Assembly: GCA_900316995.1 (NCBI GenBank)
Contig: ONEZ01000004.1
Location: 1 to 64,000, forward strand
DNA from: an uncultured Bacteroidales bacterium
Lineage (GTDB): Bacteria; Bacteroidota; Bacteroidia; Bacteroidales; Paludibacteraceae
Reading direction: 5' to 3'
Length of the DNA: 64,000 bases
The translations under genes were made by a program, and so were the position numbers. Positions 1 to 64,000 of the stretch are shown piece by piece (position 1 is the stretch's first letter; each line of letters begins with the position of its first letter). Below the pieces are notes generated by a model. It was not told where the DNA came from. It did no database searches and worked only from the letters and a program-made list of their open reading frames with translations.

Positions 1-167
1 ACCTTTCCATAATACTTGCCGTCCGTAGCCTTATACACATGCACACGGCTACGTTTGTCACCACTCTTGTCATCGATGGTGTCCCAGTCACCAAGCATTC
101 TGCTCACCTGTGCAAATGAAAGCAGTGCGCAGGCAAGAAATGAAAACATTAAAAATATACGTCTCAT
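1..167 (-). CDS. DUF2147 family secreted protein, N-terminal part
   Basis: The gene runs off the left edge; about 55 codons are visible from an ATG at 165-167. The product begins with a signal peptide (MRRIFLMFSFLACALLSFAQ) followed by VSRMLGDWDTIDDKSGDK and HVYKATDGKYYGK. This matches the start of DUF2147 proteins, small exported proteins whose function is not established. It begins 13 nt after the stop of the upstream lipoprotein gene, so it is probably the last or a later gene of the DUF47-pit transcript. Family call is by recognition of the opening motif only; the rest of the gene is outside the window. Confidence 0.75.
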   Translation of the reverse strand, partial: MRRIFLMFSFLACALLSFAQVSRMLGDWDTIDDKSGDKRSRVHVYKATDGKYYGK

Positions 168-180
168 AACTATTCAAATA

Positions 181-1950
181 TTATTGTTTTATACAACGTA
201 CTGGTAGTCCATGGTAGCAGGCATTATGAATATCCTCCTGAAGATAACCACCCTCACTGCCACCCCATATATCGGTATAATAGGCATCATAACCTAAATA
301 TGAAGCCTGCTTATACTTGCCCGATGACCAAAAGAGGCAAGAAGTTCCGGCACTCAAGGTTTGGCCACTTTTATAATTGTTATAGTACCCTACAGGAAGA
401 CCGTTAAAGCCAAACAAATCATACCCGCCATACTTATTATCTTCATTCCAGCCCGATGTAGAAACCAGGTAAACACCTATTTTTTCCTGTCCTGTCAGGT
501 TCTGGATAGTACTACGTAGCGTTGCCCAATCTGATTTTGATGGCATGCGCCAGCCGTTAGGGCATATTCCCTGTCCTCCTGCATAACTAGTAGCATCATC
601 AGTTCCTACAGCGGCAGCCCAGTTATAATACAACCCAGCCTTTTCTTTCTGTGCTGACGTCATATTAGTGGCAGCTGAGAGGTCTGGCGCAACAACGTAT
701 GGCTCATATTGATTAGGAGTAGGTGAATAATAGATACGACCTCCGTACTTTGGACTTTCTGTATCATACTTAGTACATCTAAGGTTCTCCGCCATCCACC
801 ACTGGTCACCAATTTTAACCGTTGGATAAGTATGGCCCTGACAGTCTGTAACCGTACCAGTGGATACCCTGCCAACTGCACACACTGCACTAACGCCAGA
901 CTTTTTATCCTTGCATGTTATGGCAGTGAAACCAAAACCTTGGCAAGTAATAACGCCTGATTGCGATACTGAGGCTACAGAAATATTAGAAGACTCAAAC
1001 ACAATATCAACCTCTGTGGCATTGGCAGGCTCGTACGTATATGTGAGCGTAATATATGAGCCCGTTGAGGTGAACCTGTAATATTTCTTTGACAGAGTAA
1101 TCTTGGTCACCAGAATAGGCTGAGCCTTAACAGCGCAAGTGGCGCTCTTACCGTCGGCGGTGGCAGTAATAACCGCATCGCCGTATTTAAGAACTGTAAC
1201 CTCACCTGTTTTGCTAACAGTGGCTACAGATGTATTTGAAGAGCTCCACGTCACCGTCTTATATGATGCATTTTCAGGAGCGACAGTTGCAGTAAGCGTT
1301 GCAGTTCCTTTTGGTTCAGTAAAAATCAGTTCCTTTTGGTTAAGTGTCACACTACTGACAGGCACCTTGTTTACAACTATGTTACAAGTTCCAACTACAT
1401 CGCCGCATTTAGCAGTAACTGTGGTGGAGCCTTCCTTAACACCATAAACCATGCCATCTGAGCCTACAGTAGCCACAGATTCCTTTCCCGATGTAAGGGT
1501 GAACCTTTTTATAGATAAACCTTCAGGTTCTGTTTCATACTCAAGCGGTTTAGATTCACCTACAGCAATATTCATAGCTTTGAGCGTAATTTTTTCAACA
1601 GGCACCTCTGTTATAATAACCTTGCAAGAAGCGGACAAACCTTGAATTGTGGCTGTAACCGTAACCTCTCCATCACGTGACGGGATAATGAAAGAGCCAT
1701 TCATCTCTGCAACATCTTCATCGCTTACCGTCCATGATATTTTAGCGGTTTCTATAATGCCTTCAGGAGTTCCTACAAGTTTTTTCCGAAGATTTAGGTC
1801 ATGGTCATTCTCCATAATGGTATAACTGCTTTCAGTAAAAGCGAGTGTCTTCAATTTTGTTTCCTGAGGTTCCTTATTTTTACAAGAAGACAGTGTTACA
1901 AGCACTATGCAAAAAAACACGGCTAATGGGGTTAAAATACTACTTTTCAT
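181..1950 (-). CDS. Lipoprotein with bacterial Ig-like (Big_2) domains and a C-terminal FISUMP domain
   Basis: The 589-residue product opens with a lipoprotein signal; the lipobox LSSC places the lipidated cysteine at residue 23. Residues of roughly 30-360 form about four Big_2 Ig-like modules, recognisable by repeats such as VTWSSSNTSVATVSKTGEVT. From about residue 365 the sequence CQGHTYPTVKIGDQWWMAENL opens a domain of the Fibrobacter succinogenes major paralogous (FISUMP) type, running to the end. Such proteins are usually displayed on the outer membrane and are thought to bind polymers or surfaces; the ligand is unknown. Its start lies 2 nt after the pit stop codon, so it is co-transcribed with the phosphate transporter, which is unusual company for a surface protein. 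Confidence 0.85.
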   Translation of the reverse strand: MKSSILTPLAVFFCIVLVTLSSCKNKEPQETKLKTLAFTESSYTIMENDHDLNLRKKLVGTPEGIIETAKISWTVSDEDVAEMNGSFIIPSRDGEVTVTATIQGLSASCKVIITEVPVEKITLKAMNIAVGESKPLEYETEPEGLSIKRFTLTSGKESVATVGSDGMVYGVKEGSTTVTAKCGDVVGTCNIVVNKVPVSSVTLNQKELIFTEPKGTATLTATVAPENASYKTVTWSSSNTSVATVSKTGEVTVLKYGDAVITATADGKSATCAVKAQPILVTKITLSKKYYRFTSTGSYITLTYTYEPANATEVDIVFESSNISVASVSQSGVITCQGFGFTAITCKDKKSGVSAVCAVGRVSTGTVTDCQGHTYPTVKIGDQWWMAENLRCTKYDTESPKYGGRIYYSPTPNQYEPYVVAPDLSAATNMTSAQKEKAGLYYNWAAAVGTDDATSYAGGQGICPNGWRMPSKSDWATLRSTIQNLTGQEKIGVYLVSTSGWNEDNKYGGYDLFGFNGLPVGYYNNYKSGQTLSAGTSCLFWSSGKYKQASYLGYDAYYTDIWGGSEGGYLQEDIHNACYHGLPVRCIKQ

Positions 1951-1952
1951 AA

Positions 1953-3014
1953 TTATGTTACATTATATAAAATTAAATTTACTATTGAATATACAGCCAT
2001 TGCTATAACCGCACTTACAGGAATGGTGAGTATCCATGCAACCACAAGATCAAGTGTGACCCCCCAACGCACGGCCGAGAGACGTTTTATAGCACCTACA
2101 CCCATAATACTACCGCTTATGACATGAGTAGTACTTACAGGTACTTTGAACATCTGGGTTATAAATAATGTTACAGCACCAGACACCTGGGCACAGAAGC
2201 CTTCCACAGGCGTTATCTTCGTAATTTTATTACCCATTGTCTTCATAATCTTCCAGCCACCGGACATGGTTCCTGCGGCAATAGCTGTAAAACATACAAT
2301 GGGAATCCAGTCATGAAGTTCATTCATATCACTCATAGCCACCCACTCAGGTAGTTCCACCCCAGCAGATGTTATAGACATTATAGTGGCGGCTATTATG
2401 CCCATCTCCTTTTGTGAGTCATTGAGTCCGTGGCCTATGCTTAGCAGAGCTGATGACAATAACTGTGCCAGCTTAAACCATTTGTCGGCCTTGTGAGGTT
2501 TGGCCTTGCGACATAAGTTAAGCGTTAGAGCCATAATAAGATTACCTGCTATAAAACCTATGAGCGGAGCGACAAATATAAAAGCAACTATCGTGAGGAT
2601 TATTTTAGTGTGGACAGCAGAAATACCGTAAGCTGATATGGCAGCTCCCGCCAATCCGCCTATAAGCGTGTGTGAAGATGAGGACGGGATGCCCATTTTC
2701 CACGTGAATAGATTCCACGTTATGGCGGCAAAAAGCCCTGAAAAAACCACGGGCAAAAAGTCAATGCAAGCCTCTGTGAGCACATCCACCCTTACAGTTT
2801 TGGAGACTGTGTCAGCCACACCAAACTCCCCTATTATGTATTTGGCTATAAAGAATGCCACAAAATTGAAGAAAGCGGACCAAATGACGGCTTGTACTGG
2901 AGTCAACACCCTGGTAGAGACTACCGTAGCTATGGAGTTGGCGGCATCGTGGAAGCCATTGATGAAATCAAACCCTATACAGAGTACAATTATGAGTATA
3001 AGCCAGACAATCAT
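1953..3014 (-). CDS. pit: Inorganic phosphate transporter, PiT family
   Basis: The 353-residue product is an integral membrane protein with the two PiT signatures: FDFINGFHDAANSIAT near the N terminus and a matching inverted half around PVSTTHVISGSIMGVG. The conserved PSSSSHTLIGG loop is also present. PiT carriers import phosphate (often as a metal-phosphate complex) with a proton or sodium ion. The length is in the compact range of the family. It follows the DUF47 gene by 4 nt, the usual arrangement in Bacteroidota, where the PhoU-like DUF47 protein is the transporter's accessory subunit. Low affinity constitutive uptake is the family norm; substrate range cannot be read from sequence. Confidence 0.93.
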   Translation of the reverse strand: MIVWLILIIVLCIGFDFINGFHDAANSIATVVSTRVLTPVQAVIWSAFFNFVAFFIAKYIIGEFGVADTVSKTVRVDVLTEACIDFLPVVFSGLFAAITWNLFTWKMGIPSSSSHTLIGGLAGAAISAYGISAVHTKIILTIVAFIFVAPLIGFIAGNLIMALTLNLCRKAKPHKADKWFKLAQLLSSALLSIGHGLNDSQKEMGIIAATIMSITSAGVELPEWVAMSDMNELHDWIPIVCFTAIAAGTMSGGWKIMKTMGNKITKITPVEGFCAQVSGAVTLFITQMFKVPVSTTHVISGSIMGVGAIKRLSAVRWGVTLDLVVAWILTIPVSAVIAMAVYSIVNLILYNVT

Positions 3015-3018
3015 AGGC

Positions 3019-3675
3019 CTAAGCGTATTTTACTATTATTGACTTGATGGCCTTACCCACGTTTTTAGCCTTGTCTGTGGCCTTTTCAAGCTCATACATT
3101 ATCTCTTTCAGTTTTATAAGCTCCACGCTGTCATCTGCATACTCCACAAACACATCAGTAATAAACTGCTCGTATATATCATCTGCAGCATGTTCAAGTT
3201 CATGAAGTTTGTTACATTGTTCAAGAGCCACGTTCGGGTGTTTTGACACTCCGTTAAGGTTATCAAGTGCTATTTTAATAGCTTCACAGCCCTGTTTTAT
3301 GTTATCGGCCAGACCATGCATACGCTTAGGAATGTGATGCGGCTGGAACATCATTGTCCTCTTGGCTGACGATGTTATGAAATCAAGCACATCGTCAAGA
3401 TTTTCACAAAGGTCATGTATGTCCTCACGGTCAAAAGGTGTAATAAACGTGTCATTCAGCTCTCTGTAAATATCCTCCACCAAGCGGTCCCCCTTCATTT
3501 CAAACTCCTTTATCTTAGTGTACATCTCCTTGGTTTTCTCATGGTCTGTGCCATGCTTGAAAAAATCAGTAAGAAGACACGCCGCCTCATAGCAGTACTG
3601 TCCCTCTTGTTTTATCATAGGGAAGAACTTGCTCTCCTTTGGCACTAAGAACGAAAAAATGTCGTTGAATTTCAT
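3019..3675 (-). CDS. DUF47 family PhoU-like accessory protein of the Pit transporter
   Basis: A 218-residue, all-helical, charged cytoplasmic protein of the DUF47/PhoU-like family (MKFNDIFSFLVPKESKFFPM start; GDRLVEDIYRELNDTFITPFDREDIHDL core). These proteins sit beside pit genes and are believed to regulate or gate the transporter. It is the first gene of a leftward run DUF47-pit-lipoprotein-DUF2147. The start codon at 3673-3675 lies inside one arm of a perfect 16-bp inverted repeat (3669-3684 with 3719-3734), so translation of this operon could be limited by an mRNA hairpin. I found no clear TAnnTTTG promoter directly upstream; the leader is filled with repeat sequence. Confidence 0.9.
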   Translation of the reverse strand: MKFNDIFSFLVPKESKFFPMIKQEGQYCYEAACLLTDFFKHGTDHEKTKEMYTKIKEFEMKGDRLVEDIYRELNDTFITPFDREDIHDLCENLDDVLDFITSSAKRTMMFQPHHIPKRMHGLADNIKQGCEAIKIALDNLNGVSKHPNVALEQCNKLHELEHAADDIYEQFITDVFVEYADDSVELIKLKEIMYELEKATDKAKNVGKAIKSIIVKYA

Positions 3676-3734
3676 AAATTTTTCTATGGTAACATTCTAT
3701 ATTCTGCAATACTTCAAGGAAAAATTTATGAAAT
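3669..3734 (-). promoter_or_regulatory. Start-codon-sequestering hairpin in the DUF47-pit leader
   Basis: The 16-nt word GAAAAATTTATGAAAT occurs on the plus strand at 3719-3734 and its exact reverse complement at 3669-3684. The latter contains the DUF47 start codon. In the leftward mRNA the two arms could pair, with a loop of about 34 nt, hiding the ATG. The pairing is seen directly; a regulatory role is inference. Confidence 0.5.
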
Positions 3735-3950
3735 ATTTTCCTTGTTCTATGGCATCTTCGATGCCTCTTCGTGCTTCGCACGGCACGCAGAAGCGTGCTT
3801 GTCGCTTCGCTCCGCAAATCAGTCCTATACGGTAACATTCTATATTCTGCAATACTTCAAGGAAAAATTTATGAAATATTTTCCTTGTTTATGAGGCTTC
3901 GCCTCTTCTCGCCCTTGGGCGGAGCACAGAAGCGCTCTTGTCGCTTCGCT
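3688..3950. repeat. Tandem intergenic repeat, about 143-bp period, with a perfect 59-bp core
   Basis: Positions 3688-3746 and 3831-3889 are identical over 59 bp (beginning GGTAACATTCTATATTCTGC). Each copy is followed by a diverged, GC-richer stretch containing short palindromes with a TTC loop (GGCAT-CTTCG-ATGCC, CGTGC-TTC-GCACG, GAGGC-TTC-GCCTC) and the shared phrase CTTGTCGCTTCGCTCC. No gene is visible here. The arrangement looks like a duplicated REP-like intergenic element between the DUF47 and cvfB genes. Together with the tandem octamers that follow, it fills the 308-nt gap. Confidence 0.75.
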
Positions 3951-3955
3951 CCTAA

Positions 3956-3987
3956 ACTCCTGAACTCCTGAACTCCTGAACTCCTAA
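3956..3987. repeat. Tandem octamer ACTCCTGA, four copies, containing the cvfB stop codon
   Basis: Four head-to-tail copies of ACTCCTRA. On the minus strand this reads AGTTYAGG; the TAG stop of cvfB (3984-3986) lies in the first unit. The same octamer recurs between porQ and cmk. Confidence 0.85.
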
Positions 3988-4811
3988 ACTATTTTTATTC
4001 CAATCGGCGTAAGCGTTATCAAGTGCCGTTTGTACAGGTCCCCTACGGCTTTCTTGTATGTTTTTTTGCTCATGCCAAATATGGCGTAGATCTTTTCAGG
4101 TTCAGTCTTGTCTGTGGTGGGAATAAAGCCGCCTTCCTTTCTGAGCTTGTCCAATATGGTCTCCGCCTCGCCGCTTACGCTTTCATAACCGTTCTTTTTA
4201 AGACGCACATCTATCTTTCCATCTGGGCGTATTTTTTCAATATAACCATCTGTACGGTCTCCAGCAAATAGCGGGCGGAACACATCGCTTGCAAAAACAA
4301 GTCCACGGTACTGGCTGTCTATCACCACTTTGTAACCAAGTTCTGTTTTGCCTGCCACTATCAAGGCCACCTTCTGTCCCTCTTTTAGCCCGGAAACATC
4401 CTTATTCAAGAACTTCTCCCACTTGGCCGATGCCACCACACGGTGCGTAACACTATCTTCATATACATAGACAAACACCTTGTCGCCCTCATTAAGTTCA
4501 CGGTTCTGCTCACTAAATGGCAGCAAAAGGTCTTTCATAACGCCCCACTCAAGGAATGCGCCAAAATTTGTAACCTGTTTCACTGTCATAAGAGCATACT
4601 CTCCTGCCTCAGCGTATGGCTTCACGGTGGCGGCTACAGGGCGGTCTTCTCCGTCCGTATATACAAACACCTCAACCTCATCTCCCACACGGCATGGCGT
4701 GGGCACATAGCGGTTTGGGAGCAGAACCTCTGCACCTTCCGCATCGGAGAGATAGACGCCCGCCTCCGCATGACGGCTTACTTTTAATATTTGCGTTCTT
4801 CCAATTTGCAT
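3984..4811 (-). CDS. cvfB: S1-like RNA-binding protein, CvfB family
   Basis: A 275-residue cytoplasmic protein. It carries S1-type OB-fold segments (MQIGRTQILKVSRHAEAGVY at the start; MTVKQVTNFGAFLEWGVMKD near residue 75; VALIVAGKTELGYKVVID near 150) and a C-terminal winged-helix-like region ending in a segment with YAIFGMSKKTYKKAVGDLYK. This is the order in the CvfB/YitL family, which affects virulence factor expression and RNA handling in Firmicutes; its role in Bacteroidota is not defined. It lies downstream of prfC in the same direction, separated by 85 nt filled by a dispersed repeat element. Its own stop codon lies in a tandem octamer repeat. Confidence 0.88.
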   Translation of the reverse strand: MQIGRTQILKVSRHAEAGVYLSDAEGAEVLLPNRYVPTPCRVGDEVEVFVYTDGEDRPVAATVKPYAEAGEYALMTVKQVTNFGAFLEWGVMKDLLLPFSEQNRELNEGDKVFVYVYEDSVTHRVVASAKWEKFLNKDVSGLKEGQKVALIVAGKTELGYKVVIDSQYRGLVFASDVFRPLFAGDRTDGYIEKIRPDGKIDVRLKKNGYESVSGEAETILDKLRKEGGFIPTTDKTEPEKIYAIFGMSKKTYKKAVGDLYKRHLITLTPIGIKIV

Positions 4812-4815
4812 TTCA

Positions 4816-4905
4816 GGTTAAAACTACTCACTTCGTTCGTGATTTTGACTTGTCTCGGCATAATCAAAGCAAGCTTTGCTTCTGCTCTCGCCTTTGTCAA
4901 AATTC
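4816..4905 (-). repeat. Dispersed palindromic element overlapping the prfC stop codon (copy 1)
   Basis: Read on the minus strand this roughly 90-bp element starts with the last codons of prfC (GAATTTTGAC, stop included), has a hairpin CAAAGC-TT-GCTTTG, and ends GTCAAAATCACGAACGAAGT. Its outer arms ATTTTGAC and GTCAAAAT are complementary. A closely similar copy follows bamA at 47884-48110 with ATTTTAGC and GCTAAAAT instead, so the outer stem has changed on both sides. A transcript-end role (terminator or stability element) is inferred. Confidence 0.7.
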
Positions 4906-6474
4906 TGACGTAAAGTGGAACTTGATGTTTTTAAAATCCTCCTGCGCCATTTCAAGCATATAGGAAGAGTCTGCAAGAAATACGTCCCTACCCTCCTTGT
5001 CCTTTGCCATAAACTGATACTTGCGTTTCTTAAAGTTCTCAAGCTCTGTGGCATCGTCGCTCTCTATCCAGCATGCTTTATAGAGGCGGATAGGCTCCCA
5101 GCGGCATTGTGCATTGTACTCATGCAGAAGGCGGTACTGTATAACCTCAAACTGCAGCTGCCCCACCGTGCCTATAATCTTGCGCCCGTTAAACTGGTTT
5201 ACAAAAAGCTGCGCCACGCCCTCGTCCATAAGCTGGTCAATACCTTTTTGCAGCTGCTTCTGCTTCATTGGGTCAGCATTCTCAATGTATTTGAACATCT
5301 CAGGTGAGAAACTTGGCAAGCCTTTGAAGTGTATATCCTCCCCCGATGAAAGACTGTCTCCTATCTTAAAGTTACCATTATCTGGCAGACCCACAATATC
5401 TCCTGCATACGCCTCATCCACTGTCTCTTTTTTCTGAGCCATGAAGGCTGTGGGGGCTGCAAACTTCATAAGACGGTTGAACCTCACGTGCTTATAGTTC
5501 ACATTGCGTTCAAACTTACCGCTGCACACTTTGACAAACGCAATACATGAACGGTGGTTCGGGTCCATATTTGCATGAATCTTAAACACAAAACCTGTAA
5601 AAGCCGGTTCAAGAGGATCCACCTTGCGCTCCAGCGTCTCCACAGGCCGTGGCGACGGAGCTATCTCCACAAAACAATCAAGCAGCTCCTTTACTCCAAA
5701 AGTGTTCAGAGCACTTCCAAAAAATACAGGAGCCAGATTTCCTTTAAGGTACTCCTCAACATTGAACGGGTTATAAACACCCTGTATAAGGTCAAGGTCT
5801 TCACGCAGTTTGGCTGCATCTTTCTCTCCTATATAGTTTTCAAGCTCCTTACTCTCTAAATCCTTAAACTCAATAGTTTCTGAAACAGTTTGTTTGTTAG
5901 GGGTATAGAGATTCAGGTCCTCTTTGTATATATTGTAAACGCCCTTGAAGTTCTGACCCATGTTTATTGGCCAGCTGAGCGGACGCACCTTGATGCCAAG
6001 CTCAGCCTCCACCTCATCCATAAGGTCAAACGGATCCTTTCCCTCACGGTCCATCTTGTTCATAAACACCATGACAGGAGTCTTGCGCATACGGCACACC
6101 TGCATTAGCTTGCGGGTCTGGGTCTCAACGCCCTTAGCTGAGTCTATTACTATTATAACACTGTCAACCGCTGTAAGCGTACGGAACGTATCCTCTGCAA
6201 AGTCCTGGTGACCAGGGGTGTCAAGGATGTTGATCTTAAAATTCCTGTATTCAAAACCCATTACAGAAGTGGCCACAGATATTCCTCTCTGCTTCTCTAT
6301 CTCCATCCAGTCTGATGTGGCTGTCTTCTTAATTTTATTGCTCTTTACGGCTCCTGCCACGTGAATGGCGCCACCAAAAAGCAGCAGTTTCTCAGTAAGT
6401 GTGGTTTTTCCCGCATCGGGGTGTGAAATTATGGCAAAAGTACGCCTGCGTTTTATCTCGTCGGTAAGGCTCAT
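4897..6474 (-). CDS. prfC: Peptide chain release factor 3
   Basis: A 525-residue translational GTPase. The G1 motif [14 protein letters not shown] is near residue 20; the switch region [11 protein letters not shown], the G3 motif [12 protein letters not shown] and the G4 motif FMNKMDRE follow in order, and the C-terminal RF3 domain carries [20 protein letters not shown]3 recycles RF1/RF2 from the ribosome after peptide release. Length is typical. The gene has its own promoter word TAATTTTG about 23 nt before the ATG and diverges from DUF4494. The terminal codons and stop belong to a dispersed repeat element shared with the end of bamA. Confidence 0.96.
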
Positions 6475-6496
6475 CGGGAAGAAAAAGTTTAGGCCA

Positions 6497-6504
6497 CAAA
6501 ATTA
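6497..6504 (-). promoter_or_regulatory. Bacteroidota -7 element (TAATTTTG) for prfC
   Basis: Matches TAnnTTTG on the minus strand, 23 nt before the prfC ATG. It forms a divergent pair with the DUF4494 promoter. Confidence 0.6.
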
Positions 6505-6536
6505 CATTTTTTTTCTTTTACACCGCCAAAAAACAC

Positions 6537-6544
6537 TATCTTTG
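6537..6544 (+). promoter_or_regulatory. Bacteroidota -7 element (TATCTTTG) for the DUF4494 gene
   Basis: Exact TAnnTTTG match, 31 nt before the ATG at 6576. Confidence 0.65.
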
Positions 6545-6575
6545 TGAGCTATTAAACATTAAAAATAACAAAATT

Positions 6576-7040
6576 ATGGCAAAATATTTTGAATGTAAAA
6601 TCCGCTATGAGAAACAGATTACTGATCCTAATGACAAGGATTGCGGCAAACTGAAAAAAGTTAACGAGTCTTATTTGGTGGATGCGCTTAGCTACACCGA
6701 GGCGGAAGCCCGCATAACCAAAGAGGTGGCGCAATACATTAAGGGTGAGTACTCTATCACCAATATTAAGCAGGCAAAACTTGCCGAACTCATATTCCGT
6801 GAGGACGACCTCTGCGAGGATTGGTTCTACGTAAAGATAAAAATCACAGTGGTGGATGAGAGCCGTGGCACAGAGCGTTTGGTTCCACAGACTTTGCTTG
6901 TACGTGCTGAGAGCGTGGAGGACGCACTGAAACGCTTCAAAGAGGCGTTCAAAGACTCTATGAGTGACTATATTATCACTTCAATTTCAGTTAGCCCGAT
7001 ACTGGAATACTATAAATATGAGTTGACAGTTGAGAGTTGA
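6576..7040 (+). CDS. DUF4494 domain protein
   Basis: A 154-residue cytoplasmic protein matching DUF4494, a Bacteroidota family of unknown function. Recognisable features are the start MAKYFECKIRYEKQ, the segment VNESYLVDALSYTEAEARIT and a C-terminal end SISVSPILEYYK. It has no membrane segment or catalytic motif that I can see. It diverges from prfC. The last five codons (ELTVES) and the TGA stop already belong to an AGTTGA-type repeat that continues downstream, so the exact C terminus may vary between strains. Confidence 0.88.
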   Translation: MAKYFECKIRYEKQITDPNDKDCGKLKKVNESYLVDALSYTEAEARITKEVAQYIKGEYSITNIKQAKLAELIFREDDLCEDWFYVKIKITVVDESRGTERLVPQTLLVRAESVEDALKRFKEAFKDSMSDYIITSISVSPILEYYKYELTVES

Positions 7041-7145
7041 CATTTGACAGTTGAAAGTTGACATTTAAATTTTCAACTTTCAATTCTCAATTCGATTCAC
7101 CGATTCACCGATTCACCGATTCACCAATTCACCGATTCACCGATT
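7021..7145. repeat. AGTTGA repeats, a hairpin and a tandem octamer GATTCACC between DUF4494 and the TPR gene
   Basis: Degenerate AGTTGACA/AGTTGAGA words begin inside the DUF4494 coding end. They are followed by a perfect 11-bp hairpin (TTGAAAGTTGA at 7051-7061 with TCAACTTTCAA at 7073-7083). Six copies of the octamer GATTCACC (one is AATTCACC) then run from 7094 to 7141. The hairpin could terminate or pause transcription; no T-run follows it. Confidence 0.8.
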
Positions 7146-7156
7146 AAACACCGCCT

Positions 7157-8956
7157 TTGAAGCGTCTCATTCAAATAGTAGTATTTGCGTGTCTGAGCAT
7201 CGCTGTGCGAGCGCAGATTAATACGGAACGTCTTCTGGATATAGGGCGCAATGCGCTCTATTTTGAAGATTATGTGGTTTCCATAGGCTACTTCAACCAG
7301 GTTATTGAGGCAAAACCATACCTCACAGATCCTTACTATTTCCGTGCCATCGCAAAACTCTACCTTGAGGATTTCCGTGGCTGTATAGCAGACTGCAACT
7401 CCGCCCTTGACATTAACCCGTTCCTACCAAAGGTGTATTACCTTAGAGGTTACGCCAAGCGTTACATACGTGAGTGGGATTCATCTACTGACGACATGAG
7501 GAAGGCGCTTGAATTTGACCCTGACAATAAGGAGGTTAATTCTGTAATTATTGAGAACCTTGTGCAGCAGAAACGCTATGACGAGGCGTATCAGGAGAGT
7601 ATGAACGCCATAAAACGCTTTCCTCACCATGCTGACACCTACCTGCTTTTAACACAGGTGCTCATATCACAGGGCGATACCGTCAGAGCAGAGTCTGTGC
7701 TTGACAGCGCCATATTCTACAACAAATACAGTGACCTTGCCTACGCCATGCGAGGTATGCTCCGCTATGAGAAGAAGGAGTATGCATCGGCGCTTGAAGA
7801 CCTTAACACTGCCGTTAAGAACAACGGATTCCGTTCAGACTATCTTATAAACCGCTCCATTATAAAGATGGAGACCAATGACCTGCGTGGAGCTCTGTCA
7901 GATTTGGACCAGGCTATAAAACTTGACAACACAAACTCCACAGCATACTTTAACCGTGCGCTTTTCAAAGCCTACATAGGTGATGACAATAACGCCATAG
8001 ATGACTATACCGTATGCCTTGCACTTGACCCTAACAACTACACCGCATACCTGCAAAGGGCGTTTCTGCACACCAAGGTTGGGGAGTACAAGGAGGCCAT
8101 TGCAGACTTTAGCACCGTTATAGCAAAATACCCCGACTTTATTGTAGCCTACTATGGCCGCGGCGATGCCAAGAAAAAGATGCATGACCGCTTAGGAGCG
8201 GAGAAAGACTACTACGATGCAGGCGTAATAGAACGGGATATAAAGAGCGGCAAGCGTGGTGTGAGAAAGGGCGTGGAGGGAGAGATAGAGCCCAGCAAAG
8301 AGGCTCGTGCCATAGTCCAGAGCCTTGACAAACGTGCCACAGAGAAGTATAAGAGTGAAATTCGCGGACAAGTTCAATACAAGGATATTGACATAGAACC
8401 ACTTTCAAATTTTGTGGTGGCAATAGCAGACTCTTCTGCCAAAACATTCCGCAAACAGCTATACAACAAAAACTTAGAAATTGTCAACGCACAGCTTGAC
8501 TTTAAGCTGAGTTTCTGCCTTGCAGACAATGCCAAATCTCTTATTGATTTTGGCGGTCTTGACATAGTATGTTCAGAAGCGCTCTGTTTCTATAATCGTG
8601 GAAATGAGCGTATAAAAATTATCAGAGAGCACACATACAAGGGAGAGAAACCGTCACTATCTGCATGCGTGTCAGCCATAAATGACCTTAACATGGCATA
8701 TCAGCTTGACAACACCATAGTCTATGCCCTCTATAACATTGGCTATGTCTATATGCTTGACAAAGAGTTTGATGAGGCCATAAAATACTACTCTGCCGCC
8801 ATTGAGCAGTATGACCGTTTTGCAGAGGCTTACTATAACCGTGCGCTAATCTACATATCGCAGGGCAAGAAAGAGGAAGCCCGCCGTGACCTCAGCAAGG
8901 CTGGCGAGCTCGGACTCTACGGCGCCTACAACGTAATGCGCCGGTATGTTAAGTAA
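7157..8956 (+). CDS. Exported tetratricopeptide-repeat protein
   Basis: A 599-residue protein starting at TTG, chosen because it gives a proper signal peptide (MKRLIQIVVFACLSIAVRAQ). The mature part is built of TPR units, e.g. AYFNRALFKAYIGDDNNAIDDYTVCLALDPNN and FAEAYYNRALIYISQGKKEEARRDLSKA. TPR arrays at residues of about 25-355 and 490-590 flank a non-TPR middle segment of about 130 residues. TPR solenoids mediate protein contacts; the partner is unknown. The protein is probably periplasmic. No TAnnTTTG promoter is visible in the repeat-filled leader, so it may be read through from DUF4494. Confidence 0.85.
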   Translation: MKRLIQIVVFACLSIAVRAQINTERLLDIGRNALYFEDYVVSIGYFNQVIEAKPYLTDPYYFRAIAKLYLEDFRGCIADCNSALDINPFLPKVYYLRGYAKRYIREWDSSTDDMRKALEFDPDNKEVNSVIIENLVQQKRYDEAYQESMNAIKRFPHHADTYLLLTQVLISQGDTVRAESVLDSAIFYNKYSDLAYAMRGMLRYEKKEYASALEDLNTAVKNNGFRSDYLINRSIIKMETNDLRGALSDLDQAIKLDNTNSTAYFNRALFKAYIGDDNNAIDDYTVCLALDPNNYTAYLQRAFLHTKVGEYKEAIADFSTVIAKYPDFIVAYYGRGDAKKKMHDRLGAEKDYYDAGVIERDIKSGKRGVRKGVEGEIEPSKEARAIVQSLDKRATEKYKSEIRGQVQYKDIDIEPLSNFVVAIADSSAKTFRKQLYNKNLEIVNAQLDFKLSFCLADNAKSLIDFGGLDIVCSEALCFYNRGNERIKIIREHTYKGEKPSLSACVSAINDLNMAYQLDNTIVYALYNIGYVYMLDKEFDEAIKYYSAAIEQYDRFAEAYYNRALIYISQGKKEEARRDLSKAGELGLYGAYNVMRRYVK

Positions 8957-8971
8957 ACTGTATAATACGCT

Positions 8972-9004
8972 ATTGAGTTGGCGACAATTTGTCACCAACT
9001 CAAT
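8972..9004 (+). terminator. Strong hairpin after the TPR gene
   Basis: ATTGAGTTGGCGACAA is followed by its near-perfect complement TTGTCACCAACTCAAT (one C-A mismatch). It lies 15 nt after the stop codon. The stem is long but no clear T-run follows, so the mechanism of termination is uncertain. Confidence 0.6.
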
Positions 9005-9120
9005 TAACGTTCAAATTGTCACACTTCTTATTTGAAACTACAAGTTTTTCTTTTTGGGTGATAACAACAGAACACATCGGAGTAAACTCACGTTGTTAAA
9101 AAATGTAAAACAATGCAATT

Positions 9121-9148
9121 ATCTTACTGAATAATTCAGCCGTAAGAT
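9121..9148. promoter_or_regulatory. Dyad upstream of the folded-RNA promoter, possible operator
   Basis: ATCTTAC at 9121-9127 pairs with GTAAGAT at 9142-9148, with a second palindrome CTGAATAATTCAG nested inside. The dyad ends 10 nt before the -7 element and overlaps the expected -33 region, a position suited to a repressor or activator site. Confidence 0.4.
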
Positions 9149-9157
9149 ATTTTTTTG

Positions 9158-9165
9158 TATATTTG
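9158..9165 (+). promoter_or_regulatory. Bacteroidota -7 element (TATATTTG) for the folded RNA
   Basis: Exact TAnnTTTG match. Transcription should start near 9169, giving an RNA of about 290 nt to the terminator at 9457. Confidence 0.6.
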
Positions 9166-9168
9166 AAA

Positions 9169-9457
9169 CGTGAATCTACGTCTTGGGCGCGAGCTATTTA
9201 AGAGTGGGTTATACAGACATATTTAAGGCGTTTATTGGGCGCTCTGTTCTATTGTTTTGAAACTTCGCAACTTTCAGAGATACCTTTAAGAACAGTGCAA
9301 CGGTGAATGCCCTGTGGATATGAGTATTTTTCAGAGCCATACTACAGGCTCTGTGTTTGCTTATATCGGCGTGGGCTTTGCGTTGCCATTCTAAGGTATC
9401 GGGCAATGCGAAGGCCTCAAAACGTGGAACGGCAACAGTTGGGTTCCACGCTTTTTT
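9169..9457 (+). ncRNA. Highly structured RNA of about 290 nt, unidentified
   Basis: Bounded by a TAnnTTTG promoter and an intrinsic terminator, with four successive stems. Stem 1: CTGTTCT 9244-9250 with AGAACAG 9289-9295, closed by GGGC 9237-9240 with GCCC 9309-9312, and an inner TGAAA/TTTCA hairpin. Stem 2: GATATGAGTA 9317-9326 with TGCTTATATC 9358-9367 (two G-U pairs), enclosing CAGAGCC 9332-9338 with GGCTCTG 9347-9353. Stem 3: 9373-9387 with 9402-9416, 15 positions with two G-U pairs and one mismatch. Stem 4 is the terminator. There is no long ORF with protein-like composition across it. It could be a free regulatory RNA, or a terminating leader controlling the NTPase gene 46 nt downstream. 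I see no RNase P, tmRNA or SRP signature and cannot assign it to a family. Confidence 0.65.
9423..9457 (+). terminator. Intrinsic terminator ending the folded RNA
   Basis: CGTGGAAC (9423-9430) and GTTCCACG (9443-9450) form an 8-bp stem with a 12-nt loop, followed by C and six T. It lies 46 nt before the NTPase start codon, so it either ends a separate RNA or acts as an attenuator. Confidence 0.8.
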
Positions 9458-9503
9458 ATGCCTTGATCTGAGCAAATGTTTAACCATACAAATACTAACT
9501 GCC

Positions 9504-10013
9504 ATGAAAGAATTTATCATCATTGCAGGCACACAGAATGCAGGAAAAACCACTTCTGCATGGGCTTTATACCAACGCCTGTTCCCCTATTCAAAAAACA
9601 CCACCCTATTTGTAAATGGCCAATTAACAAATAGCCATGGGGAGTTAGTTTATAACGAACCACCCTACGAAACCCAACTAACTGATTTTAAAGCCATACT
9701 ACACATCTACGGTTATATAGTTGCCATAATAAGCGGAGGTGACTATGACGATTTGCTTGAGGATGAAATAGAATCTGTCATCGCAGAAAACGCTGATTTT
9801 ATAGTAATCTCACTTCGCTCAATTAATAGGGCTGGTTCTTCACGTAGAATGCTTAAAGAAAAGTACAGTCAAAGTTACACAAGGGAATTTTGGGTTCCAG
9901 AAAAAGACATGACATTAACACACCCTGCAGATATTGTCAACCATGTCAGACCTTTTGCCGATAGAATTTCAAACTACATTTTGTATCAAACTGAATACAA
10001 TCAATTAACATGA
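9504..10013 (+). CDS. Small P-loop NTPase of unknown function
   Basis: A 169-residue protein from the ATG at 9504. A longer reading frame from 9357 exists, but its extra part lies inside the folded RNA and its terminator, so I reject it. MKEFIIIAGTQNAGKTTSAW gives a Walker A motif (GTQNAGKTT, residues of about 9-17); ENADFIVISLRS near residue 95 could be the Walker B strand, without a classical acidic residue at its end. No transmembrane segment or signal peptide is seen. I do not recognise the family. It is preceded by the folded RNA and followed after 49 nt by the BspA-like gene, with which it may be co-transcribed. The codon and base composition is more AT-rich than in the flanking core genes. 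Confidence 0.75.
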   Translation: MKEFIIIAGTQNAGKTTSAWALYQRLFPYSKNTTLFVNGQLTNSHGELVYNEPPYETQLTDFKAILHIYGYIVAIISGGDYDDLLEDEIESVIAENADFIVISLRSINRAGSSRRMLKEKYSQSYTREFWVPEKDMTLTHPADIVNHVRPFADRISNYILYQTEYNQLT

Positions 10014-10062
10014 TGATATATTAAATAGTTTTTATGAAATACAATATTAATTACCAGATATT

Positions 10063-13000
10063 ATGAGAAGCATTAGAATTATAGCGATTTTACTACTCAC
10101 AATAACATTTACGACAGTTTCATTAGCTGAGGAATTCATTGTAGATGGAATAAAATATTCAAACCAAGATGGGCAGACCGCAAGAGTGGAAGGTCCAGAA
10201 AACATGAATTATTCTGGAAAACTTGTTATACCAGAAAAAGTAACATATCGTGGCACAGTATATGATGTGACATCAATAGACAGGTGGGCGTTTAGTTATT
10301 GTAAAGGACTGACATCGGTTGAAATCCCTGGAAGCATAACGTCAATTGGAGAAAATCCGTTCGACCGTTGCTCTGGGCTAACATCTATAATTGTAAAAAG
10401 CAACAACGTCTATGATTCAAGAGATAACTGCAATGCAATTATAGAAACAGCAACTAACAAATTAATATCAGGTTGTCAAGCCACAATAATTCCTGAAAGT
10501 GTTACATCAATAGGCGGACAGGCATTCTCAGGATGCACAGGACTTACCTCGATAGAAATACCACAGAATATTACATCATTGGAAAAAGCCTTTACTGGTT
10601 GTACTGGATTAAAATCAGTTCAGTGGAATGCCACAAATTGTGAAGAAATCAGTGATGGCTGCTGGAATAAAAGTCCTGTCGAAAATTTTTATTTTAGCAA
10701 GAATGTTGAAGTCATCCCAAAATACTGCTGTCAAGGGTTAAGCAACATTACATATATTGAAATACCCAGCAGTGTTACCTCGATTGGATATTATGCGTTC
10801 GACGAGTGTTCTGGTATTAATTCCATAGAAATACCAAGTAGTGTCACAACGATAGGAGTGCGGGCTTTTAGAGGATGCTCCAAAATCACAGATATCACAA
10901 TTCCTCAAAGTGTTACAAGAATAGATAGAGATGCATTTCTTGATTGCACAAGCCTGAAATCAGTACAGTGGGATGCAATACAATGCAACACTGATTATAC
11001 TATTTACAGTGGAGAAATATGGGGAAATTGTCCTATTGAAAATTTTAGCTTTGGCAAAAATGTTAAGATCATCCCACGTAAGTGTTGTTATGGCATCAGC
11101 ACTCTCACATCTATTGAAGTACCAGAAAACGTCATTTCAATAAATGATTATGCCTTTTCTGGTTGTACTGAATTAAAATCTGTTCAGTGGAATGCAGTAA
11201 ATTGCGAAAGTGTCAAGTCCACTTGTTGGGAAAGTTGCCCTATAGAAACATTTATCTTTAGCAAAAACGTTAAAATCATTCCAGAAAATTGCTGTTATGG
11301 ACTGAATAGGCTTACCTCAATAGAAATACCAAATAGTGTCACAACGATAGGAGTGCAGGCTTTTCGTGGTTGTACTGGGCTTACATCTATAGAAATTCCA
11401 AAGAATATTACATCATTAGAATCCGCCTTTGTTGGTTGCACTAATCTAAAATCAATTATCTGGAATGCAATAAGTTGTACAGTCAATTCCAAATGTTGGA
11501 ATAATTGTCCTATAAGCACCTTTATATTTAATGACAACATTGAAAATATTCCCAATAACTGTTGTTATGGTTTGAGCAACATCACCTCCATAATCATACC
11601 AAGCAAAGTTGTTTCAATAGGGAAAGATGCATTTGGAGGCTGTACTGGATTAACATCCGTTACTTGGAATGCCACAAATTGTGAAAGTCTTCGTTCGGAC
11701 ACTTGGAACACCTGCCCAGTTGAGAAATTTTATTTTGACAAAAATATTGATATCATTCCAGAAAACTGTTGTTATGGATTGAAAAACATTACATCAATAG
11801 AGATACCAAACAGTGTCACATCAATAGGAGCCTCTGCATTTTCTGACTGCACAGGACTTACTTCTATAGAAATACCCCACGGTATTGTAACTATTGGAAA
11901 CTATGCATTCTCTGGTTGTACCGGATTACAGTCTGTTCAGTGGGATGCCAGAAATTGTGAAGAATTCTTTAAAAACACGTGGGATAATTGTCCTATTAAA
12001 AAATTTAATTTTAGTCAGAATGTTGAAACCATTCCAGATTACTGTTGTAAAGGATTAAGCAGCATTACATCCATAGAAATCTCTAACAATGTTGCATCAA
12101 TAGGCAAATATGCATTTAATGGATGCTCTGGGCTTGTTTCCATAGACATTCCCCAAAGCATTACGTCCGTAGATGTAGCCGCCTTTTCTGATTGTACTGG
12201 GTTAGAGTCAGTTCAGTGGGATGCTACTAATTGTGAAAGTATTTTTAACGGCACCTGGAGAAACTGCCCTGTTAGGAATTTTTATTTTGGCAAGAATGTT
12301 GAGGTCATTCCGGATTACTGTTGTATGGGATTATGCGGCCTTACCTCAGTAAAAATACCCGATAGTGTTACATCAATAGGCAGACAGGCATTCTCAGAAT
12401 GTACAGGACTTACCTTGATAGAAATACCACAGGACATTGTAAATATTAGAAGCAGTGCGTTTTATGGTTGTACAGGATTAAAGTCAGTCCAATGGAATGC
12501 CACAAATTGTCCAAGTGTCGGTTCCAGCTGCTGGAACGAATGTTCTGTTGAAAATTTTTATTTTGGCAAGAATGTTGAAGTCGTTCCAGAGAACTGTTGT
12601 TACGGACTAAAATGGCTAACATCAATAGAAATTCCTAACAGCGTTAATACCATAGGAGCTTACGCCTTTTCTGACTGTGACGGGCTTGTTTCTATAGAGG
12701 TGCCACTCAATGTTACATCCATTGGGAACTACGCATTTCACCTATGTGACAACCTAGAGACTCTTATATGCTACGCAAGGAATCCACCCGTATGTAACAC
12801 TAACATCTTTATGCAAAAGACAAATTCTGTGGTATATGTACCTTGTGAAAGCCTCAGCACTTATAAAAACAACAGCACATGGGGGCAGTTCAATTTAAAA
12901 TGTATAAGCGCCTTACCTGAAGATAACGTTTCAGAGGTGGAAACAGCACCAAAAGAGAAGTCTGTGATTATTACATGGCCAGCAGAAGATGGTGCTGATT

Positions 13001-13464
13001 TATATACTATCGTTATTACCAATGGTGGTGTAGTGGTTTGCACCCTAAAATTTGATTCTAAAGGAGAATTACTCTCAATTGATTATCCAAACACATCATT
13101 ACGAGGAGCTGTATTACAGTCTTCTGTATCAACTGGTGAAGGTTTCCGTTTTGAAATCAAGGGATTGGATCCAGAAACAGAATATAATTACACCATCTCA
13201 ACAAGTTCTGGATCAATCATAATTAATGAAGAATCAGGCACATTTACTACACTTGACCATACGACAAAAGTTGATAGCATTGAAGCAGGCTCTTTACAAA
13301 ATGCAGTATATGTTTCTGGGAGAACTATAACAGTAGAAGGAGTTGACGATTCGTCAGTAAAAATTTTCAATACTTTAGGCCAAATCGTACGCAATCCTAT
13401 CCAAAATGCTGGAGTATATGTTGTAACTGTAGGTAATGAGACCGTAAAAGTAGCAGTACCATAG
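10063..13464 (+). CDS. BspA-like leucine-rich-repeat surface protein with Fn3-like and T9SS sorting domains
   Basis: The 1133-residue product has a signal peptide (MRSIRIIAILLLTITFTTVS). From about residue 30 to 920 it is a run of BspA-type LRR_5 units, with phrases such as IEIPNSVTSIGASAFSDCTG recurring every 23 or so residues and a longer alternating unit ending NCCYGL. A fibronectin III-like module follows at about 955-1060 (SVIITWPAEDGADLYTIVIT). The last 55 residues (VKIFNTLGQIVRNP, then GVYVVTVGNETVKVAVP) match a type A T9SS C-terminal sorting domain. Such proteins are exported by Sec, moved through the T9SS and attached to the cell surface; BspA proteins bind host or co-resident surfaces. 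The T9SS core operon is about 24 kb away. Codons are AT-rich compared with the core genes, which suggests an accessory locus. Confidence 0.9.
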   Translation: MRSIRIIAILLLTITFTTVSLAEEFIVDGIKYSNQDGQTARVEGPENMNYSGKLVIPEKVTYRGTVYDVTSIDRWAFSYCKGLTSVEIPGSITSIGENPFDRCSGLTSIIVKSNNVYDSRDNCNAIIETATNKLISGCQATIIPESVTSIGGQAFSGCTGLTSIEIPQNITSLEKAFTGCTGLKSVQWNATNCEEISDGCWNKSPVENFYFSKNVEVIPKYCCQGLSNITYIEIPSSVTSIGYYAFDECSGINSIEIPSSVTTIGVRAFRGCSKITDITIPQSVTRIDRDAFLDCTSLKSVQWDAIQCNTDYTIYSGEIWGNCPIENFSFGKNVKIIPRKCCYGISTLTSIEVPENVISINDYAFSGCTELKSVQWNAVNCESVKSTCWESCPIETFIFSKNVKIIPENCCYGLNRLTSIEIPNSVTTIGVQAFRGCTGLTSIEIPKNITSLESAFVGCTNLKSIIWNAISCTVNSKCWNNCPISTFIFNDNIENIPNNCCYGLSNITSIIIPSKVVSIGKDAFGGCTGLTSVTWNATNCESLRSDTWNTCPVEKFYFDKNIDIIPENCCYGLKNITSIEIPNSVTSIGASAFSDCTGLTSIEIPHGIVTIGNYAFSGCTGLQSVQWDARNCEEFFKNTWDNCPIKKFNFSQNVETIPDYCCKGLSSITSIEISNNVASIGKYAFNGCSGLVSIDIPQSITSVDVAAFSDCTGLESVQWDATNCESIFNGTWRNCPVRNFYFGKNVEVIPDYCCMGLCGLTSVKIPDSVTSIGRQAFSECTGLTLIEIPQDIVNIRSSAFYGCTGLKSVQWNATNCPSVGSSCWNECSVENFYFGKNVEVVPENCCYGLKWLTSIEIPNSVNTIGAYAFSDCDGLVSIEVPLNVTSIGNYAFHLCDNLETLICYARNPPVCNTNIFMQKTNSVVYVPCESLSTYKNNSTWGQFNLKCISALPEDNVSEVETAPKEKSVIITWPAEDGADLYTIVITNGGVVVCTLKFDSKGELLSIDYPNTSLRGAVLQSSVSTGEGFRFEIKGLDPETEYNYTISTSSGSIIINEESGTFTTLDHTTKVDSIEAGSLQNAVYVSGRTITVEGVDDSSVKIFNTLGQIVRNPIQNAGVYVVTVGNETVKVAVP

Positions 13465-13520
13465 AAAACATAAGACACTGATACGTGCCGTCGCTGTAGA
13501 GTATAACATATATAAAAAAA

Positions 13521-13550
13521 GAAGCCCCCACTCATTAGAGCGGAGGCTTC
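13521..13550 (-). terminator. Terminator of the HEPN gene
   Basis: GAAGCC and GGCTTC arms (with an inner CC/GG step) form a hairpin. On the minus strand it is followed by seven T, so it ends leftward transcription; in the other direction no T-run follows. It sits between convergent genes. Confidence 0.75.
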
Positions 13551-13584
13551 CTGTATGTAAAATATGGGGGTTACTTTAGATTGG

Positions 13585-14229
13585 TTATATATCTATTTCG
13601 GCACAAACTGAATCAAATTTATCTATTGAAACAAGCCACGAAGCCACATCTTTGTTTATCCAACTGACAGCTTCAACTAAATCGCCATGAAGCTTTTTCA
13701 CATATTCAAGATTCCAGCATATCGCCTCATTATGGAATATTCTATTCCTAAAATTACGTATCAAATTACATATCCTTGATACGGTTTTGCGCTTTCTGTC
13801 CTTCTTAGGTAAATTTGGGAATGCTTTACGCAGGTGTTTCCATAAAATATTCTCGTATTTACTATTGAGAAGCATCACCCAGAATCCCAAATTCAATTCA
13901 GCTATAACCTTGTTTACCGTAACGGGTTCGTGCCTATTAGATATTTGTTTTATTGCATGATCAATATCAGAATGAAAATCCAATAAATTTGGATTCTGAC
14001 ATATTGTGTCAATCCATGAAACATCTTTTGACATTATCTGTAATTCATTGCTTAATGCATTACGCAGTGTCACCTCAAAAACAGACAGGCTTGTGTACAT
14101 CGCCTGAGATAAGTAAATATTAAACTTATAATGCTGCATAGCCTTTTCTTTATCACCGTTATGAAAAAGCAGATATTTATTTAAGCGGTGCTGCGAGAAG
14201 GCAGATGATAGTATGTCAAATTCCCTCAT
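13585..14229 (-). CDS. Abi-like HEPN-domain protein (probable RNase, defence or toxin type)
   Basis: A 214-residue protein from the ATG at 14227-14229. A longer frame starting with TTG at 14307 is rejected because that TTG is part of the promoter word TACCTTTG. The protein is helical and ends in IRNFRNRIFHNEAICWNLEY, in which RNRIFH is the R-x4-H signature of HEPN ribonucleases and is typical of Abi-like proteins. The N-terminal half holds a typical Abi segment (MYTSLSVFEVTLRNALSNEL). Abi proteins abort phage infection by damaging host RNA. No antitoxin gene is adjacent and it has its own promoter and terminator, so it is a solitary unit. The target is unknown. Confidence 0.8.
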   Translation of the reverse strand: MREFDILSSAFSQHRLNKYLLFHNGDKEKAMQHYKFNIYLSQAMYTSLSVFEVTLRNALSNELQIMSKDVSWIDTICQNPNLLDFHSDIDHAIKQISNRHEPVTVNKVIAELNLGFWVMLLNSKYENILWKHLRKAFPNLPKKDRKRKTVSRICNLIRNFRNRIFHNEAICWNLEYVKKLHGDLVEAVSWINKDVASWLVSIDKFDSVCAEIDI

Positions 14230-14304
14230 AGTATGTATAAAAACAAAAAACCCGGATTCATCACCAACACTAAGTTTGGGAGAGGAATTGCCGGGACTGC
14301 GATG

Positions 14305-14312
14305 CAAAGGTA
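14305..14312 (-). promoter_or_regulatory. Bacteroidota -7 element (TACCTTTG) for the HEPN gene
   Basis: Minus-strand TAnnTTTG match about 76 nt before the ATG. Its TTG is the false start of the longest reading frame. Confidence 0.65.
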
Positions 14313-14353
14313 ATAAATTTATTTAATTATTGAAAATAATTGAGGACTTTTTA

Positions 14354-16768
14354 TTACTCCAGCGCCAGTTTAAACACCTCTTTAACGTTTGTCACGTAGT
14401 GGAAATCAAGGCCTTCTATGTAGATTGGCTTTATCTCCTCTATATTACGGCGGTTCTCAGCGCAAAGAATCAGTGTGGTTACGCCGGCACGTTTGGCAGC
14501 GAGGATTTTCTCTTTTATGCCGCCCACAGGCAGGACATCGCCGAGCAGGGTTATCTCGCCCGTCATGGCAATGTGCTTTCTGACCTTGCGGCCCGTAATG
14601 GCGGAAAGAAGGCTGGTGGCAATGGTTATGCCGGCTGAAGGGCCGTCCTTTGGTATGGCGCCCTCTGGCACGTGGATATGAATGGAGGCGGTTTCAAAGA
14701 ACTTATCTTTTACGCCTAACTCTTTAGCGTGAGCCTTTATATATGACAAGCCGAGCGATGCGGACTCTTTCATCACATCACCAAGATTTCCAGTAAGTTT
14801 CAGTCCCGGAGCTTTACTCTTGCTTATGCTTGTCTCAATTTCAAGAGTAACACCACCCACAGATGTCCATGCCAAGCCTGTAACCTTACCTACTCTGGAA
14901 TTATTACCCTGAACATCAACGCTATAGACTTCGGTTCCAAGTAACTCCTTAACAGCATTAACATCAATAGAAGGCTTGTACTCCTCCTCCAGGGCTACTT
15001 TCTTGGCCACCTTACGGGCTATAGTGGCAATGCGCTTGTCAAGCGTGCGCACGCCAGACTCCTTGGTGTAGCGTTCCACAATATACTGCAATGCGCGTTT
15101 CTGGATAGAGGCCTGCTTTTTGGTTATTCCATGGTTTTTCCACTCGTCTGGTATGAGATGGCGCTGGGCTATTTCAATCTTCTCCTGCATTATATAGCCG
15201 CTGATGTTTATAAGCTCCATACGGTCAAGAAGTGCCGGCGATATGGTGCTAAGAGTATTTGCTGTGGCTATGAAGAGAACCTTTGAGAGGTCATAGTTGA
15301 CATCGAGGTAATTATCATGAAATGCGCTATTCTGCTCAGGGTCAAGAACTTCAAGAAGCGCCGATGCAGGATCCCCCTTGTAATCCGCGCCCACCTTGTC
15401 TATTTCATCAAGAATGAACACAGGGTTAGAAGAGCCTGCCTTTAGTATGCTCTGTATTATACGTCCGGGCATAGCGCCTATGTAAGTTCTACGATGTCCG
15501 CGTATCTCAGCCTCATCATGGAGTCCGCCAAGCGACACTCTGGCATACTTGCGTCCTAAAGCCTCAGCCACAGATTTGCCAAGCGATGTCTTGCCTACAC
15601 CAGGAGGGCCGTACAGACATATAATAGGTGATTTCATATCACCTTTAAGTTTAAGCACTGCAAGGTGCTCTATAATACGTTCCTTAACATCATCAAGCCC
15701 GTAATGGTTGCTATCAAGCACCTCCTGAGCCCTTTTAAGGTCAAGGTCATCTTCTGTATATTCATTCCACGGCAAGTCCACAAGAGTCTGCACATAATTA
15801 AGCTGTATGGAATAGTCAGGAGCATTTGATGAGAGAGCTTGCAGTTTTGCCATCTCCTTATCCACAAACTCCTTTGTTTCAGCGTTCCACTTCTTGGTCT
15901 TTGCCTTTTCCTCCAATGCCTTTATATCCTGCTCCTGCGTGGTGCCTCCAAGCTCTTTCTGAATGGTCTTCATCTGCTGTTGCAGATAATATTCCCGCTG
16001 CTGCTTGTCTATATTCTCCATTGCCCTTGTCTGTATGGAGTTCTTAATTTCAAGCAGGTTCACCTCCTTGGCAAGCGACTCTACCAACTTATAGGCACGT
16101 GCCTGAATATCAACAATTTCAAGCAAACTCTGCTTTTCTTGCAAAGGAATATTTATGTTACAACTGATAAAGTTTATTATGAATAGAGGGCTGTCAATAT
16201 TCTTTATGGCAAACATCATGTCCTGATGCATTCCGCCACTCAAACGCACAATCTTATGTGTTGCATCTTTAATTGCTGCTATATGAGCTTTAAATTCACG
16301 AGTTTTTGGTATCACAGGTGAATCCTGCCAAGCCACCACATTAGCCTTGAAATATGGATCAGACGATACCACCTTGACAATTCTGAAACAGCACCTGCCT
16401 TGTAGTATTACGGTGGTGGATCCGTCAGGCATTTCAAGTATGCGTAGTATCTGAGCTATGGTGCCCACACTATACAAATCATCCACAGTAGGTTCTTCCA
16501 CAAGCCCGTCCTTCTGTGCCACCACACCAATTACACCTCCGCTACTAAAGACATCACGAACCTGCGTCAGTGACTTCTTCCTGCCTATATTTATTGGCAG
16601 CACCACACCAGGGAACAACACCATGTTACGTAGCGGCAACAGAGGAACCTCTGCATCGGGGGTCAAACCCTCCATGTATTTGGTATCATCGTCTGCTATC
16701 ATTGGAATGAAGGTGGACTCCCCATGTCCGGCAGCCTCTATCAATATTTGGGATTTCAGTTCTGACAT
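14354..16768 (-). CDS. lon: ATP-dependent protease La (Lon)
   Basis: An 804-residue cytoplasmic AAA+ serine protease. The N-terminal LAN substrate domain begins around [18 protein letters not shown]. The Walker A motif [13 protein letters not shown] is near residue 386, Walker [11 protein letters not shown] follows, and the protease domain has the catalytic serine in DGPSAGIT near residue 707 and the lysine in [14 protein letters not shown] near 750. Lon degrades damaged and short-lived regulatory proteins. The start codon overlaps the pheS stop by one nucleotide (TAATG), so the two genes form a translationally coupled pair driven from the pheS promoter. No heat-shock promoter can be recognised. 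Confidence 0.97.
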
Positions 16769-17784
16769 TAAAGGGCTGAATCAAATTGTTTCAGGAACCT
16801 GAGATCATTCTCAGAGAACATTCTCAAATCCTTGCAACGGAACTTGAGGTTAGCTATACGTTCAACACCAAGTCCGAACGCATATCCTGAATATACCTTG
16901 GAGTCTATGCCGCAAGCGTCAAGCACTGCAGGGTCAACCATGCCGCAGCCAAGAATCTCAACCCAGCCTGTATGCTTACAGAAGTTACAGCCTGTACCGC
17001 CGCAGATGTCGCATGATATATCCATCTCCGCACTTGGCTCTGTGAACGGGAAATATGATGGGCGCAGACGTATCTGAGTCTCTGAGCCGAACATCTCTTT
17101 TGCAAAATATAGAAGCGCCTGTTTGAGGTCTGCAAAAGATACGTTCTTATCAATATACAAACCCTCCACTTGATGAAAGAAACAGTGCGCACGGTATGAT
17201 ATGGCCTCATTTCTATATACTCTGCCAGGACAGAGTACGCGGATAGGCGGTTTCTGTGTGGTCATCACTCTGGTCTGCACACTTGATGTATGTGTTCGAA
17301 GCAGTATATCAGGGTTTTTCTCTATAAAAAAGGTATCCTGCATATCACGTGCCGGATGTTCAGGCGGAAAGTTCAATGCGCTGAACACATGCCAGTCATC
17401 CTCTATCTCAGGTCCCTCAGCCACTGTAAATCCTATACGTGAGAATATGTCAATAATCTCATTCTTAACAATGGAGAGCGGATGACGTGTTCCAAACTCT
17501 ATGGCGCTTGGAGTGCGTGTAAGGTCAAGTTTGGCTGCGGAACCCTGATTGATGTAAAGGTCACGCATGTCATTAATCATATCCTGCGTTGTGTCCTTCA
17601 GCTCATTGAGCATCTGCCCCACTACACGTTTCTCATCATTTGCAACATTTTTGAAATCTGCAAAAAGCTGCGCAATCACACCTTTCTTACTCAGATACTT
17701 AATACGGAACTGCTCTACATCTTCAGCATTTGCAGGCTTTAGGTTCTTAACCTCCTGCAAAATTGACCTAATTTTTTCTTGCAT
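16768..17784 (-). CDS. pheS: Phenylalanyl-tRNA synthetase alpha subunit
   Basis: A 338-residue class II synthetase subunit. The N-terminal coiled coil (residues about 1-90) is followed by the catalytic core with motif 2 at RVYRNEAISYRAHCFFHQVE and motif 3 at GYAFGLGVERIANLKF; the segment ALNFPPEHPARDMQDTFF is characteristic of the family. PheS pairs with PheT (not in the window) to charge tRNA-Phe. It is the first gene of the pheS-lon pair and diverges from parA with separate promoter words. Confidence 0.97.
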   Translation of the reverse strand: MQEKIRSILQEVKNLKPANAEDVEQFRIKYLSKKGVIAQLFADFKNVANDEKRVVGQMLNELKDTTQDMINDMRDLYINQGSAAKLDLTRTPSAIEFGTRHPLSIVKNEIIDIFSRIGFTVAEGPEIEDDWHVFSALNFPPEHPARDMQDTFFIEKNPDILLRTHTSSVQTRVMTTQKPPIRVLCPGRVYRNEAISYRAHCFFHQVEGLYIDKNVSFADLKQALLYFAKEMFGSETQIRLRPSYFPFTEPSAEMDISCDICGGTGCNFCKHTGWVEILGCGMVDPAVLDACGIDSKVYSGYAFGLGVERIANLKFRCKDLRMFSENDLRFLKQFDSAL

Positions 17785-17807
17785 AAGTTTTTATACTAAA
17801 TAGAGTG

Positions 17808-17815
17808 CAAAAGTA
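17808..17815 (-). promoter_or_regulatory. Bacteroidota -7 element (TACTTTTG) for pheS-lon
   Basis: Minus-strand TAnnTTTG match 23 nt before the pheS ATG. Confidence 0.6.
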
Positions 17816-17858
17816 ATATTTTTATCTGACTTTACAGAGTCACATCAGCAAAAATCAC

Positions 17859-17866
17859 TATTTTTG
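17859..17866 (+). promoter_or_regulatory. Bacteroidota -7 element (TATTTTTG) for parA-parB-DUF5683
   Basis: Plus-strand TAnnTTTG match 23 nt before the parA ATG. Confidence 0.6.
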
Positions 17867-17889
17867 CAAAAAATTAGGTAGAAAGTTTT

Positions 17890-18657
17890 ATGGGAAAGAT
17901 TATTGCAATAGCAAACCAGAAGGGCGGCGTGGGAAAAACCACCACCGCCATTAACCTTGCAGCTTCACTTTCTGTACTTGACAAGAAAGTTCTTATCGTG
18001 GATGCAGACCCGCAGGCAAACGCCTCATCGGGGTTAAACATTGATGTCTCAAACCTCAAAACCACAATATACGAGTGTCTTGTAAACGGAGAGGCTGCTG
18101 AAAGCGCCATACTCAAAACTGAAATGGGCGGGCTTGATGTGCTTCCTTCACACATAGACCTTGTGGGAGCTGAAGTTGAAATGATTAAGATGGAGAACCG
18201 TGAGCACCTTCTAAAAAAACTGCTCGCACCGGTTAAAGACCGCTATGACTATATTCTTATAGACTGTTCCCCATCGCTCGGGCTTATTACAATTAACTGT
18301 CTTACAGCGGCCGACAGTGTTATAATCCCGGTTCAGGCTGAGTACTACGCACTTGAGGGTATCAGCAAGCTGCTTAACACAATAAAAATCATAAAGAGCC
18401 GCCTTAATCCGGATTTAGAGATAGAGGGATTCCTGCTCACCATGTTTGACTCACGTCTGAAACTGGCAAACCAAGTATATACAGAAGTCAAGCAGTATTT
18501 TGGCGATATGGTGTTCCAAACCGTAATACAGCGTAACATTAAACTGAGCGAGTCTCCAAGCCACGGCATTCCTGTCATCCTCTACGATGCAGAATCACGT
18601 GGCGCACAGAATCATGTACAGCTTGCACAAGAAATAATCAAAAAGAACTCAAAATGA
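17890..18657 (+). CDS. parA: Chromosome partitioning ATPase ParA (Soj)
   Basis: A 255-residue deviant Walker-type ATPase. The start MGKIIAIANQKGGVGKTTTA carries the deviant Walker A motif with its signature lysine (KGGVGKTT), followed by VLIVDADPQANASSG and the Walker B region YILIDCSPSLGLIT. ParA forms nucleoid-bound ATP dimers that, with ParB, segregate the origin region. The lack of an N-terminal HTH fits the chromosomal type. The parB start overlaps its stop by 4 nt (ATGA). Confidence 0.96.
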   Translation: MGKIIAIANQKGGVGKTTTAINLAASLSVLDKKVLIVDADPQANASSGLNIDVSNLKTTIYECLVNGEAAESAILKTEMGGLDVLPSHIDLVGAEVEMIKMENREHLLKKLLAPVKDRYDYILIDCSPSLGLITINCLTAADSVIIPVQAEYYALEGISKLLNTIKIIKSRLNPDLEIEGFLLTMFDSRLKLANQVYTEVKQYFGDMVFQTVIQRNIKLSESPSHGIPVILYDAESRGAQNHVQLAQEIIKKNSK

Positions 18658-19520
18658 CGTCAGTACCTAAGAAAAACGCTCTTGGCAGAGGTCTGGGGGC
18701 TCTGATTGAGCTTGACAACGTACAGACCGCCGGCTCATCACAAATTAACGAGATACCTCTTGACTCCATAGAGGCAAACCCTAACCAACCACGCAAGACC
18801 TTTGACGCAGAGGCTCTTGAGGAACTTGCCGCCTCAATAAAGGAACTTGGAGTGGTCCAACCTGTAACACTGCGTGAAATCTCAGAGGGACGCTATCAGA
18901 TTATTTCAGGTGAGCGCCGCTGCCGCGCATCGCGCATGGCAGGGCTCACATCCATTCCCGCATACATAAAAACAGCTGACGACGAGGCTCTTATGGAAAT
19001 GGCTCTTGTTGAGAACATCCAGCGTGAGGACCTTAACGCCATAGAGATAGCCCTCTCATATCAAAGACTTATAGACGAATACAAATTCACACAAGAGAGG
19101 CTTGGAGAGAAGGTTGGCAAAAAACGCGCCACCGTTACAAACTACCTGCGCCTGCTAAAGCTCCCCGCCGAGGTACAGTTAGGTCTTAAGGCCGGCAAGA
19201 TAGAGATGGGACACGCAAGGGCGCTTGTATCTATCCAAGACCCTGCTGATATGATTCGCATCTACGAGGAGACTGTAAAGAACGGTTATTCAGTAAGAAA
19301 GCTTGAAGACATTGTAAAGAGACTCTCAGAGAAGCCTGAGCCAAAGAAAAAAACTCAAAAGACGTCTGATTATGACGCCCTGAGTAACAGGCTCGCCCAC
19401 GTTTTTAAATCAAAGGTGAAGATAGACCGCAACAGCAAGGGTTCAGGAAAGATAGTCCTGAGTTTTACAAACGATGAGCAGTTTGAAAATATAATGTCAA
19501 TTCTTGACCGCCTGAGCTGA
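18654..19520 (+). CDS. parB: Chromosome partitioning protein ParB (Spo0J)
   Basis: A 288-residue DNA-binding CTP switch protein. The N-terminal nuclease-like CTP-binding domain has IEANPNQPRKTF and the GERRCRASRMAG box near residue 82; the central HTH region follows (FTQERLGEKVGKKRATVTNY); the C-terminal dimerisation segment is preceded by a lysine-rich linker. ParB loads on parS and spreads. I saw no parS palindrome in this window. It is translationally coupled to parA and to the following DUF5683 gene. Confidence 0.96.
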   Translation: MTSVPKKNALGRGLGALIELDNVQTAGSSQINEIPLDSIEANPNQPRKTFDAEALEELAASIKELGVVQPVTLREISEGRYQIISGERRCRASRMAGLTSIPAYIKTADDEALMEMALVENIQREDLNAIEIALSYQRLIDEYKFTQERLGEKVGKKRATVTNYLRLLKLPAEVQLGLKAGKIEMGHARALVSIQDPADMIRIYEETVKNGYSVRKLEDIVKRLSEKPEPKKKTQKTSDYDALSNRLAHVFKSKVKIDRNSKGSGKIVLSFTNDEQFENIMSILDRLS

Positions 19521-20278
19521 TGCTGAGATATGCGGTTTACATAGCACTCACCTTTATCACATTAGGCATCTCCTGTGCAGGTTACGCCAATGACTCCATT
19601 GCCACAACCCCACAGGACACATCTGCCGTTGCACAACTTGCACGTCTTATGCAAGCTAAAAAAGACACCGTTACTGTATCACAGAAAGACACAGCCGAAC
19701 TCTCAGCAGAGATGCTTCGTGCAGACTCCATAGCGGTGGCAGATGCTCTTAAGGAGGCCAGACGTGCAGAGCGCCGACACAAACTTATAACCCGAATACC
19801 AGACCCCAACATGGCGGCTTGGATAGCCGCTCTGCTTCCTGGTGTGGGGCAAGCCTACAACCGCCAGTATTGGAAGATACCCATTATATACGCTGGTGCC
19901 ATGGGACTTGGCTATGCCGTGGCGTGGAACAACCAGATGTATGTAGATTACCGCAAGGGCTATACAGACATAACCAGCGGAAACCCTGAAGCCAGATTCT
20001 ATGAGTACCTTGTGCCTCCAGGCGTAACCATCGACAGTTCAAACAAAGACTACTACACCCGTGTGTTCAAATCAAAGATGGAAGGCTACCAGCGCAACAG
20101 AGATCTTAGCATAATGGGCATCGCAGTACTCTACATCCTCTCAATAATAGACTCATACGTGGATTCACAGCTCCGCGATTACGATGTAAGCCCTGACCTC
20201 TCAATGAAAGTGGCACCAACAGTAATTCCAGCCACTCAAGACAGAGCTCTTGAGAACTCCCTTGGAGTCAGTTGCAAA

Positions 20279-20290
<12 letters not shown>
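19520..20290 (+). CDS. DUF5683 membrane protein downstream of parAB
   Basis: A 256-residue protein with an N-terminal signal or membrane anchor (MLRYAVYIALTFITLGISCA), a charged alanine-rich linker (residues about 60-95), and the DUF5683 core: MAAWIAALLPGVGQAYNRQY and hydrophobic segments near 125-145 and 195-215. DUF5683 genes commonly follow parAB in Bacteroidota, but their function is unknown; the conserved PGxGQxYN motif resembles TM2-like small membrane proteins. Its start overlaps the parB stop by one nucleotide. The final codons and TAG stop form one arm of a hairpin (AAAATTTTAG with CTAAAATTTT). Confidence 0.85.
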
Positions 20291-20333
<43 letters not shown>

Positions 20334-20341
20334 AAAATAAC

Positions 20342-20349
20342 TATTTTTG
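20342..20349 (+). promoter_or_regulatory. Bacteroidota -7 element (TATTTTTG) for the NifU-like/GGGtGRT operon
   Basis: Plus-strand TAnnTTTG match 49 nt before the ATG. Confidence 0.6.
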
Positions 20350-20397
20350 TAGCCTGTAAGATTTTCATTTATTCATATTTTAATAATAGTAACAACA

Positions 20398-21099
20398 ATG
20401 GTTTATTCACACGAAGTAGAAAACATGTGTGTTGTTCAAAAAGGTCCTAACCACGGACCTGCCCCAATCCCTGAAGAGGGCAAATGGGTAAAAGCAAAAG
20501 AGATTAAAGACATCTCCGGCTTGACACACGGTATTGGTTGGTGCGCCCCTCAACAAGGTGCCTGTAAGCTAACTCTTAATGTAAAAGATGGTGTTATACA
20601 AGAGGCTCTTGTAGAGACCATAGGCTGCTCTGGTATGACACACTCAGCAGCAATGGCATCTGAGATACTCCCAGGTAAGACTATTCTTGAGGCTCTTAAC
20701 ACAGACCTTGTTTGCGATGCTATCAACACAGCTATGCGTGAACTGTTCCTCCAGATAGTTTACGGACGTACACAGTCTGCATTCTCAGAGGGCGGACTTA
20801 CAATAGGCGCAGGCCTTGAGGACCTTGGCAAAGGTTTCATTAGCCAGACCGGTACACTGTACAGCACTAAGCTTAAAGGTCCGCGTTATCTTCAGCTTAC
20901 AGAGGGTTACATCACTAAGATGTTCCTTGATAAGAATGATGAGGTTTGCGGATATGAGTTTGTTCACCTTGGCAAGTTTATGGACGCCATCAAGAAAGGT
21001 GTTCCTGCCGATGAGGCTCTTAAGAGCGTAACTGGCACCTACGGCAGAACCAAAGAAGAGCAAGGCGCAGTTAAATCTATTGATCCACGTAAAGAATAA
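20398..21099 (+). CDS. NifU-like iron-sulfur cluster assembly scaffold protein
   Basis: A 233-residue cytoplasmic protein related to the NifU/IscU scaffold fold. Cysteines sit in GIGWCAPQQGACKL (residues about 48-57), TIGCSGMTHSAAMASEIL (near 79) and LVCDAINTAM (near 103), close to the three-cysteine pattern of U-type scaffolds. The C-terminal third (residues about 145-233) is an extension not found in IscU. U-type proteins assemble Fe-S clusters before transfer. There is no adjacent cysteine desulfurase; the partner is the GGGtGRT gene 12 nt downstream. This pair recurs together in anaerobes and its client is unknown to me. Confidence 0.82.
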   Translation: MVYSHEVENMCVVQKGPNHGPAPIPEEGKWVKAKEIKDISGLTHGIGWCAPQQGACKLTLNVKDGVIQEALVETIGCSGMTHSAAMASEILPGKTILEALNTDLVCDAINTAMRELFLQIVYGRTQSAFSEGGLTIGAGLEDLGKGFISQTGTLYSTKLKGPRYLQLTEGYITKMFLDKNDEVCGYEFVHLGKFMDAIKKGVPADEALKSVTGTYGRTKEEQGAVKSIDPRKE

Positions 21100-21111
21100 G
21101 GAGGCACCACT

Positions 21112-22122
21112 ATGATTAGAGAAGTAAAATTTGAAAGCCAGGACCGCCGCATCAAGCAAGTTCTTGCTGCGCTTAAAGAGGTTGGTATCAATAGTATAGA
21201 AGAGGCAAACCAAATTTGTGAGAATGCAGGTCTTGATCCTTACAAAACTTGCGAGGAGACACAGATGATATGCTTTGAGAACGCAAAATGGGCATACGTA
21301 GTAGGTACTGCCATAGCACTGAAGAAAGGTTGCAAGAACGCAGCCGACGCTGCTGAAGCCATAGGTCTCGGTTTGCAGGCATTCTGCATCCCTGGTTCTG
21401 TTGCTGATGACCGTAAGGTTGGTATCGGCCACGGAAACCTTGCAGCACGTCTGCTCCGTGAAGACACAAAGTGCTTTGCATTCCTTGCCGGTCACGAGTC
21501 ATTTGCAGCCGCAGAGGGCGCTATCAAGATTGCCGAGATGGCAAACAAGGTACGTAAGAACCCGCTCCGCTGCATTCTTAATGGTCTGGGAAAAGACGCT
21601 GCCATGATAATAAGCCGTATTAACGGTTTCACATACGTACAAACCAAGTTCAACTACTTTACAGGTAAACTTAAAGTGGTTAAGGAGACTCCTTATAGTG
21701 ACGGACCTCGCGCCAAGGTTAAATGCTATGGTGCAGATGATGTTCGCGAGGGTGTGGCAATCCTCTGGAAAGAGAATGTTGACGTATCTATAACAGGTAA
21801 CTCAACCAATCCTACTCGTTTCCAGCACCCTGTAGCAGGCACATACAAGAAGGAGCGTATCCTTGCAGGCAAACCATATTTCTCAGTTGCATCCGGTGGT
21901 GGTACAGGCCGTACCCTTCACCCAGACAACATGGCTGCAGGTCCAGCCAGCTACGGTATGACTGACACACTTGGACGTATGCACTCCGATGCTCAGTTTG
22001 CAGGTTCTTCATCAGTTCCAGCACACGTGGAGATGATGGGATTCCTTGGTATTGGCAACAACCCAATGGTAGGCTGTACAGTAGCTTGTGCCGTTAATGT
22101 AGCACTTGCTCTCAGCAAGTAA
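21112..22122 (+). CDS. GGGtGRT family protein, partner of the NifU-like scaffold
   Basis: A 336-residue cytoplasmic protein named for its motif, here FSVASGGGTGRTLHPDNM near residue 263. Other notable stretches are CENAGLDPYKTCEETQMICF (three cysteines) and a C terminus with GMTDTLGRMHSDAQFAGSSS. The family function is not established. The position directly after a NifU-like gene, with a 12-nt gap holding an AGGAGG-like run, suggests that both act in one Fe-S process. A strong bidirectional terminator follows. Confidence 0.85.
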   Translation: MIREVKFESQDRRIKQVLAALKEVGINSIEEANQICENAGLDPYKTCEETQMICFENAKWAYVVGTAIALKKGCKNAADAAEAIGLGLQAFCIPGSVADDRKVGIGHGNLAARLLREDTKCFAFLAGHESFAAAEGAIKIAEMANKVRKNPLRCILNGLGKDAAMIISRINGFTYVQTKFNYFTGKLKVVKETPYSDGPRAKVKCYGADDVREGVAILWKENVDVSITGNSTNPTRFQHPVAGTYKKERILAGKPYFSVASGGGTGRTLHPDNMAAGPASYGMTDTLGRMHSDAQFAGSSSVPAHVEMMGFLGIGNNPMVGCTVACAVNVALALSK

Positions 22123-22153
22123 TCACGCCACTGTTTTTAAGAGCGAATATAAA

Positions 22154-22186
22154 GAAACCCACCTTTTTTAGTAAAAGGTGGGTTTC
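22154..22186. terminator. Bidirectional terminator between convergent genes
   Basis: A perfect 14-bp stem, GAAACCCACCTTTT with AAAAGGTGGGTTTC, lies between the GGGtGRT gene and the convergent glycosyltransferase gene. T-rich sequence occurs on both outer sides. Confidence 0.85.
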
Positions 22187-22189
22187 ATT

Positions 22190-23356
22190 TTATGCTAATT
22201 TTAATAATTTTTCTTTAGCCAGTTCGGCCTCTTTAGTTGTCCCCATGGCTTTGTAGAGCATTGCCTCAAATCGCTCCACACACTGTTCCAGATAATAAGA
22301 CTTTGCAAAGCAAGCATATTTCCTTTCCATTTCAGCCTTCTCTTCAGGATGCTCTATCCAGTAGTCAATCCTCTCCGCCAGACTTTTTGCATCGCCGGCA
22401 CGGAAAAGGCTGCGATTGTCAAGTGCGAATTGCTGAGTGGCAGACAGAGGACTGTCTGATATTATGGGCACCAAACCCATAGCGAACCCTTCAATGCAGG
22501 CAATAGCCTCGCTTTCCATGTCGGAACAATGGACATACAAATCAGACTGAGCCAGAATATGCTGTAAATCCTCACGGTTATAGGTACCATATATAGGGTT
22601 GTTAGTCAAACCTTGACTCAGTTTTTCATACTTGGCCTGCAACGGGCCTTTACCAGCCAACACCAGCTGGATTTTATCAGAATACTTGGACAGTTTTGCG
22701 GCTTTAATGAGCAGATCCTGACGCTTTTCTGACGCATAACGTCCCGTCATTACAATCACAATCTTTCCTTCAAATTTTTCATCGCGTCTATCTTTACGAT
22801 AACAGAATGACGGGTCTATGCCATTACTGATAGGCAAAATCTGCATTTTATAGCCATGTTTGCGCATCTCGTTGGCCATAAACAAACTTGGAGTGTGTAC
22901 ATATTCAAATTTGCTATATATGGCCTTCCTAAGCACATAGTAGAGAAGGTTGTTTACCCATCCCACTTTCTCAAGATGCACCAAACTGGTGATATTCTCA
23001 GGCTGAATATGGAAGGCGGCAGTGCTTGGCTTGCCCATTTCATCAGCAATACGTTTTGTGGTGACTGTTAGCATGAATGGCATCATCATGTGTACCACAT
23101 CCGCCCAAGCCACAGCCTCTCTGATAATTTGCTTGGAATGTTTTGTCAAACTGTCAGCCCAATAGAATCCTTGGGAGTGCATAGTGTTAACCAACCCCCA
23201 TACTTTACGCTCTGGCAATACATAATCATCTCCGTCAGCAGCCAGACTGCGCACTTCATGACCATGTTTACGCAGCACCTCTGTAAAACGTAAAGCAGAG
23301 ATACTGGTACCGTTACCATTACTCTGGTAAACGTCCATAACAATTAATATCTTCAT
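22190..23356 (-). CDS. Glycosyltransferase family 4 protein
   Basis: A 388-residue GT-B fold enzyme. The N-terminal domain starts MKILIVMDVYQSNGNGTSIS; the donor-binding domain has IVIVMTGRYASEKRQDLLIK and VLAGKGPLQAKYE, and the E-x7-E region is MESEAIACIEGFAMGLVPII. GT4 enzymes transfer a nucleotide-activated sugar with retention, mostly in lipopolysaccharide, capsule or glycoprotein synthesis. It stands alone, with no other glycan genes nearby, so the acceptor cannot be inferred. Transcription ends at the shared terminator. No TAnnTTTG word is clear upstream. Confidence 0.88.
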   Translation of the reverse strand: MKILIVMDVYQSNGNGTSISALRFTEVLRKHGHEVRSLAADGDDYVLPERKVWGLVNTMHSQGFYWADSLTKHSKQIIREAVAWADVVHMMMPFMLTVTTKRIADEMGKPSTAAFHIQPENITSLVHLEKVGWVNNLLYYVLRKAIYSKFEYVHTPSLFMANEMRKHGYKMQILPISNGIDPSFCYRKDRRDEKFEGKIVIVMTGRYASEKRQDLLIKAAKLSKYSDKIQLVLAGKGPLQAKYEKLSQGLTNNPIYGTYNREDLQHILAQSDLYVHCSDMESEAIACIEGFAMGLVPIISDSPLSATQQFALDNRSLFRAGDAKSLAERIDYWIEHPEEKAEMERKYACFAKSYYLEQCVERFEAMLYKAMGTTKEAELAKEKLLKLA

Positions 23357-23413
23357 TCTCTATTCTGTTTTTGTTAAAAATTTTAACCATTTCTCTATGA
23401 GATAAACGAAGAA

Positions 23414-23421
23414 TAACTTTG
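23414..23421 (+). promoter_or_regulatory. Second TAACTTTG word upstream of rpsA
   Basis: TAnnTTTG match 65 bp upstream of the nearer promoter word. It could give a longer rpsA leader of about 145 nt; weaker evidence than the proximal site. Confidence 0.35.
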
Positions 23422-23478
23422 TATATTATCTTTAGTGGAATATTTTTAAATATTTTTGGTTAGATGAGATAATGTTTT

Positions 23479-23486
23479 TAACTTTG
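23479..23486 (+). promoter_or_regulatory. Bacteroidota -7 element (TAACTTTG) for rpsA
   Basis: TAnnTTTG match 81 nt before the rpsA ATG, leaving a leader of about 78 nt. Confidence 0.6.
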
Positions 23487-23567
23487 CAGCTCATTTTTTT
23501 GCACCATCGCCCTAAAAAGCAGGTGACTATAAATAATGTCTAACAACTAATTAAAATTTATTTAATT

Positions 23568-25397
23568 ATGGCAAAAAAACAATTTCCAGCACAAGGCACA
23601 GCAGATTTTGACTGGGATGCCTTTGAGAAAGGCTCAGTAGAGTCATCTATGAGCCAGGAGGACCTTACACAGGCCTACAATCAAACTCTAAACAAAGTTA
23701 ATAACAACGATGTAGTAGAGGGTACAGTAATTTCAATGAACAAACGTGAGGTAGTTGTAAACATAGGCTACAAGTCTGACGGTATTGTTTCTATGAACGA
23801 GTTCCGTTACAACCCGGATCTAAAGGTTGGTGACAAAGTAGAGGTTTACATTGAATCTCAAGAAGATAAAAAAGGTCAGCTCATCCTTTCACACAAAAGA
23901 GCACGTTCTGCACGTTCTTGGGATAGAGTCAATGAGGCTCTTGAGAAGGACGAGATAATCAAGGGTTACATTAAGAGCCGCACTAAGGGTGGTATGATAG
24001 TTGATGTATTTGGCATCGAGGCATTCCTGCCTGGCTCCCAGATTGACGTTAAGCCAATCCGTGACTATGAGCAGTTTGTTGGCAAGACCATGGAGTTCAA
24101 GGTTGTTAAAATCAACCATGAGTTCAAGAATGTGGTTGTATCACACAAGGCTCTTATTGAGGCTGAACTTGAGCAGCAGAAGAAAGAGATTATCAGCAAG
24201 CTTGAGAAAGGCCAGATTCTTGAAGGTACCGTTAAGGGCATAGAGCCTTACGGATGCTTCATTGACCTTGGTGGTGTTGATGGTCTTATTCACATTACAG
24301 ACCTCTCTTGGGGCAGAGTTAATCACCCAAGTGAGATTCTTTCACTTGACCAGAAGATTAACGTTGTTATCCTTGAGTTCAACGAGGATAAGACTCGTAT
24401 CGCTCTTGGTCTTAAGCAGCTTACACCACAACCATGGGAGGCTCTTGATCCAAATCTTAAGGTTGGCGATACCGTTAAAGGTAAGGTGGTTGTAGTTGCT
24501 GACTACGGTGCATTTGTAGAGATTGCCCCAGGTGTTGAAGGTCTTATCCATGTATCTGAGATGAGCTGGTCACAGCACCTGCGTTCTGCACAGGACTTTG
24601 TTAAGATTGGTGATATAGTAGAGGCTAAGATTCTTACACTTGACCGTGACGAGCGCAAGATGTCTCTTGGCATCAAGCAGCTTAAACCAGACCCATGGGA
24701 GAACATTGAGGAGAAATACGCTATCGGCAGCAAGCACACCGCTAAGGTTCGCAACTTCACAAACTTTGGTGTATTTGTTGAGCTTGAGGAAGGTGTTGAC
24801 GGTCTTATCCACATCTCAGACCTCTCTTGGACAAAGAAAATCAAACACCCATCTGAGTTCACAACTCTTGACTCTGACATTGACATTGTAGTTCTTGAGA
24901 TAGACAAAGAGAACCGCCGTCTCAGCCTTGGTCACAAACAGCTTGAGGATAACCCATGGGATACATACGAGACAATATTCACTGTAGATTCAATCCACAA
25001 GGGAACTATTGTTGAGATGATGGACAAGGGTGCAGTTGTTTCTCTTGAGTACGGTATAGAGGGTTTTGCAACTCCTAAGCACTTAGTAAAAGAGGACGGC
25101 ACACAGGCTAAGCAGGGTGAGACACTTGATTTCAAGGTAATTGAGTTCAAGAAGAACGAGAAGCGCATTATTCTTTCACACAGCCGCATATTTGAAGATG
25201 CTCAAAAGGCAGCCGAGGGTGAGGCTCCTGCAGAGAAGAAAGCTAAGAAGGCAGCCAAGAAAGAGGATGCCGCTCCTGCAATAGAGAAGACAACTCTTGG
25301 TGATATTGAGGGTCTTGCACAGCTTAAAGAGGAACTTGCCAAGAGCGAGGCAAAGGCTGCTGCAAAGAAGCCAGCCGCTAAGAAAGCTGAAGAATAA
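23568..25397 (+). CDS. rpsA: 30S ribosomal protein S1
   Basis: A 609-residue protein with six S1 OB-fold domains, beginning at about VVEGTVISMNKREVVVNIGY, IIKGYIKSRTKGGMIVDV, ILEGTVKGIEPYGCFIDL, VKGKVVVVADYGAFVEIA, HTAKVRNFTNFGVFVELE and IHKGTIVEMMDKGAVVSLEY. The four central domains carry the RNA-binding phrase GLIHISDLSW or close variants. The last 60 residues are a low-complexity Ala/Lys/Glu tail. S1 brings mRNA to the 30S subunit and matters particularly in Bacteroidota, which rarely use Shine-Dalgarno pairing. Monocistronic, with its own promoter and a strong terminator. Confidence 0.97.
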   Translation: MAKKQFPAQGTADFDWDAFEKGSVESSMSQEDLTQAYNQTLNKVNNNDVVEGTVISMNKREVVVNIGYKSDGIVSMNEFRYNPDLKVGDKVEVYIESQEDKKGQLILSHKRARSARSWDRVNEALEKDEIIKGYIKSRTKGGMIVDVFGIEAFLPGSQIDVKPIRDYEQFVGKTMEFKVVKINHEFKNVVVSHKALIEAELEQQKKEIISKLEKGQILEGTVKGIEPYGCFIDLGGVDGLIHITDLSWGRVNHPSEILSLDQKINVVILEFNEDKTRIALGLKQLTPQPWEALDPNLKVGDTVKGKVVVVADYGAFVEIAPGVEGLIHVSEMSWSQHLRSAQDFVKIGDIVEAKILTLDRDERKMSLGIKQLKPDPWENIEEKYAIGSKHTAKVRNFTNFGVFVELEEGVDGLIHISDLSWTKKIKHPSEFTTLDSDIDIVVLEIDKENRRLSLGHKQLEDNPWDTYETIFTVDSIHKGTIVEMMDKGAVVSLEYGIEGFATPKHLVKEDGTQAKQGETLDFKVIEFKKNEKRIILSHSRIFEDAQKAAEGEAPAEKKAKKAAKKEDAAPAIEKTTLGDIEGLAQLKEELAKSEAKAAAKKPAAKKAEE

Positions 25398-25415
25398 TAT
25401 CCAAAACAGGATAAG

Positions 25416-25450
25416 AAGAAAGGAGGAATGTCAGTCATTCCTCCTTTCTT
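25416..25450 (+). terminator. Terminator of rpsA
   Basis: A perfect 15-bp stem AAGAAAGGAGGAATG with CATTCCTCCTTTCTT around a TCAGT loop, followed by GTTTAAG. Confidence 0.85.
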
Positions 25451-25466
25451 GTTTAAGTCCCGTCAT

Positions 25467-25508
25467 TCAACTGTCAACTATCAACTGTCAACTATCAACT
25501 GTCAACTG
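25467..25508. repeat. Six tandem heptamers TCAACTG/TCAACTA containing the uvrA stop codon
   Basis: Six head-to-tail 7-bp units. On the minus strand they read (C/T)AGTTGA, and the uvrA TGA stop (25502-25504) is the end of one unit. The same AGTTGA word ends the DUF4494 gene. Confidence 0.85.
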
Positions 25509-28195
25509 AATAAGTATTTCCCTGTCACTGACTCCTCACACTTGACAAGTTCTTCAGGAGTTCCTTCAAACACCACATATCCGCCTTTTTCACCTCCCTC
25601 CGGACCAAGGTCTATTATGTGGTCAGCCTGAACCATAACATCAGTGTTATGCTCTATTACTATTAGGGTATGTCCGTTCTCAATAAGTTTATTAAACGCC
25701 TTGAGAAGAGTTACAATATCTGAGCTATGAAGACCTGTGGTGGGTTCGTCAAATATAAATATCTTATTCTGTTGGCTGGCTGTAGCAAGAATGGAAGCAA
25801 GTTTCACCCTCTGACTCTCACCGCCTGAAAGCGTGCTTGAAGACTGTCCTAATTTTATATAACCAATTCCCACGTCTTGCAGAGGTTTGAGCCTGCGAAC
25901 TATCTTTTGTGCCGTAAGTGATTCATCTTCCGAGAAGAACTCTATGGCCTGATTTACTGTCATATTAAGCACGTCATAGATGTTCACTCCCCGATATTTT
26001 ACATCAAGAACCTCCTGCTTATAGCGCTTGCCGTGGCACGCTTCACACTCTAAGACAACATCCGCCATAAACTGCATAGGAACAACTATGGTTCCCTCTC
26101 CCTGACACTCTTCGCATCGGCCGCCTGGGGAATTAAAAGAGAAGTATGAGGCGTTAAATCCCATCTGACGAGCAAGCTGTTGCTCCGCAAAGAGGTTACG
26201 TATCTCATCAAAAGCCTTTAGGTATATGCAGGGGTTAGAGCGTGATGACTTGCCAATAGGGTTTTGGTCCACAAGTTCTATGCCGCCAACAAGCCCCAAG
26301 CTTCCGCTAATGCTGCCGTAACTGCCCACATGCTCCACCACATCACCCCGCTGACGCTTTACTGCACCATAAAGCAGGTTCTTTACAAGTGTTGACTTTC
26401 CACTGCCGCTCACTCCAGTCACCACAGTCATCACTCCAAGCGGGAACTTTACACTGATATTCTTAAGGTTATTCTCAGTGGCGCCTTTAATCTCAATATA
26501 ATTATTCCATCTACGTCTGACCTTAGGTATAGGCAGCTTTACAAGATTATCCACATACTCTTTGGGCGAGCCTTGATACACCACCTCACCTCCAAGGCGT
26601 CCTGCTCCTGGACCTATGTTTATAACATAGTCAGCTGACGCAATTATGTTCTCATCATGCTCTACAACCACCACTGTGTTACCAAGGGCCTGCAGCTGTC
26701 TTAGCACCATTATCAACTGGTCTGTATTTTTTGGATGAAGACCTATGCTCGGTTCATCAAGAACATACAGAGAGCCTACAAGACTGCTTCCAAGCGATGT
26801 GGCAAGGTTTATACGCTGGCTTTCACCGCCTGACAATGTGTTAGATGCACGGTTCAACGTGAGATAATCAAGCCCTACTTCACACAGATAAGTTAGTCGT
26901 GAGGTTATTTCCACAAGAAGTTTCTGCGCCACACTTTTCTCATAATCAGTAAATTCGGCAGTACGGAAAAACTCTCTAAGTTGTGATACTGGCATGGCTG
27001 TCAGCTCCGTTATGGACTTACCGCACACTTTTACGTACTCAGCCTCACGGCGTAGCCTGCCCCCCATGCACTCCGGACATACGGTTTTTCCACGGTATCG
27101 GCTCAGCATCACACGATACTGTATTTTGTACTGGTTCTGCTCCACGTATTTAAAAAATTCATCAAGCCCGTAAAAGTACTCATTACCGGTCCATAGCAGT
27201 CTCTTCTGCTCAGGCGTAAGCTCAAAATAGGGTTTGTGTATTGGGAAATCAAACTTGTAGGCATTCTTGATAAGGTTCTGCTTATCCTCGCCCATAATTT
27301 TGCCACGCCATGGGGCTATGGCATCTTCGTAAATAGACAGGGTCTTGTTTGGCACAACCAGATTTTCATCTATACCTATTATGTTGCCAAACCCCTGACA
27401 CTTTGGGCATGCGCCCATAGGACTGTTAAAATTGAACAGCTGTTCTGACGGTTCCTCAAACTTAATACCGTCCGCTTCAAAATTTTCAGAGAACTCCTTA
27501 TCACCTACATAACAAATACCACCACCTTCATAAAATGCAGTCTCAACAGAATCAGCCATACGGTTTCTAAAGGCTTGCTCTCTCTGCACTGTAAAACGCT
27601 CCACCACAAGCCAAACCTTTGAGTATGGCTTATCATATTGAGCAAAATCATCAATACGCACAAACTCCCCGTTAACATAGACACGACTAAAGCCCTGTGA
27701 CTTAAGTACACGCAGCTTACTGACATCAGTGATTGGCGACATTAGCACTTGCTTATCGCCCTCTGGCAGAGATTCAATATAATCAAGCACATCTTTAACC
27801 TGATGTTTTGTAACCACAGTGCCAGACACTGGTGATATGGTTTTGCCTATACGTGCAAAAAGGAGTTTAAGATAATCATAAATCTCAGTAGATGTCCCCA
27901 CTGTGGAACGTGGATTACGGGTCTTTACCTTCTGCTCCACCGCTATGGCAGGCGGAAGGTTCTCAATAAAGTCAACATCGGGGCGTTGCTGATTACCCAC
28001 AAACTGGCGGGCGTACGATGACAGGCTTTCAACGTAACGCCTCTGCCCCTCCGCATACAGAGTGTCAAAAGCGAGCGAAGATTTACCACTTCCGCTCACA
28101 CCTGTAACAACTACAAGTTTGCCAGAAGGAATGCTCACGTCAATATTTTTCAAGTTATTGACGCGGGCACCCTTGATGTTTATACAGTTATTCAT
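25502..28195 (-). CDS. uvrA: UvrABC excinuclease subunit A
   Basis: An 897-residue DNA damage sensor with two ABC ATPase halves: Walker [21 protein letters not shown] near residue 33 and [17 protein letters not shown] near residue 590, with signatures [12 protein letters not shown] and [12 protein letters not shown]. The second-half zinc module is complete ([10 protein letters not shown], then [11 protein letters not shown]). In the first half only one cysteine pair ([10 protein letters not shown]) is present and the preceding pair is replaced by [11 protein letters not shown], so zinc module 1 looks lost; I believe this is usual in some Bacteroidota UvrA proteins. It is the last gene of a leftward run and overlaps the pfkA stop by one nucleotide. 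Its stop codon lies in a tandem heptamer repeat. Confidence 0.96.
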
Positions 28196-29175
28196 TAGAT
28201 AGACAGAGACCTCAGTACGCGAAGCAACTGTTTGTCAATTGGCTTATCATCCTTAATGGCACGTGAGAACGGCACATATACAATCTCATCATTCTGAACT
28301 CCAACCATAAGGTTACGCTGGTCGTCAAGAAGAGCCTCCACTGCGGCTGCACCCATACGGCTTGCGAGTATTCTATCTTGCGCAGACGGAGTGCCGCCAC
28401 GCTGTATATGGCCTAAAATAACCACACGCACGTCATACTGAGGATAGTCTTTCTTAACCTTCTCAGCCACACCATTGGCACCTCCGGTAACGTCGCTCTC
28501 TGCAACAAGAACTATACTGCTGTTCTTTGTCTTACGGAATCCGTTTTGAATAACCTCTGCAAGCATATCTTCTTTGATAGCCACCTCCGGGATAACAGCG
28601 GCTTCAGCTCCTGATGCTATGGCGGCGTTAAGAGCAAGAAAACCCGCATCGCGGCCCATAACCTCAACAAAAAAGAGACGCTCGTGTGATGACGCCGTGT
28701 CACGAATCTTATCCACACAATCTATAACAGTGTTAAGTGCTGTATCATAACCTATTGTCTTGTCAGTGCCGCATAGGTCATTATCTATAGTACAAGGAAC
28801 GCCCACAATAGGAACGTTAAACTCCTGGGCGAATGTCCTGGCACCTGTAAACGTACCGTCACCGCCAAGAACCACCAATGCGTCTATGTTATGCTTCTGC
28901 ATGTTATCGAATGCCTGCTTTCTACCCTCAGGGGTCTTGAATTCCGGGCATCGTGCCGTCTTGATTATGGTACCACCGTGTTGTATTATATTACTTACAT
29001 TCTGGGTCTTAAAATCTATGATTTCATCTGTGATGAGCCCCCTGTAACCTCTACAGATAGCTTTGACAGCCACACCGTTGAAAATAGCAGAACGTGTAAC
29101 AGCCCTTAATGCGGCGTTCATACCGGGAGCGTCACCACCTGAAGTGAGAACTCCGATTGTTTTAATCTCATACAT
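28195..29175 (-). CDS. pfkA: 6-phosphofructokinase
   Basis: A 326-residue glycolytic enzyme that phosphorylates fructose 6-phosphate. Motifs in order: [19 protein letters not shown] (ATP site), [29 protein letters not shown] (catalytic Asp) and [14 protein letters not shown]. The GGDGT pattern with glycine at the third position fits ATP rather than pyrophosphate use. It sits in the conserved order porQ-cmk-ispH-pfkA, six nucleotides after ispH, and couples to uvrA through TAATG. Confidence 0.96.
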
Positions 29176-29181
29176 AGTTTT

Positions 29182-30063
29182 TCAGTTTAAAATGTTATTG
29201 TTAATGTATTTTGCTATCTGCTCCATCTGCCAGCGAGGCGTGCTTGTGGCACCACATATTCCTATTCTATCAGCCTCTGCGAACCACGCTGGTTGAATTT
29301 GTTTAACATTTTGTATAAAATAACTGCGTGCATTTACCGCCGCACACGCACTAAAGAGCGCCTTGGCGTTTGAACTCTTCACTCCTCCAACAAACAACAC
29401 CACATCATGACGGCGTGCAAAACTCTCTATCTTCTTCTGCCGGCCTGCCACCTGACGGCAGATTGTGTCATATACAACTAATTTGGCGCCAAAAGCCATC
29501 CTGCTCTCCAAATAGGTGCTAAGAATCTGGAATCCGTCTATGGGTTTGGTTGTCTGGGAAAACAATATAATGTTACGGCTGAAATCTATTCTTTCAAGCC
29601 CTGCCGTGTCTGTTTCACTCTCAACCACAATCGCCTCTCCGTTTGTCTGCCCCACCAAACCGTTCACCTCTGCATGGCCGTTCTTACCATAAATTACTAT
29701 TTGCGCATCGGAGTTCTCTATATAGGCCTTACGTATGCGCTGCTGAAGTTTAAGCACAACAGGACACGTAGCATCTATTATTCTAATACCCTCTTTATCA
29801 GCTTCTTCGTATGTTGACGGAGGCTCTCCGTGCGCCCTGAGCAGCACCTTGCACCCGCTCAAGTTCTTAAGATCTGAATGTTCTATAACTCTAAGGCCAC
29901 GGTCTGACAGACGTTTCACCTCATCACCATTGTGGACTATATCTCCTAAACAATACAGAGGCTCAGCTGAATCATCAAGCTCCTTTTCAGCCTTAGTGAT
30001 GGCATTAACCACACCAAAACAGAATCCCGAATCAGAGTCTATTTCAACTACTCTTTTCTGCAT
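29182..30063 (-). CDS. ispH: 4-hydroxy-3-methylbut-2-enyl diphosphate reductase
   Basis: A 293-residue iron-sulfur enzyme that makes IPP and DMAPP in the last step of the MEP isoprenoid pathway. The three cluster cysteines are in SGFCFGVVNAI near residue 14, IIDATCPVV near 96 and VYDTICRQVAGRQ near 200; GICGATSTPRW lies near the end. It supplies precursors used by UppS, encoded 15 kb away. Its start overlaps the end of cmk by 16 nt. Confidence 0.95.
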   Translation of the reverse strand: MQKRVVEIDSDSGFCFGVVNAITKAEKELDDSAEPLYCLGDIVHNGDEVKRLSDRGLRVIEHSDLKNLSGCKVLLRAHGEPPSTYEEADKEGIRIIDATCPVVLKLQQRIRKAYIENSDAQIVIYGKNGHAEVNGLVGQTNGEAIVVESETDTAGLERIDFSRNIILFSQTTKPIDGFQILSTYLESRMAFGAKLVVYDTICRQVAGRQKKIESFARRHDVVLFVGGVKSSNAKALFSACAAVNARSYFIQNVKQIQPAWFAEADRIGICGATSTPRWQMEQIAKYINNNILN

Positions 30064-30719
30064 GCTTCATCAAACTTTTTTAGTAGCCAGTCGTTCTGCT
30101 CTTCTATGGTCATATTGCCGTTATCAAGCACAAAAGCATCGTCAGCCTTGCATAACGGGCTTTCTGTCCTTGTCTCATCCAGATAGTCACGTTTTTTTAC
30201 ATTATCAAGCACCTCATTAAAGTCAACAATATGTCCTTTTGACAGCATCTCATCATAACGCCTTTGCGCCCTTATCTCAGCCGATGCAGTCACAAACACC
30301 TTTAATTCAGCTTGCGGGAACACCACAGTACCTATATCCCTGCCGTCCATCACCACACCTCCATCTTTACCCATAGCACGTTGAATAGCCACAAGGCGGC
30401 TGCGCACCTCAGGTATGGCACTCACATAGCTCACACTTTCACTAACCTCCATACTGCGTATAGACGTTGAAACATCCTCACCACAAAGCGTGGTGTTACC
30501 GTACTTATCCTGACGGATGTCAATATTTTCAAGCGCACCTATAAGGGCGTCACGGTTCACCTTGTCACCATTTATCCACCCTCTTCTTATTGCATAGAGA
30601 GCTACAGCACGATACATGGCACCCGTATCCACGTATGTGTAACCCACAGCCTTGGCAAGCTGTTTTGCCATAGTGCTTTTCCCGCAAGATGAATATCCGT
30701 CTATTGCTACCGTAATCAT
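30048..30719 (-). CDS. cmk: Cytidylate kinase
   Basis: A 223-residue nucleoside monophosphate kinase that phosphorylates CMP and dCMP. The P-loop is IDGYSSCGKSTMAKQLAK; YVDTGAMYRAVALYAI and GRDIGTVVFPQAELKVF are the other conserved segments. The ATG abuts an array of octamers AGTTYAGG that fills the whole spacer from porQ; its AGGAG cores happen to resemble Shine-Dalgarno sites. It overlaps ispH by 16 nt. Confidence 0.95.
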   Translation of the reverse strand: MITVAIDGYSSCGKSTMAKQLAKAVGYTYVDTGAMYRAVALYAIRRGWINGDKVNRDALIGALENIDIRQDKYGNTTLCGEDVSTSIRSMEVSESVSYVSAIPEVRSRLVAIQRAMGKDGGVVMDGRDIGTVVFPQAELKVFVTASAEIRAQRRYDEMLSKGHIVDFNEVLDNVKKRDYLDETRTESPLCKADDAFVLDNGNMTIEEQNDWLLKKFDEACRKE

Positions 30720-30775
30720 ACTCCTGAACTCCTTTACTCCTAAACTCCTGAACTCCTAAACTCCTGAACTCCTAA
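30720..30775. repeat. Seven tandem octamers ACTCCTRA filling the porQ-cmk spacer
   Basis: Seven head-to-tail copies (one is ACTCCTTT). The last codons and TAG stop of porQ (30756-30758) lie within them, and the array ends at the cmk ATG. It is the same octamer as at 3956-3987. Confidence 0.85.
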
Positions 30776-31775
30776 ACTTCTTATTAAACCAATTTATATC
30801 CATTGCAAGCGAAAAATGGGCTGTAACCGCAGATGTGCTGTAAAACGCAATTCCAACCCCCAGGCGGAACATGTACAGCTTGGCTCCACCACCGAAAGAA
30901 AGGCCTGAAAGCGACATTACTGTAGGGTTACCTAAACTCAGCCCCCTGTCAAAGTTATATGACAAACCCACCCAGAACTTTTCAGATTTTGGCATTATGT
31001 CCATACCCACTATAAACTTCTTGCCTATCATGAGCCCCACATTTGAATCATTCCACTTCTGCAGGTTCTGGAGTGTGAGATAAAAGACTATAGGAGCCTT
31101 CTTCAGGCGTTTTGAAACACCAAGCGTCACATTAAGTGGCATCCATTTTGAAGCAAGCGTCACGCCCTCAGGTCCGGCAAGCCTGCCTCCAAAATTCTGG
31201 ACGGCAAGCCCCACATTCACAAGAGACACCGTATCATGAAACATAACACCCACATCACCACCAAGTGAGAATGACGTGTACCCCCCATAACTGTTTATCG
31301 CAGGTTTAAGTGTCACGCCTATGGAGAAATACTTGTTAAGCAGCCTTGAGTATGTAGCTGTAAATGCAAAATCATTAGCGCTTACAGTTCCAATCTCAGT
31401 TCCTGAAGCATCGTAGCTTTTCATTTTCCCATACATAGCCGCCTGGAATCCAGCCATAAAGACATCCTTATCAGAAAACTTATAGGTGTATGCCGCACTG
31501 GCATAACCCGTATGATACATGTAAACAGAATAGTTAAGATTTATCTGGTTGTGTGATTCCGCTCCCAGCGATGCAGGGTTTGAGAGGGCGAACATCTGGT
31601 CTCCGCCCGTAAATGAGACTGTGTTTCCGCCAAGCGCAGCGGTATGGGCAGACACAGGGAACTCCAAGAACGTGCTCACAGCCGTACCCATCTGCTGAGC
31701 ATTACAAACCACTGCACACTGCAACATAGCAGCAAGCGATAAAACAACCCCATATTTACGTCTTGAAGAATCCAC
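30756..31775 (-). CDS. porQ: Type IX secretion system protein PorQ
   Basis: The reading frame matches PorQ: GTAVSTFLEFPVSAHTAALG and FALSNPASLGAESHNQINLN near the N terminus of the mature protein, then outer-membrane beta-barrel strands. PorQ is part of the T9SS attachment complex in Porphyromonas. I place the start at GTG 31773-31775, giving 339 residues with signal peptide DSSRRKYGVVLSLAAMLQCA; an in-frame TTG at 31805 is rejected because it is part of the promoter TAATTTTG. The C-terminal codons (RSSGV) are read from an octamer repeat. It is the first gene of porQ-cmk-ispH-pfkA-uvrA, which ties a T9SS component to core metabolism genes. Confidence 0.88.
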   Translation of the reverse strand: MDSSRRKYGVVLSLAAMLQCAVVCNAQQMGTAVSTFLEFPVSAHTAALGGNTVSFTGGDQMFALSNPASLGAESHNQINLNYSVYMYHTGYASAAYTYKFSDKDVFMAGFQAAMYGKMKSYDASGTEIGTVSANDFAFTATYSRLLNKYFSIGVTLKPAINSYGGYTSFSLGGDVGVMFHDTVSLVNVGLAVQNFGGRLAGPEGVTLASKWMPLNVTLGVSKRLKKAPIVFYLTLQNLQKWNDSNVGLMIGKKFIVGMDIMPKSEKFWVGLSYNFDRGLSLGNPTVMSLSGLSFGGGAKLYMFRLGVGIAFYSTSAVTAHFSLAMDINWFNKKFRSSGV

Positions 31776-31802
31776 AAATACACCTAATATATAAAACAGT
31801 CC

Positions 31803-31810
31803 CAAAATTA
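31803..31810 (-). promoter_or_regulatory. Bacteroidota -7 element (TAATTTTG) for porQ
   Basis: Minus-strand TAnnTTTG match; transcription from it would start near 31799, about 24 nt before the proposed GTG start. Confidence 0.6.
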
Positions 31811-31914
31811 GTAAAAAAACAAACTATTCGCCATACTTTTTCCATTAAAGTTGCATATTAAAAATTTATAATAAAAAAAAAGCCCGTAATGGCGAGTATA
31901 TGAAAAAAAATGAT

Positions 31915-31922
31915 TACATTTG
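31915..31922 (+). promoter_or_regulatory. Bacteroidota -7 element (TACATTTG) for tonB
   Basis: Plus-strand TAnnTTTG match 62 nt before the tonB ATG. Confidence 0.55.
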
Positions 31923-31984
31923 CAAACACTTGAAGCATGCTTTGCCATGCCCGATACCAAGCATAATAACTTTTAAACAATAAT

Positions 31985-32671
31985 ATGGAAATAAAAAAAT
32001 CACCAAAGGCCGATATTGAGAACAGCAAATCAACGTCGCTGCTCATTGGCTTGACCGTCGCTTTGGGTATTTTGTTCGCTGCCTTTGAATGGTCGCAGAG
32101 CGAAATCAAAATTTACGACGAGGCCCTCCAGAATGTTGTAGAGGAGGACGAGGAGATGGTAGAGGTAACGTTTAGAGATGAGACACCACCGCCTCCACCG
32201 CCACCAGAGCCGGAGACAGTACTTAGTGACGTTATTGAGATAAAAGAGAATACAGAAGATGTCCAGACCGCTGATTTCTCAACTGAAGATGACGCCAACA
32301 AGGGTGTAGAGATACACGAGGTTGTGCAACAGGTTGAGGAAGAGGAGCCTGAAGAGCAGAAGATTCACGTAGTTGTGGAGAAAATGCCGGAGTTCCCTGG
32401 CGGCAATGAAGCCATGAGCCGCTGGCTTTCAAAAAACATCAAATATCCTCTTATAGCACAGGAGAACAATATTCAAGGACGTGTGGTTTGCCAGTTCGTT
32501 GTGAACAGTGACGGTAAGATTGTAGATGTACAGGTTGTACGTGGTGTAGAGGCCAGCCTTGACGCAGAAGCCGTGAGAGTTATCAAATCCATGCCAGCAT
32601 GGACTCCTGGACGTCAGGGAGGTAAGAACGTTCGTGTAAAATACACACTGCCTATCAGATTCAAACTATAA
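31985..32671 (+). CDS. tonB: Energy transducer TonB
   Basis: A 228-residue inner-membrane protein: a short cytoplasmic tail, one membrane helix (residues about 19-36, LLIGLTVALGILFAAFEW), a proline run PPPPPPPEPE with an acidic linker, and the C-terminal TonB domain from about residue 145 (EKMPEFPGGNEAMSRWLS to YTLPIRFKL). TonB passes energy from ExbBD to outer-membrane TonB-dependent transporters. No exbB/exbD is next to it. It is monocistronic, with its own promoter and terminator. Confidence 0.93.
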   Translation: MEIKKSPKADIENSKSTSLLIGLTVALGILFAAFEWSQSEIKIYDEALQNVVEEDEEMVEVTFRDETPPPPPPPEPETVLSDVIEIKENTEDVQTADFSTEDDANKGVEIHEVVQQVEEEEPEEQKIHVVVEKMPEFPGGNEAMSRWLSKNIKYPLIAQENNIQGRVVCQFVVNSDGKIVDVQVVRGVEASLDAEAVRVIKSMPAWTPGRQGGKNVRVKYTLPIRFKL

Positions 32672-32693
32672 CCAGTTAATACTGAGTAATAAC

Positions 32694-32729
32694 AAAAGCC
32701 TTTCGTAACTATTTTCGGAAGGCTTTTTA
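32694..32729 (+). terminator. Terminator of tonB
   Basis: AAAAGCCTTTCG pairs with CGGAAGGCTTTT (one G-U pair), followed by TAAG. It lies 22 nt after the stop and only 10 nt before the hflX ATG. Confidence 0.75.
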
Positions 32730-32738
32730 AGTAAATAG

Positions 32739-33956
32739 ATGGAGCAACAGGACAACATATTTTTAGAGAGAGCCATACTTGTGGGGCTTATCACCCCTGA
32801 GCAGGATGAACGTAAGGCAAATGAATACCTTGACGAGCTTGAATTCCTCTCAGACACTGCTGGCGCAGTTACAGTAAAAAAATTTCTCCAAAGGCTTGAA
32901 TACCCTAATTCAAAGACTTTTGTGGGCACAGGTAAACTGGAAGAGATAAAGAACTACGTGCAAGATGAAGCGAACAACATAAACCTTGCAGTCTTTGATG
33001 ACGAACTCTCCCCTGCGCAGCTCAGAAACCTTGAAACTGAGCTTAAGATAAAGATACTTGACCGCACAAACCTTATACTTGACATATTTGCAAAAAGAGC
33101 GCAGACCGCTCATGCAAAAACGCAGGTGGAGCTCGCCCAGTGCAGATATATGCTGCCAAGGCTCACCAGACTATGGACCCACCTGGACCGTCAGCGAGGC
33201 GGTATAGGCATGAGAGGGCCTGGAGAAACGCAGATTGAGACAGACCGCAAGATTCTGCTCAGAAAAATATCCCTGCTTAAAGAGGAGCTTGTACATATAG
33301 ACAAGACCAAGAGCATACAACGTAAGAACCGAGGCAAACTTGTTCGCGTGGCTCTTGTGGGCTACACAAACGTGGGCAAGTCAACCATAATGAACATGCT
33401 CAGCAAAACAGATGTACTGGCTGAAAACAAGCTGTTTGCAACCCTTGACACCACTGTGCGCAAGGTTATAGTACAGAATCTTCCGTTCCTGCTTTCTGAC
33501 ACCGTAGGATTTATACGCAAACTGCCCCATGACCTTGTGGAATCATTCAAATCCACACTTGACGAGGTGCGCGAGGCAGATATTCTTGTACACGTGGTTG
33601 ATATCTCCCATCCGTGTTTTGAAGAGCAGATCTCTGTGGTTGAGAACACATTGAGCGAACTTGACTCAAAAGGCAAGCCTGTTATAATGGTGTTTAACAA
33701 GATAGACGCCTATACATATCAGCCCAAAGATGAAGATGACCTTACCGCCCGCACCAAAGAGAACATGACTCTGGAGGAACTTGAGAGCACTTGGATGTCA
33801 AAACTAAGGGAAAACTGCATATTCATATCAGCCAAGAATAAAATAAACATAGACAATCTTAAAGACCTGCTCTATAGCAAAGTAAAGGAGATTCACACAA
33901 AAAGGTTCCCATATAATGACTTTTTGTTTGAGTACTACGATGATGAGCAGCAGTAA
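32739..33956 (+). CDS. hflX: Ribosome-associated GTPase HflX
   Basis: A 405-residue GTPase that splits stalled ribosomes. The N-terminal glycine-rich HflX domain includes GGIGMRGPGETQIETDRK near residue 165; the G domain has G1 VGYTNVGKSTIMNML near 210, G3 DTVGFIRKLPHDLVESF near 253 and G4 FNKIDAY near 320. Length and order are typical. The start is 10 nt after the tonB terminator, with no visible promoter word, so transcription may depend on read-through. DUF4954 follows closely. Confidence 0.95.
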   Translation: MEQQDNIFLERAILVGLITPEQDERKANEYLDELEFLSDTAGAVTVKKFLQRLEYPNSKTFVGTGKLEEIKNYVQDEANNINLAVFDDELSPAQLRNLETELKIKILDRTNLILDIFAKRAQTAHAKTQVELAQCRYMLPRLTRLWTHLDRQRGGIGMRGPGETQIETDRKILLRKISLLKEELVHIDKTKSIQRKNRGKLVRVALVGYTNVGKSTIMNMLSKTDVLAENKLFATLDTTVRKVIVQNLPFLLSDTVGFIRKLPHDLVESFKSTLDEVREADILVHVVDISHPCFEEQISVVENTLSELDSKGKPVIMVFNKIDAYTYQPKDEDDLTARTKENMTLEELESTWMSKLRENCIFISAKNKINIDNLKDLLYSKVKEIHTKRFPYNDFLFEYYDDEQQ

Positions 33957-33978
33957 CACACCATTAAAATCCGACACT

Positions 33979-35958
33979 ATGAGAAAACTTACAAAAGAAG
34001 AGATTAACGCACTTGAGAGTCAGTCATGCACTTGCGCAGACTGGAGTCAGGTCAGTGTTGCAGAGAGTTTTTCAACCAAATATGTAAAGCACGTACACTT
34101 CTCAGGGCATATTGAGCTTGGCGTATTTGAAAAGGACATTACAGCCAAAGGCGGCATCATCCGACACAGCGGTATCTTCCACGCCACACTGCACAACTGC
34201 AAAGTTGGCAACAACGTGTTTATAAATAAGATAAACTGCTACATAGCAAACTACAACATAGGTGATGACGCATTTATTGAGAACACAGAGCTTATATTCA
34301 CAGACGGAACCACATCCTTTGGAAATGGTGTAGAGGTGGCGCTGCTGAACGAGAGCGGCGGGCGTGAGATTCTTATAGCAGACCAGCTAAGTTCACACTT
34401 GGCATATATTATGGCAATATACAGGCATAGAGAGAGATGTATAGAGCGCATTAGGGAAATCATCCGCACATACAGTGAAAGCGTTTCTTCTTCAACTGGT
34501 GAGATAGGCAAAAAGGTTAAAATTATAAACTGCGGACGCATAGAGAATATGCGCATCGGTGATTATGCAACCATAGAGGAGGCAAGCAACCTTACAAACG
34601 GAAGTATAAACAGCAACCAGTATGACCCTGTATATATAGGCCAGAACGTTATAGCCAAAAACTTTATAGTATCATCAGGCGCCACTATTACAGACGCATC
34701 GCTGGTGGAGAACAGTTTTATAGGACAGGGTGTGCAGATAGGCAAACACTTCTCCATCTATGACTCTGTGTATTTTTGTAACTGCCAGGGATTTCATGGT
34801 GAGGCTTGCGCCATATTCGGAGGCCCATATACGGTTACACACCATAAGTCAAGCCTGCTCATAGCCGGCATGTTCTCATTCCTCAACGCAGGCAGCGGTT
34901 CTAACCAAAGTAATCACATGTATAAGTTAGGTCCTATGCACCAAGGAGTGGTGGAGAGAGGCTCCAAGACCACCAGTGACTCTTATATTCTGTGGCCTGC
35001 AAAGGTAGGTGCTTTCTCTCTGGTAATGGGACGCCACACGCAACACTCAGACACATCATCATTACCATTTTCATATCTTATTGAGAATGAAAACTCTACA
35101 TATATAGTTCCTGGTGTGAACCTTAAAAGCGTAGGCACTATTCGTGACGCCCAGAAATGGCCTAAACGTGACCGTCGCAAGGACCCGGACAAACTTGACT
35201 GCATAAACTTTAACTTGCTAAGCCCATACACTATACAGAAAATGTACGCTGGCACTGAAGTGTTAAAGAGCCTGCAAGCCCTTTCAGGCGAGACATCGCA
35301 AACATACTCATACCAGAGCACTAAAATAACCAACACAGCGCTCAGGCACGGTCTGAAATATTATTGCATGGCCATAGAGAAGTTTCTTGGAAACTCCCTG
35401 ATAAAGAAGCTTGAAGGCACAGCGTTCAAGAGCATTGAAGAGGTGCGCAGCCAATTAAGCCCGTCAACTCCCATAGGGCTTGGCGAGTGGGTTGACCTCT
35501 CCGGTCTTATTGCTCCTAAAAGCTGTGTGTCTGAGATGCTTGATGATATAGAAACAGACAAACTCAACTCAATAAGTGACATTAACGGACGCCTTAGACA
35601 GATGCACTCCATGTACTATGAATATGAGTGGACGTGGGCTCTTGAAAAACTGGAGCAGAAGTTTGGCAAGCCCTATACAGAGTTTACCATTAAAGACATA
35701 ATCTCTCAAGTGGAGACATGGCGCAAGAGCGTTGTTGAACTTGACAACATGCTCTATGAAGATGCAAAAAAGGAGTTCAACCTTATAGCCCGGACAGGTT
35801 TTGGCGTTGACGGCAACGATGAGACCAAGCTCAAGGACTTTGAGAATGTGCGTGGAAGTTTTGACAGCAACCCATTTGTGATTGCCGTACAGGAACACAT
35901 AAAGAAGAAAAGCGCACTTGGGCAGGAGTTGATAGACAGAATAAAACCGCTTGCATGA
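33979..35958 (+). CDS. DUF4954 family protein (left-handed beta-helix, acyltransferase-like)
   Basis: A 659-residue protein from the ATG at 33979, where MRKLTKEEINALESQSCTCA matches the usual family start; earlier in-frame ATGs overlap hflX. Hexapeptide-like turns (NNVFINKINCYIANYNIGDD; GQNVIAKNFIVSSGATITDA) point to a left-handed parallel beta-helix, as in sugar acyl- or nucleotidyltransferases. A helical C-terminal third follows (YEYEWTWALEKLEQKFGKPY). The reaction is unknown. It lies between hflX and a methyltransferase gene, with a 4-nt overlap to the latter. Confidence 0.85.
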   Translation: MRKLTKEEINALESQSCTCADWSQVSVAESFSTKYVKHVHFSGHIELGVFEKDITAKGGIIRHSGIFHATLHNCKVGNNVFINKINCYIANYNIGDDAFIENTELIFTDGTTSFGNGVEVALLNESGGREILIADQLSSHLAYIMAIYRHRERCIERIREIIRTYSESVSSSTGEIGKKVKIINCGRIENMRIGDYATIEEASNLTNGSINSNQYDPVYIGQNVIAKNFIVSSGATITDASLVENSFIGQGVQIGKHFSIYDSVYFCNCQGFHGEACAIFGGPYTVTHHKSSLLIAGMFSFLNAGSGSNQSNHMYKLGPMHQGVVERGSKTTSDSYILWPAKVGAFSLVMGRHTQHSDTSSLPFSYLIENENSTYIVPGVNLKSVGTIRDAQKWPKRDRRKDPDKLDCINFNLLSPYTIQKMYAGTEVLKSLQALSGETSQTYSYQSTKITNTALRHGLKYYCMAIEKFLGNSLIKKLEGTAFKSIEEVRSQLSPSTPIGLGEWVDLSGLIAPKSCVSEMLDDIETDKLNSISDINGRLRQMHSMYYEYEWTWALEKLEQKFGKPYTEFTIKDIISQVETWRKSVVELDNMLYEDAKKEFNLIARTGFGVDGNDETKLKDFENVRGSFDSNPFVIAVQEHIKKKSALGQELIDRIKPLA

Positions 35959-36728
35959 ACTATCACATAAAAAGTTTTATACGGCACTGGTTTAGCGCCC
36001 ACCATAGCGGTGGGTTTGGAATACACTCCCCTTTTGCCTACCATTTTGCAACAAGAGTGCTTAAAGAAAACTACAGCTACTATTGTTATGAATGGATAGA
36101 AAAGGTGCGCAGGAAGCTAAAACGAGACAAGACTGTTATTAGCGTAACAGACTACGGCACAGGTCCGTCATGCGAGCGTAAGGTATGTGACATCGCCGCA
36201 AAAAGCCTGAAAAGCCCACGTCAGTCACAGCTGCTGTTCCGCACCGCCCTGGCCTACAAGAGCCATAACATTCTGGAGTTAGGCACGTCATTAGGAATAA
36301 CAACCATGTACCTCAGCCAGGCTGACACAAAGGCAAACATAACCACCCTTGAGGGTTGCCCGCAAACCGCATCAGTGGCAGAAAAGATGTTCCAAGCCAC
36401 CGGCATAAAAAATGTTAAAATAACCGTTGGTGACATTGACAAGACATTGGAAACCACGTTAAAAGGGTATGAGACGCTTGACCTTGTGTTTTTTGACGCC
36501 AATCATCGCAAAGAGCCAACACTAAGGTACTTTGAAATGTGTGTGAAAAAAGCGAATACAAAAACCATCTTCATTTTTGATGACATATACCACTCACCAG
36601 AGATGACAGAGGCGTGGAACACTATAAAAGCAGACAGCAGGGTGCGAGTGACAGTTGACATTTTCTATATGGGTTTTGTATTCTTTGACAAGAAGTTACA
36701 GAAAGAGAACTATAAGATAAGATTTTAA
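35955..36728 (+). CDS. Class I SAM-dependent methyltransferase
   Basis: A 257-residue protein. The SAM-binding motif I is HNILELGTSLGITTMYLSQ near residue 100, motif II ANITTLEGCPQTASVAEKMF, and motif IV LDLVFFDANHRKEPTLRYFE near 175. The fold and the acidic FFDANH motif resemble catechol O-methyltransferase-like enzymes, but the substrate is unknown. The N-terminal segment HSGGFGIHSPFAYHFATRVL is typical of the Bacteroidota subfamily. It overlaps DUF4954 by 4 nt and the adenosyltransferase gene by 1 nt, so the three are translationally coupled. Confidence 0.85.
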   Translation: MNYHIKSFIRHWFSAHHSGGFGIHSPFAYHFATRVLKENYSYYCYEWIEKVRRKLKRDKTVISVTDYGTGPSCERKVCDIAAKSLKSPRQSQLLFRTALAYKSHNILELGTSLGITTMYLSQADTKANITTLEGCPQTASVAEKMFQATGIKNVKITVGDIDKTLETTLKGYETLDLVFFDANHRKEPTLRYFEMCVKKANTKTIFIFDDIYHSPEMTEAWNTIKADSRVRVTVDIFYMGFVFFDKKLQKENYKIRF

Positions 36729-37249
36729 TGAAGAAAACAATGAAAGTTTATACTAAGACTGGCGATAAAGGGACCACCTCTCTCATCGGCGGAAAAAGGG
36801 TGGCTAAAAGTGACATTCACCTTGAAATTTACGGTACGCTTGATGAACTTAGCAGCTTTATAGGATTACTCAAGTGTGAGTACCCCGATGCGGAAACAGC
36901 TACAAGTCTTGACAAAATTCAAAAAATATTAACAACAATTAACTTTGTATTCGCCTGCCCTGACGAGGAGACGGGAAGCAAGTTCAAATTTAGCGTTGAG
37001 AATATTGAATGGATTGAGAATCAAATAGATACTATAAGTACCGCGCTACCTCCGATAAAAGATTTTCTAATACCTGGAAGTAACAAGGCAAATGCCATAG
37101 CAAATATCTGCCGCACAGTCTGCCGACGTGCCGAGCGCAATGTTTACAAGATGGAAATACTTGACTGCCAGAAAGATGCAGCAATATTTATAAACCGTTT
37201 GAGTGATTACTTCTTTGTACTTGGCAGAAAAGCGGAAATTAAATATTAA
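36728..37249 (+). CDS. Corrinoid adenosyltransferase, PduO type
   Basis: A 173-residue enzyme that transfers the adenosyl group of ATP to cob(I)alamin or its precursor. Signatures are KVYTKTGDKGTTSLIGGKRV at the N terminus (ATP site), the helix DELSSFIGLLKCEYPD and the C-terminal CRTVCRRAERNVYKMEILDC. The family is trimeric. No other corrinoid gene and no cobalamin riboswitch is present here, so it probably serves B12 salvage. A second in-frame ATG at 36740 is the alternative start. Confidence 0.92.
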   Translation: MKKTMKVYTKTGDKGTTSLIGGKRVAKSDIHLEIYGTLDELSSFIGLLKCEYPDAETATSLDKIQKILTTINFVFACPDEETGSKFKFSVENIEWIENQIDTISTALPPIKDFLIPGSNKANAIANICRTVCRRAERNVYKMEILDCQKDAAIFINRLSDYFFVLGRKAEIKY

Positions 37250-37266
37250 AAAACAAAAATAATATT

Positions 37267-37274
37267 TATCTTTG
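37267..37274 (+). promoter_or_regulatory. Bacteroidota -7 element (TATCTTTG) for the DUF2795 gene
   Basis: Plus-strand TAnnTTTG match 53 nt before the ATG. Confidence 0.6.
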
Positions 37275-37327
37275 CACCCCGTTATAATAGGACATAGGAA
37301 GGATTAATATTAAAAATTTTAACAAAC

Positions 37328-37549
37328 ATGTACTGGACACTTGAATTAGCGTCAAAACTAGAAGATGCGCCATGGCCGGCAACTAAAGAGGAGCTTATTG
37401 ATTATGCCATTCGTTCAGGAGCGCCACTTGAAGTTATAGAGAACCTTCAGGAGATAGAAGACGAGGGTGAAGTTTATGAAACAATTGAAGATATTTGGCC
37501 TGATTACCCAAGTAAAGAAGACTTTTTCTTCAATGAAGATGAATATTAA
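37328..37549 (+). CDS. DUF2795 small acidic protein
   Basis: A 73-residue, strongly acidic protein (MYWTLELASKLEDAPWPATK; EEDFFFNEDEY-like end) highly typical of Bacteroidota genomes and assigned to DUF2795. The family has a small helical fold; its role is unknown. It has its own promoter and lies just upstream of the T9SS operon promoter. Confidence 0.88.
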   Translation: MYWTLELASKLEDAPWPATKEELIDYAIRSGAPLEVIENLQEIEDEGEVYETIEDIWPDYPSKEDFFFNEDEY

Positions 37550-37561
37550 TATTTTTTTTAG

Positions 37562-37569
37562 TATCTTTG
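37562..37569 (+). promoter_or_regulatory. Bacteroidota -7 element (TATCTTTG) for the T9SS operon
   Basis: Plus-strand TAnnTTTG match only 9 nt before the porP ATG. Its TTG is the false start of the longest porP reading frame. Confidence 0.6.
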
Positions 37570-37578
37570 CAAAGATTA

Positions 37579-38517
37579 ATGCGTGTATTGCGGTTTAACA
37601 TCTCACTTGCTGTACTTTTTTCAGCACTGTTCTGCTTTGGTCAGCAGAGCATTGAGTTCAGCCAATATACGCTAAACTTGAAAGGGATTAACCCTGCTAC
37701 GGTGGGGGCGAATGATATGATTAACGTGCTTGGCACGTTCAGATCTCAATACGCAGGATTTGAAAACGCACCAATCACGTACTATGTCAGCGCAGATTTA
37801 GGGTTCAAGATTGCGCAAACCAAGCACGGAGCTGGCATCAGTTTCTATGATAACATGGCGGGAATATACCGTTATCAGGACATCAACCTGATGTACGCCT
37901 ACCGCATAGGACTGAAAAAAGGGGACTTGGCGTTAGGAGCCTTGGTTGACTTTTCAACAACAAGCATCAACAAGGACAAAGTCAAGAACGTGGAGAGTGA
38001 ATACCACGATTCCTCAGATCCTGCACTAAGTGGAGAGTGCAATGATTTTAAGGTTGACCTTGGTGTGGGAGTATCCTACATGAGCCCTAAATGGTATGCT
38101 GGTGTATCACTCCTGAATATTCTTCAGCCGCAATACAGAATGACTGAAAGAATCTATTTCAAGAAAAAAATGAACTTGAAATTTATGGGTGGATACAATT
38201 TTTCGTTTACAAATCCGTTATATAGATTAAAAACATACGCGAACATTAGCACAGACTTTGTAACTTTCACAGGTCAGATTGGGGCTAACATTGAGTACAA
38301 AGAGAGCTACTGGGGCGGCATAGGATACAGAATAGACGGTGCAGTTGTGTTTATGGCGGGGATAAGGGTTTTAAACGGACTAGTAATCGGTTACTCGTTC
38401 GATTTGCCTACGTCAAGACTTATCCGTTCAGCAGGTTGTCATGAAATACTGCTATCATACAGTTTTAACATAGATTTGTCAAAAAAGAATAAATATAAGA
38501 GTATCAGATACCTATAA
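37579..38517 (+). CDS. porP: PorP/SprF family T9SS outer-membrane protein
   Basis: A 312-residue protein with signal peptide (MRVLRFNISLAVLFSALFCF). The mature start QQSIEFSQYTLNLKGINPAT and a barrel with GISFYDNMAGIYRYQDINLM match the PorP/SprF family. These beta-barrels are the first gene of por/gld core operons and link the translocon or surface adhesins to the outer membrane. The ATG at 37579 is chosen over an in-frame TTG at 37567 that belongs to the promoter. The expected transcript leader is then only about 6 nt. gldK follows after 10 nt. Confidence 0.92.
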   Translation: MRVLRFNISLAVLFSALFCFGQQSIEFSQYTLNLKGINPATVGANDMINVLGTFRSQYAGFENAPITYYVSADLGFKIAQTKHGAGISFYDNMAGIYRYQDINLMYAYRIGLKKGDLALGALVDFSTTSINKDKVKNVESEYHDSSDPALSGECNDFKVDLGVGVSYMSPKWYAGVSLLNILQPQYRMTERIYFKKKMNLKFMGGYNFSFTNPLYRLKTYANISTDFVTFTGQIGANIEYKESYWGGIGYRIDGAVVFMAGIRVLNGLVIGYSFDLPTSRLIRSAGCHEILLSYSFNIDLSKKNKYKSIRYL

Positions 38518-38527
38518 CCTAAATAAT

Positions 38528-40006
38528 ATGAAAAAACTATCATTGTTCATTGTTGCTGTCATTACACTAACCAGCTGTTCAAACAGCGGAAGCGGAGAAC
38601 TGGTTGGCGTGGGAGGAACATCCTGGAAAGAGCCAAACCCTTACGGAATGGTCTATATAAAACCAGGTTCATTCACCATGGGTGCCAATGACCAGGACGC
38701 TAACTGGGCGGCAAGTTCCGGACAAAAAATTGTTTCTGTTGACGCATTCTGGATGGATGAAACAGAAATAACAAACCGCGAATACAAGCAGTTTGTTTAT
38801 TGGGTAAGAGACTCTATTGCACTGGAAAAACTGGTTGCAGCAGAGGGAGAGGACTCTGAATACGCTGTTAAAGACAAAAAAACAGGTGACTTGGTTTACA
38901 AAAAAGGCAACAGACCGATGGACCGTGAGAATGAGGATGTGAAGAAACTTCCAAAACTCAACTGGAACGAAAAGATAAACTGGAGCAAACCAAAAACAGA
39001 CGAGCAAGCTCTTGCAATAGACTCTATGTTCTACTCTGACGACGAGTCACTTTCTTATACAAGAGAGCTTAACGGCAATATACTCAATTACAAATACAGC
39101 TGGATAGACTACAATCAAGCTGCCCTTAGACGCAACAAATTCAACACAAACAAAGGAAGATATGAAAGTGACCTTTCCAAACTTGGCAAGGGTCAGGACA
39201 GTGCAGACTGTATGATCAAGAAAGACACAGCTTACATTGACCCTGAGAATGGATGGATTATCAACCAAACCAAATTTGTGGAGCTAAAGTCACGTACAGA
39301 CTTCATAAACTCACGCATAGTAAATATCTACCCTGACACACTTTGTTGGATTAGGGATTTCACATACTCTTATAACGAGCCATACACTAAGATGTATTTC
39401 CACCATGACGGTTATGGAGATTACCCTGTGGTAGGTGTTACATGGGAGCAGGCCACAGCATTCTGCCACTGGCGTACCACATACTATAATATGGCACAGA
39501 CCAAGAACAACCAACCGATTGTACAAGACTATCGTCTGCCTACAGAATCAGAGTGGGAGTATGCCGCACGCGGAGGACGTAACCTCTCTATGTATCCTTG
39601 GGGTGGCACATACATTCGTACAGCCAGAGGATGCTTCCTTGCAAACTTTAAGCCTCAGCACGGAAACTATCTTGCTGACGGTTGGATGGTTGCAGCCAAG
39701 GTAGGTTCATTCCCGCCAAATGACTACGGACTATACGATATGGCAGGTAACGTGGCCGAGTGGACATCATCTGCGTTCCATGAGTCAAACTACAGTTTTG
39801 TAAATGACCTCAACCCAAGTTATAACTATAACGCTCGTGAAACAGATTCAGACATTATGAAACGTAAGGTTATCAGAGGCGGTTCATGGAAGGATGTAGG
39901 TTACTATCTACAGTGTGCCACACGTACATACGAGTATCAGAATGAGTCAAAATCATACATCGGATTCCGCTGTGTTCGCAGTGTGATAGGAGCCAATTAC
40001 CAGTAA
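38528..40006 (+). CDS. gldK: T9SS ring lipoprotein GldK/PorK
   Basis: A 492-residue lipoprotein; the lipobox LTSC gives Cys17. The mature part has a formylglycine-generating-enzyme/sulfatase-modifying fold: PYGMVYIKPGSFTMGANDQD near residue 38, YRLPTESEWEYAARGG near 340 and VIRGGSWKDVGYYLQCATRT near 455. GldK and GldN form the large periplasmic ring beneath the outer membrane. The catalytic function of the FGE fold is not expected here. It is the second gene of the operon. Confidence 0.95.
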   Translation: MKKLSLFIVAVITLTSCSNSGSGELVGVGGTSWKEPNPYGMVYIKPGSFTMGANDQDANWAASSGQKIVSVDAFWMDETEITNREYKQFVYWVRDSIALEKLVAAEGEDSEYAVKDKKTGDLVYKKGNRPMDRENEDVKKLPKLNWNEKINWSKPKTDEQALAIDSMFYSDDESLSYTRELNGNILNYKYSWIDYNQAALRRNKFNTNKGRYESDLSKLGKGQDSADCMIKKDTAYIDPENGWIINQTKFVELKSRTDFINSRIVNIYPDTLCWIRDFTYSYNEPYTKMYFHHDGYGDYPVVGVTWEQATAFCHWRTTYYNMAQTKNNQPIVQDYRLPTESEWEYAARGGRNLSMYPWGGTYIRTARGCFLANFKPQHGNYLADGWMVAAKVGSFPPNDYGLYDMAGNVAEWTSSAFHESNYSFVNDLNPSYNYNARETDSDIMKRKVIRGGSWKDVGYYLQCATRTYEYQNESKSYIGFRCVRSVIGANYQ

Positions 40007-40074
40007 AAGTACACAAAACATATAGAGATAATAAATTAAATCAAATAACTTTAACAATCTAAAACTAAGAAAAA

Positions 40075-40911
40075 ATGGCAAGTTTCTTTTCAACTCCTAA
40101 GGGAAAACGTATTACAGGTGTTGCCTACGGTTTAGGTGCTTCTGTTGTTATCATCGGTGCATTGTTCAAAATACAGCACTACCCTGGTGCAGGTGTTATG
40201 CTTATGATAGGTATGTTCATTGAGGCATGCTTGTTTGCAATATCTGCATTTGAGGATCCACACCCAGAATATCACTGGGACAAAGTGTTCCCACAGCTAA
40301 ACGACGGTGAAGGCGAGCCTATCACAAGTTTGGCAGCTCCTAAACAGCAGCCTGCAAAATCAGGCAATACAATTGATGATATCGCTAACACTGGCAAACT
40401 TTCTGAAAGTGACGCACAGCGCCTTAGCGAGGGCATCAAGAAACTCTCTGAGACAGCATCTCAGATTGCTGATGTTACAGCAGCAGTTTCAGCATCAAGC
40501 AACTACACACGCAGCATGAATGCAGCATCTGACGCAATATCAGCATTTGCAGCAACACAGGCAAGCCTAAAAACATCATCTGATTCTCTATTCGCATCAT
40601 ATAAGACTGTTGCAGAGAGCATGGGTAATGTTGCTGCTGACGCACAAGGTTACATGCAGGAGATGAAGGGTATCACCCGCAACCTATCCTCTATCAACGC
40701 AAGTTATGAGATGCAAGTTAAATCTATCAGCGAGCAGGCTGGTATGGTAACAGAGGTTAACGAGAACTTGAAGAAGGTACAATCAGCCATGAGCGAGGCT
40801 GCTATATCAACAGCGGCATTCAAGGAGCAGGCTACCAAGCTCACACAGCAGGTAAGTAGCTTGAACAATGTTTACGGCAATATGCTTAACGCCTTCAATG
40901 CAAGAGTGTAA
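40075..40911 (+). CDS. gldL: T9SS motor protein GldL/PorL
   Basis: A 278-residue inner-membrane protein with two N-terminal helices (residues about 13-31 and 38-57) and a long cytoplasmic, coiled-coil-rich tail. Glu50 in MIGMFIEACLFAISAFEDP matches the membrane glutamate needed for proton coupling in GldL. With GldM it forms the rotary proton-driven motor of the T9SS. The 67-nt gap after gldK contains no terminator. Confidence 0.95.
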   Translation: MASFFSTPKGKRITGVAYGLGASVVIIGALFKIQHYPGAGVMLMIGMFIEACLFAISAFEDPHPEYHWDKVFPQLNDGEGEPITSLAAPKQQPAKSGNTIDDIANTGKLSESDAQRLSEGIKKLSETASQIADVTAAVSASSNYTRSMNAASDAISAFAATQASLKTSSDSLFASYKTVAESMGNVAADAQGYMQEMKGITRNLSSINASYEMQVKSISEQAGMVTEVNENLKKVQSAMSEAAISTAAFKEQATKLTQQVSSLNNVYGNMLNAFNARV

Positions 40912-40953
40912 TTAACCCCTTTACTAAACCATAATACTTTAGAAATATAGCTT

Positions 40954-42585
40954 ATGAGTGCTACTAATTGCCCGGAAACGCCGAGGCAGAAAATGATAAG
41001 TATGATGTACCTCGTTTACACAGCTTTGCTGGCGTTAAACGTAAGTACTGACGTACTGAACGGCTTTACTGTAGTACAGAAAAGCCTTAAGCAGTCAATC
41101 GTCAGTACAGAAGGTATCAACAATAGCCTTATGACAGAGTTTGAGAACAGTTACACTCAGAACCCTGTTAAAGTAGGCCCGCAATACGCAAAGGCACAAG
41201 AGGTTGCCATTAAATCTGACGCCCTCTACGCCCAGCTTGAGAAAATGAAAGTGGAGATAATCCGTAAATGTGACGGCATTGGCCCTGAAGTACCAGACAA
41301 TAAAATCACTGTAGATACTTTAAATGCAAGAGACAATCTTGACAATGCCTTTACAGTGGCAGAATACGGCCCAACCGGTGCAACTCCTGGTGCTGGTCTC
41401 GGCTACCCTCTTAAAGATAGCATTGACTCCTTTGCAAATTTCATGGTAAAAATTGCAGAAGGTGACACTGCTAATAAGATTCCAAAGGATTCAGCTCTTA
41501 TAGCCACAATACGTCACACATTTGACACGAGTGACCAGCCAAATCCACAGGAGCCTACAGAGATGCAGCCATGGATTACACGTATGTTTGAGCACATGCC
41601 GGCAATTGCAGCCATGACACTGCTCACACAATACCAGCAGGCAGTACGAAATACCGAGGCTAACATTATCCGTTACCTTCACAACGCGACAGACGCTGGT
41701 GACTTCCGTGTAAACAAGATTACAGCTGAGGTAATTCCAGTATCATCTTACGTTACACGTGGCGGACAGTATCAGGCTAAAATTATTCTTGCAGCCGTTG
41801 ACTCAACCAAGCGTCCTAAGATTACCGTAAACGGACAGGTTATTGAAAGTGAAGACTACGTGGCATCATGTAATAGCGTGGGTACATTTGACATTGCTGG
41901 TACTATAGAACTTCCACGTGCCGACGGTTCAATTACTCCGTATCCGTTCTCTTCATCTTACATAGTAGGCGAGCCTACAGCTATTATTTCAGCTGACAAG
42001 ATGAATGTACTCTACTCTGGTATCAAGAACCCAATCAGTGTATCTGTTCCAGGTGTACCTACACAGAACATTTCAATTAGCGCCACAAACATAAAATCAC
42101 TTACCAAATCCAATACAGGATGGGTGATAACACCTGACAAGGTGGGTACAGAATGTAGAATTTCTGTTTCAATAAAGAAAGAGGACGGCAAGACTCAGGC
42201 CATAGGCTCAAAGCCATTCCGTGTTAAACAGCTTCCTCCTCCAGTAGGCTACATTGCCTACAAAGAGAACGGAGCTCCTGCCAAGTTCAAAGGCGGAAAG
42301 CCATTTGCAAAATCAAGCCTTATGGGAGCAACAGGTGTTCAAGCGGAGCTTGACGATGCAGATATTGAAGCAAACTATACCGTGCTTGGTTTCCAGATGA
42401 AGGTTGTTGATACAATGGGAAACTGGAAGATTGAGATGTCTAATGGTTCAGCCTTCACAGAAAAACAGAAAGACCTTATGCGTAAGATGGGCAAGGGCAA
42501 AACCTTCCTTATCTCAGGTATCAAGGCTAAAGGTCAGGACGGACTTGTACGTAACCTGCCTACAATAGAAGTAACAATAAACTAA
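40954..42585 (+). CDS. gldM: T9SS motor protein GldM/PorM
   Basis: A 543-residue protein: a single membrane helix (residues about 15-35, MISMMYLVYTALLALNVSTD) with a conserved arginine just before it (PRQK), then four periplasmic beta-rich domains. The end VGYIAYKENGAPAKFKGGKP is the typical D4 start. GldM spans from the GldL motor to the GldK-GldN ring and transmits torque. Length is close to family members (slightly over 500). Confidence 0.95.
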   Translation: MSATNCPETPRQKMISMMYLVYTALLALNVSTDVLNGFTVVQKSLKQSIVSTEGINNSLMTEFENSYTQNPVKVGPQYAKAQEVAIKSDALYAQLEKMKVEIIRKCDGIGPEVPDNKITVDTLNARDNLDNAFTVAEYGPTGATPGAGLGYPLKDSIDSFANFMVKIAEGDTANKIPKDSALIATIRHTFDTSDQPNPQEPTEMQPWITRMFEHMPAIAAMTLLTQYQQAVRNTEANIIRYLHNATDAGDFRVNKITAEVIPVSSYVTRGGQYQAKIILAAVDSTKRPKITVNGQVIESEDYVASCNSVGTFDIAGTIELPRADGSITPYPFSSSYIVGEPTAIISADKMNVLYSGIKNPISVSVPGVPTQNISISATNIKSLTKSNTGWVITPDKVGTECRISVSIKKEDGKTQAIGSKPFRVKQLPPPVGYIAYKENGAPAKFKGGKPFAKSSLMGATGVQAELDDADIEANYTVLGFQMKVVDTMGNWKIEMSNGSAFTEKQKDLMRKMGKGKTFLISGIKAKGQDGLVRNLPTIEVTIN

Positions 42586-42597
42586 TACGTAGAATAT

Positions 42598-43482
42598 ATG
42601 AAATCGTTCTATAGAAACTTGCTTTTAGGACTTGCAGTGCTACTCACCGCCCCTGCGCTGGCGCAGGAGAATGAAGGTGCATTCTTTGACGGCAATGGTG
42701 GTATAACAGCTTCAAACCTGCCAACAAGTATTCCTTTAAGCGAGAGAAAACCAATACTGTATAACAACCCAAGAGCAGACGATATTGTCTGGCAGCAGGT
42801 TGTATATAGAATCGTTGACCTCCGTGAAAAGATGAACTTTCCGCTCTACTTCCCTGAAGTGGCAAGTGACAATCGTCAAAGCCTATTCACCACCATATTC
42901 CGTCTTATGGAAGAGGGGAAAATTAAGGGATATGAGTATGAGGCTGAGAGAGAAGTGTTTACAGAGGCAACTGAGGTTAAGTTTGATGACATAATACAAA
43001 AGTATGGTGTTATGGTGTCATACGATATTGATTCTATATCAGGTGACACATTGGGTTCTTCTATAAACGAGGTTGACATACCTAACAAAGATGTAGTAAA
43101 ATACTACGTTAAGGAAGTTTGGTATTTTGACAAGAACAACTCAGTATTCCAGGTTAGAATTATGGCTATCTGTCCTAAGATTTACACACTTAATGAAGAT
43201 GGTCAGCTTGAGGGAAGCCCAATATGCTGGATTCCGTTTGATTCTCTAAGACCATACCTTGCACAGCAGGAGGCTCTTCTGACTGACAAGAACAATGGAG
43301 CACGAGAGACAATGGATGACCTCTTTATCAAACGTAAGTTTGCAAGCTACATCTTCAAAGTGTCAGATACTCGTAACAGGAACCTTATTGAGTATAATAT
43401 TGATGCTGACCAAGCCCACAAGGAGCAGGATAGGATTCAAACTATGCTCATAAACTACGAACAGGATCTTTGGGAGTACTAA
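42598..43482 (+). CDS. gldN: T9SS ring protein GldN/PorN
   Basis: A 294-residue periplasmic protein with signal peptide (MKSFYRNLLLGLAVLLTAPA). The segment DIVWQQVVYRIVDLREKMNF and the late CWIPFDSLRPYLAQQE identify GldN/PorN. It binds GldK and GldM. It is the last gene of the operon; an intrinsic terminator follows 20 nt after the stop. Confidence 0.94.
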   Translation: MKSFYRNLLLGLAVLLTAPALAQENEGAFFDGNGGITASNLPTSIPLSERKPILYNNPRADDIVWQQVVYRIVDLREKMNFPLYFPEVASDNRQSLFTTIFRLMEEGKIKGYEYEAEREVFTEATEVKFDDIIQKYGVMVSYDIDSISGDTLGSSINEVDIPNKDVVKYYVKEVWYFDKNNSVFQVRIMAICPKIYTLNEDGQLEGSPICWIPFDSLRPYLAQQEALLTDKNNGARETMDDLFIKRKFASYIFKVSDTRNRNLIEYNIDADQAHKEQDRIQTMLINYEQDLWEY

Positions 43483-43501
43483 TTATTAAGTTTATACATT
43501 T

Positions 43502-43540
43502 AATCAGAGGCTGGCTATATAGTCAGCTTCTGATTTTTTT
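43502..43540 (+). terminator. Terminator of the T9SS operon
   Basis: AATCAGA-GCTG-CTA pairs with TAG-CAGC-TCTGATT with single mismatched steps between the blocks, followed by a run of seven T. Confidence 0.85.
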
Positions 43541-43583
43541 ATTACAAAGTACCTTTTTTTCGCTTCGCTCAAAGAAGTTACTT

Positions 43584-43670
43584 TTGTTAGGCAAGGCAAA
43601 TTGCCTAACAAACTACAGAGTATCGGAACAAAGCCTTAAGTAAACTTAATTTTTGCTCAGATACTCTGTA
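43584..43670. repeat. Two adjacent perfect hairpins between the T9SS terminator and porG
   Basis: TTGTTAGGCAA (43584-43594) pairs with TTGCCTAACAA (43601-43611). TACAGAGTATC (43614-43624) pairs with GATACTCTGTA (43660-43670), and an inner TTAAGT/ACTTAA palindrome sits in its loop. An imperfect palindrome around CGCTTCGCTC precedes them. No ORF is present. The function is unknown: structured RNA, regulatory site or remnant of a small mobile element. Confidence 0.65.
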
Positions 43671-43710
43671 TAATGTAACATGTAAATTTGCATTTGCACT
43701 CTCTTATTTG

Positions 43711-43718
43711 TACCTTTG
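43711..43718 (+). promoter_or_regulatory. Bacteroidota -7 element (TACCTTTG) for porG-uppS-bamA
   Basis: Plus-strand TAnnTTTG match 50 nt before the porG ATG. Confidence 0.6.
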
Positions 43719-43768
43719 TGCCCTATTATACATATAATAAAATTAGGGTTGTTACGTTTATAACGTAA

Positions 43769-44467
43769 ATGGCACGATACAAAATAAAAAGACTGATATT
43801 GTTATGGTTGGCCACCGTATTTGGTACAACATGCGCACTTGCTGAGTTCAACCATGAATTAGGACTCACTGGCGGCATATCGTCATACTTGGGAGACGCT
43901 AACTTTAACATCCCCTTTCATAGGCCTAAAATGGCGCTTGGAGGATTGTATCGTTACAATATTGACACACGATGGGCTGTAAAGCTTAGTGTAATGTATG
44001 CACAGGTTGAGGGTGACACAAGAGATTTTGGATACCAATATCCTGGTGTGGAGTACGCTACTTTTAAGAGGGATTATGTGGATGCATCGCTGAGCGTAGA
44101 GTTCAATTTCTTTGATTTGGGCTTAGGCAAGTACGCAAGAGGACATTATAGAGCCACCCCATACATCTTGCTTGGTGTGGGACTGACCGCTTATAACAAT
44201 ATGTCAGAAGCCAAAAACCTGTATAGATTCAGCATACCTGTGGGTATAGGCGGAAAATGGAAGATAAACAAGCGTTGGACTCTTGGTGTGGAATGGACCA
44301 TACATAAGCTGTTCACAGATGAGTTTGACGTGACAAACTCAAGTAACAAAATTTTAGACAATCCTTACAAGACGGATAAAACCGGATTTTTTGATACAGA
44401 CTGGTATATGATAGGCAATCTGTATATAACAATAAACCTTTTTGACCCACAGAAATTCTGTAGGTAA
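43769..44467 (+). CDS. porG: DUF6089 outer-membrane protein, PorG-like T9SS component
   Basis: A 232-residue protein with signal peptide (ending CALA) and an eight-strand-type outer-membrane barrel: FNHELGLTGGISSYLGDANF at the mature start and DWYMIGNLYITINLFDPQKF at the end. DUF6089 corresponds to PorG, a T9SS outer-membrane protein that binds the PorK-PorN ring in Porphyromonas. The order porG-uppS-bamA-ompH-ompH-murI is the conserved one. It starts 286 nt after gldN under its own promoter. Confidence 0.88.
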   Translation: MARYKIKRLILLWLATVFGTTCALAEFNHELGLTGGISSYLGDANFNIPFHRPKMALGGLYRYNIDTRWAVKLSVMYAQVEGDTRDFGYQYPGVEYATFKRDYVDASLSVEFNFFDLGLGKYARGHYRATPYILLGVGLTAYNNMSEAKNLYRFSIPVGIGGKWKINKRWTLGVEWTIHKLFTDEFDVTNSSNKILDNPYKTDKTGFFDTDWYMIGNLYITINLFDPQKFCR

Positions 44468-44479
44468 TAACAATGAAAT

Positions 44480-45241
44480 ATGAGTGATTTCTACAATCAG
44501 ATAAACAGGAACGCCCTACCATGCCATGTAGCAATAATCATGGATGGTAACGGAAGATGGGCCAAAGCTAACGGCAAGCCACGTGCATACGGACATCTGA
44601 ACGGAGTAAAATCTGTAAGAGCCGTAACAGAGGCCGCCGCAGAATTGCAGATAAAATACCTGACGCTATACGCATTCTCAACAGAAAACTGGAACCGTCC
44701 TAAGGAGGAGATTGACGCTCTTATGGGGCTTCTTGTCTCAACTATTGAGGCAGAGACCGCCACACTTAATAAGAACAACGTCCGCCTGACCACTATTGGA
44801 GACACCAAACGTCTGCCTGAGCCGGTTTATAATAAGCTCATGGGATGCATTGAGAGCACAAGTGCTAATACAGGAATGACGTTGAACCTGGCGTTAAGCT
44901 ACTCCTCAAGATGGGAGATTACAGAGATGGTACGCCATATTAGCGAGGATGTGAAAACCGGCAAACTAACAAGTTCTCAAATCGATGACAAAATAATATC
45001 CTCATATCTAACTACTAAAAACATTCCTGACCCTGACCTACTAATAAGGACAAGCGGAGAGTACAGAATCAGCAATTTCCTGCTATGGCAGATAGCTTAC
45101 GCTGAACTATACTTCTCTTCCGTGATGTGGCCGGATTTTACGAAGGAACATTTTTACGAGATTATGGTTGACTACCAAAAGAGACAGCGCAGATTTGGGA
45201 AAACAGGAGAACAGATTGAGACAGGAAATGAGAACCTATAG
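44480..45241 (+). CDS. uppS: Isoprenyl (undecaprenyl) diphosphate synthase
   Basis: A 253-residue cis-prenyltransferase. The catalytic motif VAIIMDGNGRWAKA is near residue 20; ALSYSSRWEITEMVRHI and PDLLIRTSGEYRISNFLLWQ are the other family regions. It condenses IPP onto FPP to make the C55 lipid carrier for peptidoglycan and surface polysaccharides. It lies 12 nt after porG and its end overlaps the bamA start by 14 nt. Confidence 0.96.
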   Translation: MSDFYNQINRNALPCHVAIIMDGNGRWAKANGKPRAYGHLNGVKSVRAVTEAAAELQIKYLTLYAFSTENWNRPKEEIDALMGLLVSTIEAETATLNKNNVRLTTIGDTKRLPEPVYNKLMGCIESTSANTGMTLNLALSYSSRWEITEMVRHISEDVKTGKLTSSQIDDKIISSYLTTKNIPDPDLLIRTSGEYRISNFLLWQIAYAELYFSSVMWPDFTKEHFYEIMVDYQKRQRRFGKTGEQIETGNENL

Positions 45242-47894
45242 ACGCGCACTACTGATTATAATTACCGCTTTACTGACCACCGTAGCCACGGCTCAGAATG
45301 CGCTTGAAACTATAGTGGAGGCTAACAACCCCACTGCAGCCGCGTCGTCGCCTGACTCAATAGCGGAGAAGCCTGCCCCAGCTGACCAAGTGATAACATC
45401 AGAGCAACTGCCAGACTTCAGCTATGAAACCCCACGCACATACGAGATAGAGGAAATTACAGTCTCCGGCAAGAACAACTATGATGACTTTGTGCTTATA
45501 GGCTACTCAGGTCTTAAAAAGGGGGAACGCATAATGATTCCTGGTGACGACATCACAAACGTGATACGCCGATTCTGGAATCAAGGGCTATTCTCAAACA
45601 TTAAAGTGGAGGTGGTGTCCATACGTGGTAACAAGGTGTGGATAAACATCAATCTTGACCAACGTCCTAAAGTTTCAAGGATAAACTTCATGGGTGTGAA
45701 GAAAAAAGAGCGTGAAGAACTGGAGAAAGGAATGGATATGGCAAAAGGCACACAAGTAACACCATACGCCATAGAGAAAGCAAAAAAATATATTACACGC
45801 TATTTCAAGGACAAAGGCTTCTACAATGTACGTGTTTCCGTAACTCCACGTGAAGATGACGCATCGGGGATGAACAATATAGTGGATATACGAGTTGACA
45901 AAGGCAAAAAAATAAAAGTGAACAGAATCTACTTTGAGGGCAACAACAACCTCTCTAACAGGAAGCTTGACCGTGCCATGAAGAAGACCAATGACCGCCA
46001 CAATATACTTAATATATTCAGATCAAAGAAGTTTGTTCCAAGTGAATATGAGAATGACAAGAAACTGCTTATAGAGAAATATAATGAGCACGGCTACCGC
46101 GATGCTGTTATAGTGGATGACAGTGTGTTCTTTGACGAAAAGAAGCCTGACAAGTACGTGAACGTGTATATTAAAGTGGATGAGGGGCAAAAATACTACT
46201 TCAGGAATATTAACTGGATGGGTAACACTGTATATCCAACTGAACAGCTACGACGTATGCTCAATGTAAGGAAGGGCGACGTATATAATATGAAGAAGTT
46301 TAACCAGCGTCTTTTTGAGGATGAGGACTGCGTAAGCAATCTTTACCTTGACAACGGTTACCTATTCTTTAACATGCAGCCAGTGGAGACCAATATAGTG
46401 GCTGACTCAGTGGATATTGACATACGTATAACTGAAGGACGTCAGGCTACTATAAACAAGGTTAACATTCAAGGTAGCACATTCCTTTATGAACACGTGG
46501 TAAGACGTGAGCTGAGGACCAAGCCTGGTGACCTGTTCTGTAAGTCTGACATCATGCGCTCAATGCGAGAACTTGCCGCCACCGGACATTTCTCTACAGA
46601 GCCTGGCAAGATGGACATAAAAACAGAGCCTGATCCGGAGAACGGAACCGTAGATCTTACATACGTGCTTGAGGCTAAAAAGAATGACCAGATAGAGCTT
46701 TCTGCCGGCTGGGGACAGACTGGTGTGGTAGGAACATTGAGTTTGAAGTTCACAAACTTCTCACTTAGGAACATATTCAATTTTAAGTCTTACCGCCCAC
46801 TGCCACAGGGTGACGGTCAGACACTTATTCTGCGTGCTCAAACTAACGGTATGTACTATCAGGCCTACAGCATATCATTCACAGAGCCATGGCTTGGCGG
46901 CAAACGTCCTAACTCATTAAACGTATCTGTATATTTTTCAAAGCAGTCTGGTGTGAGCAGAAGCTTCAGCAACTCATACAATCAAGGTTACTACTATAAT
47001 GAGAACTCATGGAACACTTGGTACTCATCATCGTATGACCCAGATAAGTATATAATGATTATTGGTGCGTCGGCCTCTATAGGCACCCGTCTGAAATGGC
47101 CGGATGACTACTTCTCGCTTTCAGGCGTGATTTCATACCAGCGCTACAACCTTAGCAAGTGGGAGTATTTTGCGCTGAACACTGGTGTCAGCAACAACTT
47201 TAACATAGGCGCCGTGCTTAACCGTAACTCATTTGATCAACCTATATACACAACCCGTGGTTCTGACATCTCACTATCTGTGTCCCTCACCCCACCGTAC
47301 TCAGCATTTGAGAAAAACAAGGACTACTCCAAGGCGTCAACACAAGATATTTACCGCTGGGTTGAGTACTACAAAATAAAGTTCAAATCAAAGTTCTTTG
47401 TACCGCTTACAAAAGACAACAAGCTTGTGCTCATGGGACGTGCGGAATTCGGTTTTCTTGGCTACTATAACTACAACAAGCGATCTCCGTTTGAAACTTT
47501 CTATGTAGGCGGCGACGGCATGTCCGGTTACAGCACCACATACGCTACTGAGACAGTGGCACTGCGTGGTTATGCAAACGGTTCACTCACCCCGTATATT
47601 AACGGTTATCAGGCTGGTAACATCTATACCAAGTTCACTCTGGAGCTACGCTACCCTCTTGTATTGAAACAGCAAACAATGGTTTGGGCATTAGCATTTG
47701 CCGAAGCTGGAAACTGCTGGGCTGAATATAAAGACTTTAACCCTATTGACCTAAAACGTGCAGTGGGTGTGGGTGTGAGAGTATATATGCCTATGTTTGG
47801 TCTGCTTGGTGTGGACTGGGGCTACGGATTTGACAAAGTGAACGGCAAAGTTAGCGGAAGCCAGTTCCACTTTATAATTGGACAAGAATTTTAG
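45228..47894 (+). CDS. bamA: Outer-membrane assembly factor BamA (Omp85)
   Basis: An 888-residue protein from the ATG at 45228, which yields a signal peptide (MRTYRRALLIIITALLTTVA); an upstream in-frame ATG lies deep in uppS. Successive POTRA domains occupy residues of about 60-460 (IEEITVSGKNNYDDFVLIGY; VNRIYFEGNNNLSNRKLDRA; ATINKVNIQGSTFLYEHVVR). The C-terminal 16-strand barrel ends with the terminal-strand phenylalanine (HFIIGQEF). BamA folds outer-membrane barrels, including T9SS parts. The final codons GAATTTTAG belong to a dispersed repeat. Confidence 0.95.
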   Translation: MRTYRRALLIIITALLTTVATAQNALETIVEANNPTAAASSPDSIAEKPAPADQVITSEQLPDFSYETPRTYEIEEITVSGKNNYDDFVLIGYSGLKKGERIMIPGDDITNVIRRFWNQGLFSNIKVEVVSIRGNKVWININLDQRPKVSRINFMGVKKKEREELEKGMDMAKGTQVTPYAIEKAKKYITRYFKDKGFYNVRVSVTPREDDASGMNNIVDIRVDKGKKIKVNRIYFEGNNNLSNRKLDRAMKKTNDRHNILNIFRSKKFVPSEYENDKKLLIEKYNEHGYRDAVIVDDSVFFDEKKPDKYVNVYIKVDEGQKYYFRNINWMGNTVYPTEQLRRMLNVRKGDVYNMKKFNQRLFEDEDCVSNLYLDNGYLFFNMQPVETNIVADSVDIDIRITEGRQATINKVNIQGSTFLYEHVVRRELRTKPGDLFCKSDIMRSMRELAATGHFSTEPGKMDIKTEPDPENGTVDLTYVLEAKKNDQIELSAGWGQTGVVGTLSLKFTNFSLRNIFNFKSYRPLPQGDGQTLILRAQTNGMYYQAYSISFTEPWLGGKRPNSLNVSVYFSKQSGVSRSFSNSYNQGYYYNENSWNTWYSSSYDPDKYIMIIGASASIGTRLKWPDDYFSLSGVISYQRYNLSKWEYFALNTGVSNNFNIGAVLNRNSFDQPIYTTRGSDISLSVSLTPPYSAFEKNKDYSKASTQDIYRWVEYYKIKFKSKFFVPLTKDNKLVLMGRAEFGFLGYYNYNKRSPFETFYVGGDGMSGYSTTYATETVALRGYANGSLTPYINGYQAGNIYTKFTLELRYPLVLKQQTMVWALAFAEAGNCWAEYKDFNPIDLKRAVGVGVRVYMPMFGLLGVDWGYGFDKVNGKVSGSQFHFIIGQEF

Positions 47895-48110
47895 CGAAAG
47901 CGAGAGAAGAAGCAAAGCTTGCTTTGATTATGCCGAGCAGAGCTAAAATCATGAACGAAGTGAATAATTTTAGCTAAGGCGAGAGCAGAGGTTGAACTTG
48001 TTCAAGCTATGCCGAGACAAGCTAAAATCATGAACGAAGTGAATAATTTTAGCTAAGGCGAGAGCAGAGGCAAAGCTAAAATCATGAACGAAGTGAGTAG
48101 TTTTAAACTT
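47884..48110 (+). repeat. Dispersed palindromic element after bamA, about three units (copies 2-4)
   Basis: Unit 1 starts at the bamA stop (AATTTTAGC), contains the hairpin CAAAGC-TT-GCTTTG and closes with GCTAAAATCATGAACGAAGT. Unit 2 has TTGAAC-TT-GTTCAA in the same place, so both arms changed together. Unit 3 lacks the inner hairpin but keeps TTTTAGC/GCTAAAA. All units contain GGCGAGAGCAG or a close variant, and a related copy lies at the end of prfC (4816-4905). The element fills most of the 292-nt gap before the first ompH gene. Confidence 0.75.
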
Positions 48111-48116
48111 TTTAAT

Positions 48117-48124
48117 TATCTTTG
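48117..48124 (+). promoter_or_regulatory. Bacteroidota -7 element (TATCTTTG) for the ompH genes
   Basis: Plus-strand TAnnTTTG match 62 nt before the first ompH ATG, directly after the repeat element. Confidence 0.6.
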
Positions 48125-48186
48125 TGTCCAATCTGTAACTAACAGATGAAAGTTGCAGAATTATAAATAAACACATAGTAAAATTT

Positions 48187-48699
48187 ATGAAAAGAATTAT
48201 TTTAGCATTATCAATAACACTCCTTTCAACGGGAGGCGTGTTTGCGCAGAAATACGCATTTGTAGATACTGAGTACCTGATGAAAAACATTCCAGCATAC
48301 GAGAGTGCCACACAGCAGATTGAGCAGAGTTCAAAGAAGTGGCAGAAGGAGATAGAGGCTCTAAACACAGAGGCTCAAACCCTTTACAAGAACTACCAGG
48401 CTGAGATGGTCTTCCTCACCGATGAGCAGAAGAAAGCAAAAGAGAAGGAGATTGTAGCCAAAGAGAATGAGGCAAGCGAGCTTAAACGCAAATACTTTGG
48501 CAACGACGGTGAATTGTTCAAGAAGAAAGAGAGCCTTATGAAGCCTATATATGATGAGCTTTACAATGCTCTTAAAGGCATAGCAGAGGCTAAAGGATAT
48601 TCCGCAATATGGGACAGAGCCACTGGCATGATTATGTTTGTCAACCCAAACATAGACGTCAGCGATGATGTCCTGAACCGCATGGGTTATGCGAAATAA
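48187..48699 (+). CDS. Periplasmic OmpH/Skp family chaperone, first copy
   Basis: A 170-residue protein with signal peptide (MKRIILALSITLLSTGGVFA). The mature start QKYAFVDTEYLMKNIPAYES and a long helical, lysine/glutamate-rich coiled coil (residues about 45-115) fit Skp/OmpH, a trimeric chaperone with grasping arms that carries unfolded outer-membrane proteins to BamA. The end SAIWDRATGMIMFVNPNIDV completes the small body domain. It precedes a second, diverged paralog. Confidence 0.92.
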   Translation: MKRIILALSITLLSTGGVFAQKYAFVDTEYLMKNIPAYESATQQIEQSSKKWQKEIEALNTEAQTLYKNYQAEMVFLTDEQKKAKEKEIVAKENEASELKRKYFGNDGELFKKKESLMKPIYDELYNALKGIAEAKGYSAIWDRATGMIMFVNPNIDVSDDVLNRMGYAK

Positions 48700-48772
48700 A
48701 TTGACGCACGAACAGACATCGCAGATGCCATTGAAAAACTAAAACAATACTAACAATAATAAAAGGGAAAAT

Positions 48773-49279
48773 ATGAAAAAACTTATTTTAGCAGCAATGC
48801 TTATGATGCCTCTGGCAATGATGGCACAGGATTTGAAGATTGCTTACATTAACTCTCAGGAGCTTATAACCTCCATGCCAGAGTATGAGCAGGCTCTTAA
48901 GAAACTTGAAGACATGAACCTCACATATAACCAGGAGGGGAAGAAACTGCAAGAGGAGTTTCAGAAAAAATATACAGATTACGCCTCTGCTCAGGATACT
49001 CTTGACAACGCCATAAAGAAATACAAAGAGGCTGAGCTCCAGCGTTTGCAGCAGAGCATTGAGGAGTTCACACAGAATGCAGAGTCAAACCTTAAGAAGA
49101 CACAGCAGGAACTGCTCACCCCTATTATTGAGAAGGCTAACAAGGCTGTAAAGCAGGTAGGTGACGAGAACGGTTTCACATTCATTATTGACACCAATAA
49201 CGGACAGGTTGTTCCTTACGTAGGCGCAAGCGCTATTAACGCTCTGCCACTTGTAAAGGCTAAACTCAACCTTAAGTAA
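48773..49279 (+). CDS. Periplasmic OmpH/Skp family chaperone, second copy
   Basis: A 168-residue protein with signal peptide (MKKLILAAMLMMPLAMMA). Mature start QDLKIAYINSQELITSMPEY, then a coiled-coil arm rich in Lys, Glu and Gln (residues about 40-115), and a body strand FTFIIDTNNGQVVPYVG. It differs clearly from the first copy, so the two may form separate or mixed trimers. The tandem ompH pair after bamA is the rule in Bacteroidales. murI follows after 26 nt. Confidence 0.92.
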   Translation: MKKLILAAMLMMPLAMMAQDLKIAYINSQELITSMPEYEQALKKLEDMNLTYNQEGKKLQEEFQKKYTDYASAQDTLDNAIKKYKEAELQRLQQSIEEFTQNAESNLKKTQQELLTPIIEKANKAVKQVGDENGFTFIIDTNNGQVVPYVGASAINALPLVKAKLNLK

Positions 49280-49305
49280 CAAGACTTAAAAAAGTATAAC
49301 AAACT

Positions 49306-50133
49306 ATGCCCTCCGTATCTTCAATAGGAATATTTGACTCTGGATATGGAGGGCTTACTATTCTTAGTGAGATACGCTCACTTATGCCTGAGTACAACTA
49401 CATATACTTAGGCGACAACGCCCGTACTCCATACGGCACACGCTCTTTTGATGTAGTTTACCGCTTCACCCTTGAGAGCGTGAAACAACTCTTTTTCATG
49501 GGCTGCAATCTTGTGATTCTTGCCTGTAACACCGCATCGGCTAAGGCCCTTAGAACTATTCAGCAAAATGATTTGCCACATATTGCGCCAGACAAGAGAG
49601 TGCTTGGCGTTATACGCCCAACCACAGAGGTTATTGGTGACCTCACACGCAGCCGCCATGTGGGGCTGTTTGGGACGGAAGGCACGGTCAGCTCACTATC
49701 TTACAATATTGAAATTGAGAAGCTGTGGCCAGACATTAAGGTTACAGGGCAGGCTTGCCCTATGTGGGTGCCTCTTATTGAGAACGGTGAGGCGCAGTCT
49801 GAAGGTGCAGACTACTTTGTGGAGAAGTATTGCAACGCCCTTATGGAGCGGGATTCTGATATAGACACAGTAATTCTTGCCTGCACCCACTACCCTCTCC
49901 TCTATGACAAGATACGACAACACCTGCCCCAGAATGTGAAAATAATTAGCCAGGGGCCTATAGTGGCTGCATCGTTGAAGGATTATCTGCATCGCCACGT
50001 AGATATGGAGCAAAGCATAAAAAAGGGCGGAGAGTGCCGGTTCTACACCACTGAGCAACCAGAAAAGTTTGCCAAGAATGCATCGGTGTTCCTGTCTGGC
50101 AAGGTGACAGCAGAAACCATAACATTCAGATAA
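49306..50133 (+). CDS. murI: Glutamate racemase
   Basis: A 275-residue enzyme that makes D-glutamate for peptidoglycan. The two catalytic cysteines are in LVILACNTASAKAL near residue 74 and VILACTHYPLLYDKI near residue 190; the substrate loop IGIFDSGYGGLTILSEI is at the N terminus. It closes the envelope cluster porG-uppS-bamA-ompH-ompH-murI and converges with folK across 8 nt, with no terminator visible in between. Confidence 0.96.
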   Translation: MPSVSSIGIFDSGYGGLTILSEIRSLMPEYNYIYLGDNARTPYGTRSFDVVYRFTLESVKQLFFMGCNLVILACNTASAKALRTIQQNDLPHIAPDKRVLGVIRPTTEVIGDLTRSRHVGLFGTEGTVSSLSYNIEIEKLWPDIKVTGQACPMWVPLIENGEAQSEGADYFVEKYCNALMERDSDIDTVILACTHYPLLYDKIRQHLPQNVKIISQGPIVAASLKDYLHRHVDMEQSIKKGGECRFYTTEQPEKFAKNASVFLSGKVTAETITFR

Positions 50134-50141
50134 ACAAACGC

Positions 50142-50591
50142 TTATTTATAGGTAATCTCCTTAAGCGGACGCATCACAAAGTCCCTCTTACGCATTTGCG
50201 GGTGAGGGATTTTTAGTTCAGGAGTGTCAATGACGGCATTGCCGTACAGCAAGATGTCAATATCTATAGTTCGGTCAGAATAGACGCCGCCTACGCTCTT
50301 TGTAGTGCGTCCTAACTCACGTTCTATCTGCTGTGTGATGCGGAGCAGCTCAAATGGGTCTAATGCAGTTACAATGCGTACAGCACAGTTTACAAAACGG
50401 TTCTCTGATTTGAACCCTACCGGCTTGGTCTCTATAAAAGAAGAGACAGCCGTAACATCACCTGCCCGGCTGCCTATAAGAGATATGGCAGATTCAAGGT
50501 TCTTACTCCTGTCGCCAAGATTGCTTCCAAGTGACAAGAAGACCTCTACTCCGCTATTGTTTGTTTGCACGCTTGCGTTCAAGGTCATCAA
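50142..50591 (-). CDS. folK: 2-amino-4-hydroxy-6-hydroxymethyldihydropteridine diphosphokinase
   Basis: A 149-residue folate-synthesis enzyme that pyrophosphorylates the pterin. Motifs are EVFLSLGSNLGDRSKNLESA at the N terminus, YSDRTIDIDILLYGNAVI near residue 105 and LKIPHPQMRKRDFVMRPLKE near the end. The ATG at 50591 overlaps typA by 38 nt; a GTG at 50570 (QTNNSGVEVF after it) would shorten the overlap and is a fair alternative. Leftward, downstream of typA. Confidence 0.92.
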   Translation of the reverse strand: MMTLNASVQTNNSGVEVFLSLGSNLGDRSKNLESAISLIGSRAGDVTAVSSFIETKPVGFKSENRFVNCAVRIVTALDPFELLRITQQIERELGRTTKSVGGVYSDRTIDIDILLYGNAVIDTPELKIPHPQMRKRDFVMRPLKEITYK

Positions 50592-52353
50592 GGATAATCT
50601 TTCTTAGCCTTATTGATTTAGGAGTGACCTCCACATATTCATCAGCCTTAATGTATTCCAATGACTCCTCAAGGCTCATGTGAATGGCAGGGGCAATCTT
50701 GGCCTTTTCATCAGACCCCGATGCGCGCATATTGGTAAGTTTCTTTGACTTGGTCACATTTACAGGAAGGTCACCCTCCTTGCAGTGCTCACCTACCACC
50801 TGGCCGGCATACACCTCATCCTGAGGCTCAATGAAGAACTTGCCACGGTCCTGCAGCTTGTCAAGAGCGTAAGCATAAGCTGTACCGCTCTCAAGCGCCA
50901 CTATTGAACCATTGTTACGGCGCTCAATCTCACCCTTGTATGGAGCGTATTTAACAAAACGGTGAGCTATAACAGCTTCACCTGCAGTAGCAGTAAGAAT
51001 ATTTGTACGCAGACCTATGATACCGCGTGACGGTATTTCAAACTCAATGTGTATACGGTCATTCTTGGTCTCCATAGAGAGCATGTCGCCCTTACGGTTA
51101 GAAACCATCTCAATAACCTTGCCAGAGAACTCCTCAGGCACATTGACCGTAAGCTGCTCAAACGGCTCGCACTTAACACCGTCAATCTCCTTAATAATAA
51201 CCTGAGGCTGCCCCACCTGAAGCTCATAACCCTCACGGCGCATTGTTTCAATAAGCACAGATAGGTGAAGCACGCCACGGCCGTAAACGTGCCATACATC
51301 CTCATTAACCTCCTTCTGAACACGCAGGGCAAGGTTCTTGTCAAGTTCCTTCACAAGGCGGTCATTTATGTGGCGTGATGTCACAAACTTGCCCTCCTTG
51401 CCAAAGAAAGGTGAGTCATTAATAGTGAACACCATACTCATGGTAGGTTCATCAATAGCAATAGGCGGAAGCGGTTCCACGGTCTCAACATCGCAGATGG
51501 AATCACCTATCTCAAACTGCTCCAGACCAACAATGGCGCAGAGCTCACCGCTACTAACCTCCTTAACCTTAGTCTTACCAAAGCCGGAGAAGATGTTAAG
51601 CTCCTTAATACGAGCCTTGTTCTGAGTGCCGTCACGGTGAACCAGCATAATCTCCTGGCCCTCCTTAATAGTACCACGATGTACACGTCCTACAGCTATA
51701 CGGCCTACGTATGATGAGTAGTCAAGTGATGTGATTAGCATCTGTAGAGGACCCTCAAGCTGCTCAGGTGCAGGAATATACTCAAGAATGGCATCAAGAA
51801 GAGCATAAATGTTATCTGTAGGTTTTTTCCAATCAACGCTCATCCAGCCGTTTTTTGCAGAACCATAAATGGTGGGGAAATCAAGCTGCTCCTCTGTGGC
51901 GTCAAGGCTGCACATAAGGTCAAACACAGCCTCCTGAACCTCATCAGGGCGGCAATTTGGCTTATCAACTTTGTTTACTACTACAATAGGTTTCAAGCCT
52001 ATTTCAATAGCCTTTTGCAGCACAAAACGTGTCTGGGGCATTGGGCCTTCAAAAGCATCAACCAAAAGCAACACACCGTCTGCCATATTTAGCACACGCT
52101 CCACCTCACCGCCAAAATCACTGTGCCCCGGAGTGTCAATAATGTTAATTTTGGTATCCTTGTACATTATGGACACGTTCTTTGAAACTATTGTTATGCC
52201 TCGCTCACGCTCCAAATCATTATTGTCAAGTATCAACTCACCCTTATTCTCATTCTCACGGAAAAGCGCACCTGCTATAAGCATCTTGTCAACCAAGGTG
52301 GTCTTGCCGTGGTCAACGTGGGCTATGATGGCTATGTTTCTGATGTTCTGCAT
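50554..52353 (-). CDS. typA: Ribosome-binding GTPase TypA/BipA
   Basis: A 599-residue translational GTPase from the ATG at 52353 (MQNIRNIAIIAHVDHGKTTL). A longer frame to 52419 is rejected because it crosses the promoter word. G2/G3 motifs are RERGITIVSKNVSI and DTPGHSDFGGEVERVL, and G4 is NKVDKPN; domains II, III, V and the C-terminal domain follow (ERRNNGSIVALESGTAYAYA). BipA assists ribosome assembly under stress. It overlaps folK at its 3' end. Confidence 0.96.
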   Translation of the reverse strand: MQNIRNIAIIAHVDHGKTTLVDKMLIAGALFRENENKGELILDNNDLERERGITIVSKNVSIMYKDTKINIIDTPGHSDFGGEVERVLNMADGVLLLVDAFEGPMPQTRFVLQKAIEIGLKPIVVVNKVDKPNCRPDEVQEAVFDLMCSLDATEEQLDFPTIYGSAKNGWMSVDWKKPTDNIYALLDAILEYIPAPEQLEGPLQMLITSLDYSSYVGRIAVGRVHRGTIKEGQEIMLVHRDGTQNKARIKELNIFSGFGKTKVKEVSSGELCAIVGLEQFEIGDSICDVETVEPLPPIAIDEPTMSMVFTINDSPFFGKEGKFVTSRHINDRLVKELDKNLALRVQKEVNEDVWHVYGRGVLHLSVLIETMRREGYELQVGQPQVIIKEIDGVKCEPFEQLTVNVPEEFSGKVIEMVSNRKGDMLSMETKNDRIHIEFEIPSRGIIGLRTNILTATAGEAVIAHRFVKYAPYKGEIERRNNGSIVALESGTAYAYALDKLQDRGKFFIEPQDEVYAGQVVGEHCKEGDLPVNVTKSKKLTNMRASGSDEKAKIAPAIHMSLEESLEYIKADEYVEVTPKSIRLRKIILDDLERKRANKQ

Positions 52354-52388
52354 TGTATGTGTTTTGTAACAAAATATTTTTGAGGTTG

Positions 52389-52396
52389 CAAAAATA
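52389..52396 (-). promoter_or_regulatory. Bacteroidota -7 element (TATTTTTG) for typA-folK
   Basis: Minus-strand TAnnTTTG match 35 nt before the typA ATG. Confidence 0.6.
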
Positions 52397-52461
52397 ATAT
52401 AAATTAGGGGCGTGGGCAAATTTTTTTATCATGCATATTTTGATTTTCTTAAGGTTTGCCG

Positions 52462-52469
52462 TATCTTTG
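52462..52469 (+). promoter_or_regulatory. Bacteroidota -7 element (TATCTTTG) for the small membrane protein
   Basis: Plus-strand TAnnTTTG match 22 nt before the ATG at 52492. Confidence 0.6.
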
Positions 52470-52491
52470 TGAAAAATTTTAACATTTGTTT

Positions 52492-52908
52492 ATGAAAAGG
52501 CTCTACATACCCTCTTGGATTGCATCTATTCTGGCGCTTGCCGGTTATATTGTAATGTGTAACAATGGTGACGGAGGAAATTTTCTACTTCAGTTTGGAG
52601 CTATTGCAGCATCAACATTCTGCCTTATTAACGCATTCTGGCTAATTTCAAAACGCAAGTTCTCAGCAGGAGCCTGCATGTATGGCGTATTACTGCAAAA
52701 TCTTTACATCATGTTCTATCTGTTAGGATATGAAGGATACATGCCTATGCTCTACGCCAGCCTTGGCTTTGAGTTCTTGGCGGTAATAGCCAGGTACTTT
52801 GAGGCAAAGAACAGCAAGGAGAAGGGCGCATCCGTTAATATTATTAACATCCCTACATGTTATGCGCTCATCATGCTGGTGCTCTCACTTGTGGTGCTGT
52901 TTCTGTAA
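52492..52908 (+). CDS. Small four-helix membrane protein of unknown function
   Basis: A 138-residue protein from the ATG at 52492 (MKRLYIPSWIASILALAGYI). Four hydrophobic segments are visible: residues about 9-24, 34-51, 63-91 and 118-137. It has no catalytic motif and I do not recognise the family. It diverges from typA and has its own promoter. It is followed by the operator array of the AAA ATPase gene. Confidence 0.75.
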   Translation: MKRLYIPSWIASILALAGYIVMCNNGDGGNFLLQFGAIAASTFCLINAFWLISKRKFSAGACMYGVLLQNLYIMFYLLGYEGYMPMLYASLGFEFLAVIARYFEAKNSKEKGASVNIINIPTCYALIMLVLSLVVLFL

Positions 52909-52953
52909 GACTGCTCAGACGGACGCACCTTTGCAGACGCGTGAGCAAAAAAA

Positions 52954-53085
52954 AATGTTTCTAAACATCTTTTTTAGCAAAATTTAGTGTTTGAAAACAT
53001 TATTTCTACCTTAAATACGCTAATTCTATGATTTTTTAGTGTTTACAAACACTTTTTTTGCCCGTATTTAGTGCTTAGAAACATT
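52954..53085. promoter_or_regulatory. Array of four palindromic operators before the AAA ATPase gene
   Basis: Four sites fit AGTGTTT-nn-AAACATT: 52954-52969 (AATGTTTCTAAACATC), 52986-53001 (AGTGTTTGAAAACATT), 53038-53053 (AGTGTTTACAAACACT) and 53070-53085 (AGTGCTTAGAAACATT). Start-to-start spacings are 32, 52 and 32 bp, close to 3, 5 and 3 helical turns, so all sites face one side of the DNA. The last site lies 7 nt before the -7 element, a repressor position. The binding protein is unknown. Confidence 0.65.
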
Positions 53086-53092
53086 ATTTTAT

Positions 53093-53100
53093 TATCTTTG
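53093..53100 (+). promoter_or_regulatory. Bacteroidota -7 element (TATCTTTG) for the AAA ATPase gene
   Basis: Plus-strand TAnnTTTG match 20 nt before the ATG, directly after the fourth operator. Confidence 0.65.
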
Positions 53101-53120
53101 CAGAACAAAGATATTACCCA

Positions 53121-54335
53121 ATGGACGGAACACTAAAATATGAAGAGCTTACAAGATCATTCACTCGTAGGCTTATGGACACCCCCACAGAATTTTACAG
53201 ATACCTTTATGGTAAAATAAACTGGGAGGATAAACTCATTGGTATCACTGGTCCTAAAGGATGTGGGAAAAGCACGCTTATACTTCAGCACATAAAAAAC
53301 ACATTCAAAGGAGAAGATCTTGATAAGGTACTCTATGTGTCACTTGATAATCTATGGTTTGCAAGTAACAAAGTAACAGACTTAGTTGAAACCTTCTACA
53401 CCAATGGCGGAACACACCTGTTCATAGACGAAGTTCACTATGAGCCAAACTGGAAAAGGTTACTAAAGAACCTTTCAGATGACTACCCGTCACTGCATAT
53501 AGTTTATACTGGTTCATCAATGCTTCAGATGAAGTCTAGCGTGGCAGACCTTTCCAGAAGACTGGCCATGTATGAGATGCGCGGGCTTTCTTTCCGTGAG
53601 TACCTTTTGTTTGAAAAGCAAATAAAGGTTGAACCTGTTTCACTTGAAACAGCACTAAAGAGCCACGTGGATATATCTATGGATATCTGTAATAAGATTC
53701 AGATAATTCCCGCATTTGAAAATTATCTGAGAACAGGTTACTATCCGTTCTACAAGCAGTTACATAATAGTTTGGAATCAAGAATAATGTCTATGGTCAA
53801 TCAGATAATAGAAGTTGACTATCCAGCCATAGATGACGTTACACCTGCAACCATTAGGAAAACTAAAAAAATGTTTATGGTTTTGGCAGAACGTGTACCA
53901 CAGACACCTAAAATGACTGAACTGTATAGAGAACTTGAAACAGACAGGAACCAGGGACTTAAGATGCTTAACGCCCTTGAGCGCGGAGGCCTGCTGCAGC
54001 TACTGATAGATGATGTAAAAAGCCCAGACAACTTGTCCCGCCCTGATAAGATATACATAAACAACCCAACTTTAGCATACGCCATTTCTCCACATTCTGA
54101 CATAGGAACAATAAGAGAGACCTTCTTCATGAACCAGCTGACAGAATCACATGATGTAAGATACCCTAAGCACGGAGACTTTATAGTTGACAAGACATAT
54201 CTGTTTGAAGTTGGAGGCAAAAACAAGAACTTTAATCAGATTAAGGATATTCCAAACAGTTTCCTCGCGGTAGATGATATAGAGGTAGGAAGAGGAGCAA
54301 AGATTCCACTTTGGATATTTGGATTGCTATATTAA
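53121..54335 (+). CDS. AAA_14/DUF4143 family ATPase
   Basis: A 404-residue protein. The N-terminal AAA_14 ATPase has Walker A GITGPKGCGKSTLILQH near residue 43, Walker B THLFIDEVHYEPNW near 95 and a sensor strand IVYTGSSMLQM near 132. From about residue 220 the DUF4143 part follows, ending in a restriction-nuclease-like core with FIVDKTYLFEVGGKNKNF. These ATPases are common in gut Bacteroidota; their role is unknown, although the C-terminal nuclease-like fold is noted in the family. I see no DNA-binding helix-turn-helix, so the operator array upstream is probably read by another protein. Confidence 0.85.
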   Translation: MDGTLKYEELTRSFTRRLMDTPTEFYRYLYGKINWEDKLIGITGPKGCGKSTLILQHIKNTFKGEDLDKVLYVSLDNLWFASNKVTDLVETFYTNGGTHLFIDEVHYEPNWKRLLKNLSDDYPSLHIVYTGSSMLQMKSSVADLSRRLAMYEMRGLSFREYLLFEKQIKVEPVSLETALKSHVDISMDICNKIQIIPAFENYLRTGYYPFYKQLHNSLESRIMSMVNQIIEVDYPAIDDVTPATIRKTKKMFMVLAERVPQTPKMTELYRELETDRNQGLKMLNALERGGLLQLLIDDVKSPDNLSRPDKIYINNPTLAYAISPHSDIGTIRETFFMNQLTESHDVRYPKHGDFIVDKTYLFEVGGKNKNFNQIKDIPNSFLAVDDIEVGRGAKIPLWIFGLLY

Positions 54336-54359
54336 AACCAACAATAATTGTTTTACCCT

Positions 54360-54809
54360 ATGAAAAAACACGTAATTCTGGCATTTGCCACACTTTTTTC
54401 TTTAATGACATTAGCCGCCGACGCGGAGTTTGTTAACCTTGGTCTTAAGAGTGGCACGCTGTGGAAAAACGCCAATGAGAGCGGATACTACACATATAGT
54501 GAGGCAACAGCCAAGTTTGGCAAGAGCCTGCCATCCAAGAAACAGTTAGACGAACTTATAAGTGATTGCAAATGGACATGGAATGGCTCTGAATATAAGA
54601 TTACAGGACCTAACGGGAATTACATAACTTTGCCGGCAGAGGGCTACAAATACTGCAATGGCAAGGAGCACAATGACACCACTGGTGCATACTGGAGCCG
54701 TGAGGCAGCCAGTGAGAAGAACTCATGGTTCATGTTCTTTAACGCCTCCACCAAGTACGTGGAATACAACCGTAAGTGCGAGGGCCTCTCAGTAAGGTTG
54801 GTAAAATAA
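54360..54809 (+). CDS. Small secreted protein with a FISUMP-like domain
   Basis: A 149-residue protein from the ATG at 54360, with signal peptide (MKKHVILAFATLFSLMTLAA). The mature part EFVNLGLKSGTLWKNANESG, then TLPAEGYKYCNGKEHNDTTG and a final CEGLSVRLVK, resembles the single-domain FISUMP/DUF1566-type proteins of Bacteroidota. It has no lipobox, so it is periplasmic or released. It follows the ATPase gene by 24 nt and may share its transcript. Function unknown. Confidence 0.75.
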   Translation: MKKHVILAFATLFSLMTLAADAEFVNLGLKSGTLWKNANESGYYTYSEATAKFGKSLPSKKQLDELISDCKWTWNGSEYKITGPNGNYITLPAEGYKYCNGKEHNDTTGAYWSREAASEKNSWFMFFNASTKYVEYNRKCEGLSVRLVK

Positions 54810-54823
54810 ATAAGCAACGTATA

Positions 54824-55708
54824 CTAAAGCAGCTCCGCCTCTGTGGCAAAACCGTTGGCGGCACCAGACACTCCTATCTTGATTGAGGCGAACTTCTGAG
54901 CCATAGTCAGCGACTCTTCTGCGCTGAGTTTTCTGGTGAAGCGGAAGTGTGTAAAGGCGCTTAATAGCGCATCTCCAGCGCCAATGGTATTCACTATTTT
55001 TGAAGGCTTAACTGCAGGGAGGTGTTTTACGTTATCAGCCGAGCGATGATAAAGCATAGCGCCATCCGCCCCCATTCCAATAATTATAACATCTAAGTTT
55101 TTGTAGAGTTTGGCTAGCTTGCGGATGAAACCTCTCTCCTCCCCTTTTATATCCTCATTACTGAGGAACAGGACATCGGCGGCCTTAAAGAAATCCATAT
55201 CATACTCATCCTCTGGATTTGAGAGTACATGAACGTCTGTTACTATGGGCACACCAGCCTCCTTTGCCACGCTGAGCATTGGACGAGCAAAGTTAATGTT
55301 GCACAGCACCGCCGCGTCTGAGTTGCGTATCACGCTGACTGCAGTCTCAATGTCAAACGAACACTCTTGTATATCTTTCAGGTCACAGAAAATTCTCCTG
55401 CGGCCAGAGGCATCATAGACATTCACACTCTGCGGAGTCTCTTTAAGATTGTCAATCTTACGGCACTCTTTAAGATTTAGGGCTTGCAGGTCCTTGTTAA
55501 CCATCGATGACAACGAATCCTCCGCCCCGAGCGTTAGAAGCGATACATCAGAGCCAAGGGTGTTAAGCGCCTTTGCCACATTGAACGCCACCCCGCTGGT
55601 ACTCACGTCAACACCAAAGCATGGATAGCATACGGGCATGTACTCCAGTGGGAACTTGTCCGTCTTAAGATTTATCTCTACATTTGTCAGACCTACAACG
55701 GTAATCAT
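54824..55708 (-). CDS. PfkB family carbohydrate kinase
   Basis: A 294-residue ribokinase-like enzyme. The N-terminal GVDVSTSGVAFNVAKALNTL contacts the sugar; VDVIIIGMGADGAMLYHR-like and KIVNTIGAGDALLSAFTHF near residue 240 form the ATP and catalytic region with the base aspartate in GAGD. The substrate (fructose, ribose, a nucleoside or other) cannot be told from sequence. It lies 5 nt downstream of the AlbA_2 regulator gene in the same direction, so the two probably form an operon, with the regulator first. Confidence 0.88.
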   Translation of the reverse strand: MITVVGLTNVEINLKTDKFPLEYMPVCYPCFGVDVSTSGVAFNVAKALNTLGSDVSLLTLGAEDSLSSMVNKDLQALNLKECRKIDNLKETPQSVNVYDASGRRRIFCDLKDIQECSFDIETAVSVIRNSDAAVLCNINFARPMLSVAKEAGVPIVTDVHVLSNPEDEYDMDFFKAADVLFLSNEDIKGEERGFIRKLAKLYKNLDVIIIGMGADGAMLYHRSADNVKHLPAVKPSKIVNTIGAGDALLSAFTHFRFTRKLSAEESLTMAQKFASIKIGVSGAANGFATEAELL

Positions 55709-55713
55709 AGGCT

Positions 55714-57096
55714 CTACTCATTTAGCACCCACATTCCATCTTTATCGTTACCTTCACGTCTTAAAACACCAAGTTTCTTTAATAGAGAGATCTCTCGTTC
55801 TATAGTACGTTGACTGACCGACATCATCTCCGACATTTGCCGACCGCTTATTGTAGGAGACTTTCTTATGGTATCAAGTATAACACACTGACGTTCAGTT
55901 AAATTTATCTCCGACACATCTCCGACATTATCTCCGACATCTGTCCCATTAAGAGAGGCAAAAATAATAGTCTGAAATTGAGTTGGACTTGATTTGAAAA
56001 CAGGTTTCAATTCATCAGTGTATCCTTCAAGTGCCTTGGTCTCATTACAAATGCGAGTAAGACCACTGCCACGCTTTTCCATATAATCCAATTGAGCCAT
56101 AACATTGGCTAGTACGGGATTACGTCTTTCAGAAGAAACATCTGCTATATCCAAATCCTGAATTAACAGACCATTATACATTCCACCAGGAGAAGTAATG
56201 ACAAGGCGATTGTCAAAAATATCTAAATGAACCTCACTCCCCATAACAGTATAGTCTCGGTGAATAATGTGGTTAACCATCGCCTCTAAAACCGCACGTT
56301 CTGCGTACTCTGGTTTATTTTTTCGTCCATTAGGCAACTTTTCCCAACCTCTCTTGGTATTTGCCCTTACAAAATTCATAGCCTCACGAAGTAACATTAA
56401 CACATTACCAGTAAATTCAGCATCATTGATAGCGTCACCCTTTGATCTCCCATCCCATAACGTACAATATAAACGAGACTGCCATAAGGGACAATCATCT
56501 GCGAACAATGCGCCTGCGTTAGTAAGATTACCCGTATTTGTAACAAGCCCAAAAGACAAGAGATACTTCTTATCCCATTCTTGATTAGTACGCTTTTTGA
56601 ACGTATTAGCTAAAATGGTGAAAGAATAGTCATCCGCTTTATAATCTGCATGAAGGGAATCGAATGTTTTGTTTGAACCTTTCAGCACCAAGCGAACCAT
56701 CTGCTCCGCCGTTGCTGGTATACTCTCATCTCCAATACGAACGTAGGCAACTCTCTGACCGTCGCCTACGTAATAGTACGGTGTATAATTTCCAGAATTA
56801 ACTTTAAGCTGTAAGATGTTCAAACCACTCACCTCACGAGGAATCATCTCCACATCTGGCAAAGGATCCATATAATCGCGGATTTTACTACTAATGGTTT
56901 CACACACATATTGAACATTATCTATCCCTCTTACTATTCCATCGTTATCAATGCCAAATAAAAGAGAGCCCCCCAATCCATTTGCAAAGGCGCTCACACT
57001 CTTTAGCCAGCTTTTAGGCTTCTTCTCCTCAAGCAGCAATTTAAAGTCATATGTAGAGCATTCCGCTATTAAAGCATTTAATTCCATTTTCAACAA
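55714..57096 (-). CDS. AlbA_2/Schlafen-type DNA-binding transcriptional regulator
   Basis: A 460-residue protein. The N-terminal AlbA_2 domain (residues about 15-135) shows SWLKSVSAFANGLGGSLLFG and RQRVAYVRIGDESIPA-like segments. The middle HATPase_c_4-like region has AVLEAMVNHIIHRDYTVMGS near 275 and NRLVITSPGGMYNGL near 310. The C-terminal winged helix is SGRQMSEMMSVSQRTIEREI (residues about 410-455). Such proteins are annotated as ATP-binding or RecG-like putative regulators. It is probably co-transcribed with the PfkB kinase gene and may control it. Confidence 0.85.
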   Translation of the reverse strand: MLKMELNALIAECSTYDFKLLLEEKKPKSWLKSVSAFANGLGGSLLFGIDNDGIVRGIDNVQYVCETISSKIRDYMDPLPDVEMIPREVSGLNILQLKVNSGNYTPYYYVGDGQRVAYVRIGDESIPATAEQMVRLVLKGSNKTFDSLHADYKADDYSFTILANTFKKRTNQEWDKKYLLSFGLVTNTGNLTNAGALFADDCPLWQSRLYCTLWDGRSKGDAINDAEFTGNVLMLLREAMNFVRANTKRGWEKLPNGRKNKPEYAERAVLEAMVNHIIHRDYTVMGSEVHLDIFDNRLVITSPGGMYNGLLIQDLDIADVSSERRNPVLANVMAQLDYMEKRGSGLTRICNETKALEGYTDELKPVFKSSPTQFQTIIFASLNGTDVGDNVGDVSEINLTERQCVILDTIRKSPTISGRQMSEMMSVSQRTIEREISLLKKLGVLRREGNDKDGMWVLNE

Positions 57097-57355
57097 CGCA
57101 TAAAATTACATTTCTTTAAGATTCTCATTTACAAATTTAACGCTTTTATTTCAATTTTCAAAAGTTATTACATTGACATACTGCCTTATTGCAAGCTTTT
57201 AACCGCACTCAGCAATGATAATCATAATTTCACATTTGAGATTACATATTTGTAAAGTACTGTATCTGTGCAATATGCGCAAGTTCTCTGACTAAAACAT
57301 ACAACAAAAGCGTTAGCACCAGATGATGCTAACGCTTACCGTTATTTAGTAAACC
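57097..57355. other. Intergenic region between the AlbA_2 gene and the barrel gene
   Basis: 259 nt, AT-rich, without a coding frame. It should hold the promoter of the leftward AlbA_2-pfkB pair, but I see no perfect TAnnTTTG word in the expected place. The only clear structure is the terminator near its right end. Confidence 0.5.
57308..57337 (-). terminator. Terminator of the giant-protein/barrel operon
   Basis: An 11-bp perfect stem AAGCGTTAGCA with TGCTAACGCTT; on the minus strand it is followed by TTTTGTTG. It lies 19 nt beyond the barrel gene stop. Confidence 0.85.
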
Positions 57356-58249
57356 CTACTTTTTAAAGTTCAGATTATACACTAACTTCAGGCCAACATC
57401 AAAACAGCTAAACTTATCTGCATAAACACTTATGGCAGGAAGCACTTCAACCTTAGGAGCCGGATTGGCAGGGTCTGCGCCTATCTGTGAAACTGAAATC
57501 ATACTGTTTGCAGTTGCATCCTTTTTGAAAGTATTGAACGCACAATAGTCAGCATACAAACCTATTCCTATGCTGTGACCATTCTTTAAGGCAAACTCAT
57601 ACCCTATTTCAGCCGACACAAACAATTGGAATACAGGAGCATCCCATGTACTCTTAGTGTTTAACTGTTCCTCCGCAAGTTTGCCAGTTATCACATTATC
57701 AACCCTTGTAACACCGTATGGCTCATAGTATGCAGCAATATGAGCATTCTCTAAGGTCTGGCTATATGGAGAATATACAGGGATGGCAAATCTCGGGCCC
57801 GCATTTACAAACAATCCTTTGTAAAGCATTGTAAACATAAGCGGCACCTGTACCTGCAACTGACCTATGTTAGACACCACATTATCCGCTGTTATGGTAT
57901 AATCAACCCTGTCACCATCTGCATCTGCAGTCGTATATTGGTCCTTTACAGAGCCTTTCATACCAGTGGATATGTAGCCTATAGAAACGCCAGCCAATAT
58001 ACCGCAATATGGCTTGCTATCACTTTTCCTGTTAAAGAAATGTGAGTATTCCAAATCAAGCATGGCATTATACCCAACTCTGCTTGTAAAACTACCACTT
58101 GACATAATGGCTATTGCGGCACCACCCCTTACGCCAATGGAGAATCTATTGTACCCAATAGTATCTGCATCTGCTATATCCAAAGTATCTCCATACGTCA
58201 CGTACGAAGTTAACACACACAGAATTGAAAACACAATAAACTTTTTCAT
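57356..58249 (-). CDS. Outer-membrane beta-barrel protein next to the giant surface protein
   Basis: A 297-residue protein with signal peptide (MKKFIVFSILCVLTSYVTYG). The mature start YNRFSIGVRGGAAIAIMSSG and alternating strands such as LYKGLFVNAGPRFAIPVYSP indicate a porin-like outer-membrane barrel (OMP_b-brl type), ending in VYNLNFKK. It lies 14 nt downstream of the 1910-residue repeat protein gene and shares its transcript and terminator. It could anchor or export its partner, as SprF does for SprB, although it is not of the PorP/SprF family. That role is inference. Confidence 0.82.
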   Translation of the reverse strand: MKKFIVFSILCVLTSYVTYGDTLDIADADTIGYNRFSIGVRGGAAIAIMSSGSFTSRVGYNAMLDLEYSHFFNRKSDSKPYCGILAGVSIGYISTGMKGSVKDQYTTADADGDRVDYTITADNVVSNIGQLQVQVPLMFTMLYKGLFVNAGPRFAIPVYSPYSQTLENAHIAAYYEPYGVTRVDNVITGKLAEEQLNTKSTWDAPVFQLFVSAEIGYEFALKNGHSIGIGLYADYCAFNTFKKDATANSMISVSQIGADPANPAPKVEVLPAISVYADKFSCFDVGLKLVYNLNFKK

Positions 58250-58263
58250 AACAAGCCTCCTTT

Positions 58264-61200
58264 CTATTTTCCTTTAACAATATATTTAACGGTCTCAACC
58301 CCTTCAGCGGTCTTAATTACAACCATATAATTGCCTGCAGCTTTTTCAGCATCAAACCAGGCAGTAGCGTCTCCTTGCGATGTAAATGTCTGGCAAAGTC
58401 TGCCCACATAGTCATAAACCAAAATCTCCACATTCTCACCAAGCGGCAGGTCTAAAACCTGCATCCGTTGGTTTGGAGCCGTTATAGTAGGCACAACATA
58501 CGGTTTAACCGTCACACTCTTTGAATAGTGATGCACAGACGTTCTCATTATGCCTTTACATCCTACATCCGCAGTCTGCACAGGCAAATCTATTAGAGCA
58601 TAGTAATCGCCAGTCCCAGCAAGTGATTTGTCAATAGTGTAGCCATAACCTGTACCTACAATTATGTCATTGCGCTTTGACTCTGGGTCATCAAGATTAT
58701 CAATATCACCAACAACCCTATACCATGAAACACTACTTTCTGAGAACTTGTAGCCCAAACTATTGAGAGATTTGACATTGAGCATCAGCAGCCAGTCAAA
58801 CTTAGCCACAGATGGCGCGCCGTCACACTCAGGCGTATTGTCTGCGTTCTGACGTATCATGGTTATGTCATAGTGGAACAGACTGTCACACTCAAGCGGG
58901 GTAATCTTCAAATCATCAAGTTTCTGACTCTTTGTAACAGTTATCACCTTACCAGATTTCAGTGTGAGGGTTCCGCCTTCCGGCACAGACACTTCAATAT
59001 TCTTCTCCACCGTACATGGCTTGAACTGGAAGTATGCTATGAACTCTACATCTTCTGTTACGGTGATGTTTATCTCCGCCGATGTGGAACCGTTGCTCCA
59101 CCTTACAAATTCATATTTGTCATTTGGCGTGGCAGTAAGTGTTACCTCTGTTCCGTATTCATATATGCCGTCACCTGTTGTTACACCCTCAGTCTCAGCC
59201 TTGGTTGTCACTTTGTACTTGTTTGTAGTGCTACTAAACTGAGCCGTATAAGTTTGTGCGCCTGTTACAGCCTCAATAGCAGGAGACCAGCCACTAAACG
59301 TAAATGTGTATTGAGCAGTACCTGGTTTGGTTGGAGTAACACCTGTATAAGCTGGTGTTTTACCATATTCTACTTCACCGCTTTGTAGCTCAGAGCCATC
59401 ATAGTTTACAAACTTGATTTCATATTTATTTACGGTGCTTGAGTATGTGGCAGTATAATCCTTAGCTCCTGTTACAGATGTTATCGCAGGCTCCCAGCCC
59501 TTAAACGTATAGGAATATTGAGCAGTGCTTGGCTTGGTTGGTGTACCACCCTTGTAACTTGGTGTTACACCATAATCCAGATTCTCCTTCTGCAACTCTG
59601 TACCGTCATAGTTTAAGAAACGGATTTGATACTTATTTGTAGTGCTGCTGAACTGAGCAGTATATGTTTGTGCACCTGTTACCGCCTCAATAGCAGGAGA
59701 CCAGCCACTAAACGTAAATGTGTATTGAGCAGTACCTGGTTTGGTTGGAGTAACGCCTGTATAAGCTGGTGTTTTACCATATTCTACTTCACCGCTTTGT
59801 AGCTCTGAGCCATCATAGTTTACAAACTTGATTTCATACTTGTTTACAGAGCTTGTGTATGTGGCAGTATAATCCTTAGCTCCTGTTACAGATGTTATGG
59901 CAGGCTCCCAGCCATTAAACGTATATGTGTATTGGGCAGTGCTTGGCTTGGTTGGTGTACCACCCTTGTAACTTGGAGTTACACCGTAATCCAAATTCTC
60001 TTTTTGCAACTCCGTACCGTCATAGTTTAAGAACCTGACGAGGTACTTGTTTGTGGTAGGTGTGTATGTTGCTGTGTAATCTTTTGCTCCTGTAACTTCC
60101 GCTATTTCACTATCCCAGCCAGCAAATGTATATGTGTACTGTGCGGTGGCTTCCTTGGTTGGGGTTTCTCCTGTGTAAGCAGGGGTTGCACCATAGGCAA
60201 GCTCCTCACTTTGAAGTTCTGTACCGTCTTCATTCAAGAACCTTACCACGTACTTGTTAGTGGTTGGGGAGTAGGTTGCTGTATAGTCTTTTGCTCCTGT
60301 AACTTCTGTAATCTCAGAATCCCAGCCAGCAAATGTATATGTGTACTGTGCGGTGGCTTCCTTGGTTGGGGTTTCTCCTGTGTAAGCAGGGGTTGCACCA
60401 TAGGCAAGTTTCTCACTCTGAAGTTCAGTTCCGTCATCATTGAGGAAGCGTACAGTGTACTTGTTTGTGGTTGGAGTGTAGGTTGCGGTGTAGTCCTTAG
60501 CACCTGTAACCTCTGCTATCTCTGAATCCCAACCATTGAATGTGTAGGTATACTGTGCAGTTGCATCCTTGGTTGGAGTCTCACCTGTGTAAGCAGGGGT
60601 TGCACCGTAAGCAAGCTCCTCACTTTGCAGTTCCGTACCGTCTTCGTTGAGGAAGCGCACTACGTATTTGTTCACTGTACTGCTGAACTGGGCAGTGTAG
60701 GTCTGTGCACCAACTACAGAAACAACCTCTGGTGACCAGTCTGAGAAGGTGTAGGTAAACTCTGCATCTGCCGGCTTCTCTGGAGTAGCGCCTGTGTATG
60801 ATGGAGTTTGACCATACTCAACCTCACTACTTTGGAGTTCTTCTCCATTGTAGTTCTCAAAGGTTATGAGATACTTATTGACAGTAGAAGTGTATGTTGC
60901 TGTATAGTCCTTTGATCCTGTCACCTCACCAATCTCGCTATCCCAACCATTGAACGTATAAGTGTATTGAGCAGTTGGTTGCTTGGTTGGAACTTCGCCT
61001 TTGTAAACTGGGACAGATCCGTATTCAAGTTCCTCGCTCTGGAGTTCCGTGCCGTCTTCATTGAGGAAGCGGATTACGTACTTGTTTACAGTACTGCTGA
61101 ACTGAGCTGTGTAGGTCTGAGCACCAACTACTGAAACCACCTCTGGTGACCAGCCAGAGAAGGTGTAGGTAAACTCTGCATCTGCCGGTTTGATTGGTGT

Positions 61201-63996
61201 AGCGCCTGTGTATGATGATATTTGGCCATACTCCACCTCACTGCTCTGGAGTTCATCTCCATTGTAGTTCTCAAAGGTAATAAGATACTTGTTTACAGTA
61301 GAAGTGTATATTGCAGTATAGTCCTTTGATCCAGTTACCTTCTCTATCTCACTATTCCAACCATTAAAGGTATAGGTATATTGAGCTGTTGACTGCTTGG
61401 TAGGTGTTTCACCAGTGTAGACTGGAATAGCTCCGTATTCAATCTCCTCATTCTGCAGTTCCGTGCCGTCTTCATTCAGGAAGCGAACTAAATATTTGTT
61501 AGTTGTACTGCTGAACTGGGCGGTGTAGGTCTTGGATTCATCAACCGCCACTATCTCGCTGTCCCAACCGTTGAAACTATAAGAATATTGTTCTGTTGAC
61601 GGCTTGACAGGGGGTGCACCTGTGTATACTGGGGTATCTCCGTATGACACTTCTTTTCTCTGCAATTCTGTACCGTCATAGTTCTCAAAGGTAATTAAGT
61701 ACTTGTTTACTGTAGAAGTGTATGTCGCAGTATAGTCCTTTGCTCTTGTTACACTGACAATATCGCTGTCCCAGCCTTTGAATGTGTAAGTGTATTGAGC
61801 AGTTGGCTGTTTAGTTGGAGTCTCGCCTGAGTAAACTGGGACAATCCCGTAATCTAGTTCCTCGCTTTGGAGTTCTGTGCCATCTTCGTTGAGGAAGCGG
61901 ATTATGTACTTGTTCACTGTACTGCTGTACTGGGCAGCATATGTTTGAGCACCAACTACTGAAACAACCTCTGGAGACCAACCTGAGAAGGTGTAGGTAA
62001 ACTCAGCATCTGCTGGCTTTTCTGGAGTGTTGCCTGTGTATAATGGAATTTGACCATACTCTACTTCTGAACTCTGAAGTTCATCTCCATTGTAGTTTTC
62101 AAAGGTGATCAGGTACTTATTTACAATGCTTGAGTAAGTGGCTGTATAATCCTTTGCTCCTGTCACCTTACCTATCTCGCTATCCCAAGCGTTGAAGGTG
62201 TACGTGTACTGGGCTGTTGGCTGCTTGGTTGGAGTCTCACCTTTGTAAACTGGGTCAGTACCGTAATCAAGTTCCTCAGTTTGAAGTACTGAGCCATCCT
62301 CATTAAGGAAGCGTATTAAATATTTGTTTACCGTACTGCTGAATTGAGCAGTGTAGGTTTGTGCGTCAACAACTGCAACCACCTCGGGTGACCAGCCTGA
62401 GAAGGTGTAGGTAAACTCAGCATCTGCTGGTTTCTCTGGAGTTGCGCCTAAGTAAGAAGGCATCTGACCATACTCCACTTCACCGCTTTGGAGTACATCT
62501 CCATTGTAGTTTTCAAAAGTGATTAGATACTTGTTTATAGTATAAGTGTATGTTGCCTTGTAGTCAATATTTTTATCAACTGATGTAATTGTATTATTCC
62601 AGCCTTTGAACCTATATGAATACTTTTTTGATGATGGTCTTTGTGGCTCCACTCCTTTATAACATGGGGTCTCGCCATAAGCGAGTGTCTCTGATTGCAA
62701 TATAGTACCATCATAATTTAGAAAACGAACAACGAAATTAAATATGGGGAATCCATCATTAACATTGTTTATATCTTGTACAAACACTGCTTCGCTTTCA
62801 CCATTAAGCATATCGGGGAATGATTCGGAGCGCATCTCTTGTTCTGTCTTGACAATTCCATTTCCTGAACCTCCACACGAGTTCAAGTAATAGCTATTAG
62901 TTACAGTTCCATTTCCAATACCATATTTGTAAGAACCAGTACTTAATGTCCCTACATTATAAGAATTTACTATTGTAGCTTTTTCAGCAATTCCATAGGA
63001 TGCTCCTTCTGAATTAATCTCCCCCCTATTATAACAACTGGTAATAGTAGTAAACCCTTCATCCCCACCACATAATATTCCTCCAGCTTCACAAATACCA
63101 GAACCTGAAGAAGAAGCAGAAATTGATCCTGTATTACTACAATTTGTAAAAGTTCTGCCAATACAACTTGATATTCCTCCAGCATGAGAAGAAGATGATG
63201 TGTAGGAAGAAGTAGTAGAAGAAGAAGCTGAAACTGATCCTATATTACTACAATTTGTAAAAGAACCGCCAGTATAGCCTGATATTCCTCCTGCATAAGC
63301 ATCAGTATATAAAGATTTTGCTGAATAGGAAGAAACTAGTCCTGTATTACTACAATTTGTAAAAGAGCCAAGATAGCCTGATATTCCTCCTGCATAAGAA
63401 GTTTGATTAGAAGAAGCAGTGACTGATCCTGTATTACTACAATTTGTAAAAGAACCGCCACCATAGCCTGATATTCCTCCTGCATAAACACGAGCGCCAA
63501 TAACAGTAGAAGAAACGTTACAATCATTTTTACAATTTTCTATTCTTCCGCTATTCTGTCCTGTAATTCCGCCCAAACAGTTTCCACCTCTTACTAATCC
63601 AGAAACCGATAGATTCTTGATTGTATTGGTTGTATATCCAAACAATCCATTGAGTTCTCTAGATTTAGTTATTTTAATTTTTTTAATAACGTGGCCTGCA
63701 CCATCAAATACGCCCTTAAATTTATATGTATCACTACCTATAGGTATCCATTCAATATCATTAAGATCTATATCATCTGTCTGAATAAAATAATTACCAG
63801 CATAACTGTTATCTGCATTTACAGTTTGTGCAAGATACGCTAGATTCTGCGCGGTCTGAATTTGATATGGATCAGAGTTTGTACCAGAGCCAGCGGTCCA
63901 AACACTAGCAGTACCATCCCATACGCTTTCTGAATAAATGGGAAGTGAAAACAAAAAGGCTGCAAAAAAGTAAAAATAGCGTAATGATTTTTTCAT
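58264..63996 (-). CDS. Giant repeat surface protein with GLUG-like, Listeria-Bacteroides repeat and T9SS sorting domains
   Basis: A 1910-residue protein, complete at the right edge (ATG 63994-63996), with signal peptide (MKKSLRYFYFFAAFLFSLPI). Residues of about 25-395 form GLUG-like repeats (AGGISGYTGGSFTNCSNIGS). A diverged first unit and then 16 exact 69-residue Listeria-Bacteroides repeats follow (pattern NKYLITFENYNGDELQ... with FTYTFSGW). A variant unit (KVTTKAETEGVTTGDGIYEY) and a roughly 200-residue domain come next. The end ILVYDYVGRLCQTF and GNYMVVIKTAEGVETVKYIV matches a type A T9SS sorting domain. It is a probable adhesin secreted by the T9SS and linked to the surface; it heads an operon with the barrel gene. 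Confidence 0.9.
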   Translation of the reverse strand: MKKSLRYFYFFAAFLFSLPIYSESVWDGTASVWTAGSGTNSDPYQIQTAQNLAYLAQTVNADNSYAGNYFIQTDDIDLNDIEWIPIGSDTYKFKGVFDGAGHVIKKIKITKSRELNGLFGYTTNTIKNLSVSGLVRGGNCLGGITGQNSGRIENCKNDCNVSSTVIGARVYAGGISGYGGGSFTNCSNTGSVTASSNQTSYAGGISGYLGSFTNCSNTGLVSSYSAKSLYTDAYAGGISGYTGGSFTNCSNIGSVSASSSTTSSYTSSSSHAGGISSCIGRTFTNCSNTGSISASSSGSGICEAGGILCGGDEGFTTITSCYNRGEINSEGASYGIAEKATIVNSYNVGTLSTGSYKYGIGNGTVTNSYYLNSCGGSGNGIVKTEQEMRSESFPDMLNGESEAVFVQDINNVNDGFPIFNFVVRFLNYDGTILQSETLAYGETPCYKGVEPQRPSSKKYSYRFKGWNNTITSVDKNIDYKATYTYTINKYLITFENYNGDVLQSGEVEYGQMPSYLGATPEKPADAEFTYTFSGWSPEVVAVVDAQTYTAQFSSTVNKYLIRFLNEDGSVLQTEELDYGTDPVYKGETPTKQPTAQYTYTFNAWDSEIGKVTGAKDYTATYSSIVNKYLITFENYNGDELQSSEVEYGQIPLYTGNTPEKPADAEFTYTFSGWSPEVVSVVGAQTYAAQYSSTVNKYIIRFLNEDGTELQSEELDYGIVPVYSGETPTKQPTAQYTYTFKGWDSDIVSVTRAKDYTATYTSTVNKYLITFENYDGTELQRKEVSYGDTPVYTGAPPVKPSTEQYSYSFNGWDSEIVAVDESKTYTAQFSSTTNKYLVRFLNEDGTELQNEEIEYGAIPVYTGETPTKQSTAQYTYTFNGWNSEIEKVTGSKDYTAIYTSTVNKYLITFENYNGDELQSSEVEYGQISSYTGATPIKPADAEFTYTFSGWSPEVVSVVGAQTYTAQFSSTVNKYVIRFLNEDGTELQSEELEYGSVPVYKGEVPTKQPTAQYTYTFNGWDSEIGEVTGSKDYTATYTSTVNKYLITFENYNGEELQSSEVEYGQTPSYTGATPEKPADAEFTYTFSDWSPEVVSVVGAQTYTAQFSSTVNKYVVRFLNEDGTELQSEELAYGATPAYTGETPTKDATAQYTYTFNGWDSEIAEVTGAKDYTATYTPTTNKYTVRFLNDDGTELQSEKLAYGATPAYTGETPTKEATAQYTYTFAGWDSEITEVTGAKDYTATYSPTTNKYVVRFLNEDGTELQSEELAYGATPAYTGETPTKEATAQYTYTFAGWDSEIAEVTGAKDYTATYTPTTNKYLVRFLNYDGTELQKENLDYGVTPSYKGGTPTKPSTAQYTYTFNGWEPAITSVTGAKDYTATYTSSVNKYEIKFVNYDGSELQSGEVEYGKTPAYTGVTPTKPGTAQYTFTFSGWSPAIEAVTGAQTYTAQFSSTTNKYQIRFLNYDGTELQKENLDYGVTPSYKGGTPTKPSTAQYSYTFKGWEPAITSVTGAKDYTATYSSTVNKYEIKFVNYDGSELQSGEVEYGKTPAYTGVTPTKPGTAQYTFTFSGWSPAIEAVTGAQTYTAQFSSTTNKYKVTTKAETEGVTTGDGIYEYGTEVTLTATPNDKYEFVRWSNGSTSAEINITVTEDVEFIAYFQFKPCTVEKNIEVSVPEGGTLTLKSGKVITVTKSQKLDDLKITPLECDSLFHYDITMIRQNADNTPECDGAPSVAKFDWLLMLNVKSLNSLGYKFSESSVSWYRVVGDIDNLDDPESKRNDIIVGTGYGYTIDKSLAGTGDYYALIDLPVQTADVGCKGIMRTSVHHYSKSVTVKPYVVPTITAPNQRMQVLDLPLGENVEILVYDYVGRLCQTFTSQGDATAWFDAEKAAGNYMVVIKTAEGVETVKYIVKGK
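59224..62733 (-). repeat. Coding tandem repeat: 16 units of exactly 207 bp plus one diverged unit
   Basis: The first NKY codon of successive units recurs every 207 bp from 62535 down to 59223. A diverged 198-bp unit lies at 62536-62733. In much of the array two types alternate (FENYNGDELQ with TFSGWSPEV, and FLNEDGTELQ with TFNGWDSEI), a 414-bp higher-order period. The two C-terminal pairs (59224-59637 and 59638-60051) are almost identical, which points to recent duplication. Confidence 0.9.
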
Positions 63997-64000
63997 ATTA

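Follow-up and report, generated by a model that had tools for sequence, protein, structure and literature searches.

The window, by which we mean the whole stretch of 64,000 nt analysed here, carries at positions 9158–9457 one copy of an RNA family of about 290 nt (Table 1). The original prediction placed a TAnnTTTG promoter at 9158, and the corresponding box, TATATTTG, is present there. The intrinsic terminator with six T that it described was also recovered, as a hairpin at 9423–9450 followed by T6 at 9452–9457. A simple terminator scan returned two matches, 9227–9243 and 9332–9353, and did not list 9423–9457, presumably because the loop of 12 exceeds the limit of 8. The NTPase-like gene begins with an ATG at 9504, thus 46 nt past the T run as stated earlier; its product matches AAA_14 only below the cut-off (E 0.0035). 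The gene for a very large BspA-type leucine-rich-repeat protein (10063–13464) follows about 50 nt behind the NTPase gene and perhaps shares an operon with it. One element of the earlier description is not supported. The inverted repeat that was called an operator-like dyad reads better as the intrinsic terminator of the upstream TPR gene, because T7 (9150–9156) stands directly behind it; it lies outside the RNA. On the same contig of this genome (C17), 1.5 kb past the window end, there is a second copy (L181) on the opposite strand at 65491–65640.

Table 1. Positions of the RNA element, its predicted parts and the neighbouring features in the window
Feature	Position	Strand	Source or remark
Inverted repeat TATCTTAC (9120–9127) / GTAAGATA (9142–9149) with T7	9120–9156	+	Direct reading
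Promoter TAnnTTTG (-7 box), TATATTTG; start of element	9158–9165	+	Direct reading
P1, variable 5' hairpin	9169–9214	+	MFE fold
P2 hairpin GGCGTTTATTGGGCGCT, within conserved stretch	9227–9243	+	Stem from terminator scan
P3a 5' strand CTGTTCT, pairs with AGAACAG at 9289–9295	9244–9250	+	Pseudoknot stem
P4 hairpin GAAA/UUUC; loop holds CUUCGCA (9263–9269)	9259–9275	+	Stem by eye only
GATACCTT, pairs with AAGGTATC at 9393–9400	9279–9286	+	MFE fold; fastest-varying helix
GCAACG, pairs with CGTTGC at 9381–9386 in predicted OFF fold	9297–9302	+	Helix 4, 96.4% paired
P5, GCCC...GATATGAG with CTTATATC..GCGTGGGC	9309–9376	+	Helices 5–6, 89.2% and 81.5% paired
P5 variable apical hairpin	9332–9353	+	MFE fold, terminator scan
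Putative switch strand 1, GCGTGGGC: 3' side of P5 (OFF) or partner of terminator 3' arm 9445–9451 (ON)	9369–9376	+	
Putative switch strand 2, GTTGCCATTCTA: OFF partner GCAACG; ON partner 9425–9436 (5' arm and loop of terminator)	9382–9393	+	
Intrinsic terminator CGTGGAAC/GTTCCACG with T6	9423–9457	+	Direct reading
NTPase-like gene, small P-loop protein, 169 aa	9504–10013	+	Behind window copy
BspA-type leucine-rich-repeat protein	10063–13464	+	LRR_5, E 7e-165

The element belongs to a multicopy family. By BLASTN, the own genome has three copies, and 19 of 61 genomes gave matches. A covariance model of a 167-position core, trained on 29 copies, finds eight copies in the own genome (83% complete). 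With the same model, matches are present in 154 of 250 genomes and 23 of 33 genera at the level of the family, and in 52 of 295 genomes and 32 of 178 genera at the level of the order. In a phylum-wide draw, made under stricter filters by which weak matches can be lost, the own genome was the single match among 296. Genomes of the family contain up to at least 11 matches, 11 being the number of candidates scored per genome. A pattern scan of GTDB contigs matched at least 116 stretches, of which 80 loci were listed and used here. The titles of 78 of these loci name Bacteroidales, Bacteroidetes or taxa within them, including Candidatus Aphodosoma and Merdivivens, and the remaining two are assigned to an 'uncultured bacterium' (L136) and a 'Clostridiales' MAG (L141). 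In the latter case, the 3' end of the element lies at the very edge of the contig (positions 1–56), which is perhaps a mis-binned Bacteroidales contig. Many titles among the listed loci name rumen or faecal samples, and the element is therefore a regulatory RNA that is common among bacteria of the gut and rumen. The pattern scan of viral contigs gave a single match (L178, 428–591) on a contig of 85.7 kb classed as viral, which could be a prophage flank; a phage collection yielded one partial match only, covering 23% of the query, and a plasmid collection none to the element. Removal of identical cores reduced 161 copies to a non-redundant set of 156.

The claim of a strongly folded RNA is borne out by the folding energy of -111.5 kcal/mol, compared to a mean of -79.5 (sd 4.6) for shuffled sequences (z -6.9, 0 of 200 shuffles equal); the complementary strand folds less well (z -4.1). 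The four consecutive stems proposed earlier make up only part of the fold; the structure conserved among the copies consists of a long-range helix, nested stems and a pseudoknot. Homologues with compensatory changes, named earlier as the check on the prediction, are present in large numbers. Already in a MAFFT alignment of 29 copies made without reference to the structure (unfitted), both sides have changed in 16 of 30 RNAalifold pairs. In an alignment of 100 copies, which was fitted to the covariance model and hence favours the model structure, 86.8% of the cells are paired versus 72.4% when dealt at random, double-change cells number 609 versus 232, and the covariation score is 0.453 versus 0.202, with 0 of 500 shuffles reaching these values; 28 of 35 pairs show double changes. 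Slid controls in the same alignment give 27–45% pairing. For 97 of the 100 rows, the exceptions being the window copy, L073 and L123, no training row is 90% identical over 80% of the length. The clearest helix connects the loop of P4 with UGCGAAG at 9407–9413. It is 99.7% paired in the 100 copies, has 48 double changes at each of two pairs and is also found in the unfitted alignment. The stem formed by 9244–9250 and 9289–9295 crosses this loop helix (9263–9269/9407–9413), making a pseudoknot. For this stem (P3a), own partners pair at -12.0 kcal/mol versus -8.7 for swapped partners, and none of 2000 permutations reaches the own value in 153 copies. Helices 2–3 (GATACCTT/AAGGTATC) are paired in 59.8% and 85.6% of the cells, the 9279–9282 side being the weakest. 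P2 occurs in the variants GCGTC/GACGC and GCGTA/TACGC, as judged by eye and not by a formal count. A long-range pairing of the P1 5' strand with a switch strand, seen in the first alignment, was discarded, as it is lost in many copies when the upstream regions are compared by eye.

The ends of the element are conserved together with its fold. The promoter motif stands 85–150 nt ahead of the core in 122 of 153 copies; a control stretch farther upstream has it in 7 of 153, and the reverse strand of the 85–150 nt region in 6 of 153. Similarly, 149 of the 156 non-redundant copies have a T run behind the core where one is expected, and seven have none there. The element also has a one-sided orientation towards the following gene. 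Of 80 copies, 76 allow a call for the longest ORF that follows, and in 75 of these it shares the strand of the element; in the remaining one, L105, the sequence behind the element is 372 nt long. The genes in front are on the same strand in 40 and on the opposite strand in 35 cases (75 callable of the 80). This count took 80 of 86 rows, omitting L141, both rows of L098 and the weak second rows of L110, L132 and L076. In all of 30 loci, the first listed ORF behind the element is on the plus strand. The distance from the T run to the start codon has a median of 70.5 nt, with quartiles of 50 and 95 (140 copies, ORFs of at least 80 aa), while 5 of the 156 copies have, by the rule used, no ORF on the same strand behind them and only short opposite ones. 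The original prediction had left the choice between a free regulatory RNA and a terminating leader. It is the leader that is borne out by these counts; judged by its sequence context, the element is a cis-acting leader.

Two strands in the 3' half of the core could pair in two ways. Strand 1, GCGUGGG(C), has its complement in the 3' arm of the terminator, CCRCGC. Of the seven-position cells in 151 copies, 94.4% pair with the own arm, versus 93.2% (sd 0.19) after reassignment of the arms among the copies, and 0 of 1000 reassignments reach the own value; all 151 copies, kin included, entered these permutations. The effect is small because 127 of the 151 strands are identical, and the support comes from 24 variant copies, some of them kin. 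Compensated variants include GTGAG/CTCAC (L194, L208, L211), GTAGG/CCTAC (L198) and GTAGG/TCTGC (L021). GTGGA is found with TCCAC in seven copies, and TCCAC occurs with GTGGG too. L210 is a counter-example, and mismatches are kept in L182, L200, L019 and L030. The set comprises 151 of the 156 copies (L116, L082, L183, L184 and L185 were dropped), and the script seems to have misplaced about 12 of the 151 terminator arms; it also misplaced L209, a copy that pairs by eye. Strand 2, GUUGCYCGUUC, has its complement in the 5' arm and loop of the terminator (GGACGAGUAAC). Paired with the terminator of its own copy, strand 2 gives a duplex of -14.6 kcal/mol, versus -10.9 for swapped and -6.8 for shuffled partners (152 copies, 0 of 2000 permutations), with the same result for 136 dereplicated copies, though permutations overstate independence because related copies share both strands. 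Examples are GUUGCC/GGCAAC in the window copy, GUUGUCGUUC/GAACGACAAC in L091 and GUUGUUCGUUUC/GGGACGGACAAC in L087. When complete folds are compared, the one with the terminator (OFF) is favoured over the one with the antiterminator (ON) by a median of 5.6 kcal/mol, the pseudoknot not being counted, and the ON fold is lower in energy in 22 of 149 copies. The two folds are thus close in energy, as a switch requires. Altogether, there is strong sequence evidence that mutually exclusive terminator and antiterminator folds are kept across the copies.

We therefore consider it probable, at roughly 80%, that the element represents a transcription-attenuating 5' leader with a terminator/antiterminator switch. 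RNA polymerase would start at the TAnnTTTG promoter and make the pseudoknotted sensor domain. As long as this domain is intact, the switch strands GCGUGGGC and GUUGCYCGUUC would stay paired with upstream strands, the terminator hairpin would form and transcription would end before the gene, typically 50–95 nt short of the start codon. If the sensor domain opens or never closes, the first of these strands would pair with the 3' arm of the terminator and the second with its 5' arm and loop, to make one long antiterminator, and the gene behind would be read. The leader position, the sensor fold, the pseudoknot, the terminator and the exclusive antiterminator are supported by the sequence evidence given above, whereas we infer the switching of transcription itself and which of the states is the default. 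The trigger would be a small molecule or an ion bound directly by the RNA, and a small-molecule riboswitch is our first guess.

The genes behind the leader are diverse. The 146 first proteins form 99 BLAST clusters, the largest of 13, and no neighbouring protein common to the copies, in the manner of guide RNAs, retrons or toxins, was seen among them. Type III toxin-antitoxin systems are made of RNA repeats, a terminator and a toxin; their tandem RNA repeats precede the gene, whereas a search of the window from 9000 to 9600 found 0 tandem repeats. A Pfam scan covered 132 of the 146 proteins in two parts (67 and 65), and we considered the best 25 of 73 and the best 25 of 52 families. The commonest family is the BspA-type LRR_5, with 10 of 132 proteins (6 of 67 and 4 of 65). 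Others among those listed, mostly with one or two members, include glycosyltransferases, polysaccharide export proteins, fimbrillin, an outer-membrane barrel, DNA methylases and a NusG. Two related NusG-like proteins, as judged by eye, are encoded directly behind the leader copies of L087 (1507–2313) and L200 (1764–2450). In the own genome, the genes behind the copies encode the NTPase, an FdtA/cupin sugar enzyme, a BspA protein and a DNA methylase, while four of the eight have no Pfam match at E 0.01. By a crude rule, 86 of the 146 proteins behind the leader have N-termini of the exported type; among the other genes in these loci the figure is lower, at 211 of 539 (Fisher p 2e-5). The window copy, L179 and L180 are mutual nearest relatives among the labelled copies and precede unrelated genes, suggesting that leaders have been copied to new genes. 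Recombination may explain how a leader reaches a new gene.

In a variant of the attenuator explanation, whose probability is contained in that of the latter and does not add to it, a protein or a trans-acting RNA works on the sensor fold; we regard this as a serious possibility while leaning against it. The diverse genes, enriched in exported products, suit a global regulator better than a metabolite, and for the riboswitch reading it is unusual that the genes behind share no pathway. Against such a factor, the first proteins behind the copies have no family in common, and the two candidates that we considered, a NusG paralogue and an RRM protein such as RbpB, were rejected as required factors. 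UpxY/NusG paralogues control capsule-operon leaders in Bacteroides, and resemble the present case in that termination in an untranslated leader is relieved to read surface genes. Yet, although this control relies on a second, specialised NusG, 10 of the 16 carrier genomes examined have one match to PF02357 (NusG) and six have two or three (very divergent paralogues could be missed), so that a capsule-type NusG paralogue seems not needed; moreover, few polysaccharide genes are found behind the element among the Pfam families listed. Among 32 hand-picked genomes, RRM matches and the element looked almost exclusive (2 of 16 carriers versus 15 of 16 non-carriers), but the even draw of 295 from the order gives a negative association only, with RRM matches in 19 of 52 carriers versus 179 of 243 non-carriers (Fisher p 1e-6). 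The order-level RRM and element counts come from two draws that agree in size and in handles. With RRM matches absent from 33 of the 52 carriers, RRM proteins seem not needed either, and the negative association may reflect ancestry. The FopS/GibS RNAs of Bacteroides thetaiotaomicron likewise form, in the part of PMC11697453 available to us, a multicopy RNA family with a terminator in Bacteroidales, but FopS sRNAs are about 65–70 nt long, carry their seed in a single-stranded 5' part and bind RbpB, whereas the element is about 290 nt long, pseudoknotted and placed in cis, and most of its carriers (the 33 just mentioned) have no RRM match. Since NusG and RRM proteins are seemingly not required and no fixed leader ORF is found, we place direct sensing by the RNA first and another factor a close second.

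Three further explanations can be considered. A free regulatory RNA acting in trans, with incidental read-through, would be released by the element's own promoter and terminator as an RNA of about 290 nt; it would not need to face the next gene, as in 75 of 76 copies, or to keep an antiterminator, and we consider this reading unlikely. It is even harder to regard the element as mobile DNA or the end of a cassette, with a fold that serves DNA movement. Many copies per genome and the close kinship of the window copy, L179 and L180 before unrelated genes would suit such an origin, but the one-sided orientation and the conservation of promoter, terminator and antiterminator would not, the searches of viral contigs and plasmids returned one match and none, respectively, and, where a genome has several labelled copies, the nearest relative of a copy lies in that genome for only 8 of 24. 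The least likely of the readings is leader-peptide attenuation, in which the fold would depend on a ribosome translating a short ORF. ATG-initiated ORFs of at least eight codons do start 5–105 nt before the core in 93 of 153 copies. Their ATG positions are spread, however, with a broad rise 40–80 nt before the core and none at a fixed place, and the 5' region varies in both length and sequence. The attenuating leader with a terminator/antiterminator switch remains our preferred reading.

No Rfam 15 family matches the element, and the open-access papers searched hold no description of it (preprints, most subscription papers and supplements lie outside this search), so that the designation as undescribed stands in this scope. 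At the gathering score, there are 0 matches in the window and three in 20 loci, none of them on the element. When thresholds were relaxed for the window copy and for L085, the copy of the cultured carrier Bacteroides caecigallinarum ET12, chance-like matches appeared, the best with E 0.018 on the other strand and outside the RNA. Near another copy of the element, an Rfam DUF805b cis-regulatory motif lies at 916–951 on the minus strand of L012. Among earlier surveys, the text of PMC2864571 available to us reports 104 motifs, including Bacteroid-trp, Bacteroidales-1 and Bacteroides-1, which are likewise structured RNAs from the same phylum or order. The Bacteroidales motifs of that part which have an Rfam accession do not match the element, and Bacteroides-2 and the GUCCY-hairpin, having no accession, fall outside the comparison. 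PMC8040213, as far as its text was accessible, reports 3161 candidate RNAs from human microbiomes, and an earlier partial listing of the RNA in its supplementary motif lists is possible. In the accessible portion of the main text of PMC11109978 and PMC8632094, the Bacteroidales genus names searched for do not occur. As far as its sequence goes, the element shares with riboswitches that have a terminator/antiterminator platform the 5' leader, a covarying sensor with a pseudoknot and exclusive folds. It differs from orphan riboswitches in matching no Rfam class, in the absence of a coherent gene set and in its length of about 290 nt. The kind is thus a known one, an attenuating and riboswitch-like leader, and the member is new within the literature and the Rfam 15 release searched.

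The RNA is real, widespread, unlisted by Rfam 15 and cis-acting. A common RNA of this sort, missing from Rfam, would bring many functionally uncharacterised genes under a shared regulator, and the covariance model, the strand assignments and the compensated variants make direct tests simple. The gene set is unlike that of a metabolite switch, and the signal could therefore be a general one. We tentatively propose, with the odds somewhat against it, that an order-wide class of RNA switches reads one global state of the cell directly and has been copied before unrelated accessory and surface genes. If this is true, a single signal would, with no protein regulator involved, gate a large and constantly changing share of the Bacteroidales genome.
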